Source of the DNA: an uncultured Bacteroidales bacterium
GTDB taxonomy: Bacteria > Bacteroidota > Bacteroidia > Bacteroidales > Bacteroidaceae
Direction: 5' to 3'
DNA length: 51,265 bases
Assembly: GCA_902788275.1 (NCBI GenBank)
Contig: CADAJV010000015.1
Span: 1-51,265, forward strand
Shown here: piece by piece, positions 1-51,265 of the stretch
Numbering within the stretch: position 1 is the stretch's first letter
How the letters are laid out: the number at the start of each line of letters is the position of its first letter
Program-made: the position numbers and the translations under genes
Notes under the pieces: generated by a model
The model's database searches: none
Told to the model about the DNA's origin: nothing
What the model saw: only the letters and a program-made list of their open reading frames with translations

Positions 1-122
1 CTCCGTGGAAAAATAAACTAACTCCGTGGAAAAAAAATCTAAGAGCCTCGAGCTGTCATTTTCAAGGCTCTTAGATTTCGTTTCAAGGCTCTTAGATTTG
101 GTTTCGAGGCTCTTAGATTTGG
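1..122. repeat. 21-bp module array, copy A (cut by window start)
   Basis: Consecutive 21-nt modules can be laid out without gaps: one partial at 1-18, one at 19-39, then a 34-nt centre at 40-73, then two modules at 74-94 and 95-115 in the opposite orientation. The centre is a hairpin with arms TAAGAGCC and GGCTCTTA around a loop containing GAGCTGTCATTTTC. All right-hand modules end in GGCTCTTA. Related arrays lie at 13271-13472 and 29260-29546. No gene overlaps it. The window start truncates it, so its full length is unknown. Confidence 0.85.
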
Positions 123-186
123 CTTCCACAGGACCAAATTACCCTGCATATTAAACCGTCTGTTTTTCAAGCCTTTAAGCGAAACA

Positions 187-308
187 ATGCAGGAATGTAT
201 GCAAAAAACATTTTAATTTTTTATAGGCAATGACACAAATGTTGGCGCAGAGAGAGCATGACTATTTCGCAGAGACTGTAATCTGTGCCAACTGCTATAT
301 TGTTGCCT
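187..308 (+). repeat. 122-bp terminal repeat, left copy
   Basis: These 122 bases recur as the reverse complement at 51144-51265 with a single mismatch (position 238). Inside lies a weak nested palindrome: AGGCAA near 223 pairs with TTGCCT at 303-308, and TTGGCGCAG near 243 pairs imperfectly with CTGTGCCAA near 284-292. That makes it resemble a MITE or a structured intergenic element. No protein is encoded. It lies downstream of the minus-strand lipoprotein gene that ends at 343. The element family was not recognised. Confidence 0.8.
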
Positions 309-342
309 TTTATATTGGCTTAAGGCGGATATTTCCTAAGTG

Positions 343-948
343 CTAATCCTCCACTTCCTCATCGGCAAAAGAGTCGTTGACCGGAGCATTCTTCTGCACA
401 GTGAGACTGCCGTCAATGCCGAGAGTAACGGTAAAGACGGCCTGCTCATCGCTGTGGGGCACGCTAACTGAAGCCTCAAGGGTTAGGATCTTAGGCTCAG
501 CGGTGATGAGACTAATATTGTCGAGGACGGCATTAGTCTTGAGGTTGTCGTCGAGAGCATCGGTAAAGTCGGCCTTGGTAAACTGGCGGCTCACAAGGGT
601 ATCGGCATCGGTGAAGGCCATGACGGTAGCGCGGTTGTCACAATAGGTGCCGAAATTTTCATTGGGCACGCGCGGCAGACCCTCGTCAGGCCTTACAAAG
701 AGGGCCACCTTATAACCGGCCGGGGTGTCGATTACCAGCTCGGCAGGGCGCTGTTTCATAAGACCGTTCTCCTGAAACTCGTTAGATTCAACAATCTCGC
801 TGAGTTCCTCGTCAATAGCCTGCGCATCAGTCTCGGTCTTGCTGCCGCCGCAAGAGGTCATCACGACAAGCATCAGACAACAACCGACAAACGTCAAGCA
901 GGACTGAAAATGGAAAATTGAGAATTGAGAATTAGCTGTTCGTTTCAT
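343..948 (-). CDS. predicted lipoprotein (possibly DUF4738-like)
   Basis: A 201-residue exported lipoprotein of unknown function. The N-terminus has a basic start (MKRT), a hydrophobic stretch and a lipobox ending in TSC at about residue 33, followed by GGS and an acidic linker, as is usual for Bacteroidetes lipoproteins. The remainder looks like a compact beta-rich domain with an FTKADF motif near the middle. This reminded me of DUF4738 proteins, but I could not verify it. It is the last gene of the ribD cluster, 6 bases after ribD. Oddly, residues 6-15 (NSQFSIFHFQ) are encoded by the same 7-bp TTGAGAA/TTCTCAA simple repeat found between genes elsewhere in the window, so the signal peptide appears partly built from a repeat. 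Confidence 0.75.
   Translation of the reverse strand: MKRTANSQFSIFHFQSCLTFVGCCLMLVVMTSCGGSKTETDAQAIDEELSEIVESNEFQENGLMKQRPAELVIDTPAGYKVALFVRPDEGLPRVPNENFGTYCDNRATVMAFTDADTLVSRQFTKADFTDALDDNLKTNAVLDNISLITAEPKILTLEASVSVPHSDEQAVFTVTLGIDGSLTVQKNAPVNDSFADEEVED
909..938. repeat. 7-bp simple repeat inside a signal-peptide coding region
   Basis: Tandem AATTGAG/AATTGAGA heptads lie within the 5' end of the lipoprotein gene. The same repeat occurs at 14036-14056 inside an oxidoreductase gene and at 30118-30140 between genes. It stays in frame here and encodes part of the n/h-region of the signal peptide. Confidence 0.75.
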
Positions 949-954
949 TGTCTT

Positions 955-2016
955 TTATTTATAATTATAATAATGTAGTATTCTATGGGTGCCAATGGTT
1001 TCCTGCCATGAAGGCAGCAAATCAAGCTTGGGAGCGCAGATTATTTTTGTTTGAGGTTTAACTCCTAATTCCTCACTCTTAATTGCCGCTTCGCTCTCGC
1101 AGCTCTTTGATATCGGCACCGGCTTCGCCGACAGCCGATGAGCTGCTCTCTCAAAGAGAGCATTGCTCAAGAGCAATTTTTCGCGATGCCTCGGCATTCC
1201 TAACTCCTGATGTATCTCATCCCAGAGGCCAAGGTCGAGGAACTGGCTATGGGTGGCTGCGCCGCCCTCTACCAGGAGCGACTGCACGCCCTCGCTATAA
1301 AGGCGGCTGAGCAACTGCGGAATGGTCTCGGCATGACTGTCGTAGACTATGCGCCTGGGGTTGGGCCCGGAATAGTGGCGCGTGGTGAGCGAGGGGCTGT
1401 CGTTCACGTTGGTGCGCCACCCCACCAGGATGGCGTTGTTGGTAGCCCGCAAGTGATGGGAATGGCGCAGCGTGGCAGGGTTGGAGATGAGGAGAGGCCC
1501 TCCTCCCAGTTCCCCCATCACTCCGTCGGCGGTCTGCGCCCATTTGAGAGTGATATAGGGGCGATGGTGGGTGTGGAACGTGAAGAATTTACGATTGAGC
1601 CAGCGACACTCCTGCTCCAGCACTCCCACGGTGACATCGATGCCTGCATCGCGCAGCATCTGGATGCCACGTCCCTGCACCTTGGCGAAGGGATCTATGC
1701 ACCCTACCACCACGCGCCTAACCCCCTTGCGGATGACAAGATCGGCGCAGGGCGGCGTCTTGCCGTAGTGGGCACAGGGCTCCAAGCTGACGTAGAGAGT
1801 GCTCTGGGACAGCAGCCTCTCGTCAGCCTTGCTAACAGAGGCAAAGGCATTGACCTCAGCATGAGCCTCGCCGCAACGTGCATGAAATCCCTCACCGATG
1901 ATGCGGTCGTCACAAACGATAACGGCCCCGACCATCGGGTTGGGCGGTGCGCCTATCTCGCCGTTGAGGGCAAGCTGCAGGCAGCGGTGCATATAGAGTT
2001 CGTCGGCGGACATCAT
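955..2016 (-). CDS. ribD: bifunctional riboflavin biosynthesis protein RibD, carrying a repeat insertion
   Basis: RibD deaminates the pyrimidine product of GTP cyclohydrolase II and then reduces its ribosyl group with NADPH. The deaminase half is intact: zinc ligands H52 (HAEVNAF), C81 (EPCAHYGK) and C90 (TPPCADL), with E54 as proton shuttle. The reductase half begins near residue 150 (RPYITLKWAQTADG) and keeps SLLVEGG at 246-252 and the C-terminal RILHYYN. Two things are odd. First, residues 272-318 translate a dispersed intergenic repeat and look foreign to the family; a duplicated ELG (271-273 and 316-318) brackets a net gain of 135 bp. Second, the stretch between NPRRIVYDS (219-227) and LLVEGG looks roughly 40-50 residues shorter than in other Bacteroidales RibD proteins, judged from memory. 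The start overlaps the rnhB stop (ATGA). Reductase activity is uncertain. Confidence 0.9.
   Translation of the reverse strand: MMSADELYMHRCLQLALNGEIGAPPNPMVGAVIVCDDRIIGEGFHARCGEAHAEVNAFASVSKADERLLSQSTLYVSLEPCAHYGKTPPCADLVIRKGVRRVVVGCIDPFAKVQGRGIQMLRDAGIDVTVGVLEQECRWLNRKFFTFHTHHRPYITLKWAQTADGVMGELGGGPLLISNPATLRHSHHLRATNNAILVGWRTNVNDSPSLTTRHYSGPNPRRIVYDSHAETIPQLLSRLYSEGVQSLLVEGGAATHSQFLDLGLWDEIHQELGMPRHREKLLLSNALFERAAHRLSAKPVPISKSCESEAAIKSEELGVKPQTKIICAPKLDLLPSWQETIGTHRILHYYNYK
1060..1208. repeat. 95-bp-family repeat inserted in ribD
   Basis: Reading the minus strand, this segment matches the 95-bp unit found three times at 29701-29976: the GCCGAGGC/CATCGCG start, the CTCATCGGCTGTCGGCG middle and the GAGAGCGAAGCGGCAATTA end. 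It has an extra stretch of about 31 bp (positions about 1150-1180) made of short palindromes. AACTCCT (minus strand AGGAGTT) flanks it on both sides, at 1060-1066 and 1202-1208, which may be a target duplication or part of the repeat. Confidence 0.88.
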
Positions 2017-2615
2017 TCAAAGAGGTCAAGCTGCACGGGCGGCAGCAGATTGTAGCTCATGCGGTGGTAGGGCGAGGGACCATAGGCTCGGATGGCATCG
2101 CGGTGAGCCTGGGTGGGATAGCCCTTATTCTGCCTCCACTGATACTGTGGAAACTCCTTATCGAGAGTGTCCATGTAGTCATCACGGTAAGTCTTGGCCA
2201 GAATGGAGGCCGCTGCAATGGAGAGAAACTTGCCATCGCCCTTTACCACGGTATGGTAGGGCACATCGTGGTAGGGACGAAACTTGTTGCCGTCCACGAT
2301 GATGGACTGAGGCCTTACCTTGAGCTGGTCGAGGGCTCGGTGCATGGCCAAAATGGAGGCATTGAGTATGTTGATGCGGTCAATCTCCTCAGCGGTAACA
2401 ATGCCCACAGCCCAGCTGAGAGCATCGCGCTCAATGATGCTGCGCAGCTCATGGCGGCGGTGGTCGGTGAGCTGCTTGGAGTCGTTGATGGCCTCATTCT
2501 GATAGTCGGACGGAAAGATGACGGCAGCAGCATAGACACTGCCTGCCAGGCATCCACGACCAGCCTCGTCACAGCCAGCCTCAGACAAATCGGGAATGAG
2601 ACAAGATCTTAACAT
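2013..2615 (-). CDS. rnhB: ribonuclease HII
   Basis: Degrades the RNA strand of RNA-DNA hybrids and nicks at misincorporated ribonucleotides. The 200-residue length is normal. The type 2 signature CDEAGRG lies at residues 15-21, with D16 and E17 as the first two metal ligands. NDSKQLT follows, and a third acidic ligand lies in the IIVDGNK segment. The C-terminus ends in VQLDLFE, which resembles a PCNA/beta-clamp-binding peptide (Q-x-x-[LM]-x-F). It follows sufS by 35 bases and overlaps ribD by 3 bases, so it is probably cotranscribed with both. Confidence 0.95.
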   Translation of the reverse strand: MLRSCLIPDLSEAGCDEAGRGCLAGSVYAAAVIFPSDYQNEAINDSKQLTDHRRHELRSIIERDALSWAVGIVTAEEIDRINILNASILAMHRALDQLKVRPQSIIVDGNKFRPYHDVPYHTVVKGDGKFLSIAAASILAKTYRDDYMDTLDKEFPQYQWRQNKGYPTQAHRDAIRAYGPSPYHRMSYNLLPPVQLDLFE

Positions 2616-2650
2616 TGATCAATAATAAATAACTGCTTACTATCGTACTC

Positions 2651-3862
2651 TCAAAACATCTTGGCCACGCGCTGTATGCCTTCTGCCAAGGCATCAACCT
2701 CGGCCTCGTTATTGTAGAAGGAGAAGGAGGCCCGCACCATGCCCTCCACCCCATAGTGAGTCATGACCGGCTGTGCACAGTGGTGGCCAGTGCGCACGGC
2801 TATGCCCAGGCGATCGAGCAGGGTGCCCATGTCAAGATGGTGGATATCGCCCACCAGGAATGAAACCACGGCATCCTTCTGCTCCGACTGCCCGAAGATG
2901 CGCAGGCCGGTGATGCGGCTAAGCTGCTCGGTGGCGTAAGCCGTGAGCTGCTGCTCATAGGTATATATTGCATCAAAGCCTATGCCGTCAACAAAGTCAA
3001 GGGCCACAGCCAGAGCGTGGGCAGCGACATAGTTGGGGGTGCCAGCCTCAAACTTATAGGGGATGCCCTCAAAAGTGGTCTTATCAAAGCTGACGGTGCT
3101 AATCATCTCGCCGCCACCCTGATAGGGTGGCATCTGCTCCAGCAGAGAGCGACGGCCATAGAGCACGCCGATGCCTGTAGGGGCGTATATCTTGTGGCCA
3201 CTAAAGGCCAGAAAGTCGCAGTCAAGATCCTGCACGTCAACCCTGAAATGAGGCACGCTTTGGGCAGCATCAACCATAACTGGCACACCGTAGCGGTGGG
3301 CAAGGCTTATCATATCCCTAATGGGATTGACGGTGCCAAGCACGTTGCTGACATGGGCAATGCTCACCAGTCGGGTACGCTCGGTGAAGAGGCGAGCATA
3401 AGCCTGAAGGTCCAGTTCGCCCCTGTCATTGAAGGGGATGACGCGCAACTTTACGCCCTGGCGCTCATGGAGCAGCTGCCAGGGCACGATGTTGGAGTGG
3501 TGCTCCATCTCGGAAATGATAACTTCATCGCCCTCGCTGAGCATGGAGCCATAGGAAGCGGCCACCAGATTGACGGCCTCGGTGGTGCCACGGGTAAAGA
3601 TTATCTGCTGCTCCGACGGCGCGTTGATAAAGCGGCTCACCCTTTGGCGGGCCTGTTCCAGCAGATCGGTGGCCTGCTGGGAAAGGTAGTGTACGCCACG
3701 ATGAACGTTGGCATTGGCCGTATAGTACTGCTCACGCTCGGCCTCCACAACACAGCGCGGTTTCTGGGTAGTGGCGGCGTTGTCCAGATATATCAAAGGC
3801 CGTCCATAGACCTGAGTGGACAGTATGGGAAATTGCTCACGTATATTGTTAATGTCTAGCAT
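2651..3862 (-). CDS. sufS: cysteine desulfurase SufS
   Basis: A PLP enzyme that takes sulfur from cysteine as a persulfide for Fe-S cluster assembly by the SUF system. With this start it has 403 residues. The PLP lysine is K224 (SGHKIYAP), and the catalytic cysteine is C362 in RTGHHCAQP, the group II (SufS/CsdA) signature. The reading frame extends 14 codons further upstream, but those codons overlap sufD and are not family-like. Starting at MLDINNIREQFPIL places the gene 7 bases after the sufD stop and fits the usual N-terminus. It closes the sufB-C-D-S series. Confidence 0.95.
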   Translation of the reverse strand: MLDINNIREQFPILSTQVYGRPLIYLDNAATTQKPRCVVEAEREQYYTANANVHRGVHYLSQQATDLLEQARQRVSRFINAPSEQQIIFTRGTTEAVNLVAASYGSMLSEGDEVIISEMEHHSNIVPWQLLHERQGVKLRVIPFNDRGELDLQAYARLFTERTRLVSIAHVSNVLGTVNPIRDMISLAHRYGVPVMVDAAQSVPHFRVDVQDLDCDFLAFSGHKIYAPTGIGVLYGRRSLLEQMPPYQGGGEMISTVSFDKTTFEGIPYKFEAGTPNYVAAHALAVALDFVDGIGFDAIYTYEQQLTAYATEQLSRITGLRIFGQSEQKDAVVSFLVGDIHHLDMGTLLDRLGIAVRTGHHCAQPVMTHYGVEGMVRASFSFYNNEAEVDALAEGIQRVAKMF

Positions 3863-3869
3863 TATAGAT

Positions 3870-5162
3870 TCAGGAATTAGGAGTTTGGCACATGGCGCAG
3901 TCACCGCATAGGCTGGTGCCGCGACGAAATCGCTCTTCCACCATGCTCATCAGTCGTTGACGCAGAGGCAACAGCCCAATGCGTAGCACCACATCCCATG
4001 CAAAGGCCTGTTGCAGGAGCAGGCGTCCCTCATCGGGGCCGATGCCCCGCTGTGCCATATAGAAAAGAGCCGCTTCGTACATCTGGCCCACAGTGGAGCC
4101 GTGGTTGCATTTCACGTCGTCGGCATAGATTTCCAGCATGGGTTGGGTGTACATGTGAGCCTGGGGCGAGACACATAGGTTGGCGTTGGTTTGCTGCGAG
4201 TCTGTCTGCTGAGCGCCAGGGCGTACCATCACCTTGCCGGCAAAGGCCCCAGTGCTGGAGCCATCGAGTATATACTTATAGAGCATATCGCTATGGCAAC
4301 CCGGTGCACAATGGGTGACCAGGAGATTGTTGTCGGTGTGCTGACTGCCATCGGCTATCACCAGCCCGGACATAACCAAATCGGCTCCCACACCCTCAAG
4401 CGAGACATTTACCGTGCGGCGCGAGGTGCCGCCGCTAAGGGTGACGGAAGCATAATCCAGCCGGCTGGCACCCTGCTGGACAAAATTGGCCGTGCCAAGC
4501 AGGCTGGAAGCCTCTGCGGAGTCCTCGATCTGATAATACTGCAAGTGGCTGCCCTCGCCAAGAAAGGCTTCCACCACCTCGGTAGCCAGATGAGGCTGAG
4601 CAGTGGAGGAATGGTTGCAGCAAAGGATGGAGGCCTCGGCCCCTTCCTCCATAATGATGAGTTGCCGGCGATTGGCCATCATGGGCACACTGCCTACCGA
4701 CAGATTAACCACCTGAATGAGATTATCCGCCTTATGGCCCTTGCCGATCCATATTACCAGGCCGTCCTGCACGAGCATTGTGTTGAGCGCAGCCAGGCTG
4801 TCGCCTCCCACCTTATTATAATAGGTGCTGAACAACTCGGGGCTACGCTTGGCAAACTCAGTCATAGAACCAACGAAGAAAGAGCCGTCTTGCTGTCCGC
4901 CAGTTTTGTGCTCCACCATATCGCCCACCACATAATGGAGGGTGCTGCCTAGACCTGGCACCTTACAACGGTAAAGGCTGCGAGGGTCGAAGCGTAGAGG
5001 AAGACGACTGAAGTTGAGACCAAAGTCTGGCTCCAGCATGGCACGCACATCAGTGTACTTATAACGCTCCACCTTACGCGAGGGAAGACCCTCTGCCTTT
5101 AACTGCGCCAGAGCAGAGGCGCGATGGCGGTCAATCAGCGGATGGCTGCCCCCTTGGAGCAA
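3870..5162 (-). CDS. sufD: Fe-S cluster assembly scaffold subunit SufD (start uncertain)
   Basis: SufD joins SufB and SufC in the SufBC2D scaffold. The beta-helix core typical of the SufB/D family is present, with the conserved HNTD/HCAPG-like stretch (LVTHCAPGCHSD) and the C-terminal NHGSTVGQ region. The first usable codon in frame is TTG at 5162. The same frame stays open without any ATG or GTG up to the stop at 5250-5252, and the 20 codons just before the TTG (SITTDSLQQYIDLYQQNT) look like a genuine SufD N-terminus. The expected initiation position, near 5222, reads GTT next to an 8-bp simple repeat (GTTAAGAA type, about 5229-5262). The original start may have been lost to that repeat, so initiation may use TTG or a rarer codon. 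The stop is embedded in repeat-like CTCCTAATTCCTGA. Confidence 0.88.
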   Translation of the reverse strand: MLQGGSHPLIDRHRASALAQLKAEGLPSRKVERYKYTDVRAMLEPDFGLNFSRLPLRFDPRSLYRCKVPGLGSTLHYVVGDMVEHKTGGQQDGSFFVGSMTEFAKRSPELFSTYYNKVGGDSLAALNTMLVQDGLVIWIGKGHKADNLIQVVNLSVGSVPMMANRRQLIIMEEGAEASILCCNHSSTAQPHLATEVVEAFLGEGSHLQYYQIEDSAEASSLLGTANFVQQGASRLDYASVTLSGGTSRRTVNVSLEGVGADLVMSGLVIADGSQHTDNNLLVTHCAPGCHSDMLYKYILDGSSTGAFAGKVMVRPGAQQTDSQQTNANLCVSPQAHMYTQPMLEIYADDVKCNHGSTVGQMYEAALFYMAQRGIGPDEGRLLLQQAFAWDVVLRIGLLPLRQRLMSMVEERFRRGTSLCGDCAMCQTPNS

Positions 5163-5228
5163 TGCCGTGTTTTGCTGATAAAGGTCAATATATTGCTGTA
5201 AAGAATCCGTAGTGATACTAACTTTTTT

Positions 5229-5275
5229 AGTTGTTAAGAAGTTAAGTAGTTAAGAAGTTAAGCCGATAGTGCTGT
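5229..5275. repeat. 8-bp simple repeat in the sufC-sufD gap
   Basis: GTTAAGAA/GTTAAGTA units repeat about four times, followed by TTAAGCCGATAGT. That last string also occurs at 12311-12323 between nusA and rimP, linking these intergenic sequences. The repeat abuts the place where sufD translation would be expected to begin. Confidence 0.75.
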
Positions 5276-5288
5276 CGGTGGACTTAAA

Positions 5289-6026
5289 CTATTTCAGCCA
5301 GTCGAAGCCCTCTTCCTCTATGCGATAGGCCAGATCGGGGCCTCCGGTGCGGACAATGCGGCCTGCAAGCATTACGTGGACAATGTCGGGCTTGATATAG
5401 TCGAGCATACGTCGGTAATGGGTGATGCATATGGCGCTGGTATTCTCGGTGCGCAGTCGGTTGAATCCCTCTGCCACTATGCGCAGCGCATCAACATCGA
5501 GGCCAGAGTCGGTTTCATCAAGAATGGTCAGCACAGGCTCAAGCATAGCCATCTGGAATATCTCATTACGCTTTTTCTCGCCTCCGCTGAAGCCTTCGTT
5601 CACTCCGCGGCGGGTAAGGCTGGCGTCCAGTCCCACCAACTCACGTTTCTCCTTGACGAGCTTAAGAAAATCGCCGCCACCGATGGGTGGCAGGCCCTGG
5701 TACTTGCGCTTGGCATTTAGGGCAGCACGCATAAAGTTGTTCATACTCACGCCAGGTATCTCCACAGGCTGCTGGAAGGACATGAACAATCCCTCGTGGC
5801 TGCGGTCCTCGGCAGGCATCTGCAGCAGATCCTTGCCACGAAAGGTTACTGAGCCCTCAGTGACGGTGTACTGCGGGTTGCCCACCAGCACATTACTCAG
5901 TGTGCTCTTACCACTGCCGTTGGGGCCCATCAGGACGTGTATCTCACCTGGTTTGACGGTAAGATTGATACCCTTGAGGATTTCCTTACCCTCCACGGTG
6001 GCGTGCAGATTCTTTATTTCTAACAT
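5289..6026 (-). CDS. sufC: Fe-S assembly ATPase SufC
   Basis: ABC-type ATPase that powers the SufBCD scaffold in the cytoplasm and has no membrane partner. It has 245 residues, the usual length. Walker A is GPNGSGKS at 34-41, the signature is FSGGEKKR at 146-153, and Walker B is LTILDE at 166-171, followed by TDSGLD. It lies between sufB and sufD. The 76-base gap to sufB contains a TTAGGAGTTAAC stretch of the repeat type seen elsewhere in the window. Confidence 0.97.
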   Translation of the reverse strand: MLEIKNLHATVEGKEILKGINLTVKPGEIHVLMGPNGSGKSTLSNVLVGNPQYTVTEGSVTFRGKDLLQMPAEDRSHEGLFMSFQQPVEIPGVSMNNFMRAALNAKRKYQGLPPIGGGDFLKLVKEKRELVGLDASLTRRGVNEGFSGGEKKRNEIFQMAMLEPVLTILDETDSGLDVDALRIVAEGFNRLRTENTSAICITHYRRMLDYIKPDIVHVMLAGRIVRTGGPDLAYRIEEEGFDWLK

Positions 6027-6102
6027 TGTATTACTTACTATTTTAGGAGTTAACAGGACGATGGTCGTTTCGGTTAACTTAATCTTTTTTCACTTCTCAA
6101 TT

Positions 6103-7554
6103 TTACCCTACCGAACCCTCAAGAGAGACGCTCAGCAGTTTCTGTGCCTCAACGGCAAACTCCATAGGAAGTTTGTTGAGCACATCCTTAGCATAACCGT
6201 TGACTATGAGTGCCACAGCCTCCTCAGGCGGAATGCCTCGCTGGTTGCAGTAGAGCAGCTGGTCCTCGGATATCTTGGAAGTGGTAGCCTCATGCTCCAC
6301 CACCGAACTGTCATTGTTTACATCGATATAGGGAAAGGTGTGGGCACCGCAGGCATTGCCCAGCAGCAGAGAGTCACAACTGGAGTAGTTGCGTGAACCC
6401 TCGGCTTGTGGAGCCACCCTGACGAGGCCGCGATAGCTATTCTGGCTGCGGCCTGCCGAAATGCCCTTGCTGACTATGGTGCTACGTGTGTTGCGGCCCA
6501 GGTGGACCATCTTGGTGCCAGTGTCTGCCTGCTGATGATTATTGGTTACAGCCACAGAATAAAACTCGGCACTACTGCCGTCACCCTTGAGAACACAGGA
6601 GGGATATTTCCACGTGATGGCAGAACCAGTCTCCACTTGAGTCCAGGAGAGTTTGCTACGGTCGCCTCGGAGCAAGCCGCGCTTGGTCACGAGGTTATAT
6701 ACTCCACCCTTGCCCTGACGGTCACCGGGATACCAATTCTGCACGGTTGAGTACTTGACCTCTGCATCTTGGCAGACCACTATCTCCACTATGGCTGCAT
6801 GCAGTTGATTCTCATCGCGCATAGGAGCCGTGCAACCTTCCAGATAGGACACGTAGCCACCATCGTCGCACACTATCAAAGTGCGCTCAAACTGGCCAGT
6901 GTTGATGGCGTTGATACGGAAATAAGTGGAGAGTTCCATGGGGCATCGTACGCCTCGTGGGATATAGACAAACGAGCCGTCGCTGAAGACGGCGCTGTTG
7001 AGGGCGGCAAAGAAGTTGTCGCGATAAGGCACCACTGTACCCAGGTACTGGCGAACAAGGTCGGGGTGGGTCTTGACGGCCTCTGAGATAGAGCAGAAGA
7101 TGATACCCTTCTCGGCCAGTTTCTCCCTGAAGGTGGTCTTGACGCTTACGGAGTCCATCACGGCATCGACAGCCACGCCGCTGAGGGCGAGGCGCTCGTT
7201 GAGTGGTATGCCCAGTTTGTCGAAGGTCTTCTGTAACTCAGGATCTATCTCTCCGCTATTGCCCTGGCGCTTACGGCCACGGGGGTCAGCATAGTATGAG
7301 ATGGCCTGATAGTCAATGGGAGGCAGGTCAACATGCCCCCAAGTGGGTTGCTGCATGGTGAGCCAGTGACGGAAGGCCTGTAGGCGAAAGTCGAGCAGCC
7401 ACTGTGGCTCGCCCTTCTTCTGCGAGATAAGGCGCACTACGTCCTCATTGAGGCCGCGGGGGATGACCTCGGTCTCAATGTCGGTGGTAAAGCCGTATTC
7501 GTAGTCGCGGTTGGCTATGTCGCGCACCAGCGCGTTGTCTTGACTCTGTGGCAT
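6103..7554 (-). CDS. sufB: Fe-S cluster assembly protein SufB
   Basis: Main scaffold subunit of the SUF system on which the nascent cluster is built. It has 483 residues, normal for the family. Recognisable segments include [16 protein letters not shown], the [14 protein letters not shown] region (C near residue 241), [12 protein letters not shown] and [11 protein letters not shown], with a late catalytic-type cysteine in SCDSLLLGN. Its ATG shares one base with the cvpA stop (TAATG), indicating translational coupling within the infB-cvpA-suf cluster. Confidence 0.97.
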
Positions 7555-8105
7555 TACTCGGTGGGGTTGGCTCGATGGTTGGGATTGCTGACATAGACGG
7601 TGTCGTCGTCCAGCCGTCCGCTGTCAATGGCAATATTGCGGTGTTCATAGATGGCCTGACCTACCACTGTGACATAGGGATAGAGCAACGACTGCTGCCG
7701 CTTCTCCTCGGAGAGGATTCCAACGTAGGCCATAGCACTGAATACTACGCTGATGAGCAGAAAATACTTAGCTGCACCCACCGCCATGCCGAGCAGCGAA
7801 TTAAGCGGACCGGCATGGAGAGCCTTGACGGTCTTGGTGAGGGCATTGGCCACTAGGCCGAAAACTATCGGTACCACCACCCATATCAATATGAAGGCAA
7901 GCACGCAGGCCGCAAACGAAGCCTTGCTGCCTGAGCCCAGGGCCGGGGCGAAATGCTCGCCCACCACACCATAGAACATGGCAGCCAGCACCAGTCCGGC
8001 CACAAAGCCACACGTGGAAAAAATCTCCTTGATAAGTCCGCTGCGCCAGCCGCGCCACGCACCCCACAGCAGGATGAGAACTATTATTATATCTACGGAA
8101 GACAC
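7554..8105 (-). CDS. cvpA: CvpA family inner membrane protein
   Basis: A 183-residue protein with about four hydrophobic segments: residues 3-21, 28-45, 66-88 and 106-128. The CvpA family is named for colicin V production; its members are inner membrane proteins of poorly defined role, often linked to envelope stress. The start [20 protein letters not shown], with [11 protein letters not shown] after the first membrane segment, is characteristic. It sits between infB and sufB with a 1-base overlap to sufB. Confidence 0.9.
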
Positions 8106-8136
8106 GATTATATCTGAAAATTGGGAGATTCCCTCA

Positions 8137-10890
8137 TTATAACTTCTGCCTTACCTCAACCTCCTGATAGGTCTCGATGATGTCGCCCTCGCGGATGTCA
8201 TTGCAGTTGGTAAGTGAGATGCCGCACTCAAAGTTGGTGCTTACCTCCTTGACATCGTCCTTAAATCGCTTGAGAGCGTTGATTTCGCCAGTAAAGACCA
8301 CGATACCGTCACGCACGATGCGTGCCTTATTGGTGCGCGACACCTTGCCATCCACAACATAGGCACCGGCTACGAGGCCAACCTTGCTGATGCGGTAAAC
8401 CTGACGCACCTCGACCTGGGCAGTTACCTCCTCCTTAACGATAGGCTTGAGCAGGCCCTCCATGGCTTCCTTGACCTCCTCGATGGCATCGTAGATGACC
8501 GAGTATAGGCGGATGTCCACGCCCTGCTTATCGGCCTCGGCACGAGCGCCCTTGCTAGGTCTCACCTGGAAGCCGATAATGATGGCCTTGGAGGCTGCCG
8601 CCAGAACGATATCGTTCTCAGATATCTGACCTACAGCCTTATGGATAACATTAACCTGGATCTTCTCGGTGGAGAGGTTTATAAGAGAGTCTGAGAGTGC
8701 CTCAACAGAGCCATCAACATCGCCCTTGACGATGATGTTGAGCTCCTCCACACCACCCATTGCTATGCGGGCACCAATCTCCTCAAGGCCGATGCGGTGC
8801 TGTGTGCGGATGCCCTGTTCACGCTGCAACTGCAGGCGCTTGGTGGCTATCTCGCGGACCTCCTGTTCTGACTCCATCACGTGGAAGGTATCGCCAGCCT
8901 GGGGTGCACCGTTAAGGCCGAGCAGTGTAGCTGCCCTTGAGGGGCCAACAGTCTTAATCTTACGGCCTCGCTCATCGGTGAGGTCCTTGACGCGACCATA
9001 GCATGTGCCGGCAATAACATGGTCACCTATGTTGAGGGTTCCGTTGCTGACGAGAATCGTGGCAACATAGCCGCGGCCCTTGTCAAGCGATGACTCGATA
9101 ATAGTACCGGTGGCCTTGCGGTTGGGGTTGGCCTTAAGTTCCAGCATATCGGCCTCCAATAGCACTTTCTCCAGCAACTCGTTGACACCAATGCCCTTCT
9201 TGGCAGAAATGTCCTGGCTCTGATACTTGCCACCCCAGTCCTCTACCAACAGATTCATGTTGGCCAAAGAGCCCTTGACTTTCTCAGGGTCGGCACCAGG
9301 TTTGTCAATCTTGTTAATGGCAAAAACCATGGGCACCCCGGCAGCCTGTGCATGGCTGATAGCCTCCTTAGTCTGAGGCATCACGTCGTCGTCGGCTGCA
9401 ATGATGATGATGGCAATATCGGTAACCTGAGCGCCGCGGGCACGCATGGCGGTAAAGGCCTCATGACCTGGGGTGTCAAGGAAAGTTATGTGTCGGCCGT
9501 TCTCCAATGTCACATTGTATGCACCAATGTGCTGGGTAATGCCGCCAGCCTCGCCGGCAATGACATTACTCTTGCGAATCCAGTCAAGCAGCGATGTCTT
9601 ACCGTGGTCCACATGACCCATCACAGTAACGATAGGATCTCTGGGCTGCAGGTCTTCAACCTGGTCCTCTTCCTCATGGACAGCCTCCGACACAGAGGCG
9701 CTGACATACTCTGTCTTGAAGCCAAACTCCTCTGCCACCATATTGATGGTCTCGGCATCCATGCGCTGATTGATACTAATCATCATGCCAATGCTCATGC
9801 AGGTGCTGATGACCTTGGTGACTGGTATATTCATCATGCTGGCCAGCTCGTTGGCAGTAACAAACTCCGTCAGTTTTAGGGTCTTGCTCTCGCTGGCCTC
9901 CTCGCTAGCTTGCAGTTCCATCTGCTCACGTATCTGGTCGCGCTTCTCACGGCGATACTTGGCTCCGCTGGCGAAGGCCTTCTTGCTCTGCAGGCGGGCA
10001 AGGGTCTTCTTTACCTCCTTTGCTACGTCCTCGTCTGAGATATTGTTTTTATTTAACAAGGCATTATTACCTTTGCCACGCTTGCTGCGTCCGCCCTGCT
10101 TGCCGCCTCGGTCAGCGGCTCCGCGGTCCTGTCGGCCGTCATCGGTAACCTTTTTGGCCTCGGCATTTACATCCACCTTGTTGGGCTGAATGCGATTGCG
10201 TTTCTTCTTGGCAGAGGTGGCAGCGTGCTGCTGGCGCAGTTTCTCATCGCGCTCTTTCTTGCGCTCCTCCTTGCTTTTTTTCTTAGGACGGGTATTTTCG
10301 TTGATGCTGCCCAGATCTATGCTACCCAGCACTTTCGGTCCCTCGATGGTGGGAGTCTCTGCCACGCGGAAAATCTCGGCATCCGGCCTCTTCGGCTCCT
10401 CTGTGGGAACTTCGGGCTCCGGTTCCGGCTTAACCTCAACCTTGGGCTCGGGTTGCTTAACCTCAGCAGGCATCTCTATGCGCTCCGGTTTCTCGCTGGC
10501 TACAGGTTCCGCCTTGGGTTCCTCGGTGACTTTCTGTGCCTTGGGCTTGACTACTTTCTGTACCTTAGGCTTGTTAAGGCTGTCCAAGTCCACCTTGCCA
10601 ACAGTCTTAAACTGCGGCTGCTCAGGCAGGACAGTCTTTATCTCCTCTATCTGCGCGGGCTTCGGCTGGGTAGTCTTTTTCTCCGTTGCACGCTTAGAGC
10701 TGAGGTCCCCGGCAGCTTTTTTCTGGCTCTTGTCAGTGCCGTAGGCATGACGGATTACCTCATACTGTTCGTCAGAAATCTTGGTATTGAGGTCGGCTTC
10801 AACATTATGTCCCTTCTTGGCCAGGCACTCCACAGCCGTCTGCAGGCCTATATTGAATTCTTTTAATACTTTATTTAATCTTACGCTCAT
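8137..10890 (-). CDS. infB: translation initiation factor IF-2
   Basis: GTPase that brings initiator tRNA to the 30S subunit. It has 917 residues. An N-terminal IF2_N-like segment ([13 protein letters not shown]) is followed by a long charged, Pro/Glu/Lys-rich linker to about residue 330. The G domain starts near residue 424 with GHVDHGKT, then DTPGHEAF and NKIDKPG. The C-terminal beta-barrel domains end with [16 protein letters not shown]. The low-complexity linker is normal for the family. It lies 21 bases after nusA in the rimP-nusA-infB arrangement. Confidence 0.97.
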
Positions 10891-10911
10891 TCTTCACAAG
10901 TTATTTAGGTT

Positions 10912-12216
10912 TTATGCTTGCTCCGTCTCATATTCCTCAGCATCCTCGTCGCGTTCAAACTCTGCGTGGAAAACCTTCAGGATTTCATCCACCGTGTCGA
11001 GTTCCAGGTCAGCTTCCTCTGCCAGTTGCTCGCGAGGTACAGCCATTACCTGGCGTGCAGTCTGATAGCCGGCATGCTTGAGGGCTTCGATAATCCAAGC
11101 CTCAATCTCATCGGTAAACTCCTCCAGATAGACATCGCCATCCTGACTGTTGAGTTCCTCGTCATCAGTGTCGCGGAAGACATCAATATTGTAGCCGGTA
11201 ATCATGCCGGCCAGCTTGATATTGAGACCGCCCTTGCCAATAGCCAGCGAAACCTCCTTTGGCTTCAGATAGACCTGGGCAGACTTGTTCTCTTCATCCA
11301 GGACAATGTTGGATATCGTGGCCGGAGCCAACGCACGCTGAATGAACAGCGACGGATTGGCGGTATAGTTAATGACATCCAGGTTCTCATTGTGCAACTC
11401 ACGCACAATGCCGTGTACGCGGCTCCCCTTCACGCCAACCACGGCTCCCACAGGAGTGATGCGGTCATCATAGCTCTCTACGGCAATCTTTGCCCTCTCG
11501 CCAGGAATGCGCGCAATCTTCCTTACGGCAATAAGGCCGTCGTTAATCTCCGGCACCTCGGCCTCCAGCAGTCGCTGCAGGAACTCGGGAGCCGTACGGC
11601 TCAGGAATATCTTGGGATTATTGTTAGCATTGTCAACCTTGAAAATCACAGCCCTGACAATGTCGCCCTTGCGGAAGAAATCGCCAGGGATCTGCTGAGA
11701 CTTGGGCAGGATGAGCTCATTGCCCTCATCGTCCACCAGCATAATCTCATTCTTCCAAGCCTGATAAACCTCGCCGTTGACAATCTCGCCTACACGGTCC
11801 TTATACTTGTTGTAAAGGGCATCATGCTCCAGTTCCAGTATGCGGCTGGCCAGAGTCTGGCGCAAATTGAGGATGGCCCGGCGGCCAAACGTTGAGAAGT
11901 CAATACGCTCGCTCACCTCCTCGCCAATCTCATAGTCATCAGCAATACGCTGCGCCTCACTAAGGGCAATCTCCTTATTGGCATCAGTCACCTCGCCGTC
12001 GGCCACCACGATGCGGTTATGGTAAATCTCGCAATCACCCTTATTAGGGTTGACAATAACATCATAGTTCTCATCAGAACCATACATCTTGGCGATAACG
12101 CTGCGGAAGCTCTCCTCCAGCACGCTCACCATTGTAGCATAATCAATGTTCTTGGTTTCCTTAAATTCCGCAAACGTCTCGATTAAGCTAACAGTTTCTT
12201 CGTTTTTCTTTGCCAT
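10912..12216 (-). CDS. nusA: transcription termination/antitermination protein NusA
   Basis: Binds RNA polymerase and nascent RNA, affecting pausing, termination and antitermination. It has 434 residues. An N-terminal polymerase-binding domain is followed by an S1 domain (about residues 135-205) and two KH domains (about 235-350), with VGVKGSRVHGI and LAIGKGGLNIKLA as the KH GxxG loops. The acidic C-terminal tail (FERDEDAEEYETEQA) is typical of Bacteroidetes NusA. It is second in the operon, 158 bases after rimP; that gap holds repeats. Confidence 0.96.
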   Translation of the reverse strand: MAKKNEETVSLIETFAEFKETKNIDYATMVSVLEESFRSVIAKMYGSDENYDVIVNPNKGDCEIYHNRIVVADGEVTDANKEIALSEAQRIADDYEIGEEVSERIDFSTFGRRAILNLRQTLASRILELEHDALYNKYKDRVGEIVNGEVYQAWKNEIMLVDDEGNELILPKSQQIPGDFFRKGDIVRAVIFKVDNANNNPKIFLSRTAPEFLQRLLEAEVPEINDGLIAVRKIARIPGERAKIAVESYDDRITPVGAVVGVKGSRVHGIVRELHNENLDVINYTANPSLFIQRALAPATISNIVLDEENKSAQVYLKPKEVSLAIGKGGLNIKLAGMITGYNIDVFRDTDDEELNSQDGDVYLEEFTDEIEAWIIEALKHAGYQTARQVMAVPREQLAEEADLELDTVDEILKVFHAEFERDEDAEEYETEQA

Positions 12217-12252
12217 TGCTATATATTGTTATTGTTATTTGACAATTGGAAT

Positions 12253-12282
12253 TAGGAGTTTGGTTTACGGTTTACAGATTTG
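12253..12282. repeat. 30-bp dispersed repeat, copy 1 (nusA-rimP gap)
   Basis: TAGGAGTTTGGTTTACGG followed by TTTACAGATTTG. The same 30 bp with one difference occurs at 16821-16850 in the radA-asd gap. Both copies are in untranslated spacers between cotranscribed minus-strand genes. The rest of this gap holds TTAAGCCGATAGT, shared with the sufC-sufD spacer. Confidence 0.85.
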
Positions 12283-12374
12283 AAATTAGAAGATTTCAGA
12301 AGGTAAGAGGTTAAGCCGATAGTCATGAGTAACGGCAACTAAAACGCTTGTGCTACTTTCGAACTTTCCGGCCC

Positions 12375-12839
12375 TCAGAACTTAATCACGGCCTTCACCT
12401 CCTTAGCCTCGCCATAGGCAAGCCTGATATCCTCGTCAACCATCTTGGGCCTCTTGGCACCCTCGGGCTTGACCTTACGCTTCACCACGGCGGTAAATCC
12501 GTCATCGTCGGCAGCGCTGAGTACACCCTTGAGCCTGGTGCCGTCATTGAGGATAATGTCCACCTCATTGCCGACATTGTTAATAAACTGCTGCCGCACC
12601 TTAAAGGGCTGGCCGATACCCGCACTGCCCACCTCCAGTTCGTAGTCCTGCACATCGCGGTCCAGGTTAGCCTCTATGAACCGACTCAAATCTACGCAGT
12701 CGTCAATCCAGACACCCTCCTTATGGTCAATCTCCACCACAATGCGGTCGTCATCACTCACCGTGAGGTCAGTAAGGAAGTAGTCCCTACCCTCCAGCCA
12801 CCTTTCTACAAGGGTCGCAACATTCTGTTTCTCAATCAT
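12375..12839 (-). CDS. rimP: ribosome maturation factor RimP
   Basis: Needed for 30S subunit maturation. Its 154 residues match the family. The N-terminal domain contains the conserved pattern leading to VVEIDHKEGVWIDDCVDLSR, followed by an LEVGSAGIGQPF motif (the family's EVSSPGLDRPL element, here altered) and a small C-terminal SH3-like domain. First gene of the rimP-nusA-infB cluster. A well-formed promoter lies 86-116 bases upstream at 12925-12955. Confidence 0.94.
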   Translation of the reverse strand: MIEKQNVATLVERWLEGRDYFLTDLTVSDDDRIVVEIDHKEGVWIDDCVDLSRFIEANLDRDVQDYELEVGSAGIGQPFKVRQQFINNVGNEVDIILNDGTRLKGVLSAADDDGFTAVVKRKVKPEGAKRPKMVDEDIRLAYGEAKEVKAVIKF

Positions 12840-12924
12840 CAGTCTTTCCTATAAGTTAAGATAAGTCCTTTATGCAGAAGTGAGAAGCCCGACCTGAGGA
12901 CCTCTCACTTCCAATAGTGCGCTG

Positions 12925-12955
12925 CAAAAATACATCTTTTTTGCTTACTACCAAA
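12925..12955 (-). promoter_or_regulatory. Bacteroidetes-type promoter of the rimP operon
   Basis: On the minus strand, TTTG (12952-12955) and TATTTTTG (12925-12932) are separated by exactly 19 bases, matching the Bacteroidetes sigma-ABfr consensus TTTG-N19-TAnnTTTG. Transcription should start near 12918 and give a leader of about 80 nt. It probably drives the whole rimP-to-343 cluster. Confidence 0.85.
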
Positions 12956-13100
12956 GAAAAAGACCGTTTTTTTTGAATTGACAACCTGACGGGGTGACAA
13001 GATGACAAGTTGATAGCCAAAAATTCTGATATAATCCGGCAGCAACAAACCTATACGCAAAACCCATTCCCTGCAGCCGCAAACTAAAAGCCTTGAAACG

Positions 13101-13259
13101 AAAGGCGAAGCCTTCGCGAAGATTTCGTCGGTGGTCGCGCCGTCTTGAAAGAGGCTGGGCCTCTTTAGGCGCGGGCCGACAAAGGCGAAGCCTTCGCGAA
13201 GATTTCGTCGGTGGTCGCGCCGTCTTGAAAGAGGCTGGCCTCTTTAGGCGCGGGCCGAC
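13101..13259. repeat. 80-bp palindromic unit, two direct copies
   Basis: Copy 1 is 13101-13180 and copy 2 is 13181-13259; the only difference seen is one missing G (GGCTGGGCC versus GGCTGGCC). Each unit contains GGCGAAGCC, then a long imperfect hairpin: GTCGG and GCGCC pair with GGCGC and CCGAC, with GAGGC/GCCTC inside. A shorter relative occurs at 33220-33259. The open frame across it (13093-13347) is an artefact of the repeat. Confidence 0.85.
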
Positions 13260-13270
13260 ATTAAGAAATC

Positions 13271-13472
13271 TGAGAGCCTTGGCGGCAAATCTAAAAGCCT
13301 TGAAACAAAATCTAATCCCGTGGAAAACGCCAGCTCCACGGGATTAAAATCTTTCTTCACGGGATTAGTTTGTTTTTCCACGGGATTAAAACTTTTTTTA
13401 AGGGGATTATCTTTCGTTAAGTCCCCATTTCCCGATTTTATCTCCACGTTAGATTGTATAACGTCGCAGTTA
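13271..13472. repeat. 21-bp module array, copy B
   Basis: Modules of exactly 21 nt run 13271-13291 and 13292-13312. A 34-nt hairpin centre follows at 13313-13346 with 12-nt arms TAATCCCGTGGA and TCCACGGGATTA. Then come 13347-13367, 13368-13388, 13389-13409, 13410-13430, 13431-13451 and 13452-13472. Four units after the left part end in GGGATTA. The loop, read on the minus strand, is GAGCTGGCGTTTTC, close to the loops of copies A and C. It is intergenic, just downstream of the FAD oxidoreductase gene. Confidence 0.88.
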
Positions 13473-13510
13473 GTTTTTCTTACCTGAGCGCGAGGCAAAA
13501 CGTTCGTTTT

Positions 13511-15193
13511 TTATTGATGAAGGTTACTCATTACTGCATCAGCGCAGTGCTCTCCGTCGATGGCTGCACTGACTATGCCGCCGGCATAGCCTGCTCCCTC
13601 GCCGCAGGGATAAAGTCCGCGCAGACGGACATGGTTGAGTGTTGTCTTGTTGCGCGTGATGCGCACTGGCGACGAGGTGCGTGTCTCGATGGCGATGACG
13701 GTGGCCTGGTTGGTAAGGAAGCCATGATGATGCTTGCCAAAGAGGAGGAAGGCTTCACGTAGGCGGTCGGTAAGAAAGGGCGGCATCCAGAAATGGAGGG
13801 GCGAGGCTATGAGTCCAGCGGCGTAGGAAGTGGAGGGCAGGTCGGCGCTGAGGCGGCGGTTAACAAAATCGGCCATTCGCTGCGCGGGGGCTGTCTGCTT
13901 GCGGTTGGCCTGCAGCCAGCACTGGTGCTCCAGCTCCTCCTGCAGGTGCATCATGGCGAGAGGGGCGTTAGTTGAGAGTTGATAGTTGATAGTTGATAGT
14001 TGGGAGTTGCCGCTCGCGATGCCTTCGGCATTGACAATTGAGAATTGAGAATTGCTGCTCGTGATGCCTTCGGCATTGTTAGTTGTTAGTTGAGAATATA
14101 TCTGGGGGAGGTCGTCGGTGCGGACTTCGACTACGATGCCAGAGTTGCTCCAAGGGGAGTTGCGTCGGGATGGGCTCATGCCATTGACGACTAACTGCCC
14201 GGGGCCTGATGCGGCAGGTATGACGAAGCCGCCCGGACACATGCAGAAGCTATAGACGCCCCGGCCACCGCTCTGGGCTGTGAGTCTGTACTCTGCGGCT
14301 GGCAGGTAGGGGCCGCGCCCCTCTGGGCTGTGATACATTATGCGGTCTATCATCTCGCTGGGATGCTCAAGTCTGACGCCTATGGCGAGGCTCTTGGCCT
14401 CCATCTCCACTCCCTCACGCTGGAGCATGCGATAGACATCGCGTGCACTATGACCGGTGGCAAGGATGACGGGACCGATCACCTCCTCGCCCTGGGCTGT
14501 GCGCACACCTATAACCTGGTCGGCGCGTATGATAAGCTGATCGACACGGGTCTGAAATCTGACCTCGCCGCCATGCTCTATGATTCGGTTGCGCATGTTT
14601 TCTATTACTCGCGGCAAGCGGTCGGTGCCTATGTGGGGATGGGCGGCGGAGAGGATGTCGGTGCTGGCGCCATGCTGGCAGAAGATGCCGAGTATGCGGC
14701 CAACGTCTCCGCGTTTGGTGGAGCGGGTGTAAAGTTTGCCGTCGGAATAGGCTCCGGCGCCTCCCTCGCCGAAGGCGTAGTTGCTCTCGGGGTTGACGAT
14801 GCTCTGTCGCGAGATGAGTGCTATGTCCTTCTTGCGCTGGTGGACATCCTTGCCTCTCTCCAGCACCACGGGGCGCAGTCCGAGCTCAATGAGGCGCAGA
14901 GCGGCGAAGAGTCCGGCTGGGCCGGCGCCTACGACAACGACCTGGGGGGCGTGCTCTACATGTGGATAGTCGATAATGTCATACGGACGCACGGGGGCGG
15001 GTTGGTCAATGTAGATGTTTAACGACAGGCTGACGATGACCTGACGCTGGCGTGCATCTATGCTGCTGCGCACGATTCTGACAGCTTGTATGCGGCGCGG
15101 CTCTATGCCCAGCTCGTCGGCAACACGCTGACGCAGCAGGGACTCGGTGGCTGCCACCCGGGGCGTAACGCGTATGTTGAGCTCTTTTATCAT
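13511..15193 (-). CDS. NAD(P)/FAD-dependent oxidoreductase with repeat insertion
   Basis: A cytoplasmic flavoprotein of the family often annotated as an uncharacterised FAD-dependent dehydrogenase (COG2509-like); the substrate is unknown. It has 560 residues. An N-terminal ferredoxin-like region (1-80) is followed by the Rossmann motif VVVGAGPAGLFAA near residue 88, then FGEGGAGAYSDGKL, ATGHSARD and the C-terminal GEGAGYAGGIVSAA. Residues about 367-409 are foreign: they translate the intergenic 7-bp and GCCGAAGGC repeats, giving NAEGI twice and Ser/Asn/Gln-rich runs. In relatives as I recall them, the segment before APLAMM is only a few residues long. The frame is kept, so the protein may still fold with an added loop. 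Confidence 0.88.
   Translation of the reverse strand: MIKELNIRVTPRVAATESLLRQRVADELGIEPRRIQAVRIVRSSIDARQRQVIVSLSLNIYIDQPAPVRPYDIIDYPHVEHAPQVVVVGAGPAGLFAALRLIELGLRPVVLERGKDVHQRKKDIALISRQSIVNPESNYAFGEGGAGAYSDGKLYTRSTKRGDVGRILGIFCQHGASTDILSAAHPHIGTDRLPRVIENMRNRIIEHGGEVRFQTRVDQLIIRADQVIGVRTAQGEEVIGPVILATGHSARDVYRMLQREGVEMEAKSLAIGVRLEHPSEMIDRIMYHSPEGRGPYLPAAEYRLTAQSGGRGVYSFCMCPGGFVIPAASGPGQLVVNGMSPSRRNSPWSNSGIVVEVRTDDLPQIYSQLTTNNAEGITSSNSQFSIVNAEGIASGNSQLSTINYQLSTNAPLAMMHLQEELEHQCWLQANRKQTAPAQRMADFVNRRLSADLPSTSYAAGLIASPLHFWMPPFLTDRLREAFLLFGKHHHGFLTNQATVIAIETRTSSPVRITRNKTTLNHVRLRGLYPCGEGAGYAGGIVSAAIDGEHCADAVMSNLHQ
13967..14095. repeat. composite repeat inserted in the FAD oxidoreductase gene
   Basis: On the plus strand it holds TTGATAG heptads (about 13971-14004), CGCGATGCCTTCGGCATT, TTGAGAA heptads (14036-14056), a second GATGCCTTCGGCATT and TTAGTTG units. 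These same strings occur between genes at 20144-20214 and 29701-29976. About 129 bp, a multiple of three, so the reading frame survives. Confidence 0.88.
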
Positions 15194-15413
15194 GGATTAA
15201 GGTTTTGAAAGATGATTAGTGGGTAGAGAAGGAGTTATGAGATAAGGAGATAGAAGAAGTTATAAGGAAATAGAGGACAATAGTCATGAGTAACGGCATG
15301 TTTTAACTCCCCGTTTTAACTCCCAAAAATAAGAATTAGGTATTGCCAAGTCCGGAGCCAACTGCCTGCCAATAGTAAAATAGTCCAATTGAATTGTCAA
15401 ACAAAGACAGTTT
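15194..15413. other. 220-base spacer of repeat debris between radA and the oxidoreductase
   Basis: No gene is seen. It contains simple purine-rich repeats (GGAGTTATGAGATAAGGAGA type), the string ATAGTCATGAGTAACGGCA that also occurs at about 12318-12335, and TTGCCAAGTCCGG, which is shared with 33555-33566 and 30093-30104. No clear promoter match was found for the downstream oxidoreductase. Confidence 0.6.
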
Positions 15414-16790
15414 CTAATTCCTGAACACCTCCTTGAGAGCATCCTGCACCTTACCGACGGGTATCACCTCTATGCCGCCATTGCCAATGTCAAGCCCCTT
15501 CATATTCATCTGCGGAATTATGATACGACGAAAACCAAGCCTCTGGGCCTCACTCACACGCTGGCTGATGCGGGTGACGGAACGTATCTCTCCGCTCAGC
15601 CCCACCTCACCGGCCATACAGGTGCCAGGGCTGACGGCCTGATCGTAGGTGCTGGAGAGCACGCTGACTATCACGCTGAGGTCTATGGCAGGGTCGCTGA
15701 CCTTGATGCCTCCGGCCAGATTAAGGAACACGTCCTTCTGTGCCAACTTGAATCCGGCCCGTTTCTCCAGCACGGCCAGCAGCATATTGAGGCGGCGAAT
15801 ATCAAACCCTGTGGCGGAGCGCTGTGCATTGCCGTAAGCGGCAGAGCTGACCAACGCCTGTGTCTCTATCAGAAGGGGGCGCGCACCCTCAATGGTGGCG
15901 GCCACGGCCACACCGCTCAGCCCCTCGCTGCCACGGCTGAGCAGCATCTCGGAGGGATTGCTCACGGCCCTAAGGCCTCCGCTCTGCATCTCATAGATGC
16001 CCAACTCGGAGGTAGAGCCGAAGCGGTTCTTAAGACCGCGGAGCACGCGGTACATATAGTGGCGGTCGCCCTCGAAATGGAGTACAGTATCGACGATGTG
16101 CTCCAACACCTTGGGGCCGGCCAGCGAGCCGTCCTTGGTGATGTGGCCCACCAGGATGACGCTCTTGCCTGTCTCCTTGACATAACGCAGCAGACTGACG
16201 GCGCAGTCCCTGACCTGGGTCATTGAGCCTGGGAATGCCTCGCCCTGCTCTGACGAGATGGCCTGTATGGAGTCTATTATGATTATGTCGGGATTGAATT
16301 GCTCAGCTTGCTGGTATATTTTCTCCAACGATGTTTCGCAGAGTATGCTGATGTCGCCACCGCCCAGTCGCAGGGCCCTCATCTTTATTTGGTGCTCACT
16401 CTCCTCTCCGCTGACATAGAGCACATTGAGGTCTTGCATCTTGAGCACGGTCTGCAGCAGCAGCGTTGACTTGCCAATGCCCGGCTCGCCGCCAAGCAGC
16501 ACCAGCGAACCCTTAACCAAGCCGCCACCCAACACGCGATTGAACTCCTCGTCGTGGGTGTCAAGACGCACTTCGTCGGTGTGCTCTATCTCGCTCAGGC
16601 GTTTAACACGATGTGAGCTGTCAGCACCACTGGCAGAGGCATCAGCATGTCGGTAGGACGCCACAGGTGCTTTACCCAAACGCACCTCCTTAAAACTGTC
16701 CCATGCTCCGCAACTGGGGCATCGGCCCAACCACTTGGCAGAGTCATAACCACACTCTGTGCACACGTATGCTGTCCTGTCTTTGGCCAT
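15414..16790 (-). CDS. radA: DNA repair protein RadA
   Basis: A hexameric ATPase that promotes branch migration in recombination and repair. It has 458 residues, the normal length. An N-terminal C4 zinc finger (CTEC and CPSC) comes first, then Walker A GGEPGIGKST, Walker B IIIDSIQ, the RadA-specific KNRFGS motif and a C-terminal Lon-protease-like domain. The last codons, TTC AGG AAT TAG, coincide with the AGGAATTAG string of the intergenic repeat family. It lies 86 bases after asd and may be cotranscribed with it. Confidence 0.96.
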   Translation of the reverse strand: MAKDRTAYVCTECGYDSAKWLGRCPSCGAWDSFKEVRLGKAPVASYRHADASASGADSSHRVKRLSEIEHTDEVRLDTHDEEFNRVLGGGLVKGSLVLLGGEPGIGKSTLLLQTVLKMQDLNVLYVSGEESEHQIKMRALRLGGGDISILCETSLEKIYQQAEQFNPDIIIIDSIQAISSEQGEAFPGSMTQVRDCAVSLLRYVKETGKSVILVGHITKDGSLAGPKVLEHIVDTVLHFEGDRHYMYRVLRGLKNRFGSTSELGIYEMQSGGLRAVSNPSEMLLSRGSEGLSGVAVAATIEGARPLLIETQALVSSAAYGNAQRSATGFDIRRLNMLLAVLEKRAGFKLAQKDVFLNLAGGIKVSDPAIDLSVIVSVLSSTYDQAVSPGTCMAGEVGLSGEIRSVTRISQRVSEAQRLGFRRIIIPQMNMKGLDIGNGGIEVIPVGKVQDALKEVFRN

Positions 16791-16820
16791 AAGCGGAATA
16801 TTATTTTAGAAAAAGGAAAA

Positions 16821-16850
16821 TAGGAGTTTAGTTTACGGTTTACAGATTTG
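16821..16850. repeat. 30-bp dispersed repeat, copy 2 (radA-asd gap)
   Basis: Matches 12253-12282 at 29 of 30 positions (TAGGAGTTTAGTTTACGG start). Function unknown. Confidence 0.85.
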
Positions 16851-16876
16851 GGAGACAGAATTTCAATGTTTAGATT

Positions 16877-17884
16877 CTATAATCCGTTGACCTTAATCAG
16901 GTATTCTGCTATCTGCACAGCATTAAGAGCCGCACCCTTACGTATTTGGTCTCCAACCAGCCAGAAGGTCAGTCCATTGGGATTGGCGAGATCGCTGCGT
17001 ATGCGCCCTACATACACATCGTCCTCTCCTGCCAGGAAAAGTGGCATGGGGTATTGCTTCTCGGCAGGATTATCACATAACTTGAGCCCAGGCTGCTGTC
17101 CGAACAGGCGACGAGCCTCCTCGGGGCTCACAGGACGCTCTGTCTCTATCCATACAGCCTCCGAGTGGCTGCGCAATGATGGAACACGCACACAAGTGGC
17201 ACTAGTCTGGACATCGCTATGCATTATCTTACGCGTCTCATTGAACATCTTCATCTCTTCCTTGGTGTAGTCATTGTCGAGGAACACGTCAACCTGCGGA
17301 ATCATATTAAAAGCCAGCTGGTACTGGAACTTCTCCACCGTAGGCTTCTCGCCATTGAGTATTTGGCGATACTGCGTATAGAGCTCGTCCATAGCTGCAG
17401 CGCCAGCACCTGATGCTGCCTGGTAGGTGGACACATGGATGCGCTTGATATGGGTCACGTTCTCTATCGCCTTAAGGGCCACGACCATAATAATTGTAGT
17501 GCAGTTGGGATTGGCAATCACACCAAGCGGACGCTTAAGAGCATCCTCGGGGTTGCACTCGGGCACCACCAGGGGCACATCGGAATCCATGCGGAAGGCA
17601 CTGGAATTATCTATCATCACTGCACCATAGCGCGTAATGTCCTCACGGTATTCCTTCGACACTCCTGCACCTGCTGAGGTGAAGGCCACGTCCACGTCCT
17701 TGAAGTCATCACCATGTCTCAGTTCCTGCACGGTGTACTCCTTGTCCTTGAACACGTACTTGCGGCCCGCGCTACGCTTGGAGCCAAACAGTTTGAGGTT
17801 GTCTATCGGGAAATTACGCTCTGCAATAATGCGCAAAAACTCCTGTCCAACAGCGCCACTGGCGCCAACGATTGCTACGTTCAT
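16877..17884 (-). CDS. asd: aspartate-semialdehyde dehydrogenase
   Basis: Reduces aspartyl phosphate to the semialdehyde on the way to lysine/diaminopimelate, threonine and methionine. It has 335 residues from the start [14 protein letters not shown], which contains the NADP-binding GxxGxxG. The frame is open for 52 more codons upstream, but those are not family-like and cross the promoter candidate at 17923-17930. The catalytic cysteine lies in NPNCTTI. C-terminal [13 protein letters not shown] and the late VGRIRSD segment are typical. The ddh gene at 37005 acts later in the same pathway. Confidence 0.95.
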
Positions 17885-17922
17885 TGTATTTGCCTTTGAT
17901 TTTGTTAGGTGAATAATCGGTA

Positions 17923-17930
17923 CAAAAATA
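17923..17930 (-). promoter_or_regulatory. -7 promoter element of asd
   Basis: TATTTTTG on the minus strand matches TAnnTTTG. No good TTTG lies 19 bases upstream, so this is a half-match. It would give a leader of about 30-35 nt before the 17884 start and supports rejecting the longer reading frame. Confidence 0.55.
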
Positions 17931-18047
17931 GTCAGAAAAAAGGAAATTGTGCTCCTACTTCCGCAAGAAAAGGATTGAAGAACATACTTTAAGACCTTTT
18001 TTGCTACACAAAAGTGTGGTTTTAGGCTCTCTTTTTTCAAAAAGCAT

Positions 18048-18055
18048 TAACTTTG
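18048..18055 (+). promoter_or_regulatory. -7 promoter element of the antiporter gene
   Basis: TAACTTTG matches TAnnTTTG and lies 45 bases before the ATG at 18101. The -33 element is weak (TTTA at 18021-18024). It is divergent from the asd promoter. Confidence 0.55.
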
Positions 18056-18100
18056 CACGTCTAAATGGCATGACAAACACAGCCCAACACAACCTCACCA

Positions 18101-20143
18101 ATGATTTTCCCACTTGCCGACCCAAAATGGATTATATTGAGCGTGCTATGCCTCATCCTGGCTGTGCCACTGCTGATGGAACGCATCAAGGTGCCGCCAC
18201 TGGTGGGCATGGTGCTGGCTGGCATGGCTGTAGGACCCTCGGGGTTAAACATACTGGAGCGCGACAGCAGCTTTGAGACACTGGGACTGGTGGGACTGTA
18301 CTATATCATGTTCACGGCAGGCTTGTCTATGGACATAAGCGCACTTAAGAAACAGCGTACCGAGATGCTCACCTTTGGCTTGCTAAGCTTCGGAGTGCCC
18401 TTCCTGCTGGGCTACGGTGCTGCCTACTGGGGCCTTGGCATGAGCGGCGCTGCATCCATAGTGGTAGCATGCATACTGTCCAGTCATACGATGGTGGCTT
18501 TCAGCATCGCCCGGCGCTACGGCCTGTCACGCCATCACGGCGTTACGCTCTCAGTGGCCGCTACTATGCTATCACTGCTCCTCTCGCTATTCATACTGGC
18601 TGCCCTTAGTGGCTCATGGCAGGGCAGCGGCAGTGTGTGGCTGTGGCCGATGATAGCTGGTAAATGTGTCTTGATTACCGCTGCCGCACTATGGGGATTG
18701 CCCAGGCTGACGAGGCTGGCTTTCCGCAAACTCTCTGACGATGTGTTGCAGTATATCTTCGTGATGTGTGTCATGCTGTTCTGTGCAGCTGTGTGCGATG
18801 CCATGGGGCTGGAGGGGGTGCTGGGCGCATTCCTCTGCGGCCTGGTGATGAACCGATACATACCAGAAGCTGCTCCACTGATGCGCCACATCGATTTTAT
18901 GGGCAACGCTCTGTTTATCCCCTATTTCCTCATCGGCGTGGGCATGCTGATTGACGCCAGACTGATGGTGGAAAGCGTGGACGCGCTGACTGTGACAGCC
19001 GTGATAGTGGGTGTAGCCCTGCTATCTAAATGCCTAAGTGCCTTCGCCGCCGCTAAAATCTTCGGTATCGATTCCGACAGCCGCCTGATGATGTGCGGCC
19101 TCACATCAGCCCATGCCGCAGGTGCGCTGGCTATTGTTATGGTAGGGCGCAGGCTACTGTTGCCCGACGGCAGTGAACTGGTGGGCTCCGTCTTGCTCAA
19201 CGCCGTGGTGATGCTCATACTGTTCAGCTGCGTATTCAGCGCCTTTGTTACGACCACTGCCTCGCGCCGCATCAGTTTGCGCGAGGTGAGCGTGGAGGAA
19301 CAGGTAGGCGTGGAAGACAAAATGCTGGTGGCTATGTCAAGGCCGGAGTCGATGCCCAGCCTGGTGAATGCCTCCATCCTTATGCGCCCTCACCGCAGCA
19401 CGACGCCACTGGTGGGAGTGAGGCTGGTGGTGGATGCCGTGGGCAATGAACGCGAGTTGCAACAGGCTCGGCTGCTGGTGAACGATGCCGCTGCCATAGC
19501 CGCCTCTGCCGGAGTGAACCTTAAGAAGGTGGTACGCTCCAGCGTAAATCTTATCACAGGGCTCTCTCACCTTATGAAAGACTTCGAGACCTCCGAGATC
19601 ATCATGGGCTATCACCTTAGCGACGGCAAAGCAGCCGACAGCTTCGGCAGTATGACATCGGAAATGCTGGCGACCATTCCGCGGCAAATAATCATAATGC
19701 ATATCACACAGCCCCTCAACACCCTGCGTCGCATCCATGTGGTCGTGCCACCCATGGCTGAGAAAGAAACTGGGTTCGTGCGCTGGCTCAACCATGTGCT
19801 CAGGCTGGCACGACAACTGGACTGCCAGATAGCCTTCCACTGCAGCAATGAGGAATGGACACTCATACAGGAGCGCCAACGCAAACACTACGCAACCGTC
19901 AAGACTTTCCTGCATCCCTTCCGCGACTATAGCCGCATACATGAACTCAAGTCCGACATCAACGACGACCACCTGATTATCTTCATTGCCGGTCGTAGCG
20001 GCTCGCCATCATACCACCCACAGATGAGCAGACTGCCCAGCATAGTGGCCTCAGAATATAGTAACACCAGCGTCATGATTATCTATCCCGACCAGTATGG
20101 CGTGGATAATCACAACAAAGCATTCTCAACCGGAATAAAGTAA
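18101..20143 (+). CDS. CPA2-family cation/proton antiporter with C-terminal USP-like domain
   Basis: Predicted inner membrane Na+(or K+)/H+ antiporter of 680 residues. Residues 1-385 hold about 12 hydrophobic segments, with the family-type stretches PLLMERIKVPPLVGMVLAG and EGVLGAFLCGLVMN. The remaining 290 residues are soluble and look like one or two universal-stress-protein-type domains, a common fusion in Bacteroidetes. The gene stands alone on the plus strand, and its stop is immediately followed by the heptad repeat at 20144. The transported ion cannot be told from sequence. Confidence 0.88.
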   Translation: MIFPLADPKWIILSVLCLILAVPLLMERIKVPPLVGMVLAGMAVGPSGLNILERDSSFETLGLVGLYYIMFTAGLSMDISALKKQRTEMLTFGLLSFGVPFLLGYGAAYWGLGMSGAASIVVACILSSHTMVAFSIARRYGLSRHHGVTLSVAATMLSLLLSLFILAALSGSWQGSGSVWLWPMIAGKCVLITAAALWGLPRLTRLAFRKLSDDVLQYIFVMCVMLFCAAVCDAMGLEGVLGAFLCGLVMNRYIPEAAPLMRHIDFMGNALFIPYFLIGVGMLIDARLMVESVDALTVTAVIVGVALLSKCLSAFAAAKIFGIDSDSRLMMCGLTSAHAAGALAIVMVGRRLLLPDGSELVGSVLLNAVVMLILFSCVFSAFVTTTASRRISLREVSVEEQVGVEDKMLVAMSRPESMPSLVNASILMRPHRSTTPLVGVRLVVDAVGNERELQQARLLVNDAAAIAASAGVNLKKVVRSSVNLITGLSHLMKDFETSEIIMGYHLSDGKAADSFGSMTSEMLATIPRQIIIMHITQPLNTLRRIHVVVPPMAEKETGFVRWLNHVLRLARQLDCQIAFHCSNEEWTLIQERQRKHYATVKTFLHPFRDYSRIHELKSDINDDHLIIFIAGRSGSPSYHPQMSRLPSIVASEYSNTSVMIIYPDQYGVDNHNKAFSTGIK

Positions 20144-20214
20144 ATTGATAATTGATAATTGATAGTTGATAGTTGATAATTGATAGTTGATAGTTGATAG
20201 TTGATAATTGATAG
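20144..20214. repeat. heptanucleotide repeat, ten units
   Basis: Ten consecutive units of ATTGATA or GTTGATA starting one base after the antiporter stop. The same heptads occur inside the oxidoreductase gene at about 13975-14004. A period of 7 would shift the reading frame by one with each copy-number change inside a gene. Confidence 0.92.
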
Positions 20215-20232
20215 CTGACTGAGCGCGAAGCG

Positions 20233-20450
20233 CCGACTCTGCGACTTTGTGACTTTGCGACTAACTAAAAATTCCTCACTCCTAATTTCTCACGGCTTTG
20301 CGACTCTGCGGCTTTGCGACTTTGCGACTAACTAAAAACTCCTCACGGCTTTGCGACTCTGCGGCTTTGCGACTTTGCGACTAACTAAAAACTTCTCACG
20401 GCTTTGCGACTCTGCGGCTTTGCGACTTTGCGACTAACTAAAAACTCCTC
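20233..20450. repeat. 53-bp direct repeat, three copies plus a partial
   Basis: Full units lie at 20292-20344, 20345-20397 and 20398-20450, differing at about one base. A shorter relative precedes them at 20233-20290. Each unit is made of GACTTTGCG/GGCTTTGCG pieces and ends in ACTAACTAAAAACTCCTC. The last unit stops 6 bases before the lolD ATG. No promoter match is visible within the array. Confidence 0.92.
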
Positions 20451-20456
20451 ATTCCA

Positions 20457-21155
20457 ATGATTTCTATCACCAATATAACTAAGAGTTTCGGCAATTTAGA
20501 GGTGCTCAAGGGCATCAGCCTTACCATAGAGAAAAGCGAGGTAGTCAGCATCGTTGGCCCCAGCGGAGCAGGGAAGACCACCCTGCTGCAGATTATGGGG
20601 TTGCTTGACAAGCCCACCTCTGGCGAAGTGCTCATTGACGGGCACAACGTCACCAACCTCAAGGCCAAGGAACTGGCCAAAGTGAGAAACACCCAGATAG
20701 GGTTCGTCTTCCAGTTCCACCAACTGCTGCCCGAGTTCACCGCTCGAGAGAATATCATGATTCCTGCCCTCATAGCCGGCACTGGCAGACGGGAGGCAGG
20801 GCGTAAGGCCGACCAACTGCTCACCTTCATGGGCCTCTCCGACCGCGCAGGCCATAAACCGCGTCAACTCAGTGGTGGCGAATGTCAGCGTGTGGCCGTA
20901 GCCCGAGCATTGGTCAACAACCCCAGCATAATCTTGGCCGATGAACCCTCAGGCAGCCTCGACAGTCAGAACAAGGCTGAACTACACCAACTCTTCTTCG
21001 ACCTTCGCGACAAGATGGGCCAGACATTCATAATCGTTACCCACGACGAGCAGCTTGCCGCTATCACCGATCGCACCATACACCTCAAGGATGGAAAGAT
21101 CTGCCCACCAAATCAAGATACAAAAACAGCCACTCCCATAGACTCTATACTATGA
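20457..21155 (+). CDS. lolD: LolD-like ABC transporter ATP-binding protein
   Basis: An ATPase of the MacB/LolD group, likely acting with LolC/E-type permeases in lipoprotein release. It has 232 residues. Walker A is GPSGAGKT (about 34-41), the Q-loop is [12 protein letters not shown], the signature is LSGGECQR, Walker B is [12 protein letters not shown], and the H-loop is VTHD. No permease gene is adjacent, so the substrate is inferred from family resemblance only. It is followed by the S1 protein with a 4-base ATGA overlap, and its 5' side is entirely repeat sequence. Confidence 0.88.
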
Positions 21156-21988
21156 ACGTAAAACTCGGCGACTATAACACACTGACCATCACTCGCTTCA
21201 CTGACAGCGGTGCCTATCTTGACGGCGATGGACTGGAGATTTTGATGCCCCGGCGTTACACCACCCCCGACATGCACCCTGGCGACAAGGTGAGAGTCTT
21301 CGTCTATCTGGATCAGGAGAACCGCCCCGTGGCCACCACCGAGACGCCACTGGCCAAGGTCGGCCAGTTTGCCTGTCTGACCGTGGCGTGGCACAACAAG
21401 CATGGAGCTTTCCTTAACTGGGGCCTAATGAAAGACCTCTTCGTTCCCTATAGTGAACAGCGCACCAAGATGCAGCAAGGTGAGAGATATATAGTATACG
21501 TATATATTGACGAGGTAAGCGGCCGCATAGTCGGCACAGCCAAGCTCAGTCGTCATATCAGCGATGACTGCTGTTCCCTACAACCCCACGACGAGGTGGA
21601 GATACTTGTTTACAAGCAGACTGAAATTGGCTATAAAGCCATCATCATGGGGCCCAACTGCGAGGGTTTGCTCTACCACAACGAGGTGTTCCGTCCACTC
21701 AGCTATGGCGACAAGCTCAAGGCCTATGTCAAGAAAGTACGCCCCGACGGCCGTGTGGACCTCGTGTTGCAGACCAGCGGTCGTCAGCACACCGAGGACT
21801 TCGCCGTAACCCTGCTTCGTAGCCTACAGGAAAAGCCCAATCACTTCATAGCCCTCAACGACGACTCCGACCCCGAAGACATCTACAACTACTTCGGCGT
21901 AAGCAAGAAAACATTTAAGCGAGCTGTCGGCGCACTCTATAAAGAGCGCATCATCACCATCACCGACGACGGTCTTCGCTTGCTATAA
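21152..21988 (+). CDS. CvfB-like S1 RNA-binding protein
   Basis: 278 residues with three S1-like beta-barrel segments (about 1-65, 70-140, 145-215) and a C-terminal winged helix (about 230-278, [19 protein letters not shown]). This is the architecture of CvfB/YitL proteins, which bind RNA and affect virulence genes in Gram-positives; the role in Bacteroidetes is unknown. The ATG overlaps the lolD stop by four bases, so the two are probably translationally coupled. Confidence 0.9.
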
Positions 21989-22057
21989 CCCTAACCGCCA
22001 TGTTAAAGAGTTAAAGCTAAAAGAATCAGTTGCCACATCTCAGATCCACCACGTCAA

Positions 22058-22858
22058 ATGAAAAAAATCACCTACGCCCTAATAATGGCCCTGCTCACCG
22101 CCTGCGACATGGTGGAATACCACCCATATGATGTCAAGATTGACGGCCCTACTAACCTCACCCGCACCAACTGCGCCCTAATAGAGCAACTGTGCGCCGG
22201 CAAAGACACCCTGCGATTCGCCCACCTCTGCGACACCCAGCGTTTCTACGACGAGACAGAAAAAATAGTCAACGATATCAACCATCGCGACACTATTGAC
22301 TTTGTCATACATACAGGCGACATGACAGACTTTGGCCTCCCCAAGGAATATGTGTGGCAACGCCGCATACTCAACACTCTCAAGATTCCCTATATCACCG
22401 CAATCGGCAATCATGACTGCCTGGGAACAGGCGAAGCCGCATATCACAAAATGTTTGGCGATGACAACTTCAGCCTCAACGCATCCTTCCTACACATTGT
22501 CAGCCTCAACACCAACGCCTACGAGTATGACTACTCAAAGAACATTCCCGACTTCGCCTTCATGAAGGCCGACATCGCCTCACTGCCCGACAGTGTCACC
22601 TCCACCATCATCGCCATGCACGTGGCTCCGGGCATGTTTCTCTTTAATGACAACGTGGCAGACTATTTCAACCAACAGTGCCTCAACTACCGCGACCTGC
22701 GCTTTTGCATCTGTGGCCATGACCACAGATTTGAGATCTTCCACCCCTTCGGCGATGACGGCACCACATATTACCAGTGTGATGATGCCAAGAGTTGTAG
22801 CTACATTATCTACACCGTAACACGTAATTCATACACCTATGAGATTGTACAGCTGTAG
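22058..22858 (+). CDS. metallophosphoesterase lipoprotein
   Basis: 266 residues with a lipoprotein signal (LLTAC, C16), so probably membrane-anchored. The calcineurin-like phosphoesterase motifs appear in order: D59-T-Q61 (usually D-x-H), GD at 87-88, GNHD at 117-120, MHVAPG near 186, and GHDHR near 221. Q in place of the first motif's H is seen in a group of Bacteroidetes homologues as far as I recall, but it may alter metal binding. The substrate is unknown. The next gene starts inside its last codons, so the two form a pair. Confidence 0.88.
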   Translation: MKKITYALIMALLTACDMVEYHPYDVKIDGPTNLTRTNCALIEQLCAGKDTLRFAHLCDTQRFYDETEKIVNDINHRDTIDFVIHTGDMTDFGLPKEYVWQRRILNTLKIPYITAIGNHDCLGTGEAAYHKMFGDDNFSLNASFLHIVSLNTNAYEYDYSKNIPDFAFMKADIASLPDSVTSTIIAMHVAPGMFLFNDNVADYFNQQCLNYRDLRFCICGHDHRFEIFHPFGDDGTTYYQCDDAKSCSYIIYTVTRNSYTYEIVQL

Positions 22859-23525
22859 GGGACTACTAGTAATCCTGAGCCTCATTGGGCTATGCCAGCC
22901 ATCGGCAGCCGGGCAAAGCGACAGCCTGCAGACAAAACCCGCCAAGGGCAGCCCCGAGTATTATGAATATCGTGTAGAACGGTACAAACATTTCTGGCAT
23001 AGCCTCATCCCCAACCAGGCCCGTGTGCAGTATGCCGGCTCAGTCGGAGCTGCCAACATCGGACTCGGATGGCACTACGGAGGCCGTGACAAACGACTGT
23101 GGGAGAGTGACTTTATGTTTGGTTTCGTGCCTAAGAGAAGCGCATCAGAGGGACACCTCACGTTCACGCTCAGGCAGAGCTATATCCCTTTCCGTCTGCG
23201 CTTGACCAACTGGATAGCCTACGAGCCACTGTCCACAGGACTGATATGCAACACCATCTTCGGTGAAGATTTCTGGGTACGCGAACCATCACGCTACCCC
23301 AACAAATACTATGGATTCTCCTCCGCCGTACGATTCCATATCTTTCTCGGGCAGCGGCTCCGCTACGAGATTCCCCAGCACAAGCGCAAATTCGTCAAAG
23401 CCATCTCCCTCTGCTACGAGGTTTCAGCCTCCGACCTATATCTGGTCTCCTACGTCCCCAACCGCTACCTCTCCCTACGCGATATCCTCTCGCTCTCACT
23501 CGGCATAAAGGTCGATGCCTTCTAA
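22839..23525 (+). CDS. exported protein of unknown function
   Basis: 228 residues with a signal peptide (MRLYSCRG, hydrophobic stretch, cleavage near SAAGQ at about 25). The mature part is rich in aromatic and basic residues and alternates polar and hydrophobic positions, compatible with an outer-membrane-associated beta structure. The family was not recognised. Its ATG lies 20 bases before the stop of the phosphoesterase gene, so the two are translationally coupled. A terminator hairpin follows 9 bases after the stop. Confidence 0.8.
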   Translation: MRLYSCRGLLVILSLIGLCQPSAAGQSDSLQTKPAKGSPEYYEYRVERYKHFWHSLIPNQARVQYAGSVGAANIGLGWHYGGRDKRLWESDFMFGFVPKRSASEGHLTFTLRQSYIPFRLRLTNWIAYEPLSTGLICNTIFGEDFWVREPSRYPNKYYGFSSAVRFHIFLGQRLRYEIPQHKRKFVKAISLCYEVSASDLYLVSYVPNRYLSLRDILSLSLGIKVDAF

Positions 23526-23533
23526 AAACACCA

Positions 23534-23561
23534 GACAGGCCCGGATAAATCTGAGCCTGTC
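23534..23561. terminator. terminator hairpin shared by convergent genes
   Basis: GACAGGC and GCCTGTC form a 7-bp stem around a 14-nt loop. T-rich sequence follows on the minus strand (GGTGTTTTTAG) and a weaker one on the plus strand (TTTCTC). It lies between the exported protein gene (ends 23525) and tRNA-Lys (ends 23570), so it can serve both. Confidence 0.75.
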
Positions 23562-23569
23562 TTTCTCTG

Positions 23570-23642
23570 TGACCCGCTTGGGGCTCGAACCCAAGACCCC
23601 ATCCTTAAAAGGGATGTGCTCTACCAACTGAGCTAGCGAGTC
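23570..23642 (-). tRNA. tRNA-Lys (anticodon UUU)
   Basis: A 73-nt cloverleaf on the minus strand. Acceptor strands GACTCGC and GCGGGTC pair with one G-U, and the discriminator is A. The D-arm is GCTCAGTTGGTAGAGC, the anticodon loop is CTTTTAA, and the T-arm is TGGGTTCGAGCCCCA. CCA is not encoded. A promoter lies upstream at 23695-23726. Confidence 0.97.
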
Positions 23643-23694
23643 AACCTTAGGCAATTGACCGACATAAAAAAGACCCATGCCGCAATTGCGAGTG

Positions 23695-23726
23695 CAAAAG
23701 TAGGTGTTTTTTCGTACACAGCCAAA
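23695..23726 (-). promoter_or_regulatory. promoter of tRNA-Lys
   Basis: Minus-strand TTTG (23723-23726) and TACTTTTG (23695-23702) are 20 bases apart, matching the Bacteroidetes consensus. The predicted start is about 45 bases before the tRNA. Confidence 0.75.
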
Positions 23727-23798
23727 AGAATAGGACGTTTTTTTACCTCCACACGCTAATAGCGACCCAATATTAGCTGCAAGATAGAAAAGTTTTTG

Positions 23799-23806
23799 TA
23801 CTTTTG
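23799..23806 (+). promoter_or_regulatory. -7 promoter element of the BadF-type kinase gene
   Basis: TACTTTTG matches TAnnTTTG. Transcription would begin near 23812, which lies after an in-frame GTG at 23809. The ATG at 23827 is therefore the better start. Confidence 0.65.
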
Positions 23807-23826
23807 CCGTGAAGAAAACTATCAAC

Positions 23827-24675
23827 ATGATTCTCATTACTGACAGCGGAAGCACAAAGGCAGACTGGGCGCTGATAGACCAAAGGCACTGCGTGAGCAG
23901 GATACACACCTGCGGATTTAATCCCTATATGCAGACAACCGACGAAATGGTCTGCAGCATCAACAACTCTGCGCTCAAGAAGATTGCCGACAGGGGAATA
24001 AGCCACCTCTGGTTCTACGGAGCAGGATGTACTCCCGGCGAGAAGACACAAAACGTAACAATGGCCTTAAGGGCCGTGTTTGGCAAGCAATGTGACGTTA
24101 AGGTGCAGTCTGACATGGTTGGGGCCGCCCGAGCCCTGTGCCAGCAGGAAGAAGGCATCGCATGCATTCTCGGCACTGGCAGCAACTCATGCTTATATGA
24201 CGGCCATGAAATAGTGGCCAACGTACCGCCGCTAGGATTTATTCTGGGCGATGAGGGCAGTGGAGCCCATCTGGGTAAGATGATGGTAGGCAATGTACTG
24301 AAAGGGCAAATGCCGAAAGAGATAGTCAACCGCTTCTTCGAAGAGACAGGAATGGATACTGCCGACATCATCAACCGTGTTTATCGCCAGCCGTTCCCTA
24401 ACAGATGGCTGGCATCGTTGGCACCGCTGATACACCGCAACCTGAATCACAAGGATGTCAGGGCAATGGCAGCAGAGGCCTTTACGGCCTTCTTCCAACG
24501 CAATGTGGCTAACTATAACAGGCCTGACCTACCTGTAAACTTCGTGGGCTCCATAGCATATTACTACAAGGAGATAATTGCCGAAGTAGCCAACAACATG
24601 GGCTATAGCATAGGTAAAATCAGGCAAAGCCCCATAGAGGGACTTATGGAGTACCATTGTAGAGTGAAGAGTTAG
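23827..24675 (+). CDS. BadF/BadG/BcrA/BcrD-type ATPase, N-acetylglucosamine kinase-like
   Basis: 282 residues of the ASKHA fold. The phosphate-1 loop is ITDSGSTKADW at residues 4-14. GAGCTP and GTGSNSC form further nucleotide-binding loops, followed by LGDEGSGAHLG. Bacteroidetes proteins of this type are usually annotated as N-acetylglucosamine kinases, which would fit amino-sugar recycling; this is inference. The ATG at 23827 is preferred over GTG at 23809 because the promoter element ends at 23806. Cotranscribed with the M20 peptidase 18 bases downstream. Confidence 0.85.
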   Translation: MILITDSGSTKADWALIDQRHCVSRIHTCGFNPYMQTTDEMVCSINNSALKKIADRGISHLWFYGAGCTPGEKTQNVTMALRAVFGKQCDVKVQSDMVGAARALCQQEEGIACILGTGSNSCLYDGHEIVANVPPLGFILGDEGSGAHLGKMMVGNVLKGQMPKEIVNRFFEETGMDTADIINRVYRQPFPNRWLASLAPLIHRNLNHKDVRAMAAEAFTAFFQRNVANYNRPDLPVNFVGSIAYYYKEIIAEVANNMGYSIGKIRQSPIEGLMEYHCRVKS

Positions 24676-24693
24676 AAACAATACCGAGATAAA

Positions 24694-25758
24694 ATGGACA
24701 CCAATAATATATACACGCGCGAGGCTATAGAGCTGCTAAAGAAACTTATCGCCATACCGTCGCTCAGCCGCCAGGAAGCAGAAGCCGCCGACGCCCTGTG
24801 CGCATACCTCGCAGCCAGAGACATAGCCCATCAGCGCATAGGCAACAACATTATATGCCAGGCGCAGAGCCATAGTGCCGACCGCCCCACCCTGCTGCTC
24901 AACGCCCACATAGACACCGTGAAGCCAGCCGACGGATGGACAAGACAGCCCTTTGAGCCGACAACAGAGGGCGACCGCCTATACGGCTTAGGCAGCAACG
25001 ACTGCGGTGGAGGACTGGTAAGCCTTCTGCAGGTTTTTCGCATACTCAGCGAAAAGGAGCAACCGTATAACCTCGTCTATGCCCTCTCGGCTGAAGAAGA
25101 AGTGTCAGGAGCCAACGGCTTCACCCTCATGCTGCCCAGCCTGCCAAAGATAGACGTAGCCATAGTAGGCGAACCCACAGCCATGCAGCCCGCCGTAGCA
25201 GAGAAAGGCCTCCTGGTGCTTGACATCACAACCCACGGCAAGGCCGGCCACGCCGCACGCAACGAGGGTGTCAATGCCATATACAAGGCCATGGACCAGA
25301 TACAGTGGCTGCGCGACTACCGATTCCCCAAACAGTCACCCACCCTGGGCGAGGTCAAGATGACCACCACAATAATAAACGCCGGCACACAGCACAACTG
25401 CATACCCGACAACTGCACCTACACCCTCGACATACGCACCACCGACTGCTACACTAACCAAGAAATCCTTGACACCCTCACCGCCAAGCTCGATGCAGAC
25501 GTCAAGGCACGCTCAACACGTCTGGAGTCCTCACATATCAGCCCCCAACACCCCATCGTGAAACAGTGCATACAACTCGGACTCACCCCATTCGGCTCGC
25601 CAACACTCAGCGACCAGGCACTCATGCCATGGCCCTCACTAAAACTCGGACCCGGCGACTCTGCACGCTCACACACTGCCGATGAATACATCACCACAAC
25701 AGAGATCGACCACGCCATCAGCACATACATCAACATCCTTGACCAACTGCAGATATAA
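24694..25758 (+). CDS. M20 family metallopeptidase (ArgE/DapE-like)
   Basis: A 354-residue zinc hydrolase. Metal ligands by motif: H72 and D74 (AHIDTV), D103 (GSNDCGG), E134/E135 (SAEEEV) and a C-terminal H in ARSHTADEY. The dimerisation domain lies between about 170 and 285. Bacteroidetes members of this size often act in arginine synthesis on acylated ornithine or citrulline; diaminopimelate desuccinylation is an alternative. No arginine genes lie nearby, so the substrate is left open. Confidence 0.88.
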   Translation: MDTNNIYTREAIELLKKLIAIPSLSRQEAEAADALCAYLAARDIAHQRIGNNIICQAQSHSADRPTLLLNAHIDTVKPADGWTRQPFEPTTEGDRLYGLGSNDCGGGLVSLLQVFRILSEKEQPYNLVYALSAEEEVSGANGFTLMLPSLPKIDVAIVGEPTAMQPAVAEKGLLVLDITTHGKAGHAARNEGVNAIYKAMDQIQWLRDYRFPKQSPTLGEVKMTTTIINAGTQHNCIPDNCTYTLDIRTTDCYTNQEILDTLTAKLDADVKARSTRLESSHISPQHPIVKQCIQLGLTPFGSPTLSDQALMPWPSLKLGPGDSARSHTADEYITTTEIDHAISTYINILDQLQI

Positions 25759-25989
25759 ACACAAGAAGCAAACACTATTAAAGTTGCCACTCCTTGTTGC
25801 TCCCCATAAAAGTCCGAAAGTTAACAGTTATTGGCTATTTTTAAAAAAACAGTACAGGTTATTACAATAATTTCACTAACCTCGCACCCAAATTATAAAT
25901 AACTGCCTATGTGGCATCACAAAACAAAGATATTTAAGATATAAGCGTCCGCTTGAGTTCTTGTTTCTGAAATTCGCCAAATTAAAGAA

Positions 25990-26113
25990 ACCTACAAGAG
26001 TAAAAGTATGGATGCTCACGCTGTACAAGGCGTGGGCTTTTACTTGGATATGGTAGTTAGGTGTTTGGCGATACCTGGAGAACGTAGACAAAGTTTAAGT
26101 CCGCGTTTTTTTT
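25990..26113 (+). ncRNA. candidate structured leader RNA or small RNA
   Basis: A hairpin at 25999-26044 has an outer stem AGTAAAA/TTTTACT and an inner stem GCTCACGC/GCGTGGGC with a bulge on one side. A spacer with GGCGATACCTGGAG follows, then a second hairpin (AACG-TA-GAC pairing GTC-CG-CGTT, 26081-26107) running into eight T residues. The end resembles an intrinsic terminator, so this could be an attenuated leader or a free small RNA. The 5' end is unknown and no known RNA family was recognised. Confidence 0.5.
26081..26113 (+). terminator. intrinsic terminator before the BspA-like gene
   Basis: AACG and GAC pair with GTC and CGTT around a 9-nt loop, with a 2x2 internal mismatch. T8 follows at 26106-26113. 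It lies upstream of, not behind, the next plus-strand gene. Confidence 0.6.
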
Positions 26114-26163
26114 GTATTATCACCAAACATAAAAAAATAACAACCAGCTAAAATCCAATAAGT

Positions 26164-28689
26164 ATGAAAAACAAAAAAACATCATTCAAACTATCCCTGA
26201 CTACCTTATTGCTGATAGGGCAACTATGCACATTCGCTGCAACATCATTCACTGTCGATGGTATGAAGTATACTACCACTTCAGATAGTGAAGTCAAAGT
26301 TGTTAAACCAAGTTCTGGTTCCTATACTGGAGATATCGTAATACCAAGTACCGTCACATATAACGATGTAACTTATTCTGTTACATCAATAGATGCTGCC
26401 TTTAATGGTTCTAGTGGGTTAACCTCTGTTACAATTCCAGCCTCTGTAGTGTCCCTCGGCAGCTATGCATTTGCCTCATGTTCAAAATTATCCTCAATCA
26501 CGCTCCCCAACTCCGTAACAAGCATAGGTAGCTATGCCTTCTACCAATGTTCCAAATTGTCATCAGTAACCCTTTCCAGTTCACTCACATCAATAGGTAC
26601 GTATGCTTTCGGCAAATGTAAAGAACTGACATCAATAGATATTCCCAGCTCTGTGACAACAATTTCCTCCCATGCTTTTAATGGCTGTACAAGCCTAAAT
26701 GAGATTGTTATTCCAAACTCGATAACAACCATCCAAAATTATTCCTTTAGTGGGTGTACCGGATTAACTTCGGTATCCATCCCCAGCTCAGTAACGAGAA
26801 TAAATCAAGGGGCCTTTCAGAACTGTTCCAGCTTGGCCACAATTTCCATCCCCAGTTCGGTAACATATATTGGCGATGACGCTTTTACATCCTGTTCCTC
26901 TCTGGCTGCGGTGTATATTTCAGACTTGGCAGCGTGGTGCGAAATATCTTTTAATAGCATAAAAGCCAATCCTTTGCAAGTAGCACAACATCTATATTTG
27001 AATGGAGAAGAAATCACTTCGCTCGTCATTCCCAGTTCCGTGGCTACAATAAGCAAATTTGCCTTTTATGGCTGGACGAGTTTAACGTCAGTCACCATTC
27101 CAAGTTCCGTAACATCAATAAAAGGCAACGCCTTTGATGGCTGTACAAACTTAACCGAGGTTCATATTTCAGATTTGACAGCGTGGTGCGGAATATCTTT
27201 CGTTGGCGAGACTGGAAATCCCTTGTATAGAGCACAACATCTATATTTGAATGGAGAAGAAATCACTTCGCTCACCATACCAAGTTCAGTGACATCAATA
27301 GGTGGGTATGCCTTTTATGGCTGGACCGGTCTGACATCAGTCACTATTCCGAACTCTATTACTAAAGTGGGGCAGTATGCTTTTTACAACTGTTCTGGCC
27401 TAACGGAGGTTATCGCAGAAAGACAGACACCCCCAACTTACAATTCCAATGCTTTTACTGGTGCATTCACGGCAACCCTCTATGTTCCTGCTGCTGCTGT
27501 CACGACCTATTCTTCAGCAAGTTATTGGAAGCAGTTTGCTGACATTAGACCTATCTCGCTGGCATTAGACTACACTTCTATAGGTATGTATGTCGGTGAC
27601 GCGCAGGCTTTGGTGGCAACTGTCGATCCCACAAGCTATGCCAGCAGGCTCACATGGGAGAGCAGCGATACTAATGTGGCAACTGTAGGCAGCGACGGAA
27701 CAGTTACTGCCGTAAGCGCGGGTACTGCGACCATAACAGCGTCATTGCCCAGCGGCGCCACAGCCACGTGTGTCGTGGTAGTCCTTACGGAGCCGCAATA
27801 TGCTCTCGATGGAGACATCACCGCAGAGACAATCAGCACTCTTAATGACTTCTTTACGAACACAGAACTCAACAGCATTGACCTGACCAGTGCCACATCC
27901 ATTGCTGACGGCATCGAAATCCCGACCAATGGCAACTGCATCATATATGTGCCCGCAGGTACCACCCTTGCCAACACCGATAATGTAGCCATTGGCGGAG
28001 TATGCGACAATCTTGTCATCACCGACGGAAAGCCGTTCGCAGCCCCCACACCCTTCACCGCCACCACCGCCACCTACGAGCGCAGCAATCTGAGCAACGC
28101 ATGGGGCACGGTATGTCTGCCCTACGAGGTGAGCAGCGATGACGACGTCACCTACTACACCACCGGCACTATCAGCGGTGACGTGCTGACCCTTACTTCC
28201 ACCGAGACTCTTGCCGCAGGCACACCCGCTATCTACAAGTCGCACAGCGAGAGCGAAGGCAAATACTCGCTCGCAGCCAATGGCGCAAACGTGAACGTGG
28301 TTACCTCTGTGCAGAGCGAGGGTGTCACTACCGACGACATCACTCTCATCGGCTCGTTTGAGAAGACTGTCATTGATGACGTGACCACCGACGCTGCAAA
28401 TGAGTACTACTACATCTCGGGTGGCAAATTCATGCACGCCACGAAGAAACTAACCGTCAATCCGTTCCGCGCATACTTCACCGTGCCCAAGAGTGCCGCC
28501 CCGTCCAATGGCTTCAGCATTACCGCAGGCGAGGATGACGTAACTGCCATCAGCGCACTCACCGGCGAGGGCGACATCAAGGTAGTGGGCATCTACGGCA
28601 TTGACGGCAAGCAGCAGAGCGACCTGCAGCCAGGCCTCAACATCGTGAAGCTCAGCAATGGCAAGACAAAGAAAATATTAATCAAGTAA
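26164..28689 (+). CDS. BspA-like leucine-rich repeat surface protein
   Basis: An 841-residue exported protein. Signal peptide to about residue 25 (LLLIGQLCTFAA). Residues about 50-435 are LRR_5/TpLRR repeats of about 23 residues with the SVTSIGxxAF pattern. A Big_2 immunoglobulin-like domain follows (about 466-545, ending ATITASLPSGATATCVV), then a domain of unknown type, then a tail (GIYGIDGKQ, GLNIVKLSNGKTKKILIK) resembling a type IX secretion signal. Such proteins mediate adhesion in oral Bacteroidetes. Two LRR blocks are near duplicates: 42 identical bases at 26983 and 27232. The LRR half is AT-rich while the second half is clearly GC-richer, suggesting a mosaic gene. Confidence 0.92.
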   Translation: MKNKKTSFKLSLTTLLLIGQLCTFAATSFTVDGMKYTTTSDSEVKVVKPSSGSYTGDIVIPSTVTYNDVTYSVTSIDAAFNGSSGLTSVTIPASVVSLGSYAFASCSKLSSITLPNSVTSIGSYAFYQCSKLSSVTLSSSLTSIGTYAFGKCKELTSIDIPSSVTTISSHAFNGCTSLNEIVIPNSITTIQNYSFSGCTGLTSVSIPSSVTRINQGAFQNCSSLATISIPSSVTYIGDDAFTSCSSLAAVYISDLAAWCEISFNSIKANPLQVAQHLYLNGEEITSLVIPSSVATISKFAFYGWTSLTSVTIPSSVTSIKGNAFDGCTNLTEVHISDLTAWCGISFVGETGNPLYRAQHLYLNGEEITSLTIPSSVTSIGGYAFYGWTGLTSVTIPNSITKVGQYAFYNCSGLTEVIAERQTPPTYNSNAFTGAFTATLYVPAAAVTTYSSASYWKQFADIRPISLALDYTSIGMYVGDAQALVATVDPTSYASRLTWESSDTNVATVGSDGTVTAVSAGTATITASLPSGATATCVVVVLTEPQYALDGDITAETISTLNDFFTNTELNSIDLTSATSIADGIEIPTNGNCIIYVPAGTTLANTDNVAIGGVCDNLVITDGKPFAAPTPFTATTATYERSNLSNAWGTVCLPYEVSSDDDVTYYTTGTISGDVLTLTSTETLAAGTPAIYKSHSESEGKYSLAANGANVNVVTSVQSEGVTTDDITLIGSFEKTVIDDVTTDAANEYYYISGGKFMHATKKLTVNPFRAYFTVPKSAAPSNGFSITAGEDDVTAISALTGEGDIKVVGIYGIDGKQQSDLQPGLNIVKLSNGKTKKILIK
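26911..27300. repeat. internal duplication in the LRR region
   Basis: The segments around 26911-27050 and 27163-27300 encode parallel blocks (ISDL-AWC-ISF, then AQHLYLNGEEITSL). GCACAACATCTATATTTG and the following two dozen bases are identical in both. The copies are about 249 bp apart, a whole number of codons. Confidence 0.85.
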
Positions 28690-28702
28690 AATACATAGCA
28701 AC

Positions 28703-28873
28703 ATGAAAAAGACATATCAATCTCCCGCAATGCAAAGTGTCAAGTTGCCATCCCTGCTTAAGGCTCCGCAAACAAGCAACGTCAGCGGAGGAGGCGATGA
28801 TGGTGGAGACGGAAATGCCGAATCCAAGTCTTTTTTCCAGACCGAAGGCATCTGGGACGACACCGAGGAATAG
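28703..28873 (+). CDS. 56-residue peptide downstream of the BspA-like protein
   Basis: The product starts MKKTYQSPAMQSVKLPSLLK, continues through a Gly/Asp-rich run (SGGGDDGGDG) and ends in GIWDDTEE; it is acidic at the C-terminus. It lies 13 bases after the BspA stop and is followed by a strong terminator at 28892, so it is the second gene of that transcript. No hydrophobic signal is visible. I recall similar short Prevotella ORFs with a terminal WDDTEE-like motif but no known function. A basic head, Gly-rich middle and conserved acidic end would also fit a peptide precursor, which is speculation. Confidence 0.7.
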   Translation: MKKTYQSPAMQSVKLPSLLKAPQTSNVSGGGDDGGDGNAESKSFFQTEGIWDDTEE

Positions 28874-28891
28874 CATTCCTATAATAACTAT

Positions 28892-28933
28892 GATACCGCT
28901 GACACCTTACATGAGTGTCGGCGGTATCTTTTT
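28892..28933 (+). terminator. intrinsic terminator of the BspA-peptide operon
   Basis: 14-bp stem (GATACCGCTGACAC with GTGTCGGCGGTATC, one G-T pair) and a 9-nt loop, followed by TTTTTC. It lies 19 bases after the peptide stop codon. Confidence 0.9.
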
Positions 28934-29065
28934 CTCCTTCCACAAGATTTCCTGCTAGTCTGAAATCGGATTTTACCCTCGCGCAATATGTTCAAAAGAC
29001 ACATTAGGTAAAGGACAACAGTTTCCTCGCGAGCGAGCGTGAGTTTTTTTCGAGGAAAAAGTGTC

Positions 29066-29177
29066 ATCTACCACTAACCGATAGATAAAAGACTGAATAA
29101 CAAGGGAAAAGACAAAAACATTTAGTGGTAGATAAGGCCAAAAAAAATGCTCTTTTTTGTGGTAGATAGTGGTAGAT
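29066..29177. repeat. GTGGTAGATA motif, one inverted and three direct copies
   Basis: ATCTACCACTA at 29066-29076 is the inverse of TAGTGGTAGAT at 29123-29133. Two more GTGGTAGATA copies lie head to tail at 29159-29177. The spacing is irregular. This could be a binding-site cluster or the stem of a large hairpin. Confidence 0.75.
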
Positions 29178-29259
29178 AAACCGATATTTTTAGAAAAGAT
29201 TAGCCTCTACATAAGAGAAAACGAGGCCCCCTACCCCCTAAAGGGGAGTAGAAATAATC

Positions 29260-29546
29260 TAACAACGACTTTAGAAAATCTAACGTGGACTTAAAAAAAT
29301 CTAACGTGGACCTTAGAAAATTTAATGTGGAGATAAAATCGGGAAATGTGGACTTAACGAAAACAGAACCCCTTGAAAATTTAAACTGAGCCTGTCGAAG
29401 TTCAAACTGAGCCCCTTGAAAATTTTTTTAATCCCATGGAAAAATAAACTAACTCCGTGAAGAAAAAATCTAAAAGCCTGGAGCTGTCATTTTCAAGGCT
29501 TTTAGATTTCGTTTCGAGGCTTTTAGATTTCGTTTCGAGGCTTTTA
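29260..29546. repeat. 21-bp module array, copy C (longest)
   Basis: Ten forward modules of 21 nt run from 29260 to 29470, with a single extra T at 29428. A 34-nt hairpin centre follows (29471-29504, arms TAAAAGCC and GGCTTTTA, loop containing GAGCTGTCATTTTC). Two identical reverse modules follow at 29505-29525 and 29526-29546. Forward modules mostly begin TAAC or TAAT and many contain an A-run near the end. Confidence 0.9.
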
Positions 29547-29700
29547 GAATAATTGAAGAATGGAAAAGTTGAAAAATTGAAGTGCTTTAAAAATTGAAAA
29601 ATGTAAGTTCTTTTTTAATTCTTCCGTTCTTAAATTCTTCAATCCTTTTTGGGTATGTGATATGTGTTTCCAAGTCTGGAAGGTTTGGAGTAAGGAGTTA

Positions 29701-29976
29701 GGAATGCCGAAGGCATCGCGAGCAGCTCATCGGCTGTCGGCGAAGCTGGTGCCGATATCAAAGAGCTGCGAGAGCGAAGCGGCAATTAGGAATTAGGAAT
29801 GCCGAAGGCATCGCGAACAGCTCATCGGCTGTCGGCGAAGCCGGTGCCGATATCAAAGAGCTGCGAGAGCGAAGCGGCAATTAGGAATTAGGAATGCCGA
29901 AGGCATCGCGAAGGCTTTCGTTGGCTGTCGGCGAAGCCGGTACCAACATATAAAGAAAGCTTGAGAGCGAAGCGGC
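29701..29976. repeat. 95-bp direct repeat, three copies
   Basis: Units start at 29701, 29796 and 29891, a period of exactly 95. Units 1 and 2 differ at only a few bases, while unit 3 is degenerate and shorter. Each begins GGAATGCCGAAGGCATCGCG, contains TCGGCTGTCGGCGAAG and ends GAGAGCGAAGCGGCA. A copy of this unit lies inside ribD (1060-1208), and its first 15-20 bases occur twice inside the FAD oxidoreductase gene. Confidence 0.93.
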
Positions 29977-30167
29977 ACAGAAATTATCAGAAATTTTTAT
30001 TCGTTTAATTTGTGTTATTCGTGTTCTTTTTAAACACAAATTTTCTTAATTAATTTGTTTGATTCGTATAATTCGTAGTTATAATCGTCCTCTTCCGGAC
30101 TTGGCAAATTTCAAATATTCTCAATTCTCAATTTTCAATTTCCTTACTCCTTTCGCCTAATTTCAGA

Positions 30168-30695
30168 TTACTTTGAGGGCAGGAAGCTCTCGTATGTTCC
30201 GTCGTCAAAGAAGACACGAATCTCTTTAACCTTGCGAGTTTTGAAGTCAAAATCTTTCGCAGCGGATACTGGGGTGTATTGTGGAGTCTGGCTACCGTAG
30301 TTTTGCTCGCGAACTGGTGACGGTTGGGGTCGCTGGATGGGGGTGACCCTGGGGGCGGCAAAGGGCAGAACGTCACCACCGATTTGCTCCTCCGGCTGGT
30401 CAAAGAGGTTGGCGTCAGCGCGACCGGGTTGAACGGCCGAGGGGGTGTCGTCGCTGGTGGGGGAGGCGGGGTGCTGTTCCGGCTGATGATTATAGATCTC
30501 TCCCTCGCCAAACATGAGCCAGTTGATATTTATTTCGGGGAAGGCTTTGTGAATTCCTTCCACGTAGTTGTTGGTCGGCTGTGTTCGCTGGGAGTAAACA
30601 CTCGACAGTGAACCTGGTGATACTCCTATCGCTTTTGCAAAATCTTGCTGCGACATTTTGGTCATAGTTTGGATCTGTTTGATGCGCTCTCTCAT
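30168..30695 (-). CDS. XRE-type helix-turn-helix regulator
   Basis: 175 residues. The N-terminal HTH_3 domain covers residues 1-70 (QQDFAKAIGVSPGSLSSVYS is the helix-turn-helix part) and is followed by INWLMFGEGEIY, typical of phage-repressor-like regulators in Bacteroidetes. A Pro/Gln-rich linker (about 75-140) leads to a short C-terminal segment with a VKEIRVFFDDGTYESFLPSK end. The frame extends 30 codons further up, but the promoter at 30756-30786 overlaps that part, fixing the start at 30695. It stands alone between repeat-rich and AT-rich spacers with no phage or toxin genes; its targets are unknown. Confidence 0.85.
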   Translation of the reverse strand: MRERIKQIQTMTKMSQQDFAKAIGVSPGSLSSVYSQRTQPTNNYVEGIHKAFPEININWLMFGEGEIYNHQPEQHPASPTSDDTPSAVQPGRADANLFDQPEEQIGGDVLPFAAPRVTPIQRPQPSPVREQNYGSQTPQYTPVSAAKDFDFKTRKVKEIRVFFDDGTYESFLPSK

Positions 30696-30755
30696 GGTTG
30701 TGTTTTTTAGGAGGCTGTCAGAAAACGGCCATTTTTGGGTATTTTTTTGAGTTTG

Positions 30756-30786
30756 CAAAGTTAAAACAAAGATTTGGAATGGCAAA
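30756..30786 (-). promoter_or_regulatory. promoter of the HTH regulator
   Basis: Minus-strand TTTG (30783-30786), 19 bases, then TAACTTTG (30756-30763): a full consensus match. The transcription start near 30750 leaves a leader of about 55 nt. Confidence 0.85.
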
Positions 30787-31420
30787 GCGAATTGCGTTTT
30801 GATTTCAAAATGTCACACTTTTGGTTTTGTAAATCTAAATTTAGTTTTTTAGTGTTTCGCCAGCTGAATTTCCTGCTTTCGTGTTCTAAACAGGCGATGA
30901 GGCCCGGTTTTGGCATGCTAAGTCTATGTTTAACTTAAAATCGCAACATACTGACTTGCTTGTGTGTAAACTCTACTGGATTTCTCTATTTTGTGCCTGA
31001 TTTTTACAAGGCGTTCGGTTTTTGGCTAAACTTATGCTGCTTTGGTTTATCTTACCTGCATAAAGTGCAGATTTTAAGAGATATGTAATGCTGAGATTTT
31101 CCGCTTAACACTTGAATTTGGGTTTCAAAAGGCGAAAGTTCGGGTTTGCAATTGTGTGAATTTTGATTCCTAAATCACCCTTACCCTTCTACACTTTCAC
31201 TTCTTGCCTTTTCGTTTCTTAATTTTTGATTTAGATTTGTGTTTTCAAATTTAGGATTTGGAAGTGTTAAAAATTGTATTTCAAAATTTGGCTGACTGCA
31301 AAAGACGATTTTTTCTGATTTTTGCAGCGGTTACGACCAATCTGCGAGGAGAAAAAATTTGAGCGATTCTCAGGCGTTGGAAAAGGAGGCTTTTTGCCCT
31401 CCCCTATTGGGAAAAGTGCC
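30787..31420. other. AT-rich spacer without recognisable genes
   Basis: About 630 bases with no convincing reading frame or RNA gene. A small palindrome AATCTAAATTTAG lies near 30832. The short frame at 31267-31467 is AT-driven and overlaps the holA terminator, so it was not accepted. Confidence 0.6.
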
Positions 31421-31466
31421 AAAAAAAACGTGTCAGGATTTTCTGTGATTCCAGAAAATCCTGACA
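31421..31466 (-). terminator. intrinsic terminator of holA
   Basis: A perfect 15-bp stem (TGTCAGGATTTTCTG and its complement at 31431-31445 and 31452-31466) has a 6-nt loop. Read on the minus strand it is followed by CG and then eight T residues (31421-31428). It lies 39 bases after the holA stop. Confidence 0.93.
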
Positions 31467-31504
31467 TTATTTTACTTCGAATTGATAAAAATTGGGTGAT
31501 GAAA

Positions 31505-32518
31505 TCAGTGCAGAATGAAAAAAACTAACTGCTTTAGGAGGTCGCCATTGTAGACTTTTGAGCCTCCTAAGCCCTTAGATTTTTCATCCGTGTCTCTGAT
31601 GACTGACAAAATTGAAAGCACCTTCGCCGCGGAATAATTTCTCATGGCGGGGAAGATGTTGCGCTCGACCTGCCAGGACTGAATGCCCAGATATTGCGCC
31701 ACAGAATTTTTGTCCTTGCCGGGAGAATAGTATGCGACCATCAGCTGCGAGAACAGACGGAAGAGAGAAGGCAACACAACTTGGATAGGATTTTGCTTTG
31801 GGTTCTCGTCAAAATATTTCGCAATACGAAATGCCTTGAACGAATCCTTAGCGATGAGGGCATTCTGGAATTCATAGATGTTGAAGTCCTTGCTGATGCC
31901 TATATGCTGCTCCACCAGCTCGGGGGTGATGACTCTCACATCAGCAGTCAGCGAGTTGACCAGCTTAGTCATCTCACCATATAGGCGCGTGAGGTCACTG
32001 CCAATAGAGTCGGCAATCAGGCTGACCGACTTCATGTCGGCAGTATAACCGTTCTGGCGGAAGAACGTAGCAATAATTCCACCGAGCTGCGACTCCTTCA
32101 CTCTTTGGGACTCAAACACCACGCCGATGGCAGCAGCCCGGCTCACGAACTTCTTGCGACGGTCAAAGTTGCCATTCTTGTTCACAAGAACCAGCACCGT
32201 CGTCGGCTGGGGATTCTGCAGATAGACCGACAGTTCCTCAATATCCTTGAGTTCGTTGGCATTCTTTACCACCACCACCATCCTTGAGCCCATAGGAAAA
32301 CTGCGGGCCATGTTGATGACAGCGTTAGCCGTAGTGTCGGCACCATAGAGAGTGGTGAGACAAAAGTCACGCTCCTCCTCTGGCAGCGCGTTGCTGACAA
32401 TGCCGTCCAGGAGCCTGTCAATGAAATAAGGCTCATCGCCCATCAGGACATACACAGGCTTGAAGTTGTGAGCATTAATGTCCTTCAAAATCTCCTCGAA
32501 GGTTAATTCTTTTGCCAT
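31505..32518 (-). CDS. holA: DNA polymerase III delta subunit
   Basis: The clamp-loader subunit that opens the beta clamp. It has 337 residues from the start MAKELTFEEILKDI; the frame is open 49 codons further upstream but crosses the divergent promoter region. Family features are YVLMGDEPYFIDRLLDGI, RMVVVVKNANEL, and the helical middle with DLTRLYGEMTKLV. It is a single gene with its own promoter (32571-32578) and a strong terminator. Confidence 0.93.
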   Translation of the reverse strand: MAKELTFEEILKDINAHNFKPVYVLMGDEPYFIDRLLDGIVSNALPEEERDFCLTTLYGADTTANAVINMARSFPMGSRMVVVVKNANELKDIEELSVYLQNPQPTTVLVLVNKNGNFDRRKKFVSRAAAIGVVFESQRVKESQLGGIIATFFRQNGYTADMKSVSLIADSIGSDLTRLYGEMTKLVNSLTADVRVITPELVEQHIGISKDFNIYEFQNALIAKDSFKAFRIAKYFDENPKQNPIQVVLPSLFRLFSQLMVAYYSPGKDKNSVAQYLGIQSWQVERNIFPAMRNYSAAKVLSILSVIRDTDEKSKGLGGSKVYNGDLLKQLVFFILH

Positions 32519-32547
32519 TAATAACGCGATTTTTCGTCTTTTTATAA

Positions 32548-32555
32548 TATCTTTG
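32548..32555 (+). promoter_or_regulatory. -7 promoter element of the nuclease-fold gene
   Basis: TATCTTTG matches TAnnTTTG, pointing right, 28 bases before the ATG at 32583. It faces the holA -7 element only 15 bases away. Confidence 0.65.
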
Positions 32556-32570
32556 CAGACTAATAGACTG

Positions 32571-32578
32571 CAAAAGTA
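32571..32578 (-). promoter_or_regulatory. -7 promoter element of holA
   Basis: Minus-strand TACTTTTG matches TAnnTTTG, 53 bases before the holA ATG. Together with 32548-32555 it forms an inverted repeat CTTTGCAG/CTGCAAAAG, so the two promoters face each other. Confidence 0.65.
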
Positions 32579-32582
32579 ACAA

Positions 32583-33038
32583 ATGTTTTCCTTAAACCTG
32601 CCCTCCATAGAGACAAATATCAAAAAAGAAGGCCAAAAGACCGTCATTTTCGACACCCTGCGCAAGCGTTACGTAGCCCTCACGCCGGAGGAGTGGGTCA
32701 GGCAACACTTCGTTAGCTACCTCGCCAACCACAAGCACTACCCTACCTCACTAATGGCCAATGAGATTAGCATCACGCTCAACGGCATGAGCCGCCGCTG
32801 CGACACTGTAGTCTATAGCCGCCAGCTGCAGCCGCTGGTCATCATAGAATACAAAGCCCCCAACGTAACCATCAGCCGCAAAACTTTTGAGCAGGCTATG
32901 GCATATAATAATGTATTGCGCGTACCTTATATAATAATAAGCAACGGACTCAAGCACTATTGTTGCCACATTGACTATGAGCATATGACCTCGGCATTTC
33001 TGCAGGAGATACCGGAATATAAGGAATTGAACGCATAA
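32583..33038 (+). CDS. HsdR N-terminal-domain-like nuclease-fold protein
   Basis: 151 residues resembling the N-terminal domain of type I restriction endonuclease subunits. PD-(D/E)XK-type elements are visible: CDTVVY (D near 74) and IIEYKAP (E and K near 89-91), followed by a Q/Y-rich helix. There is no helicase, specificity or methylase gene nearby, so this is not a restriction system. As I recall, Bacteroidetes often keep this short protein next to holA, pointing to a housekeeping DNA role. Function unknown. Confidence 0.82.
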   Translation: MFSLNLPSIETNIKKEGQKTVIFDTLRKRYVALTPEEWVRQHFVSYLANHKHYPTSLMANEISITLNGMSRRCDTVVYSRQLQPLVIIEYKAPNVTISRKTFEQAMAYNNVLRVPYIIISNGLKHYCCHIDYEHMTSAFLQEIPEYKELNA

Positions 33039-33057
33039 ACACCTCTCTCTCGGAAAT

Positions 33058-33083
33058 CTTACACTTTTACCTGTAAGGTTTTT
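33058..33083 (+). terminator. probable terminator after the nuclease-fold gene
   Basis: CTTACA and TGTAAG form a 6-bp stem around 8 nt, followed by GTTTTT. It starts 20 bases after the stop codon. A second GC-rich hairpin (GCCCCCCTCT with AGAGGGGGGC) follows at 33131-33157. Confidence 0.65.
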
Positions 33084-33495
33084 ATTGCTGCCCGGTAAAG
33101 TTACTATCACACGTCCCCGTCTGCTACGCAGCCCCCCTCTATATCAGAGAGGGGGGCAGAAATTTTTCTGCGTGAAGATGGAATCGAAGCCCGTAAAAAT
33201 TACAAATAATGCATTCATGAAGATTTCGTCAGTGGGCGCGCTACAGGCGCGGGCCGACAAAATTCTCGCTCAAAGAGGGCTTTGCTCGAAAAAAACTTAT
33301 TCTCGCTCAAAGAGGGCTTTGCTCGAAAAAAACTTATTCTCGCTCAAAGAGGGCTTTGCTCGAAAAAAACTTATTCTCGCGAAGGCTTCGTCTTTCATTT
33401 CAATGGGATTGGTCTTAAGTATAGCGGGATTAGGACAAAACTTGGGGAAGCCTAATTTTAATGCTTCGCCTGTCGGGATTTATAAAAATTATTGC
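33084..33495. other. repeat-rich spacer before pta
   Basis: Holds CCCCGTCTGCTACGCAGC (33115-33132), also seen with one change near 36980; a GC-rich hairpin (33131-33157); an 80-bp-family relative (33220-33259); three 37-bp units (33262-33372); and a degenerate stretch with GGGATT/GGGATTA at about 33400-33435 that may be a remnant of the 21-bp modules. The open frame 33085-33498 is a by-product of these repeats. Confidence 0.7.
33220..33372. repeat. palindromic element followed by three 37-bp direct repeats
   Basis: 33220-33259 (GAAGATTTCGTCAGTGGGCG to GGGCCGAC) matches the ends of the 80-bp unit at 13101-13259 with the centre shortened. It is joined to 37-bp units at 33262-33298, 33299-33335 and 33336-33372, each with ATTCTCGCTCAAAGAGGG and GCTCGAAAAAAACTT. 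Confidence 0.92.
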
Positions 33496-33503
33496 TAATT
33501 TTG
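33496..33503 (+). promoter_or_regulatory. -7 promoter element of pta-ackA
   Basis: TAATTTTG in CTAATTTTGCATCCCAATA. Almost the same string (CTAATTTTGCAGCCCAATA) forms the efflux operon promoter at 42299. It leaves a leader of about 130 nt containing GGTTAGA-type heptads and TTTCGAAG repeats. Confidence 0.65.
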
Positions 33504-33640
33504 CATCCCAATATGATTTTCAAAGGTTAGAGGTTAGCGGTTAAAGGCTATAGATGCCAAGTCCGGTAACTTTCCAACTCTCGAAGTTTCGAAGTTTCGG
33601 ACTTTCGAACTTTTATAACCGTCAACTAAAACTATTTACC

Positions 33641-34654
33641 ATGGATATTATCAAGACTCTTATTGAGCGCGCCAAGCGCGACAGGCAGCGCATCGTGCTG
33701 CCCGAGGGTACGGAGGAGCGCACTCTCCGCGCTGCAGACCGCGCCATCGGAAACCGTCTTGCGGACATTGTGCTGCTGGGCGAGGAGGACGAGATTATGG
33801 AGCAGGCCCGCCTGCTGGGACTGGAGTACATTGCGCCTGAGTATATTATCAACCCACGCAAGTCGCCCGACTTGGAGTTCTTTGCCGAGCAGCTGGCGGA
33901 GCTGCGTAAGCGCAAGGGCATGACTCTGGTCGAGGCCCGGGAGAAAGTGAAGGACCCGCTCTACTACGGCTGCATGATGATTAAGCTGGGCAAGGCTGAC
34001 GGCCAGCTGGCCGGGGCCCGCAACTCTACGGGCAATGTGCTGAGGCCTGCCCTGCAGATTATCAAGACGGCTCCAGGCATCAGCTGTGTCAGCGGTGCCA
34101 TGCTGCTGCTGACCAACACTACAGAGTACGGCGAGAACGGCGTGCTGGTGATGGGCGACGTGGCGGTAACCCCGGTGCCTGATGCTCACCAGCTGGCTGA
34201 GATTGCAGTGTGCACCGCCCAGACTGCCAAGGCAGTGGCTGCCTTTGAGGAACCGCGCGTGGCCATGCTAAGCTTTTCCAGCTACGGCTCAGCCAAGCAT
34301 GAGGTGGTGGACAAGGTGATTGAGGCTACTGCCATTGCCCGCCAGATGGCTCCCGACCTCCAGATTGACGGTGAGCTGCAGGCTGACTGTGCCATTGTGC
34401 CAACGGTAGCTAAGCTCAAGGCGCCGGGTTCGCACGTGGCCGGCAGGGCCAACGTGCTGATTGTGCCCAGCCTGGAGGTCGGCAACATTGCCTACAAGCT
34501 GGTGCAGCGCCTGGGCAGAGCGCAGGCTATCGGTCCCGTGCTGCAAGGCATTGCGCGACCGGTCAACGACCTTTCACGCGGCTGCAATGTTGACGACATC
34601 TACAAGATGATTGCCATCACCGCCAACCAGGCCATTGCTGCAAAACAAATCTAA
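33641..34654 (+). CDS. pta: phosphate acetyltransferase
   Basis: Converts acetyl-CoA and phosphate to acetyl phosphate, the first step of acetate production. It has 337 residues, the short form without the regulatory N-terminal domain. Family segments: IVLPEGTEERTL, GLEYIAPEYIINP, ARNSTGNVLRPALQII and SYGSAKHEVVDKV, with late RPVNDLSRGC. The ATG at 33641 (MDIIKTLIERAKRD) is chosen because the 29 extra codons upstream are translated repeat. It sits 28 bases before ackA in the usual operon. Confidence 0.96.
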   Translation: MDIIKTLIERAKRDRQRIVLPEGTEERTLRAADRAIGNRLADIVLLGEEDEIMEQARLLGLEYIAPEYIINPRKSPDLEFFAEQLAELRKRKGMTLVEAREKVKDPLYYGCMMIKLGKADGQLAGARNSTGNVLRPALQIIKTAPGISCVSGAMLLLTNTTEYGENGVLVMGDVAVTPVPDAHQLAEIAVCTAQTAKAVAAFEEPRVAMLSFSSYGSAKHEVVDKVIEATAIARQMAPDLQIDGELQADCAIVPTVAKLKAPGSHVAGRANVLIVPSLEVGNIAYKLVQRLGRAQAIGPVLQGIARPVNDLSRGCNVDDIYKMIAITANQAIAAKQI

Positions 34655-34682
34655 CGAGGTCCCCCCCTTAAAACTTTAACTT

Positions 34683-35873
34683 ATGAAAATATTAGTTCTT
34701 AACTGCGGAAGCTCATCTATCAAGTATAAGCTTTATAATATGGATGACAAGAGTGTCATCGCCGCCGGAGGCATCGAGAAGGTTGGCCTCGACGACTCTT
34801 TCCTGAAAATCAAGCAGCCTGTGGCTGAGGTCATCACCACGCCCGTACCTACCCACGATGTCGGCGTGGAGCTTATCTTCAATATTCTCACCCACCCAGC
34901 CAAGGGCGTCATCGGCAGCCTTGACGAAATCAATGCCGTCGGCCACCGCATTGCCCACGGCGGCAAGTTTACCAAGAGTCTGGAGCTTACTCCCGAGGTG
35001 CTGACCGAATGGAAAAAATATGAGGACCTTGCTCCGCTGCACAACCCCGCCCACCTCAAGGGCATCAATGCTGTAACTGCCAAGCTGCCTCTGGTTAAGC
35101 AGGTGGGTGTGTTTGACACTTCCTTCCACCAGACTATGCCCGACTATGCCTACAACTATGCCCTGCCGCATGACATCTGCGAACAGTACGGCATCCGCCG
35201 ATACGGTTTCCACGGCACCAGCCACCGCTATGTGCTGGCTCGCGCCGCCGAGATCTACGGTTTCCGTCCCGAGGATAAGAACGTCATCACCTGCCATATC
35301 GGCAACGGTGCCTCGATTGCCGCCATCAAGCAGGGACGCTGCGTTGACACCTCCATGGGCCTCACTCCGCTGGAGGGCCTCATCATGGGCACCCGCACCG
35401 GCGACATCGACCCCTCAGCCGTTCTCTTCCTGCAGGACAAGCTGGGCCTCTCCACCCACGAGGTAAGCAATCTGCTCAACAAGCAATCGGGTATGCTTGG
35501 CATCACCGGCCGCTTCTCCGACATGCGTGAGATACTAGCCGCTGCTGCCCAAGGTGACAGCCTGTGTAAACTGGCCATCAATATGTATAACTACCGCATA
35601 CGCAAATATGTTTGCGCATACGCAGGCATTATGGGCGGCGTCGATTATATCATCTTCACTGCCGGCGTGGGTGAGAACCAGTATGAAATACGCGGCGGCA
35701 GCATGGCCGGTCTGGAGCACATGGGCATCGTCATCGACCCCACCCTCAACAAGGCCAACCGCAGCCAGGAGGGTACCATCTCTACCCCCGACAGCCGCGT
35801 GACCGTATGCGTCATTCCCACCGACGAGGAACTGCTTGTGGCCTCCGACACAATGGAGATTGTCAAGGGGTAG
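34683..35873 (+). CDS. ackA: acetate kinase
   Basis: Makes ATP and acetate from acetyl phosphate. It has 396 residues. Both family signatures are present: VLNCGSSSIKY at 4-14 and a middle block with FHGTSHRYV and HIGNGASIAA. GMLGITGRFSDMRE and FTAGVGENQYEIR follow. It is second in the pta-ackA operon; the lipoprotein gene starts 45 bases after its stop. Confidence 0.97.
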   Translation: MKILVLNCGSSSIKYKLYNMDDKSVIAAGGIEKVGLDDSFLKIKQPVAEVITTPVPTHDVGVELIFNILTHPAKGVIGSLDEINAVGHRIAHGGKFTKSLELTPEVLTEWKKYEDLAPLHNPAHLKGINAVTAKLPLVKQVGVFDTSFHQTMPDYAYNYALPHDICEQYGIRRYGFHGTSHRYVLARAAEIYGFRPEDKNVITCHIGNGASIAAIKQGRCVDTSMGLTPLEGLIMGTRTGDIDPSAVLFLQDKLGLSTHEVSNLLNKQSGMLGITGRFSDMREILAAAAQGDSLCKLAINMYNYRIRKYVCAYAGIMGGVDYIIFTAGVGENQYEIRGGSMAGLEHMGIVIDPTLNKANRSQEGTISTPDSRVTVCVIPTDEELLVASDTMEIVKG

Positions 35874-35918
35874 CCTCTCTGAAGCATCAACATGCCAAAC
35901 CACAAAAAACAAACCATC

Positions 35919-36851
35919 ATGAAACGACTGAAACTCTTCATCACCGCCATGGCAGCCTTGCTGCTGTGCGCCTGTGGGAGCAAGGCCGGCAATGCCGCCG
36001 GACAAGACTCTGCTGCAGTGGCAGCGCCCGGGCTCGACTATGTCACCAAGACCGACTACGACTGCGGTAGCGACGAAGACTTCGGCATCTCCGCAGAGAT
36101 TAAGGGCGGCAAGGTGTTTGTCAGCGTTGATGCCGACAAGTTTGTCAAGACCTATGTCGGCCAGGGCATGGACTATCGTCTCAACGAGTCCACCTACGAA
36201 GTGCAGAACCTTGACACGCCCATCGTATCCCTCCACCTGAGCGATATCGGCCAGGACTACAATCCCGTGCTCTGTATGCTGCGTCAGGACGGCCGAGTAC
36301 AGATTCTTGATGTCTTCGATGCCATCAGCCGCCGCGGATTTTTCCAAGCCAGCTGGCCGCTGCCGGATCTTAAGGATATCGTTTCATTCAAGAAGCAGAG
36401 CTACGAGGAACACCTCGGCATAGCAGCCATCAGCAGCAACGGCCGCGAGACTGAGGTACCGCTCAACACCGTCAGCCAGACAGAGTTTGTACACAATGAG
36501 AGCGACGGCAGCAAGGTGATTCTCCATTTCACCTGCGACTGGAAATTTGTATGCCAGCACTTCATAACAGGCCCTGACTTTGGAGTCAAGGAAATAAAGG
36601 AGTATGTGGGTGAATATACTGCAAAGCCCATCGACGGCAGTTTCGACCGCCAGCAAATAGCTTATACCATCCACACCTTCAGCTCCGTGCTGGCCGACAA
36701 TGCTACGCCTAAGCCGTTCACTGACAAGGGCACCTTTATATTTGAGTATAAGGACAACATCGGTCAGCAGATAGCCGTCACGCCCCAGTCGGGCAAGATA
36801 CTGCCCCTGCCCAAGGGACATCCCGTCCGCTTCGACCAGGACGCTCAGTAA
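35919..36851 (+). CDS. lipoprotein of unknown function
   Basis: 310 residues from MKRLKLFITAMAALLLCACG, a clean lipoprotein signal (LLCAC, C18 or so). The frame extends 9 codons upstream, but the signal peptide fixes the start. The mature part is beta-rich, with no motif I recognise. It may be cotranscribed with pta-ackA, as no promoter or terminator lies between. A strong bidirectional terminator follows at 36906. Confidence 0.8.
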   Translation: MKRLKLFITAMAALLLCACGSKAGNAAGQDSAAVAAPGLDYVTKTDYDCGSDEDFGISAEIKGGKVFVSVDADKFVKTYVGQGMDYRLNESTYEVQNLDTPIVSLHLSDIGQDYNPVLCMLRQDGRVQILDVFDAISRRGFFQASWPLPDLKDIVSFKKQSYEEHLGIAAISSNGRETEVPLNTVSQTEFVHNESDGSKVILHFTCDWKFVCQHFITGPDFGVKEIKEYVGEYTAKPIDGSFDRQQIAYTIHTFSSVLADNATPKPFTDKGTFIFEYKDNIGQQIAVTPQSGKILPLPKGHPVRFDQDAQ

Positions 36852-36905
36852 AACCCGCTCCCCCACACATTAAGGGAGGGCGGCAGCTGAAGACATTTTG
36901 ACAAA

Positions 36906-36944
36906 AGTAGGACTGAGAGAAAAAATCTCTCAGTCCTACTTTTT
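36906..36944. terminator. bidirectional intrinsic terminator
   Basis: A perfect 15-bp stem (AGTAGGACTGAGAGA with TCTCTCAGTCCTACT) has a five-A loop. T4 follows on the plus strand, and TTTTGTC follows on the minus strand. It separates the convergent lipoprotein gene and ddh. Confidence 0.95.
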
Positions 36945-37004
36945 AGTCTTGGTGTCCTGGGGAAAGTTCGTATTTATACACCCCGTCTGCTATGCAGCTA
37001 CCCT

Positions 37005-37904
37005 TCACACAAGGTGGGCAATAATCTCCTCGCGATCGCCAGGCAGCATGTCAATCACCGGTATCTCTATCATCGTATAACATCCGGGCTGCTGGCGCAT
37101 CGATGCGCGTGCCACATTCACCAGCACCTGACCGGTAAGGGCGGGATTGTTAATCTTCATGTTAAACTCAAAGAGCTGGTTGTGAGTCTTTCCGCTCACG
37201 CCCTTGCGCACCAGGTTGACGCCGTGGCCCACATCGTTGAGGTCGTCAACGCAGCTCACCTGCTGCACGTGTGTCTCATCGTCCACAAAGTAGGGGTCGG
37301 CCTTGATGGCAGCCTCCACAGCCTTGAAATCAACGCCTTCTTCCAGCTCCACATACACCATGCGACGATGGATGCCGGTGCCCACGGGAATAGTCACCGA
37401 CAGCGCGTCCTTCACTCCCTCGATGGCCTTGACGGCTACTGAGTGGCCCATTGAGCGGCCGGGGCCGAAGTTGGTGTAGCTCACACCCTTAGGAGCGAGG
37501 CTCTCCACCAGCGTCCTGACTATGGAGTCTGATCCCGGGTCCCACCCGGCTGAAATGATGCTGACGGCACCGTGCTTCTTGGCCTCGGCGCCGAGGGTGC
37601 GACGCAGCTCTACCACCTGGGTGTGTATGTCAAAGGAGTCAACGGTGTTGATGCCCAATGCCAGGCACTGCAGGGCATACTCCTTAACCTTACGAGTGGG
37701 AGTGGCCAGCACGGCAACCTGCACGTCCTTCAGTTCACTTATATTCTTAACTACTGGATAGGACTCCAGCTCGGCGGGCTTGTTCTCTGCACCGTTACGG
37801 CGCACCACGCCCACGCACTCCATGTCTTCGGCGGCCTCAATGGCCTGCAGGGTATAGCGACCAATGTTGCCGTAACCCACAATTGCTACTCTGATTTTGT
37901 TCAT
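37005..37904 (-). CDS. ddh: meso-diaminopimelate D-dehydrogenase
   Basis: Reductively aminates tetrahydrodipicolinate to meso-diaminopimelate in one step, giving a short route to lysine and peptidoglycan. It has 299 residues. The NADP-binding motif is VAIVGYGNIGRYT at 6-18. STKTPTRK-like ATPTRKVKEY, SAGWDPGSDSIVR and FGPGRSMGHSVAVKA are family segments. This is a common Bacteroidetes variant of the lysine pathway; asd at 16877 supplies the precursor. No clear promoter was found upstream. Confidence 0.95.
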   Translation of the reverse strand: MNKIRVAIVGYGNIGRYTLQAIEAAEDMECVGVVRRNGAENKPAELESYPVVKNISELKDVQVAVLATPTRKVKEYALQCLALGINTVDSFDIHTQVVELRRTLGAEAKKHGAVSIISAGWDPGSDSIVRTLVESLAPKGVSYTNFGPGRSMGHSVAVKAIEGVKDALSVTIPVGTGIHRRMVYVELEEGVDFKAVEAAIKADPYFVDDETHVQQVSCVDDLNDVGHGVNLVRKGVSGKTHNQLFEFNMKINNPALTGQVLVNVARASMRQQPGCYTMIEIPVIDMLPGDREEIIAHLV

Positions 37905-37954
37905 ATCTATATTATTATTTAAAAATTAAATACTGAAACTTGAAACCTTGAAGC

Positions 37955-39829
37955 TTAATTCCTCCGCTTAGTCCTGCGGCTTGCAGGGGACATGGGAAGG
38001 TGCAACTGCGATCTGGCCTTTGCATCAAGATAGCCACGTATGCTCATGCCGTTTTCGCTGACCTCATGCAGGGTGGCCGTCTTGATAGCCACAGCAGCCT
38101 TCAACTCGTTCACAGCGCGGTCAAACTGGCTTTTAGCCAGCTTGTTGCTAAAGGCAATGGCGCCCACCCTCAACAGGGGCAGAGCAAGGGCGCTCACCTC
38201 CCCCATGAAATAGTCAGCAGCGGCCTTCACGCGGCCATTGATTGCCTCTGGCATTGATGTGAGGGAAGCCTCCTCCAGCAGAGACAGATACTGTCGGCGA
38301 AAACGCGCACAGATGTCGGCAGCATCGATAGTAAACCACTTAGCGGCCTCCTCCAGCGGACCAACAAAGTCCTGCTGGGCTAAAAACGGATAGCGTTTGA
38401 CCACTCTCAGCATGCCCTCCAGCGCATTGGCCAAGGCAGTGAAGTTGAACAGCTCGTCCAGCAGGGCTTCCAGGTAGTCGCGCTCCATCTGCGGTAGCTG
38501 CTCGGCACTGTGTACAGAGCGTTCCAACTCCTTATTGACAAAGGAGTCCACATTGTGGTCGCATATCACCGAGCCTACATAGAGCGGCTTGGTCAACACC
38601 AGTCCCTCCAACGTGCGGCAGCGGCTCAGCGCCACGTATGTCTGGCCGTGGGCAAAGGCGCGGTTGATGTCCAGCACAGCGTGGTCAAAGGTAAGACCCT
38701 GGCTCTTATGGATGGTGATGGCCCACGCCAGACGCAACGGATATTGTATGAAGGTGCCGTCAACAGTTTCCTTCAACTCGCCGTCAGCCGTAAGCTCATA
38801 CCTCATATTCTCCCACTCAACAGGCTCCACCAATATAGGCTTGTCCTCGCCCTTGCATCTCACGTTGACGCCCCTGCCGCTGATTGAAGTCACGCGCCCT
38901 ATCTTGCCGTTGAAGTAGCGGTGCTGGCCCGTGGGGTCGTTCTTCACAAACATCACCTGGGCACCATCGCGCAAGGTCACCACCTCGTCAGCGGGATAGG
39001 ATGTTTCTGGAAATATGCCACTTATCTTGGCGCGGAAGTTCCAGTCGGCACCGGCCAGTCCCTCCAGCATGCGGCTGTTGTAGGCGTTGGCGGCAGCGTT
39101 GTGTGTAGTCAGTCTTATCCACTCCTCGTCGGCAGGGGCCTTAAACCCCTCCACATAGCGGCTGTTGAGCTTGCTCTCTGTGGCTGCAGTGAGGGTGTTA
39201 GTACGTATCTGTGCCAGTATGTTAATAAACTCCTCATCAGCCTGGCGGTAAATCTTCTTAAGTTCAATGGTGGTCAGCTCCACCTGCCTCAGGGCGTGGG
39301 AAGAAAAGAAGTAGGGCGTCTCGTAGAAATCCTTGAGTAGCACCCACTCATCGTCTCTAGCCACGGGAGCCAGCTGCTGCAAATCGCCAATCAACAGCAA
39401 CTGCACTCCGCCAAAAGGCTTGGTCCTGTCGCGATATTGGCGCAGCACATCGTCAACGGCGTCCAGCAAATCGCAGCGCACCATGCTTATCTCGTCTATC
39501 ACCAGCAGGTCCAGCGTGCGTATGATATTCTTCTTCTGCTCGCTCATGCGGTAGGCCGTCTTGCGCCTCTCCACGGTGCCGGTGCTGCCTGGAATTTTCA
39601 GTCCGGGAGCAATCTGGAAAAAGGAGTGGATAGTTACCCCCTGTGCATTGATGGCTGCCACGCCTGTAGGCGCCACTACCACCATACGCTTGGGCCGCTC
39701 TTCCTTCAGCTGGCGCAAAAAGGTCGTCTTGCCAGTACCCGCTCTGCCAGTGAGGAATACACTCCTGCGCGTCAGCTCCACATACTGTCGGGCCAACTCC
39801 AACTCAGCATTGTCCGTAACCATATTCAT
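37955..39829 (-). CDS. PIF1-like SF1 helicase/AAA ATPase
   Basis: 624 residues. Walker A GRAGTGKTT at 28-36, APTGVAAINAQGVTIHSFF (motif Ia), LVIDEISMV (Walker B), LLLIGDLQQLAPV (motif III), and later AITIHKSQGLTFDHAVLD and TYVALSRCRTLEGLVL (motifs V/VI) are those of PIF1/RRM3-type helicases. The C-terminal part beyond about residue 420 is helical, with an HRDC- or HTH-like character that I cannot name precisely. ATG 39829 lies only 4 bases after the -7 element, so the transcript may be leaderless or translation may begin at the third codon (39823). Confidence 0.9.
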   Translation of the reverse strand: MNMVTDNAELELARQYVELTRRSVFLTGRAGTGKTTFLRQLKEERPKRMVVVAPTGVAAINAQGVTIHSFFQIAPGLKIPGSTGTVERRKTAYRMSEQKKNIIRTLDLLVIDEISMVRCDLLDAVDDVLRQYRDRTKPFGGVQLLLIGDLQQLAPVARDDEWVLLKDFYETPYFFSSHALRQVELTTIELKKIYRQADEEFINILAQIRTNTLTAATESKLNSRYVEGFKAPADEEWIRLTTHNAAANAYNSRMLEGLAGADWNFRAKISGIFPETSYPADEVVTLRDGAQVMFVKNDPTGQHRYFNGKIGRVTSISGRGVNVRCKGEDKPILVEPVEWENMRYELTADGELKETVDGTFIQYPLRLAWAITIHKSQGLTFDHAVLDINRAFAHGQTYVALSRCRTLEGLVLTKPLYVGSVICDHNVDSFVNKELERSVHSAEQLPQMERDYLEALLDELFNFTALANALEGMLRVVKRYPFLAQQDFVGPLEEAAKWFTIDAADICARFRRQYLSLLEEASLTSMPEAINGRVKAAADYFMGEVSALALPLLRVGAIAFSNKLAKSQFDRAVNELKAAVAIKTATLHEVSENGMSIRGYLDAKARSQLHLPMSPASRRTKRRN

Positions 39830-39833
39830 GGTG

Positions 39834-39841
39834 CAAAATTA
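39834..39841 (-). promoter_or_regulatory. -7 promoter element of the helicase gene
   Basis: Minus-strand TAATTTTG, then CACC, then ATG. The transcription start is expected at or within a few bases of the ATG, suggesting a leaderless message. Confidence 0.6.
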
Positions 39842-40000
39842 CGTTTTTCCCTCATTTCTGCATACCCTCACTCCCACCTTATTTAATATATTTCTCCCTC
39901 GCACCCCAATATTTTCTGAAATTGTATAATTTTTGCGTGTTTTTGCAACATCAGTCTCCTATATGGTCGCATGAAAATCACTCTACATTATCAACTGTCA

Positions 40001-41158
40001 TCAGACAGAAGCTCGCCCAGTCAGCACCCTGAGCACCCCGGGGCACAGCCATAGTAGCAAACAATAGGCGACTATGCTCACCGCTGCTGTGAGCAGTGTG
40101 GCCGCCACAAACTGCACGATGCAGAGCAGTCCATTATCACTCCCAGACCACAACAGTTGTTTAGCCCACTCCACAGGCCGGCAGCCCAGCAGCGGCAGTG
40201 GCAAAGTATGGAAGGCAAAAATAAAAAAAGACAGCGCAGCCGAATTGGAGAAAACAATCCCACCTCCGACATCGCTTGCTTCTCTGCCCTTGATGGAAGT
40301 GCTGGGCGTGGGCTCTGTGGTCTTCCTTCCATAGACAGCCGGAACAGCCATCAGCAAAAAAGCAAAATGGACATACCGGTCAGCTGGGGTGCCATCGCTA
40401 AGGATATCGAGCACCATCAGCGGCAGTACCGCACATATTAGCGGCGTACGCCACCGACCGAAAGCGGCAGCCATGCTGCGCCCGTTAATGCTAAACCATG
40501 CCCCAACGCTGAACCACAACACCGAACTGGGACTGAATCCCACCAGAGGTATCCATACGCCGGATATTGAGAAAGCCAGCATCAGCAATAGCCATCCCCA
40601 ACGCAACCACCGTATTGCCAGATGGATGAGCGGCGTCATCAGCACTATCACCATCAAGTCGCGAATAAACCATAGGGGAATGTTGACAGGGTAGCTGATG
40701 GGCTTGCTGATGCCCAACAGATTAGTGTTGGTGCCAGTGGTGTGCACGTCCCAAAAATTGTGCAGCCATTTGCCGTCACCCAGATAGAGGTGAATACTCT
40801 GCCCCCAAGTGTGGCCACTTATGACATAATTGACCACCAGTCCCACTGCCGCCAGCAGGCAAAAAAGGACATAAGGCACCAGCAGCGAGTGAATGCGGCG
40901 ACGCAATTTGCCGGTAAAGACAGTGCCGTTCCATTTACCCCCGACAAAGAACAGGTAGCCAGAAATCATAAAAAACAACGGCACAGCCACAGAGGCCACC
41001 TCATTGATGCTCACACAGGCAAAGATGCGCCATACATCGAGTGAGCCAAAGCTACCCCATCCTATCGCAGTGCTGCTGGGCTCCATGTGCAAGTGTATCA
41101 TTATGATGCACAGTGCCAGCGGCAGTCGCAACCTGTTTATTACCTGGGAATCTGACAC
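40001..41158 (-). CDS. acyltransferase family 3 membrane protein
   Basis: A 385-residue integral membrane protein with about 10 hydrophobic segments. Near the start, LALCIIMIHLHM carries the histidines of the family's early catalytic motif, followed by PLFFMISGYLFF. Such proteins O-acylate surface polysaccharides or lipids. A hydrophilic loop (KTTEPTPSTSIKGREASD) interrupts the later membrane segments and looks unusual for the family. It lies 73 bases downstream of the AraC gene and is probably cotranscribed with it. Confidence 0.85.
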   Translation of the reverse strand: MSDSQVINRLRLPLALCIIMIHLHMEPSSTAIGWGSFGSLDVWRIFACVSINEVASVAVPLFFMISGYLFFVGGKWNGTVFTGKLRRRIHSLLVPYVLFCLLAAVGLVVNYVISGHTWGQSIHLYLGDGKWLHNFWDVHTTGTNTNLLGISKPISYPVNIPLWFIRDLMVIVLMTPLIHLAIRWLRWGWLLLMLAFSISGVWIPLVGFSPSSVLWFSVGAWFSINGRSMAAAFGRWRTPLICAVLPLMVLDILSDGTPADRYVHFAFLLMAVPAVYGRKTTEPTPSTSIKGREASDVGGGIVFSNSAALSFFIFAFHTLPLPLLGCRPVEWAKQLLWSGSDNGLLCIVQFVAATLLTAAVSIVAYCLLLWLCPGVLRVLTGRASV

Positions 41159-41231
41159 TCTTTTTATCTGACTGTTTTATCCGGTTCTCCCCTCCTCTCT
41201 CTACTGTGCCGCGCTGCTCGGCTGTGAGGAC

Positions 41232-42158
41232 CTACTTATTCCTCTTCCTAAACTCAAGGGGCGTGCAACCCAAGTGTTGACGTACAAAGCGGCCGAAGAA
41301 CGAGGGATTGGGAAAATCCAACTGCTGGGCAATCTCCTTGCTTGACAGCGTGGTGTTGATGAGCATTCCTCTTATCTTCTCTATCATCTGCTCCCTTATC
41401 CACTGCGACGGTGTCTTGCCAGTCTGCTGCTTACAGATGGCAGCCAAGTACTTGGGGGTTATGCAGAGCTGGTCGGCAAAGTATTTCACGCTGTGGTGGT
41501 GCGACTCGTCGTCCACCATCAGCAGCAGGAACTTCCTCACCGCAGCCTTGGCATGGTCAGACGTCATAGCACCGTCTGGTGCCATCTGGCCCTTGTCGCG
41601 GCGCTGGCGCTGTATGATAGCCAGAAAGTCGTAGATGGCAGCAGTAAGCATACCGTCAAACGAGCGGCTGAAATACTCATGTCGCGGCATATGCAGCTTA
41701 CGTTCAAAGATATCCTTATAGGTAGCATACACCCCGTATTCCTCCTCCGACAACTGCAGTATAGGGTTATCATTGACATAGAGAAAGGTGTCCATAGCAT
41801 TGTTGTCGGTATGGATTATCTCGTCCACACGCCTATTGGAGATACAAAGCACGTCAATGGCAAAGTCATAACTGAACATAGCGTTACTCAGCACCTGCAT
41901 ACCGTTGCAAATAATCAGGTTACCCTTATAGGCCATATGACTCTGCCCGTTGATATTCATCTGCACCCTGCCCTCGCGGCAATAGGCCACAAAGAGCATA
42001 TTCAGTCTCACCGCGGGCCAGTTTCTGCCGATGCGCTGGATATTGTCGATGACAATGATATCATCATTAGCATACCGGAGGTCACCTATCTCGTCCTCTG
42101 TCAGAAATGTAGAGTGCTCCACATTGATGATGTCGGAGCTGGTCAATGTCTGTTTCAT
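41232..42158 (-). CDS. AraC-family transcriptional regulator
   Basis: 308 residues. The N-terminal 190 residues are a cupin-like ligand domain with no clear ligand. Residues about 205-308 are the double helix-turn-helix AraC domain (ITPKYLAAICKQQTGKTPSQW and SSKEIAQQLDFPNPSFFGRF, ending CTPLEFRKRNK). It is transcribed divergently from the RND efflux operon across 256 bases, so it is a likely regulator of that operon; this is inferred from position. The -7 element ends 4 bases before its ATG. Confidence 0.92.
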   Translation of the reverse strand: MKQTLTSSDIINVEHSTFLTEDEIGDLRYANDDIIVIDNIQRIGRNWPAVRLNMLFVAYCREGRVQMNINGQSHMAYKGNLIICNGMQVLSNAMFSYDFAIDVLCISNRRVDEIIHTDNNAMDTFLYVNDNPILQLSEEEYGVYATYKDIFERKLHMPRHEYFSRSFDGMLTAAIYDFLAIIQRQRRDKGQMAPDGAMTSDHAKAAVRKFLLLMVDDESHHHSVKYFADQLCITPKYLAAICKQQTGKTPSQWIREQMIEKIRGMLINTTLSSKEIAQQLDFPNPSFFGRFVRQHLGCTPLEFRKRNK

Positions 42159-42162
42159 GGCG

Positions 42163-42170
42163 CAAAGATA
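42163..42170 (-). promoter_or_regulatory. -7 promoter element of the araC-type gene
   Basis: Minus-strand TATCTTTG, then CGCC, then ATG. The geometry is the same as for the helicase gene, so a leaderless message is likely. Confidence 0.6.
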
Positions 42171-42299
42171 AGAAGTTTAAAACATAGATCATGTCCCATC
42201 AGGACCAAAAGATGTTCTTTTCTGCGTTTTTTTCTTCTTCCTGCGCAAACAGACCATTTGTCGCGCTCTTTTGGACATTTTGTTTTGCATTCACCCAAC

Positions 42300-42307
42300 T
42301 AATTTTG
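42300..42307 (+). promoter_or_regulatory. -7 promoter element of the RND efflux operon
   Basis: TAATTTTG; TTTG at 42279-42282 lies 17 bases upstream. The predicted leader is about 100 nt and contains a small hairpin CCCTGCGGGG near 42377. The intervening 130 bases to the AraC gene would hold its operator, but no obvious direct repeat was seen. Confidence 0.6.
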
Positions 42308-42414
42308 CAGCCCAATAAGCATTAATCGGTAACAGCCCCTCCTCACAGTGCCGCGCTTTATCCGCACCGGTTCATCCCTGCGGGGATCTGGCCTATAAAA
42401 TTCAAATAAAAACA

Positions 42415-43476
42415 ATGAACCATCATTCCTTTCTTTCCACTCTCAGCCTGATTGTGACTCTTTGCATAATGGCCTCAGGCTGCAGTAGCACCCATAAGGA
42501 CCGCGAGACAGCCCCCGTCAGGGTTAACACCGAGGTAGCCAGCGAGCAGCTTAGCCTCGGCAACCGCACCTATGTCGGTGTCGTAGAAGAAGAGTCAAGC
42601 ACCGCAGTCAGCTTCACCGGCAGCGGCATGCTCACCAAGGTCTATGTCAGCGAAGGCCAGCGCGTCAGCCGCGGCCAGACCATAGCCACCATCGATGCCA
42701 CCCAGGCCCGCAATATGCTCCGTGCCGCCGAGGCACAGATGCGCCAGGCAAGCGATGCCCTGGCCCGCATGCAGCAGCTCCACGATAACAATGCCCTGCC
42801 CGAAATCAAATGGGTGGAAACCCAGAGCCAGGTGGCTCAGGCGCAGGCCCAGCTCGACCTGGCCAAGAAGAACCTAGCCGACTGCTCGGTGAGCGCACCC
42901 ATGAACGGTGTGATTGGCAGGGGCGTGAAGCAAGCCGGTGAAACAGTGCTGCCCGCCATGCCCGTAGCCACTATACTTAATATAAATAAGGTAAAAGTTA
43001 AGGTGAGCATACCCGAGAAGGAGATGGCCACCATACAACCCTCCACACCCACCCGCATCACAGTGGATGCCCTGCAAGCCTCCTTTGAAGGCGGCCACAT
43101 AGAGAAAGGCGTAGAAGCCGACCCCCTCACCCATACCTACGACATACGCATCAATGTAGCCAACCAAGGCCAACGCTTGCTGCCGGGTATGGTGTGCAAT
43201 GTAGAACTGAAAGGCAGTGGTCTCTCCACTCACGAGAGCGGAGAGCTGACAGTGCCCATCACAGCCGTGCAGCAGAGTGCCGACGGCAACAAGTTTGTAT
43301 GGATTGCCAAGAGCTCCGCCGACAAAAGGCAAGGCATGATTGCCCATAGGCAAAAAGTGCAGCTGGGCGATGCCACTGGCAACCGCATTGTCATCAGTAG
43401 TGGACTTCACTCGGGCGACCACGTGATTACCGAAGGTTTCCACCGCCTTAGCGAAGGAACGGAGGTCTGCCTATGA
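42415..43476 (+). CDS. RND efflux periplasmic adaptor (membrane fusion protein)
   Basis: A 353-residue lipoprotein adaptor. The signal ends in MASGC (C23). The biotinyl-lipoyl domain starts near 60 (GSGMLTKVYVSEGQRVSRGQ), followed by a short coiled-coil hairpin (about 95-150, AEAQMRQASDALARMQQL), a second lipoyl half (SVSAPMNGVIGRGVKQAGE) and a beta-barrel with PVTAV-like TVPITAVQQ. It links the RND pump and TolC-like channel encoded next. Its stop overlaps the pump ATG by four bases. Confidence 0.94.
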   Translation: MNHHSFLSTLSLIVTLCIMASGCSSTHKDRETAPVRVNTEVASEQLSLGNRTYVGVVEEESSTAVSFTGSGMLTKVYVSEGQRVSRGQTIATIDATQARNMLRAAEAQMRQASDALARMQQLHDNNALPEIKWVETQSQVAQAQAQLDLAKKNLADCSVSAPMNGVIGRGVKQAGETVLPAMPVATILNINKVKVKVSIPEKEMATIQPSTPTRITVDALQASFEGGHIEKGVEADPLTHTYDIRINVANQGQRLLPGMVCNVELKGSGLSTHESGELTVPITAVQQSADGNKFVWIAKSSADKRQGMIAHRQKVQLGDATGNRIVISSGLHSGDHVITEGFHRLSEGTEVCL

Positions 43477-46400
43477 AACGCAACGAATGGGTGGCATGGC
43501 TCATGCGCAGCTACCGCATCACCTTTTTGGTGATACTGCTGCTGCTGGTGCTGGGATTCTTCGGCTTTAGCAAAATGGCTAAGGCCGAGTTTCCCAATAT
43601 GGTAATCCGTCAGGGACTAGTGGTTGCTGTCTATCCGGGCGCTACTGCCGAGGAAGTGGAAGAGCAGGTGGCCCGTCCACTGGAACGCTACCTCTTCACT
43701 TTCGACGAGGTAAAACGCCACAAGACCACCTCAACATCCAAAAATGGTATGTGCATCATGCAGGTGGAACTGCAAGACAATGTGCAGGACAAGGATGCAG
43801 TGTGGTCAAAGATTAAGCACGGACTCAATGCCTTCAAAACACAGCAATTGCCTTCAGGGGTACTTGGCCTGGTGGTCAACGATGACTTCGGCTCTGCCTC
43901 AGCCCTGCTGATAGCCATTGAAAGCGACAACCGATCCTACCGCGACCTTAAGAACTATAGCGATGAGTTGGCCGATGCCCTGAGACGCATACCGTCAGTG
44001 AGCAACGTGGTACTCTACGGCAACACAAAGGAGCAGATAAGCATCTATGTGGACCAGCAGCGCCTCAGCGCCTACGGCATTGGTAAGGCTGCCGTGATAG
44101 AAAGCCTGCAGGGGTCTGGGCTCACCACCATGTCAGGCTCAGTAAGCGGACTGGAGAAGGATGTGCCCATCCATGTGACACCCTCAGTAAACAGTGAGCA
44201 AGAGATAGAAAACCATATCATCTTCACCGACCCGCAAAACCATGTGGTAAGGCTCAAGGACGTAGCTGAGGTGAAACGCGAATACGACACCGACGAAAGC
44301 TACATACAATACAACGGCCACCCCTGTGTGCTTCTCAGCCTTGAAATGATGGAGGGCAACAACATAGTGCAGTATGGCAAGGATGTGCAGCGAGTGCTCG
44401 ATGACTTCACCGCCAATAAGTTTCCTGCCGATGTCACCCTCAGCCGCATAGCCGACCAGTGCAAGGTAGTGGAAGGCAGCGTCAACGACTTTATGATTAA
44501 TCTGCTGGAGTCGATGCTTATCATCGTAGTGGTGATGCTCATACTCTTCCCGTGGCGCACTGCCGTGGTGGCCGGAGTGATGGTGCCGCTCAGCACATTT
44601 ATCTCCATCGGCATAATGTACCTCGTTGGCATACCACTCAACACATGCACCTTGGCTGGCTTGATTATAGTGCTCGGCATGGTGGTTGACAATGCCATCG
44701 TGGTGCTCGACGGCTATCTGGAGTTTGTCAACAAGGGGATGTCGCGATGGCATGCCGCCGCCCACTCCGCACAGAAATATTTTATGCCGATGATGCTGGC
44801 TACGCTCTGCATCTGCGTAATCTTTTTCCCGTTTCTCCTTACCCTCACCGGTGTCCAGGCCGACTTTATCTTCTGGTTGCCGTGGACCATACTCATCAAT
44901 CTCATGGTGTCGCTGGTACTGGCCGTCATACTGCTGCCCAACCTTGAGGTAATACTAATAAAAAACATCGGCTCCAGCCGCAAGGACAAAAACACTCAGA
45001 AACGCTCACTTACCGACTATGTTCAGCAGACCTACGACCATGTACTGCGCTGGACCTTCCGCAATCCATGGCTAACCATCCTGGGTGCTGTAGGACTTGT
45101 GGCTGTCTCGGTATTGCTTATAGTGCCCAACCTCAAGGTGCGCATGATGCCTACAGCCGACCGCGACCAGTTTGCCGTAGAGATATCGCTGCCAGAAGGT
45201 AGCGGTCTCAACCAGACTAGAGCCATAGTGGACTCCGTATGCAATGCCCTGCGCAAGGAGGACGATGTTGTAAGCATCACAAGCTTTGTGGGGTGCTCCT
45301 CCCCCCGTTTCCACCAAGCCTACGCTCCCAAGGTGGCAGGGCGCAACTACGCGCAGCTCATCGTCAACACTACCTCACAGTATGCCACCCTCGACCTGCT
45401 TGACAAGCTCGAGCCTCTCTACAGCGAGCGCTACCCCAACGCCTTCGTCAAGTTTAAGCAACTCGATTTCCAGAACTTCAACCCCTTCGAATACCGCTTC
45501 TACGGCGACGATATCGACTCACTGCGCCTGGCAGGCGAACGCATGATGGCCCGTATGATGGAGATGCCGGAATTGATGAACGTACATACCGACTGGGATG
45601 AGCCGCGCTCCATCATAGAGGTAGAGCTCGACCCCGTCAGCTCCTCTCAACTGGGGGTCAACCGTACGCTTACCGAGCTGCAGCTTGCCGTGTCCACCGG
45701 CAAAACCAAGATAGGGCAAATCTGGGAAGGCGACTACGAGGTGCCCCTCATCCTCAAAGATATCAAGGGCAGCCACCTCGACTGCGAAGATATCAGCAAT
45801 ATCTATATCACTTCGCGCGGCACCACTGGCGTGCCACTGCGCCAAGTGGGCACCGTGGTGCCACGCTGGGTAGCCGCCAACATTATTCATCGTGGCGGCG
45901 AGCGCTGCCTCACCGTTACCTGCGACCTCAAACGCCCCTATCTGCCCAAGACTCTCCACACCCGTCTGCAGGACATTGCCAACCACGAGATCAACATGCC
46001 CCAGGGTGTACGCTTCGAAGTGGGCGGCGAGCCTGAGAATGATGCCGAGACGGCAAGCCATGTGGTAATGGGCTTCACAATTGCGCTCATCATCGTATTC
46101 TTCTTTATACTGTTCAGTTTCAGGACCTACAAGATAACCATCACCTGCATGGTTGCCATCCTGCTCATGCTGCCAGGAGCACTGCTGGGTCTGTGGCTGA
46201 TGAACCGGGCCGTGGGTCTTACCTCAGTCTTCGGTTTTATCACCCTTGTCGGCATGATTATGCGCAACGAGATACTTATCTTTGAGCACGCCAACGACAT
46301 GCGCCGCCACGGCCTCAGTGTGCGCGATGCCGCCTATGATGCAGGCCGACGCCGCATGGTGCCTATCTTCCTTACCACGGCCACCACGGCTGTGGGCGTA

Positions 46401-46550
46401 GTGCCCATGATTATTGCCGCTACCAATTTCTGGATGCCGGTAGGCGTAACCATCTTTGCCGGCGGCATCGGGTCACTCATCCTCGTAGTCACTGTTTTGC
46501 CCGTAGTCTATTGGAAACTTTTTGAAAAGAAAAAAATCTCCGCACAATGA
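43473..46550 (+). CDS. RND family efflux pump, inner membrane subunit
   Basis: 1025 residues, two repeats of one TM helix, a periplasmic porter region and five or six TM helices, as in AcrB. The TM4 motif reads GMVVDNAIVVLDG, with D406-N407 where AcrB has two aspartates. The TM10 lysine position reads MRNEILIFEHAND, with R931. The proton-relay set therefore differs from AcrB but may be normal for this Bacteroidetes clade. The substrate is unknown. The gene overlaps both neighbours by four bases. Confidence 0.95.
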   Translation: MKRNEWVAWLMRSYRITFLVILLLLVLGFFGFSKMAKAEFPNMVIRQGLVVAVYPGATAEEVEEQVARPLERYLFTFDEVKRHKTTSTSKNGMCIMQVELQDNVQDKDAVWSKIKHGLNAFKTQQLPSGVLGLVVNDDFGSASALLIAIESDNRSYRDLKNYSDELADALRRIPSVSNVVLYGNTKEQISIYVDQQRLSAYGIGKAAVIESLQGSGLTTMSGSVSGLEKDVPIHVTPSVNSEQEIENHIIFTDPQNHVVRLKDVAEVKREYDTDESYIQYNGHPCVLLSLEMMEGNNIVQYGKDVQRVLDDFTANKFPADVTLSRIADQCKVVEGSVNDFMINLLESMLIIVVVMLILFPWRTAVVAGVMVPLSTFISIGIMYLVGIPLNTCTLAGLIIVLGMVVDNAIVVLDGYLEFVNKGMSRWHAAAHSAQKYFMPMMLATLCICVIFFPFLLTLTGVQADFIFWLPWTILINLMVSLVLAVILLPNLEVILIKNIGSSRKDKNTQKRSLTDYVQQTYDHVLRWTFRNPWLTILGAVGLVAVSVLLIVPNLKVRMMPTADRDQFAVEISLPEGSGLNQTRAIVDSVCNALRKEDDVVSITSFVGCSSPRFHQAYAPKVAGRNYAQLIVNTTSQYATLDLLDKLEPLYSERYPNAFVKFKQLDFQNFNPFEYRFYGDDIDSLRLAGERMMARMMEMPELMNVHTDWDEPRSIIEVELDPVSSSQLGVNRTLTELQLAVSTGKTKIGQIWEGDYEVPLILKDIKGSHLDCEDISNIYITSRGTTGVPLRQVGTVVPRWVAANIIHRGGERCLTVTCDLKRPYLPKTLHTRLQDIANHEINMPQGVRFEVGGEPENDAETASHVVMGFTIALIIVFFFILFSFRTYKITITCMVAILLMLPGALLGLWLMNRAVGLTSVFGFITLVGMIMRNEILIFEHANDMRRHGLSVRDAAYDAGRRRMVPIFLTTATTAVGVVPMIIAATNFWMPVGVTIFAGGIGSLILVVTVLPVVYWKLFEKKKISAQ

Positions 46551-47890
46551 AAAAACAACTGACAACCATCCTCTTTTCCCTCTTATCTGTTATCTGCATT
46601 GCACAAGAAAGACTCTCCCTTGAGCAATGCCTCGACAGTGCGCGGCTATACAACCACGCCCTACAAAACGCGGCCCTCTCCATTGATGCCGCCAATCTCA
46701 CCGTAAGCGAAGCACGTACCCACTACTACCCTACCGTAGCAGCCAACGTGATGGCTTTCTACGCCTTCGACAAGATGATGAAGGGCGACGGCACCATACC
46801 TGCCGAGGTTGCTGCCATCAGTCCTGCCCTGGCTGCCTATGCCGGCCAGCCATACGCCATACGCGAGCTCAACAGCGCCTACAATGCCACCCTCTCCGTC
46901 ACGCAGCCCATCTATGCTGGCGGACAGATACACACCGCCAACAAACTGGCAGAACTCCAGCGCGATGTCAACCATCTGAAATACGGCATGGAGCTGCGTG
47001 AACTGGAACAGAAAATAACCGAGAACTACTGGCAGATAGTAACCGTAAAGTACAATCTGTCCACCCTTGATGCTGCCGACCGTCAGGTAGGCGAAGTCTA
47101 TCGTCAGGTAGAGCAGTTTCTCAATGCCGGCCTCTGCAACCAGAACGACCTGCTCCGCGTGAAGCTGCGCCAGCAGGAACTAGCTAGCCAGCGACTGCGG
47201 CTGAACAACGCTCAGCATGTACTCCTGCTGCTGCTTGCCCAGCAGATAGGCCTTGCCAACCACAACATAGATATAGAATCCGGAATCCCTAATGACAAAG
47301 TGGTACTTAATGACCAATTATCATTTGCCAACGGTCAGAGCAATCGCGAGGAGATTGCCCTTGCCACCAAAGCCATAGAGGCAGCCGAGCTGCAAATTAA
47401 GATGGAGCGTGCCAAACTGATGCCTACCGTAGGCGTAGGCCTCGTGGGCTACAATGTAGGCATTGGCGGCCTATCCTCCACAGCGCGCAACATTGTCAAG
47501 ACCAACCAGCTCAACGCCATGGTAGCAGCCACCGTGAGTGTGCCTATCAGTGCATGGTGGGGCGGCTCAAAGGCTATCAAGCGTCGCAAGCTGGAACTAC
47601 AGCAGTCACAAAACACACTACTTGACACCCAGGAGAAGATAAGGGTGGATATTGAGTCGGCATGGGCAGACCTGCGCCAGGCCTACCAGCAGATAGACAT
47701 TGCCCGCGCCTCAGTAGAGCAGGCAGCAGAAAATTTGCGCATATCATCCCTGCAATACAAGGCTGGCACCGAGACCCTCTCCAACCTGCTCGATGCCGAG
47801 ACCCTCAACCGCCAGGCGCAGAATTCCCTCTCCAATGCCTTGGCTGACTATCAGCGCAGCAAAGCGGTTTATCTGCTGAAAAGCCGTTAG
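46547..47890 (+). CDS. TolC-like outer membrane efflux channel
   Basis: 447 residues. Signal peptide MKKQLTTILFSLLSVICIAQ, then two repeats of long helices separated by beta strands: LSLEQCLDSARLYNHALQNA and later NREEIALATKAIEAAE. Coiled-coil segments lie at about 130-210 and 340-420. Completes a tripartite efflux system with the two upstream genes. No terminator is evident in the 19-base gap to the convergent gene; the gap and the following bases hold a GTCAAGAGTCAAGAG simple repeat. Confidence 0.94.
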   Translation: MKKQLTTILFSLLSVICIAQERLSLEQCLDSARLYNHALQNAALSIDAANLTVSEARTHYYPTVAANVMAFYAFDKMMKGDGTIPAEVAAISPALAAYAGQPYAIRELNSAYNATLSVTQPIYAGGQIHTANKLAELQRDVNHLKYGMELRELEQKITENYWQIVTVKYNLSTLDAADRQVGEVYRQVEQFLNAGLCNQNDLLRVKLRQQELASQRLRLNNAQHVLLLLLAQQIGLANHNIDIESGIPNDKVVLNDQLSFANGQSNREEIALATKAIEAAELQIKMERAKLMPTVGVGLVGYNVGIGGLSSTARNIVKTNQLNAMVAATVSVPISAWWGGSKAIKRRKLELQQSQNTLLDTQEKIRVDIESAWADLRQAYQQIDIARASVEQAAENLRISSLQYKAGTETLSNLLDAETLNRQAQNSLSNALADYQRSKAVYLLKSR

Positions 47891-47909
47891 AAAAGTCAAG
47901 AGTCAAGAG

Positions 47910-50090
47910 TTACATATCTCTTACGAGGCGGACGGCAGCGCCGTCGTGCTTACCCATGTTGCCTAAGGAGACGTTGTCTTCGTAGAAATAGAGGAAGTCG
48001 GCCCACTTGTCGCCGACCTGGGTGGTGGACCAGTAGCGGCCTTCGTCCTGCACTCCCTGGACCTTGACTAGCCAATTCACGTAGCCGACCTCGAAGATTC
48101 TCGTTCCTGCGGCAGGCAGGAAGATGGCTCCGGCGCTCTCCATCTGCTCCCATTGATCGTCGTTGTAGGTATTGTCGGCGTAGTGCATGGCCTGTGCTGC
48201 CCATTTGCATCCCGTGGGCTGAGTCCATATGTCGGGGAGCAGTATGAGTCCTTTGACTCCCTTGACTGTTGCCAGTCCGTATTTCTCGGCGTGTCCCTTG
48301 CGCCAGCGGAGCAGGTATTCCCATTCTTTGGATGACAGTGTGCGCCATCCGATGTTTTCTTTGTTGCCGGCTCCGATGATGGCATTGTATCCCCAGTCGG
48401 CAGTGCCTGTGAGGTCTTCGTTGTAGAACCACCAGCAGTTAGTATAGTCATCCCATCCGGTGCGGTGCTCCCACATAGTGCTGTTTGGCTTCCAGCATGT
48501 CTGTCCGTTGTGGTATCCTGTGCATCCGTAGCTGAAGAGGGACATGTCGGGCGTATCGTTGTAGGTGTCGGCCATACCGCCATTAGTCTCCACCATTGAT
48601 GTCTGGTCTTTGAGCAGGGCGAAGGTCCAGCGCTTCCAATGCCCCAGATCTACGTGCGGGTCGGTGCCAAACTCTTCGCAGTGTGCTGTGAGGTTAGCCT
48701 TGGCGAAATAGACGGCTTTGTCGTCGCTGACGCTGAATGAGCCTGTGCTGGTGAAGTCGGGGTTGGCGGAGCTGAGGGAAATATCGATGCTCTGTGTGGT
48801 GTTGCGCTCCATGGCGGGCAGGTTCACTTTATTGCTGTAGGTGTAGGAGTATGTCGTGCTGGGCACACCCTCGGGCAGCACTGGGTGGCATCGCATCTCG
48901 ACTGTGAAGTTGTCGGCTCCTGTGGGGAGCACGGGCACGAAGATGGTGTGCATCTCGCCGCCGTTTATCTGGAACGACGTAAATTTGCCCTGGCCGAAGG
49001 TAAGAGTCATCGTGCGCTGGGCTTTGGTGGTGGTGGTTTGAGGTTGGAGGTTTGGAATTTTGCCGTCAAAGTCGCGGAGTTCTATCTGGCCATTGAGGCG
49101 GTAGTTGTCGCTGGTCAAGATTACCTCGTCGACCACCACGGGGTCTTGGGTGGCGTTGGTGAGGTTCAGCTTCACTGCTGCGCAGATGTTTTGCAGCTGC
49201 AGCGTGTCGCCCATGGTGGCGGAGTAGCCCACCATCGGCACAGTGATTATCTGCTTGGTTTGGCCGTAGAGCTCGCTGTTGTAGGCAGCGGGCACTGTGC
49301 ACTGGAGGGTGAGTGATGGAGGAACGGGGAAGAAGGAAGAGGCTTCTTCGTTGTCCTTATAGCTGACGCTAACGTCGTCGACGCCCGTGGCAGCCCAGAT
49401 GGGCTTGTCTTTGGCAAACGAGCTGAGGTAGGAACTCAAGATGAAAGTGAGGTCGGAAATCGACACCACGGGAATATCGGACATCGAGGACTGGTTGTTA
49501 GCATTGATGCTGCCCATTACCATCTTGTCGCCCGTAGCCCACTGCATGCGCAGGGCCGTGTTGTCGCGGTAGTTCTCCACGCCGAGCCAGAGTCCGACGA
49601 GGCTGCTGCCACCGTTCATTGTCTCGTCCCAGTAGCGGCACCACAGCATCTGAGCCTCAGTGGCTCGCTGCAGGGCATAGTCGCCGTCGTTATCGATGCC
49701 CTCCATAGTGCCTTCGCCGTACGTCAGCTGGCGTGTACGCTCGGTGCCGCTGATGTCCTTGTCGAGGTGGATATTGAGCACGCCCTCATCACCCATGGTG
49801 TATGTGAAGGTGCCAAACACATGGCCTCCGTACATATCTATCGGCTCCTCGGAGTCGGCAGACAGCAGGAACTTATACCAGTAGCCGGTGCCATTGCCGT
49901 CGAAGTGATAGGCCTGCACTACGCGCGAGTACTCGCCGTTGGCTACAGTGTCTTGGGCAGCGTATTCGGCATACCAGTCTCCGGACATGGAGTAGGAGAT
50001 GTCCAGTTCGTTTTTACAAGAAACGAAAACGATAACGAAAACGGTAATTAACGAAAACGATAACGATAACGGAAACGGGAACTTTTTCAT
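47910..50090 (-). CDS. large lipoprotein with FISUMP-like C-terminal domain
   Basis: 726 residues from MKKFPFPLSLSFSLITVFVI; the frame extends 32 codons upstream but those lie in the preceding gene. The lipobox ends VFVSC near residue 25. The middle (about 240-450) looks like fimbrillin- or adhesin-like beta domains. The C-terminal 200 residues (WRTLSSKEWEYLL, GLATVKGVKGLILLPDIW, RYWSTTQ, AVRLVRDM) resemble the FISUMP/C-type-lectin-like fold common in surface proteins of this phylum; the assignment is tentative. Unusually, the signal peptide is encoded by a 6-bp CGTTAT/CGTTTT repeat. It is the second gene of a unit with the protein encoded 25 bases upstream. Confidence 0.82.
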   Translation of the reverse strand: MKKFPFPLSLSFSLITVFVIVFVSCKNELDISYSMSGDWYAEYAAQDTVANGEYSRVVQAYHFDGNGTGYWYKFLLSADSEEPIDMYGGHVFGTFTYTMGDEGVLNIHLDKDISGTERTRQLTYGEGTMEGIDNDGDYALQRATEAQMLWCRYWDETMNGGSSLVGLWLGVENYRDNTALRMQWATGDKMVMGSINANNQSSMSDIPVVSISDLTFILSSYLSSFAKDKPIWAATGVDDVSVSYKDNEEASSFFPVPPSLTLQCTVPAAYNSELYGQTKQIITVPMVGYSATMGDTLQLQNICAAVKLNLTNATQDPVVVDEVILTSDNYRLNGQIELRDFDGKIPNLQPQTTTTKAQRTMTLTFGQGKFTSFQINGGEMHTIFVPVLPTGADNFTVEMRCHPVLPEGVPSTTYSYTYSNKVNLPAMERNTTQSIDISLSSANPDFTSTGSFSVSDDKAVYFAKANLTAHCEEFGTDPHVDLGHWKRWTFALLKDQTSMVETNGGMADTYNDTPDMSLFSYGCTGYHNGQTCWKPNSTMWEHRTGWDDYTNCWWFYNEDLTGTADWGYNAIIGAGNKENIGWRTLSSKEWEYLLRWRKGHAEKYGLATVKGVKGLILLPDIWTQPTGCKWAAQAMHYADNTYNDDQWEQMESAGAIFLPAAGTRIFEVGYVNWLVKVQGVQDEGRYWSTTQVGDKWADFLYFYEDNVSLGNMGKHDGAAVRLVRDM
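50022..50082. repeat. 6-bp simple repeat encoding a lipoprotein signal peptide
   Basis: AACGAAAACGATAACGAA-type units, about ten imperfect hexamers. Read on the minus strand they encode the alternating Phe/Val/Leu/Ile core of the signal sequence. Confidence 0.85.
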
Positions 50091-50115
50091 GACTTTTATT
50101 TTGTTTTGTTCTGAT

Positions 50116-51024
50116 TTACTGCATCTTAAACACATAATCGTAGCTGTAGGTTCGCACGTATGCCTTGCCATTCTTGGGCACGACATAGTCCACTGCTTTC
50201 TTCACGGGTAGCTTCTGCAGGCGCTGGCCGCTGTATTTGTCGACCACGTAGAGGTAGTCGGGCTCACTGGTCATGCCATAACCGCAGATGATAGAGTTAC
50301 CCACGATAGCGAAGCCGGAATTGCATGTCATGGGCTGCGTGGTCCACACAATCTCGTGGTTCTCCATGTCGAAGGCAGTGATGTAGCCTGTCTGATAGCC
50401 AGCGCCGTCGGAGTAGCCGTTGGTGCCGTGGGCGATATAAAGTATGTTGCCCTCAATGACGAAGTCATGCACCATCTGGGTGTTGCCCATCAGTGTCGTC
50501 TTGGGCGAGAACTTCCACGGCTCAAAGTCGTAGGCGGCGTAGAGTGTCGTCTCGTCCTCGTCGGTGATGACAACTTTACGTGCATTGCCCCAGTTCTCGC
50601 CATAGGTAGTGATGAGGTATCCTCCTGTGGCGTAGCTGTAGCGCTGGGTGAACTGACCCATGGGGAACTCGTGGCGCGTCTCTCTGAGGGTGAGGCCATT
50701 GCGGGTGAGCCACTCCTCTACGTCGGTTATCTGGTTCTGGCGACACGACAGCAGGGTGAGGCGCACTTGCTTGCGGCTTGTGTTGCGCTTGAGCATATGG
50801 CCCTTAAAGTCAAGCGCCGGCATAGGCGCAAACGACATCGTCTGCACCTCAGCGGCATTGAACGCCCTCATGGGCGGCAGCTTATAGTCAGCCTTGAAGA
50901 CGCCATCGCGCTGAGGATAGGTCACCACCGCAGTAGCGGTGCGTTTTTTGGTCTGTGCCAATGTCATATTGGACACTACGCATTGGGCGCTGAACACTAA
51001 GAGGAAAATGAGTAGTTTTTTCAT
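50116..51024 (-). CDS. exported protein with possible beta-propeller-like repeats
   Basis: 302 residues from MKKLLIFLLVFSAQCV; 25 upstream codons are excluded because they overlap the promoter. Signal peptidase I-type cleavage near LAQTKK is likely. The mature part repeats strand-like blocks (YLITTYGENWG, LYIAHGTNGYSDG, IICGYGMTSEPDYLYVVDKYSGQ), suggesting part of a propeller of the PQQ- or NHL-like kind; this is inference. The family was not recognised. First gene of the two-gene unit with the lipoprotein. Confidence 0.78.
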   Translation of the reverse strand: MKKLLIFLLVFSAQCVVSNMTLAQTKKRTATAVVTYPQRDGVFKADYKLPPMRAFNAAEVQTMSFAPMPALDFKGHMLKRNTSRKQVRLTLLSCRQNQITDVEEWLTRNGLTLRETRHEFPMGQFTQRYSYATGGYLITTYGENWGNARKVVITDEDETTLYAAYDFEPWKFSPKTTLMGNTQMVHDFVIEGNILYIAHGTNGYSDGAGYQTGYITAFDMENHEIVWTTQPMTCNSGFAIVGNSIICGYGMTSEPDYLYVVDKYSGQRLQKLPVKKAVDYVVPKNGKAYVRTYSYDYVFKMQ

Positions 51025-51076
51025 ATGTGGTTTAAGGTTTGATATTATTCTTAAAGTTAGAGAAGTTATGTTGCTG

Positions 51077-51107
51077 CAAATATAGTTATTTTTTGACAAA
51101 AAACAAG
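51077..51107 (-). promoter_or_regulatory. promoter of the exported-protein unit
   Basis: Minus-strand CTTG (51104-51107, three of four -33 bases), 19 bases, then TATATTTG (51077-51084). A leader of about 50 nt follows. Confidence 0.65.
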
Positions 51108-51143
51108 GATGTGCTTACAAGAATGGTCGCAAATAAAAAAAAT

Positions 51144-51265
51144 AGGCAACAATATAGCAGTTGGCACAGATTACAGTCTCTGCGAAATAGTCATGCTCTC
51201 TCTGCGCCAACATCTGTGTCATTGCCTATAAAAAATTAAAATGTTTTTTGCATACATTCCTGCAT
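51144..51265 (-). repeat. 122-bp terminal repeat, right copy
   Basis: Reverse complement of 187-308 with one mismatch. It ends exactly at the window edge, so it may continue beyond. It lies 37 bases upstream of the -33 element of the last operon. Confidence 0.8.

Follow-up and report, generated by a model that had tools for sequence, protein, structure and literature searches.

Dispersed arrays of inward-facing 21-nt modules around a candidate hairpin in one genus of Bacteroidales

An uncultured member of the Bacteroidales and several of its congeners were found to carry a dispersed array element, whose typical copy consists of two inward-facing half-arrays of CTAA-N17 modules joined at a dyad able to fold as a hairpin. 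Its modules are gained and lost, its types are mixed, some copies are carried in a MITE, and copies are enriched between convergent genes. We favor, with a probability of about 45%, the reading that this is an element of one rumen Bacteroidales genus whose center persists as a hairpin, probably formed in RNA close to the 3′ ends of genes. Residence of the host genus in the rumen is suggested by related genomes of rumen origin.

The window, i.e., the whole stretch of 51,265 nucleotides that was analyzed, belongs to a genome (G000) of 93 contigs and 2.48 Mb that is 87% complete. It contains three arrays (A, B, and C), whose parts are given below together with the MITE sequences; o+ denotes the strand whose loop reads GAR..GTCA..TTTC.

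1..116, plus strand: array A, incomplete at the contig end, with side-2 modules at 1-38, the predicted hairpin center at 39-74, and side-1 modules at 75-116
1..307: right part of the MITE carrying array A, with an 82-bp terminal unit at 226-307 (final letters GTAATCTGTGCCAACTGCTATATTGTTGCC); to the left the MITE runs past the end of the contig
13270..13311, minus strand: two side-1 modules of array B (GAGCCTT and AAGCCTT types)
13312..13347, minus strand (o+ is the minus strand): predicted hairpin center of array B, arms TTAATCCCGTGGA/TCCACGGGATTAG
13348..13472, minus strand: side-2 modules of array B, of TCCCGTG type close to the center
29260..29469, plus strand: about ten side-2 modules of array C, the outer of CGTGGAC type and the inner of TCCGTGG type
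29387..29399, plus strand: TGAGCCTGTCGAA within a side-2 module of array C, an identical 13-mer being dispersed across many Bacteroidota genomes
29470..29505, plus strand: predicted hairpin center of array C, arms CTAAAAGCCT/AGGCTTTTAG with the loop GAGCTGTCATTTTC between them
29506..29547, plus strand: side-1 modules of array C, ATTTCGTTTCGAGGCTTTTAG twice
51145..51265: left part of a further copy of the MITE, at the opposite contig end from 1-307

Array B (region 10912-13472) lies between the gene of an FAD-dependent protein and a rimP-nusA pair (assigned by Pfam), with rimP about 0.4 kb downstream. It is adjoined by an 80-bp direct repeat (GGCGCGGGCCGAC...) at 13101-13260, and in several arrays (L015, L017, L019, and L026) side 1 is followed by the same sequence or one like it. 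Other minisatellites of the window, at 29693-29977, 20289-20451, 33262-33380, and 20143-20218, have units of 95, 53, 37, and 7 bp, respectively.

The 21-nt modules of the original prediction were borne out by autocorrelation: 21 was the top lag in all three arrays A, B, and C (identity of 0.713, 0.519, and 0.605, respectively), and in none of 1000 dinucleotide shuffles did any lag from 5 to 45 reach these values. The units are mostly 21 nt, but one of 22 nt occurs where the window and a related genome differ. The center of 34 nt holds at 39-74, 13312-13347, and 29470-29505 if counted from TAA to TTA (36 nt from CTAA to TTAG), the loops are as described in all three arrays, and the arms differ between copies yet remain complementary. 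That the flanking modules carry the arm of their own copy proved true of one side and not of the other: In the GAGCC/AAGCC type, modules match the arms only at the TTTTC side and the opposite side consists of TCCGTGG-like modules; in the TCCCGTG copy the side matching the arms is reversed relative to that type.

The core GAGCTGNCNTTTTC has 25 exact matches in G000 (none for the reversed control), and among the listed hits of a looser pattern about 55 separate places were grouped by eye, confirming that further copies exist beyond the window. The looser pattern consists of two modules (AATCTAA-N14-AATCTAA); as it is identical when reversed, 282 sampled family members outside the genus served as the control. 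Among 19 genus genomes it matched 90 times in G000, 139 times in the sister genome G016, and 7, 3, 4, and 1 times in G002, G007, G008, and G009, respectively, with no match in the remaining 13. Ten of the 282 control genomes had 1-3 hits, and the listed ones look unrelated. Among 57 stretches from named genomes, 40 came from the cow-rumen MAG RUG13781, which is probably G016, since a MITE copy and its flanks are identical in L039 (G016) and L201 (RUG13781). True arrays were also found in L167, L179, and L206; 12 printed stretches together with L208/L222 resembled, by eye, coding repeats or unrelated minisatellites, as did three viral hits. A phage or plasmid origin was rejected, array C as a query having given no match. 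Rfam returned only a tRNA for the window and, for eight array loci, only two microRNA models below the gathering score, in L133 outside the array center.

The arm types are GAGCC/AAGCC (A type), TCCCGTG (B type), TCGCG (C type) and, in the congeners G002, G007, and G008, mostly CTCTCG. The dyad measures 36 nt from CTAA to TTAG, or 37 nt in the TCGCG type. The module edge CTAA/TTAG is constant and the inner 7-mer is variable, and the three congeners share the layout with different module sequences; opposed halves were seen in six of the ten congener loci printed, L143, L147, L139, and L140 being without clear opposition. Some arrays have a single orientation (L114 and L117, by eye; likewise L112 and L124, which are cut by a MITE). 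In others of G000 (L084, L089, L096, L103, L109, L111, L119, and L126), several AT-rich 21-mers replace the hairpin center and the phase is retained, the half-to-half distance across them being 36 + n × 21 nt (204 in L103, 183 in L109, and 120 in L111). Of five types of these AT-rich central modules, three are more palindromic than most shuffles (21-39 of 500 reach them), and the other two are reached by 303 and 465 of 500. An inward offset of 15-16 was found in 21/25 arrays of G000, 4/7 of RUG13781, and 1/3 of the congeners that passed the filter; four of these entries have negative distances (L114, L117, window 29198, and L183) and represent motifs of the same side, and for L084 and L089 the called value of 10 was re-read by eye as 15.

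In 12 centers of four types, picked by us with L128 omitted, 13.75 of 16 positions are paired between own arms and 9.45 between arms of different types, and none of 20,000 re-dealings reached the observed value (P-value = 0.00005); this and the following permutation P-values are optimistic because the copies share descent. For the C type, 34 centers in one orientation (4 from G000 and 30 from RUG13781) were chosen from 165 rows by TAA on both arms, a length of 37 nt, and judgment of family, with L131 added by sequence and L113 and L118 (36 nt) excluded; the TAA rule inflates pairing at columns 2-4 and leaves the swap tests unaffected. By this rule, the 40 RUG13781 loci comprise 30 with a C-type center, 3 with a B-type center, and 7 with none (L169, L181, L204, L209, L211, L218, and L223). 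The C-type outer stem (columns 2-10) has 289 of 306 Watson-Crick cells versus 283.1 with right arms swapped (P-value = 0.010), and the inner stem 96 of 136 versus 86.7 (P-value = 0.0027). Columns 13/25 are AU in 30 centers and GC in 3 (P-value = 0.0008); columns 10/28 are CG in 19 and UA in 5 (P-value = 0.008), a Watson-Crick pair being absent there in 10 of 34; columns 14/24 are GU in 15, AU in 13, GC in 6, and never AC (P-value = 0.04). No pairing excess was seen at columns 15/23 (P-value = 0.78), and two purines oppose each other at the mismatched columns 11/27 in 28 of 34. In an independent count of the C type, standard pairs made up 95.5%, compared with 93.8% after shuffling, and 1 of 500 shuffles reached the covariation score; pairs with changes in both partners were no more frequent than in shuffles (2 vs. 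1.4). RNAalifold predicted the same hairpin, with 15 pairs.

Other comparisons were less favorable. In six congener centers of undefined orientation, own arms did not exceed swapped ones (P-value = 0.23), which counts against the hairpin reading. An unoriented test of the central arms, with the two sides mixed, gave P-values of 0.23-0.95 in single-type groups and 0.0016 in the pool of 42. A single long hairpin through all modules was rejected, as the right half of another array folds equally well (the own half being lower in 17/34), and modules outside the center pair no better with their own array (17/34). The compensatory change of arms around a similar loop that had been put forward is strong between types, weaker within the C type, and without excess among the six congener centers. 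As an argument for selection it falls short of proof, since template switching, or modules replacing each other in phase, could also have exchanged the arm blocks in the window.

Of the two strands, o+ gives the better fold in 28 of 34 C-type centers (mean −17.1 vs. −14.9 kcal/mol; Wilcoxon P-value = 0.00024). A better fold of one strand fits a hairpin in RNA or single-stranded DNA, the two forms originally proposed. Departures from pairing in the C-type outer stem are balanced (five G.U and five A.C cells at columns 6, 9, and 10), which leaves the inner stem and the end pair as the source of the strand asymmetry. From the pairing across types, the moderate covariation within a type and this strand preference, we infer that selection on the folded strand may keep the center; shared descent and the choice of centers weaken the statistics behind this claim.

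To place the arrays among genes, we used an ORF caller written for this analysis, which gave both neighbors for 44 arrays. Nineteen lie between convergent, 21 between tandem, and 4 between divergent genes, compared with 4, 22, and 8 of 34 array-free background gaps of at least 200 nt at the same loci (Fisher P-value = 0.0028); the 44 are not fully independent because orthologous pairs and the window/L179 pair are included, and A- and B-type MITE copies were left out. In 32 of 44 arrays the gene upstream has the same direction as o+ (P-value = 0.004), largely because of the convergent pairs; in tandem pairs o+ runs with transcription in 13 and against it in 8, which is not significant. The distance from the upstream stop codon to the center is 97-783 nt in 33 codirectional cases, with a median of 309 nt (unmoved by two distances left out, 163 and 752 nt), which is far for a 3′-UTR element. 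No called gene spans the center in the 24 rows checked.

Many A-type copies sit in a MITE with ends GGCAACAATATAGCAGTTGGCACAGATTAC, whose inner 15-mer has 92 sites at up to one mismatch, many of them at contig ends. Both window ends (1-307 and 51145-51265) are halves of MITE copies with the 82-bp terminal unit. Because many contigs end inside these elements, MITE and array copies probably account for part of the assembly fragmentation. Carriage was seen in L027, L039, L186, and the right half at window 1-307; no MITE was seen around the window arrays at 13270-13472 and 29260-29547. An 8-bp repeat, AAAAGTTT, flanks both ends of the L039/L201 copy (by eye); the other MITE copies inspected have no clear end repeat of that length, and no autonomous partner was found among the ends listed.

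Compared with the corresponding array L179 (MAG Tb.RUG.192), the window array at 29260 differs by one unit per side, with a 22-nt insertion and one 21-nt unit fewer. Nine compared pairs of G000 and RUG13781 arrays lie in the same intergenic region, with both flanks matching in L120/L212, L113/L213, and L103/L220, and one flank in L125/L214, L122/L193, L121/L176, L119/L177, L131/L188, and window:1-310/L192; these pairs give no frequency of site sharing, since all the loci compared had been retrieved because they contain arrays. An A-type array in G000 faces a C-type center in RUG13781 in L125/L214, L122/L193, and window/L192. L009 and L190 were rejected as one site because the distances disagree.

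In the favored reading, the o+ strand of the center would fold into a hairpin and the center would be retained for this fold, most likely in RNA extending beyond the 3′ ends of neighboring genes. The tandem modules would expand and contract through slippage or recombination and swap in phase, and such growth, shrinkage, and in-phase replacement would account for sequence turnover with constant geometry.

We judged an RNA hairpin past gene 3′ ends most likely, neutral turnover next, and phased protein binding third. It is quite possible that the arrays are a neutral or selfish minisatellite with an inverted junction, spread by slippage, recombination between arrays, and MITE transposition, in which nothing is selected and the near-perfect center stems from template switching or an inherited head-to-head pair of modules. 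Whole-module change of arms between the GAGCC and TCCCGTG types, variable module number, the richness of the window in other minisatellites, and the finding that only G000 and its sister are array-rich all agree with such a history, and convergent gaps may also be where insertions are least harmful. However, congeners keep the geometry with different paired sequences, arrays occupy the same regions in two species, and the inner stem has G.U and no A.C at columns 14/24, pairs that template switching would not leave.

A phased protein-binding array is rather unlikely. Here 21 bp would represent two helical turns, and a DNA-binding or nucleoid protein would read the inward sites in a BIME-like action; BIMEs bind gyrase or IHF. 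The phase is constant over whole arrays, AT-rich central modules included, and both the constant CTAA/TTAG edge with its variable inner 7-mer and the convergent-gene enrichment would suit such a protein. On the other hand, tandem duplication preserves phase without selection, and the inner module sequence is so variable between arrays that a single protein would have to bind with loose specificity. Nor is predicted curvature a general feature (values reached by 0 [array B], 12, 15, 76, and 149 of 200 shuffles, in a wedge model of approximate matrix form): The curvature that had been considered possible is strong in array B only and not in the four other arrays.

Bidirectional intrinsic terminators for convergent genes are improbable. 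The center of array B received a terminator-like score on the minus strand, where it follows the gene at 13511-15193, and T-rich tails occur on both sides (mean of 5.5 and 5.7 T in 10), in addition to the convergent enrichment. Yet a run of at least four T follows the hairpin in only 4/34 (o+) and 16/34 (o−) C-type centers, the median distance from the stop codon is the 309 nt given above, and C-type centers lack the combination of GC-rich stem, T run, and nearby stop codon. The center of array C was not called a terminator, so that of the two window arrays scanned (B and C) only B passes the pattern, and the arrays in L010, L018, L129, and L143 follow a separate terminator-like hairpin (by eye). 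Finally, a substrate for recombination or transposition that is recognized as folded single-stranded DNA, either attC-like or a REP processed by a Y1 transposase, is highly improbable: The copies are dispersed and have variable arms on a kept structure, as attC sites do, but Y1_Tnp (PF01797, Y1/RAYT) has no match in G000 (87% complete) or G016 (80%), its matches among the 19 genus genomes being in the array-bearing G002 and in G011, G012, and G017.

No named element with this layout had been known to the original prediction. Part of the layout is present in BrickBuilt of Porphyromonas gingivalis, a dispersed intergenic MITE present in about 19 copies per genome, with tandem 23-nt repeats of strain-variable number, predicted long stem-loops, no Rfam match and, in some copies, a leader and a tail bearing terminal inverted repeats (TIRs) (PMC4596501). 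In the part of that description considered here, the two have in common Bacteroidales hosts, intergenic location, a repeat near two helical turns, variable repeat number, stem-loops, and the lack of an Rfam match, and with 25 core matches the arrays show a similar dispersal. The unit is 23 nt there versus 21 nt here, and the TIRs are of IS5 type (GAGACC..., GAGACCTTTGCA-like) versus MITE ends GGCAACAATATAG..GTTGGCACAGATTAC here. That part describes direct repeats and dyad symmetry and no orientation reversal at a fixed center; moreover, for many of our arrays no enclosing MITE was seen, and the layout recurs in congeners with other modules. REP and BIME elements (GTAG and CGTC superfamilies) are multicopy short stem-loops with variable complementary stems, loop types, and head-to-head pairs (PMC3733652). 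The arrays are likewise short dispersed palindromes, but their center edges are YTAA/TTAG instead of the GTAG/CGTC tag, and the portion of that description used here contains no 21-bp phased half-arrays. A RAYT/REP identity was rejected, there being neither this tag nor a Y1 transposase match in G000 or G016. As BrickBuilt differs in unit length and TIR and REP/BIME in tag and transposase, we group the arrays more broadly with dispersed intergenic repeats.

The repeat TGAGCYTGTCGAA is dispersed in 80 of 148 sampled Bacteroidota genomes, as many as 63 times in a genome, against 0-2 hits per strand for reversed controls. Its loci, including 29387-29399 and L251-L292, sometimes have short complementary flanks, which pair at 3.88 of 10 positions versus 2.80 when swapped (43 sites, with a single locus taken from each listed genome other than G000). 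Like the arrays, in which it is also a module, it combines a fixed central sequence with variable, partly complementary flanks; unlike them, its sites are mostly scattered. A literature search on this repeat found no paper or name. FopS of Bacteroides thetaiotaomicron, a set of paralogous single sRNAs with a common seed (PMC11697453), is likewise a multicopy non-coding family of Bacteroidaceae, and neither "tandem" nor "repetitive" occurs in the main text of that source, as far as it was covered. Judged by titles and abstracts, the literature search recognized nothing on the array layout, although such a paper may exist.

Bacterial intergenic repeats are usually classed as MITE, REP, or minisatellite, and this array family mixes traits of all three. 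A broader and unlikely reading would make the arrays chromosome-wide dyad landing sites of one genus, inward-facing and helically phased, which mark intergenic regions and imply a co-evolving protein or RNA partner. Such sites would have hairpin or AT-rich centers, mostly between convergent or tandem genes, and a conserved geometry with module sequence in rapid turnover, as in eukaryotic satellite-based chromosome sites. The letters of the hairpin vary by array and its pairing is largely kept, suggesting a preserved shape, with a putative role for the fold. With constant geometry, changing sequence, and shared regions in two species, the array family makes it testable whether such repeats are passengers or maintained sites.
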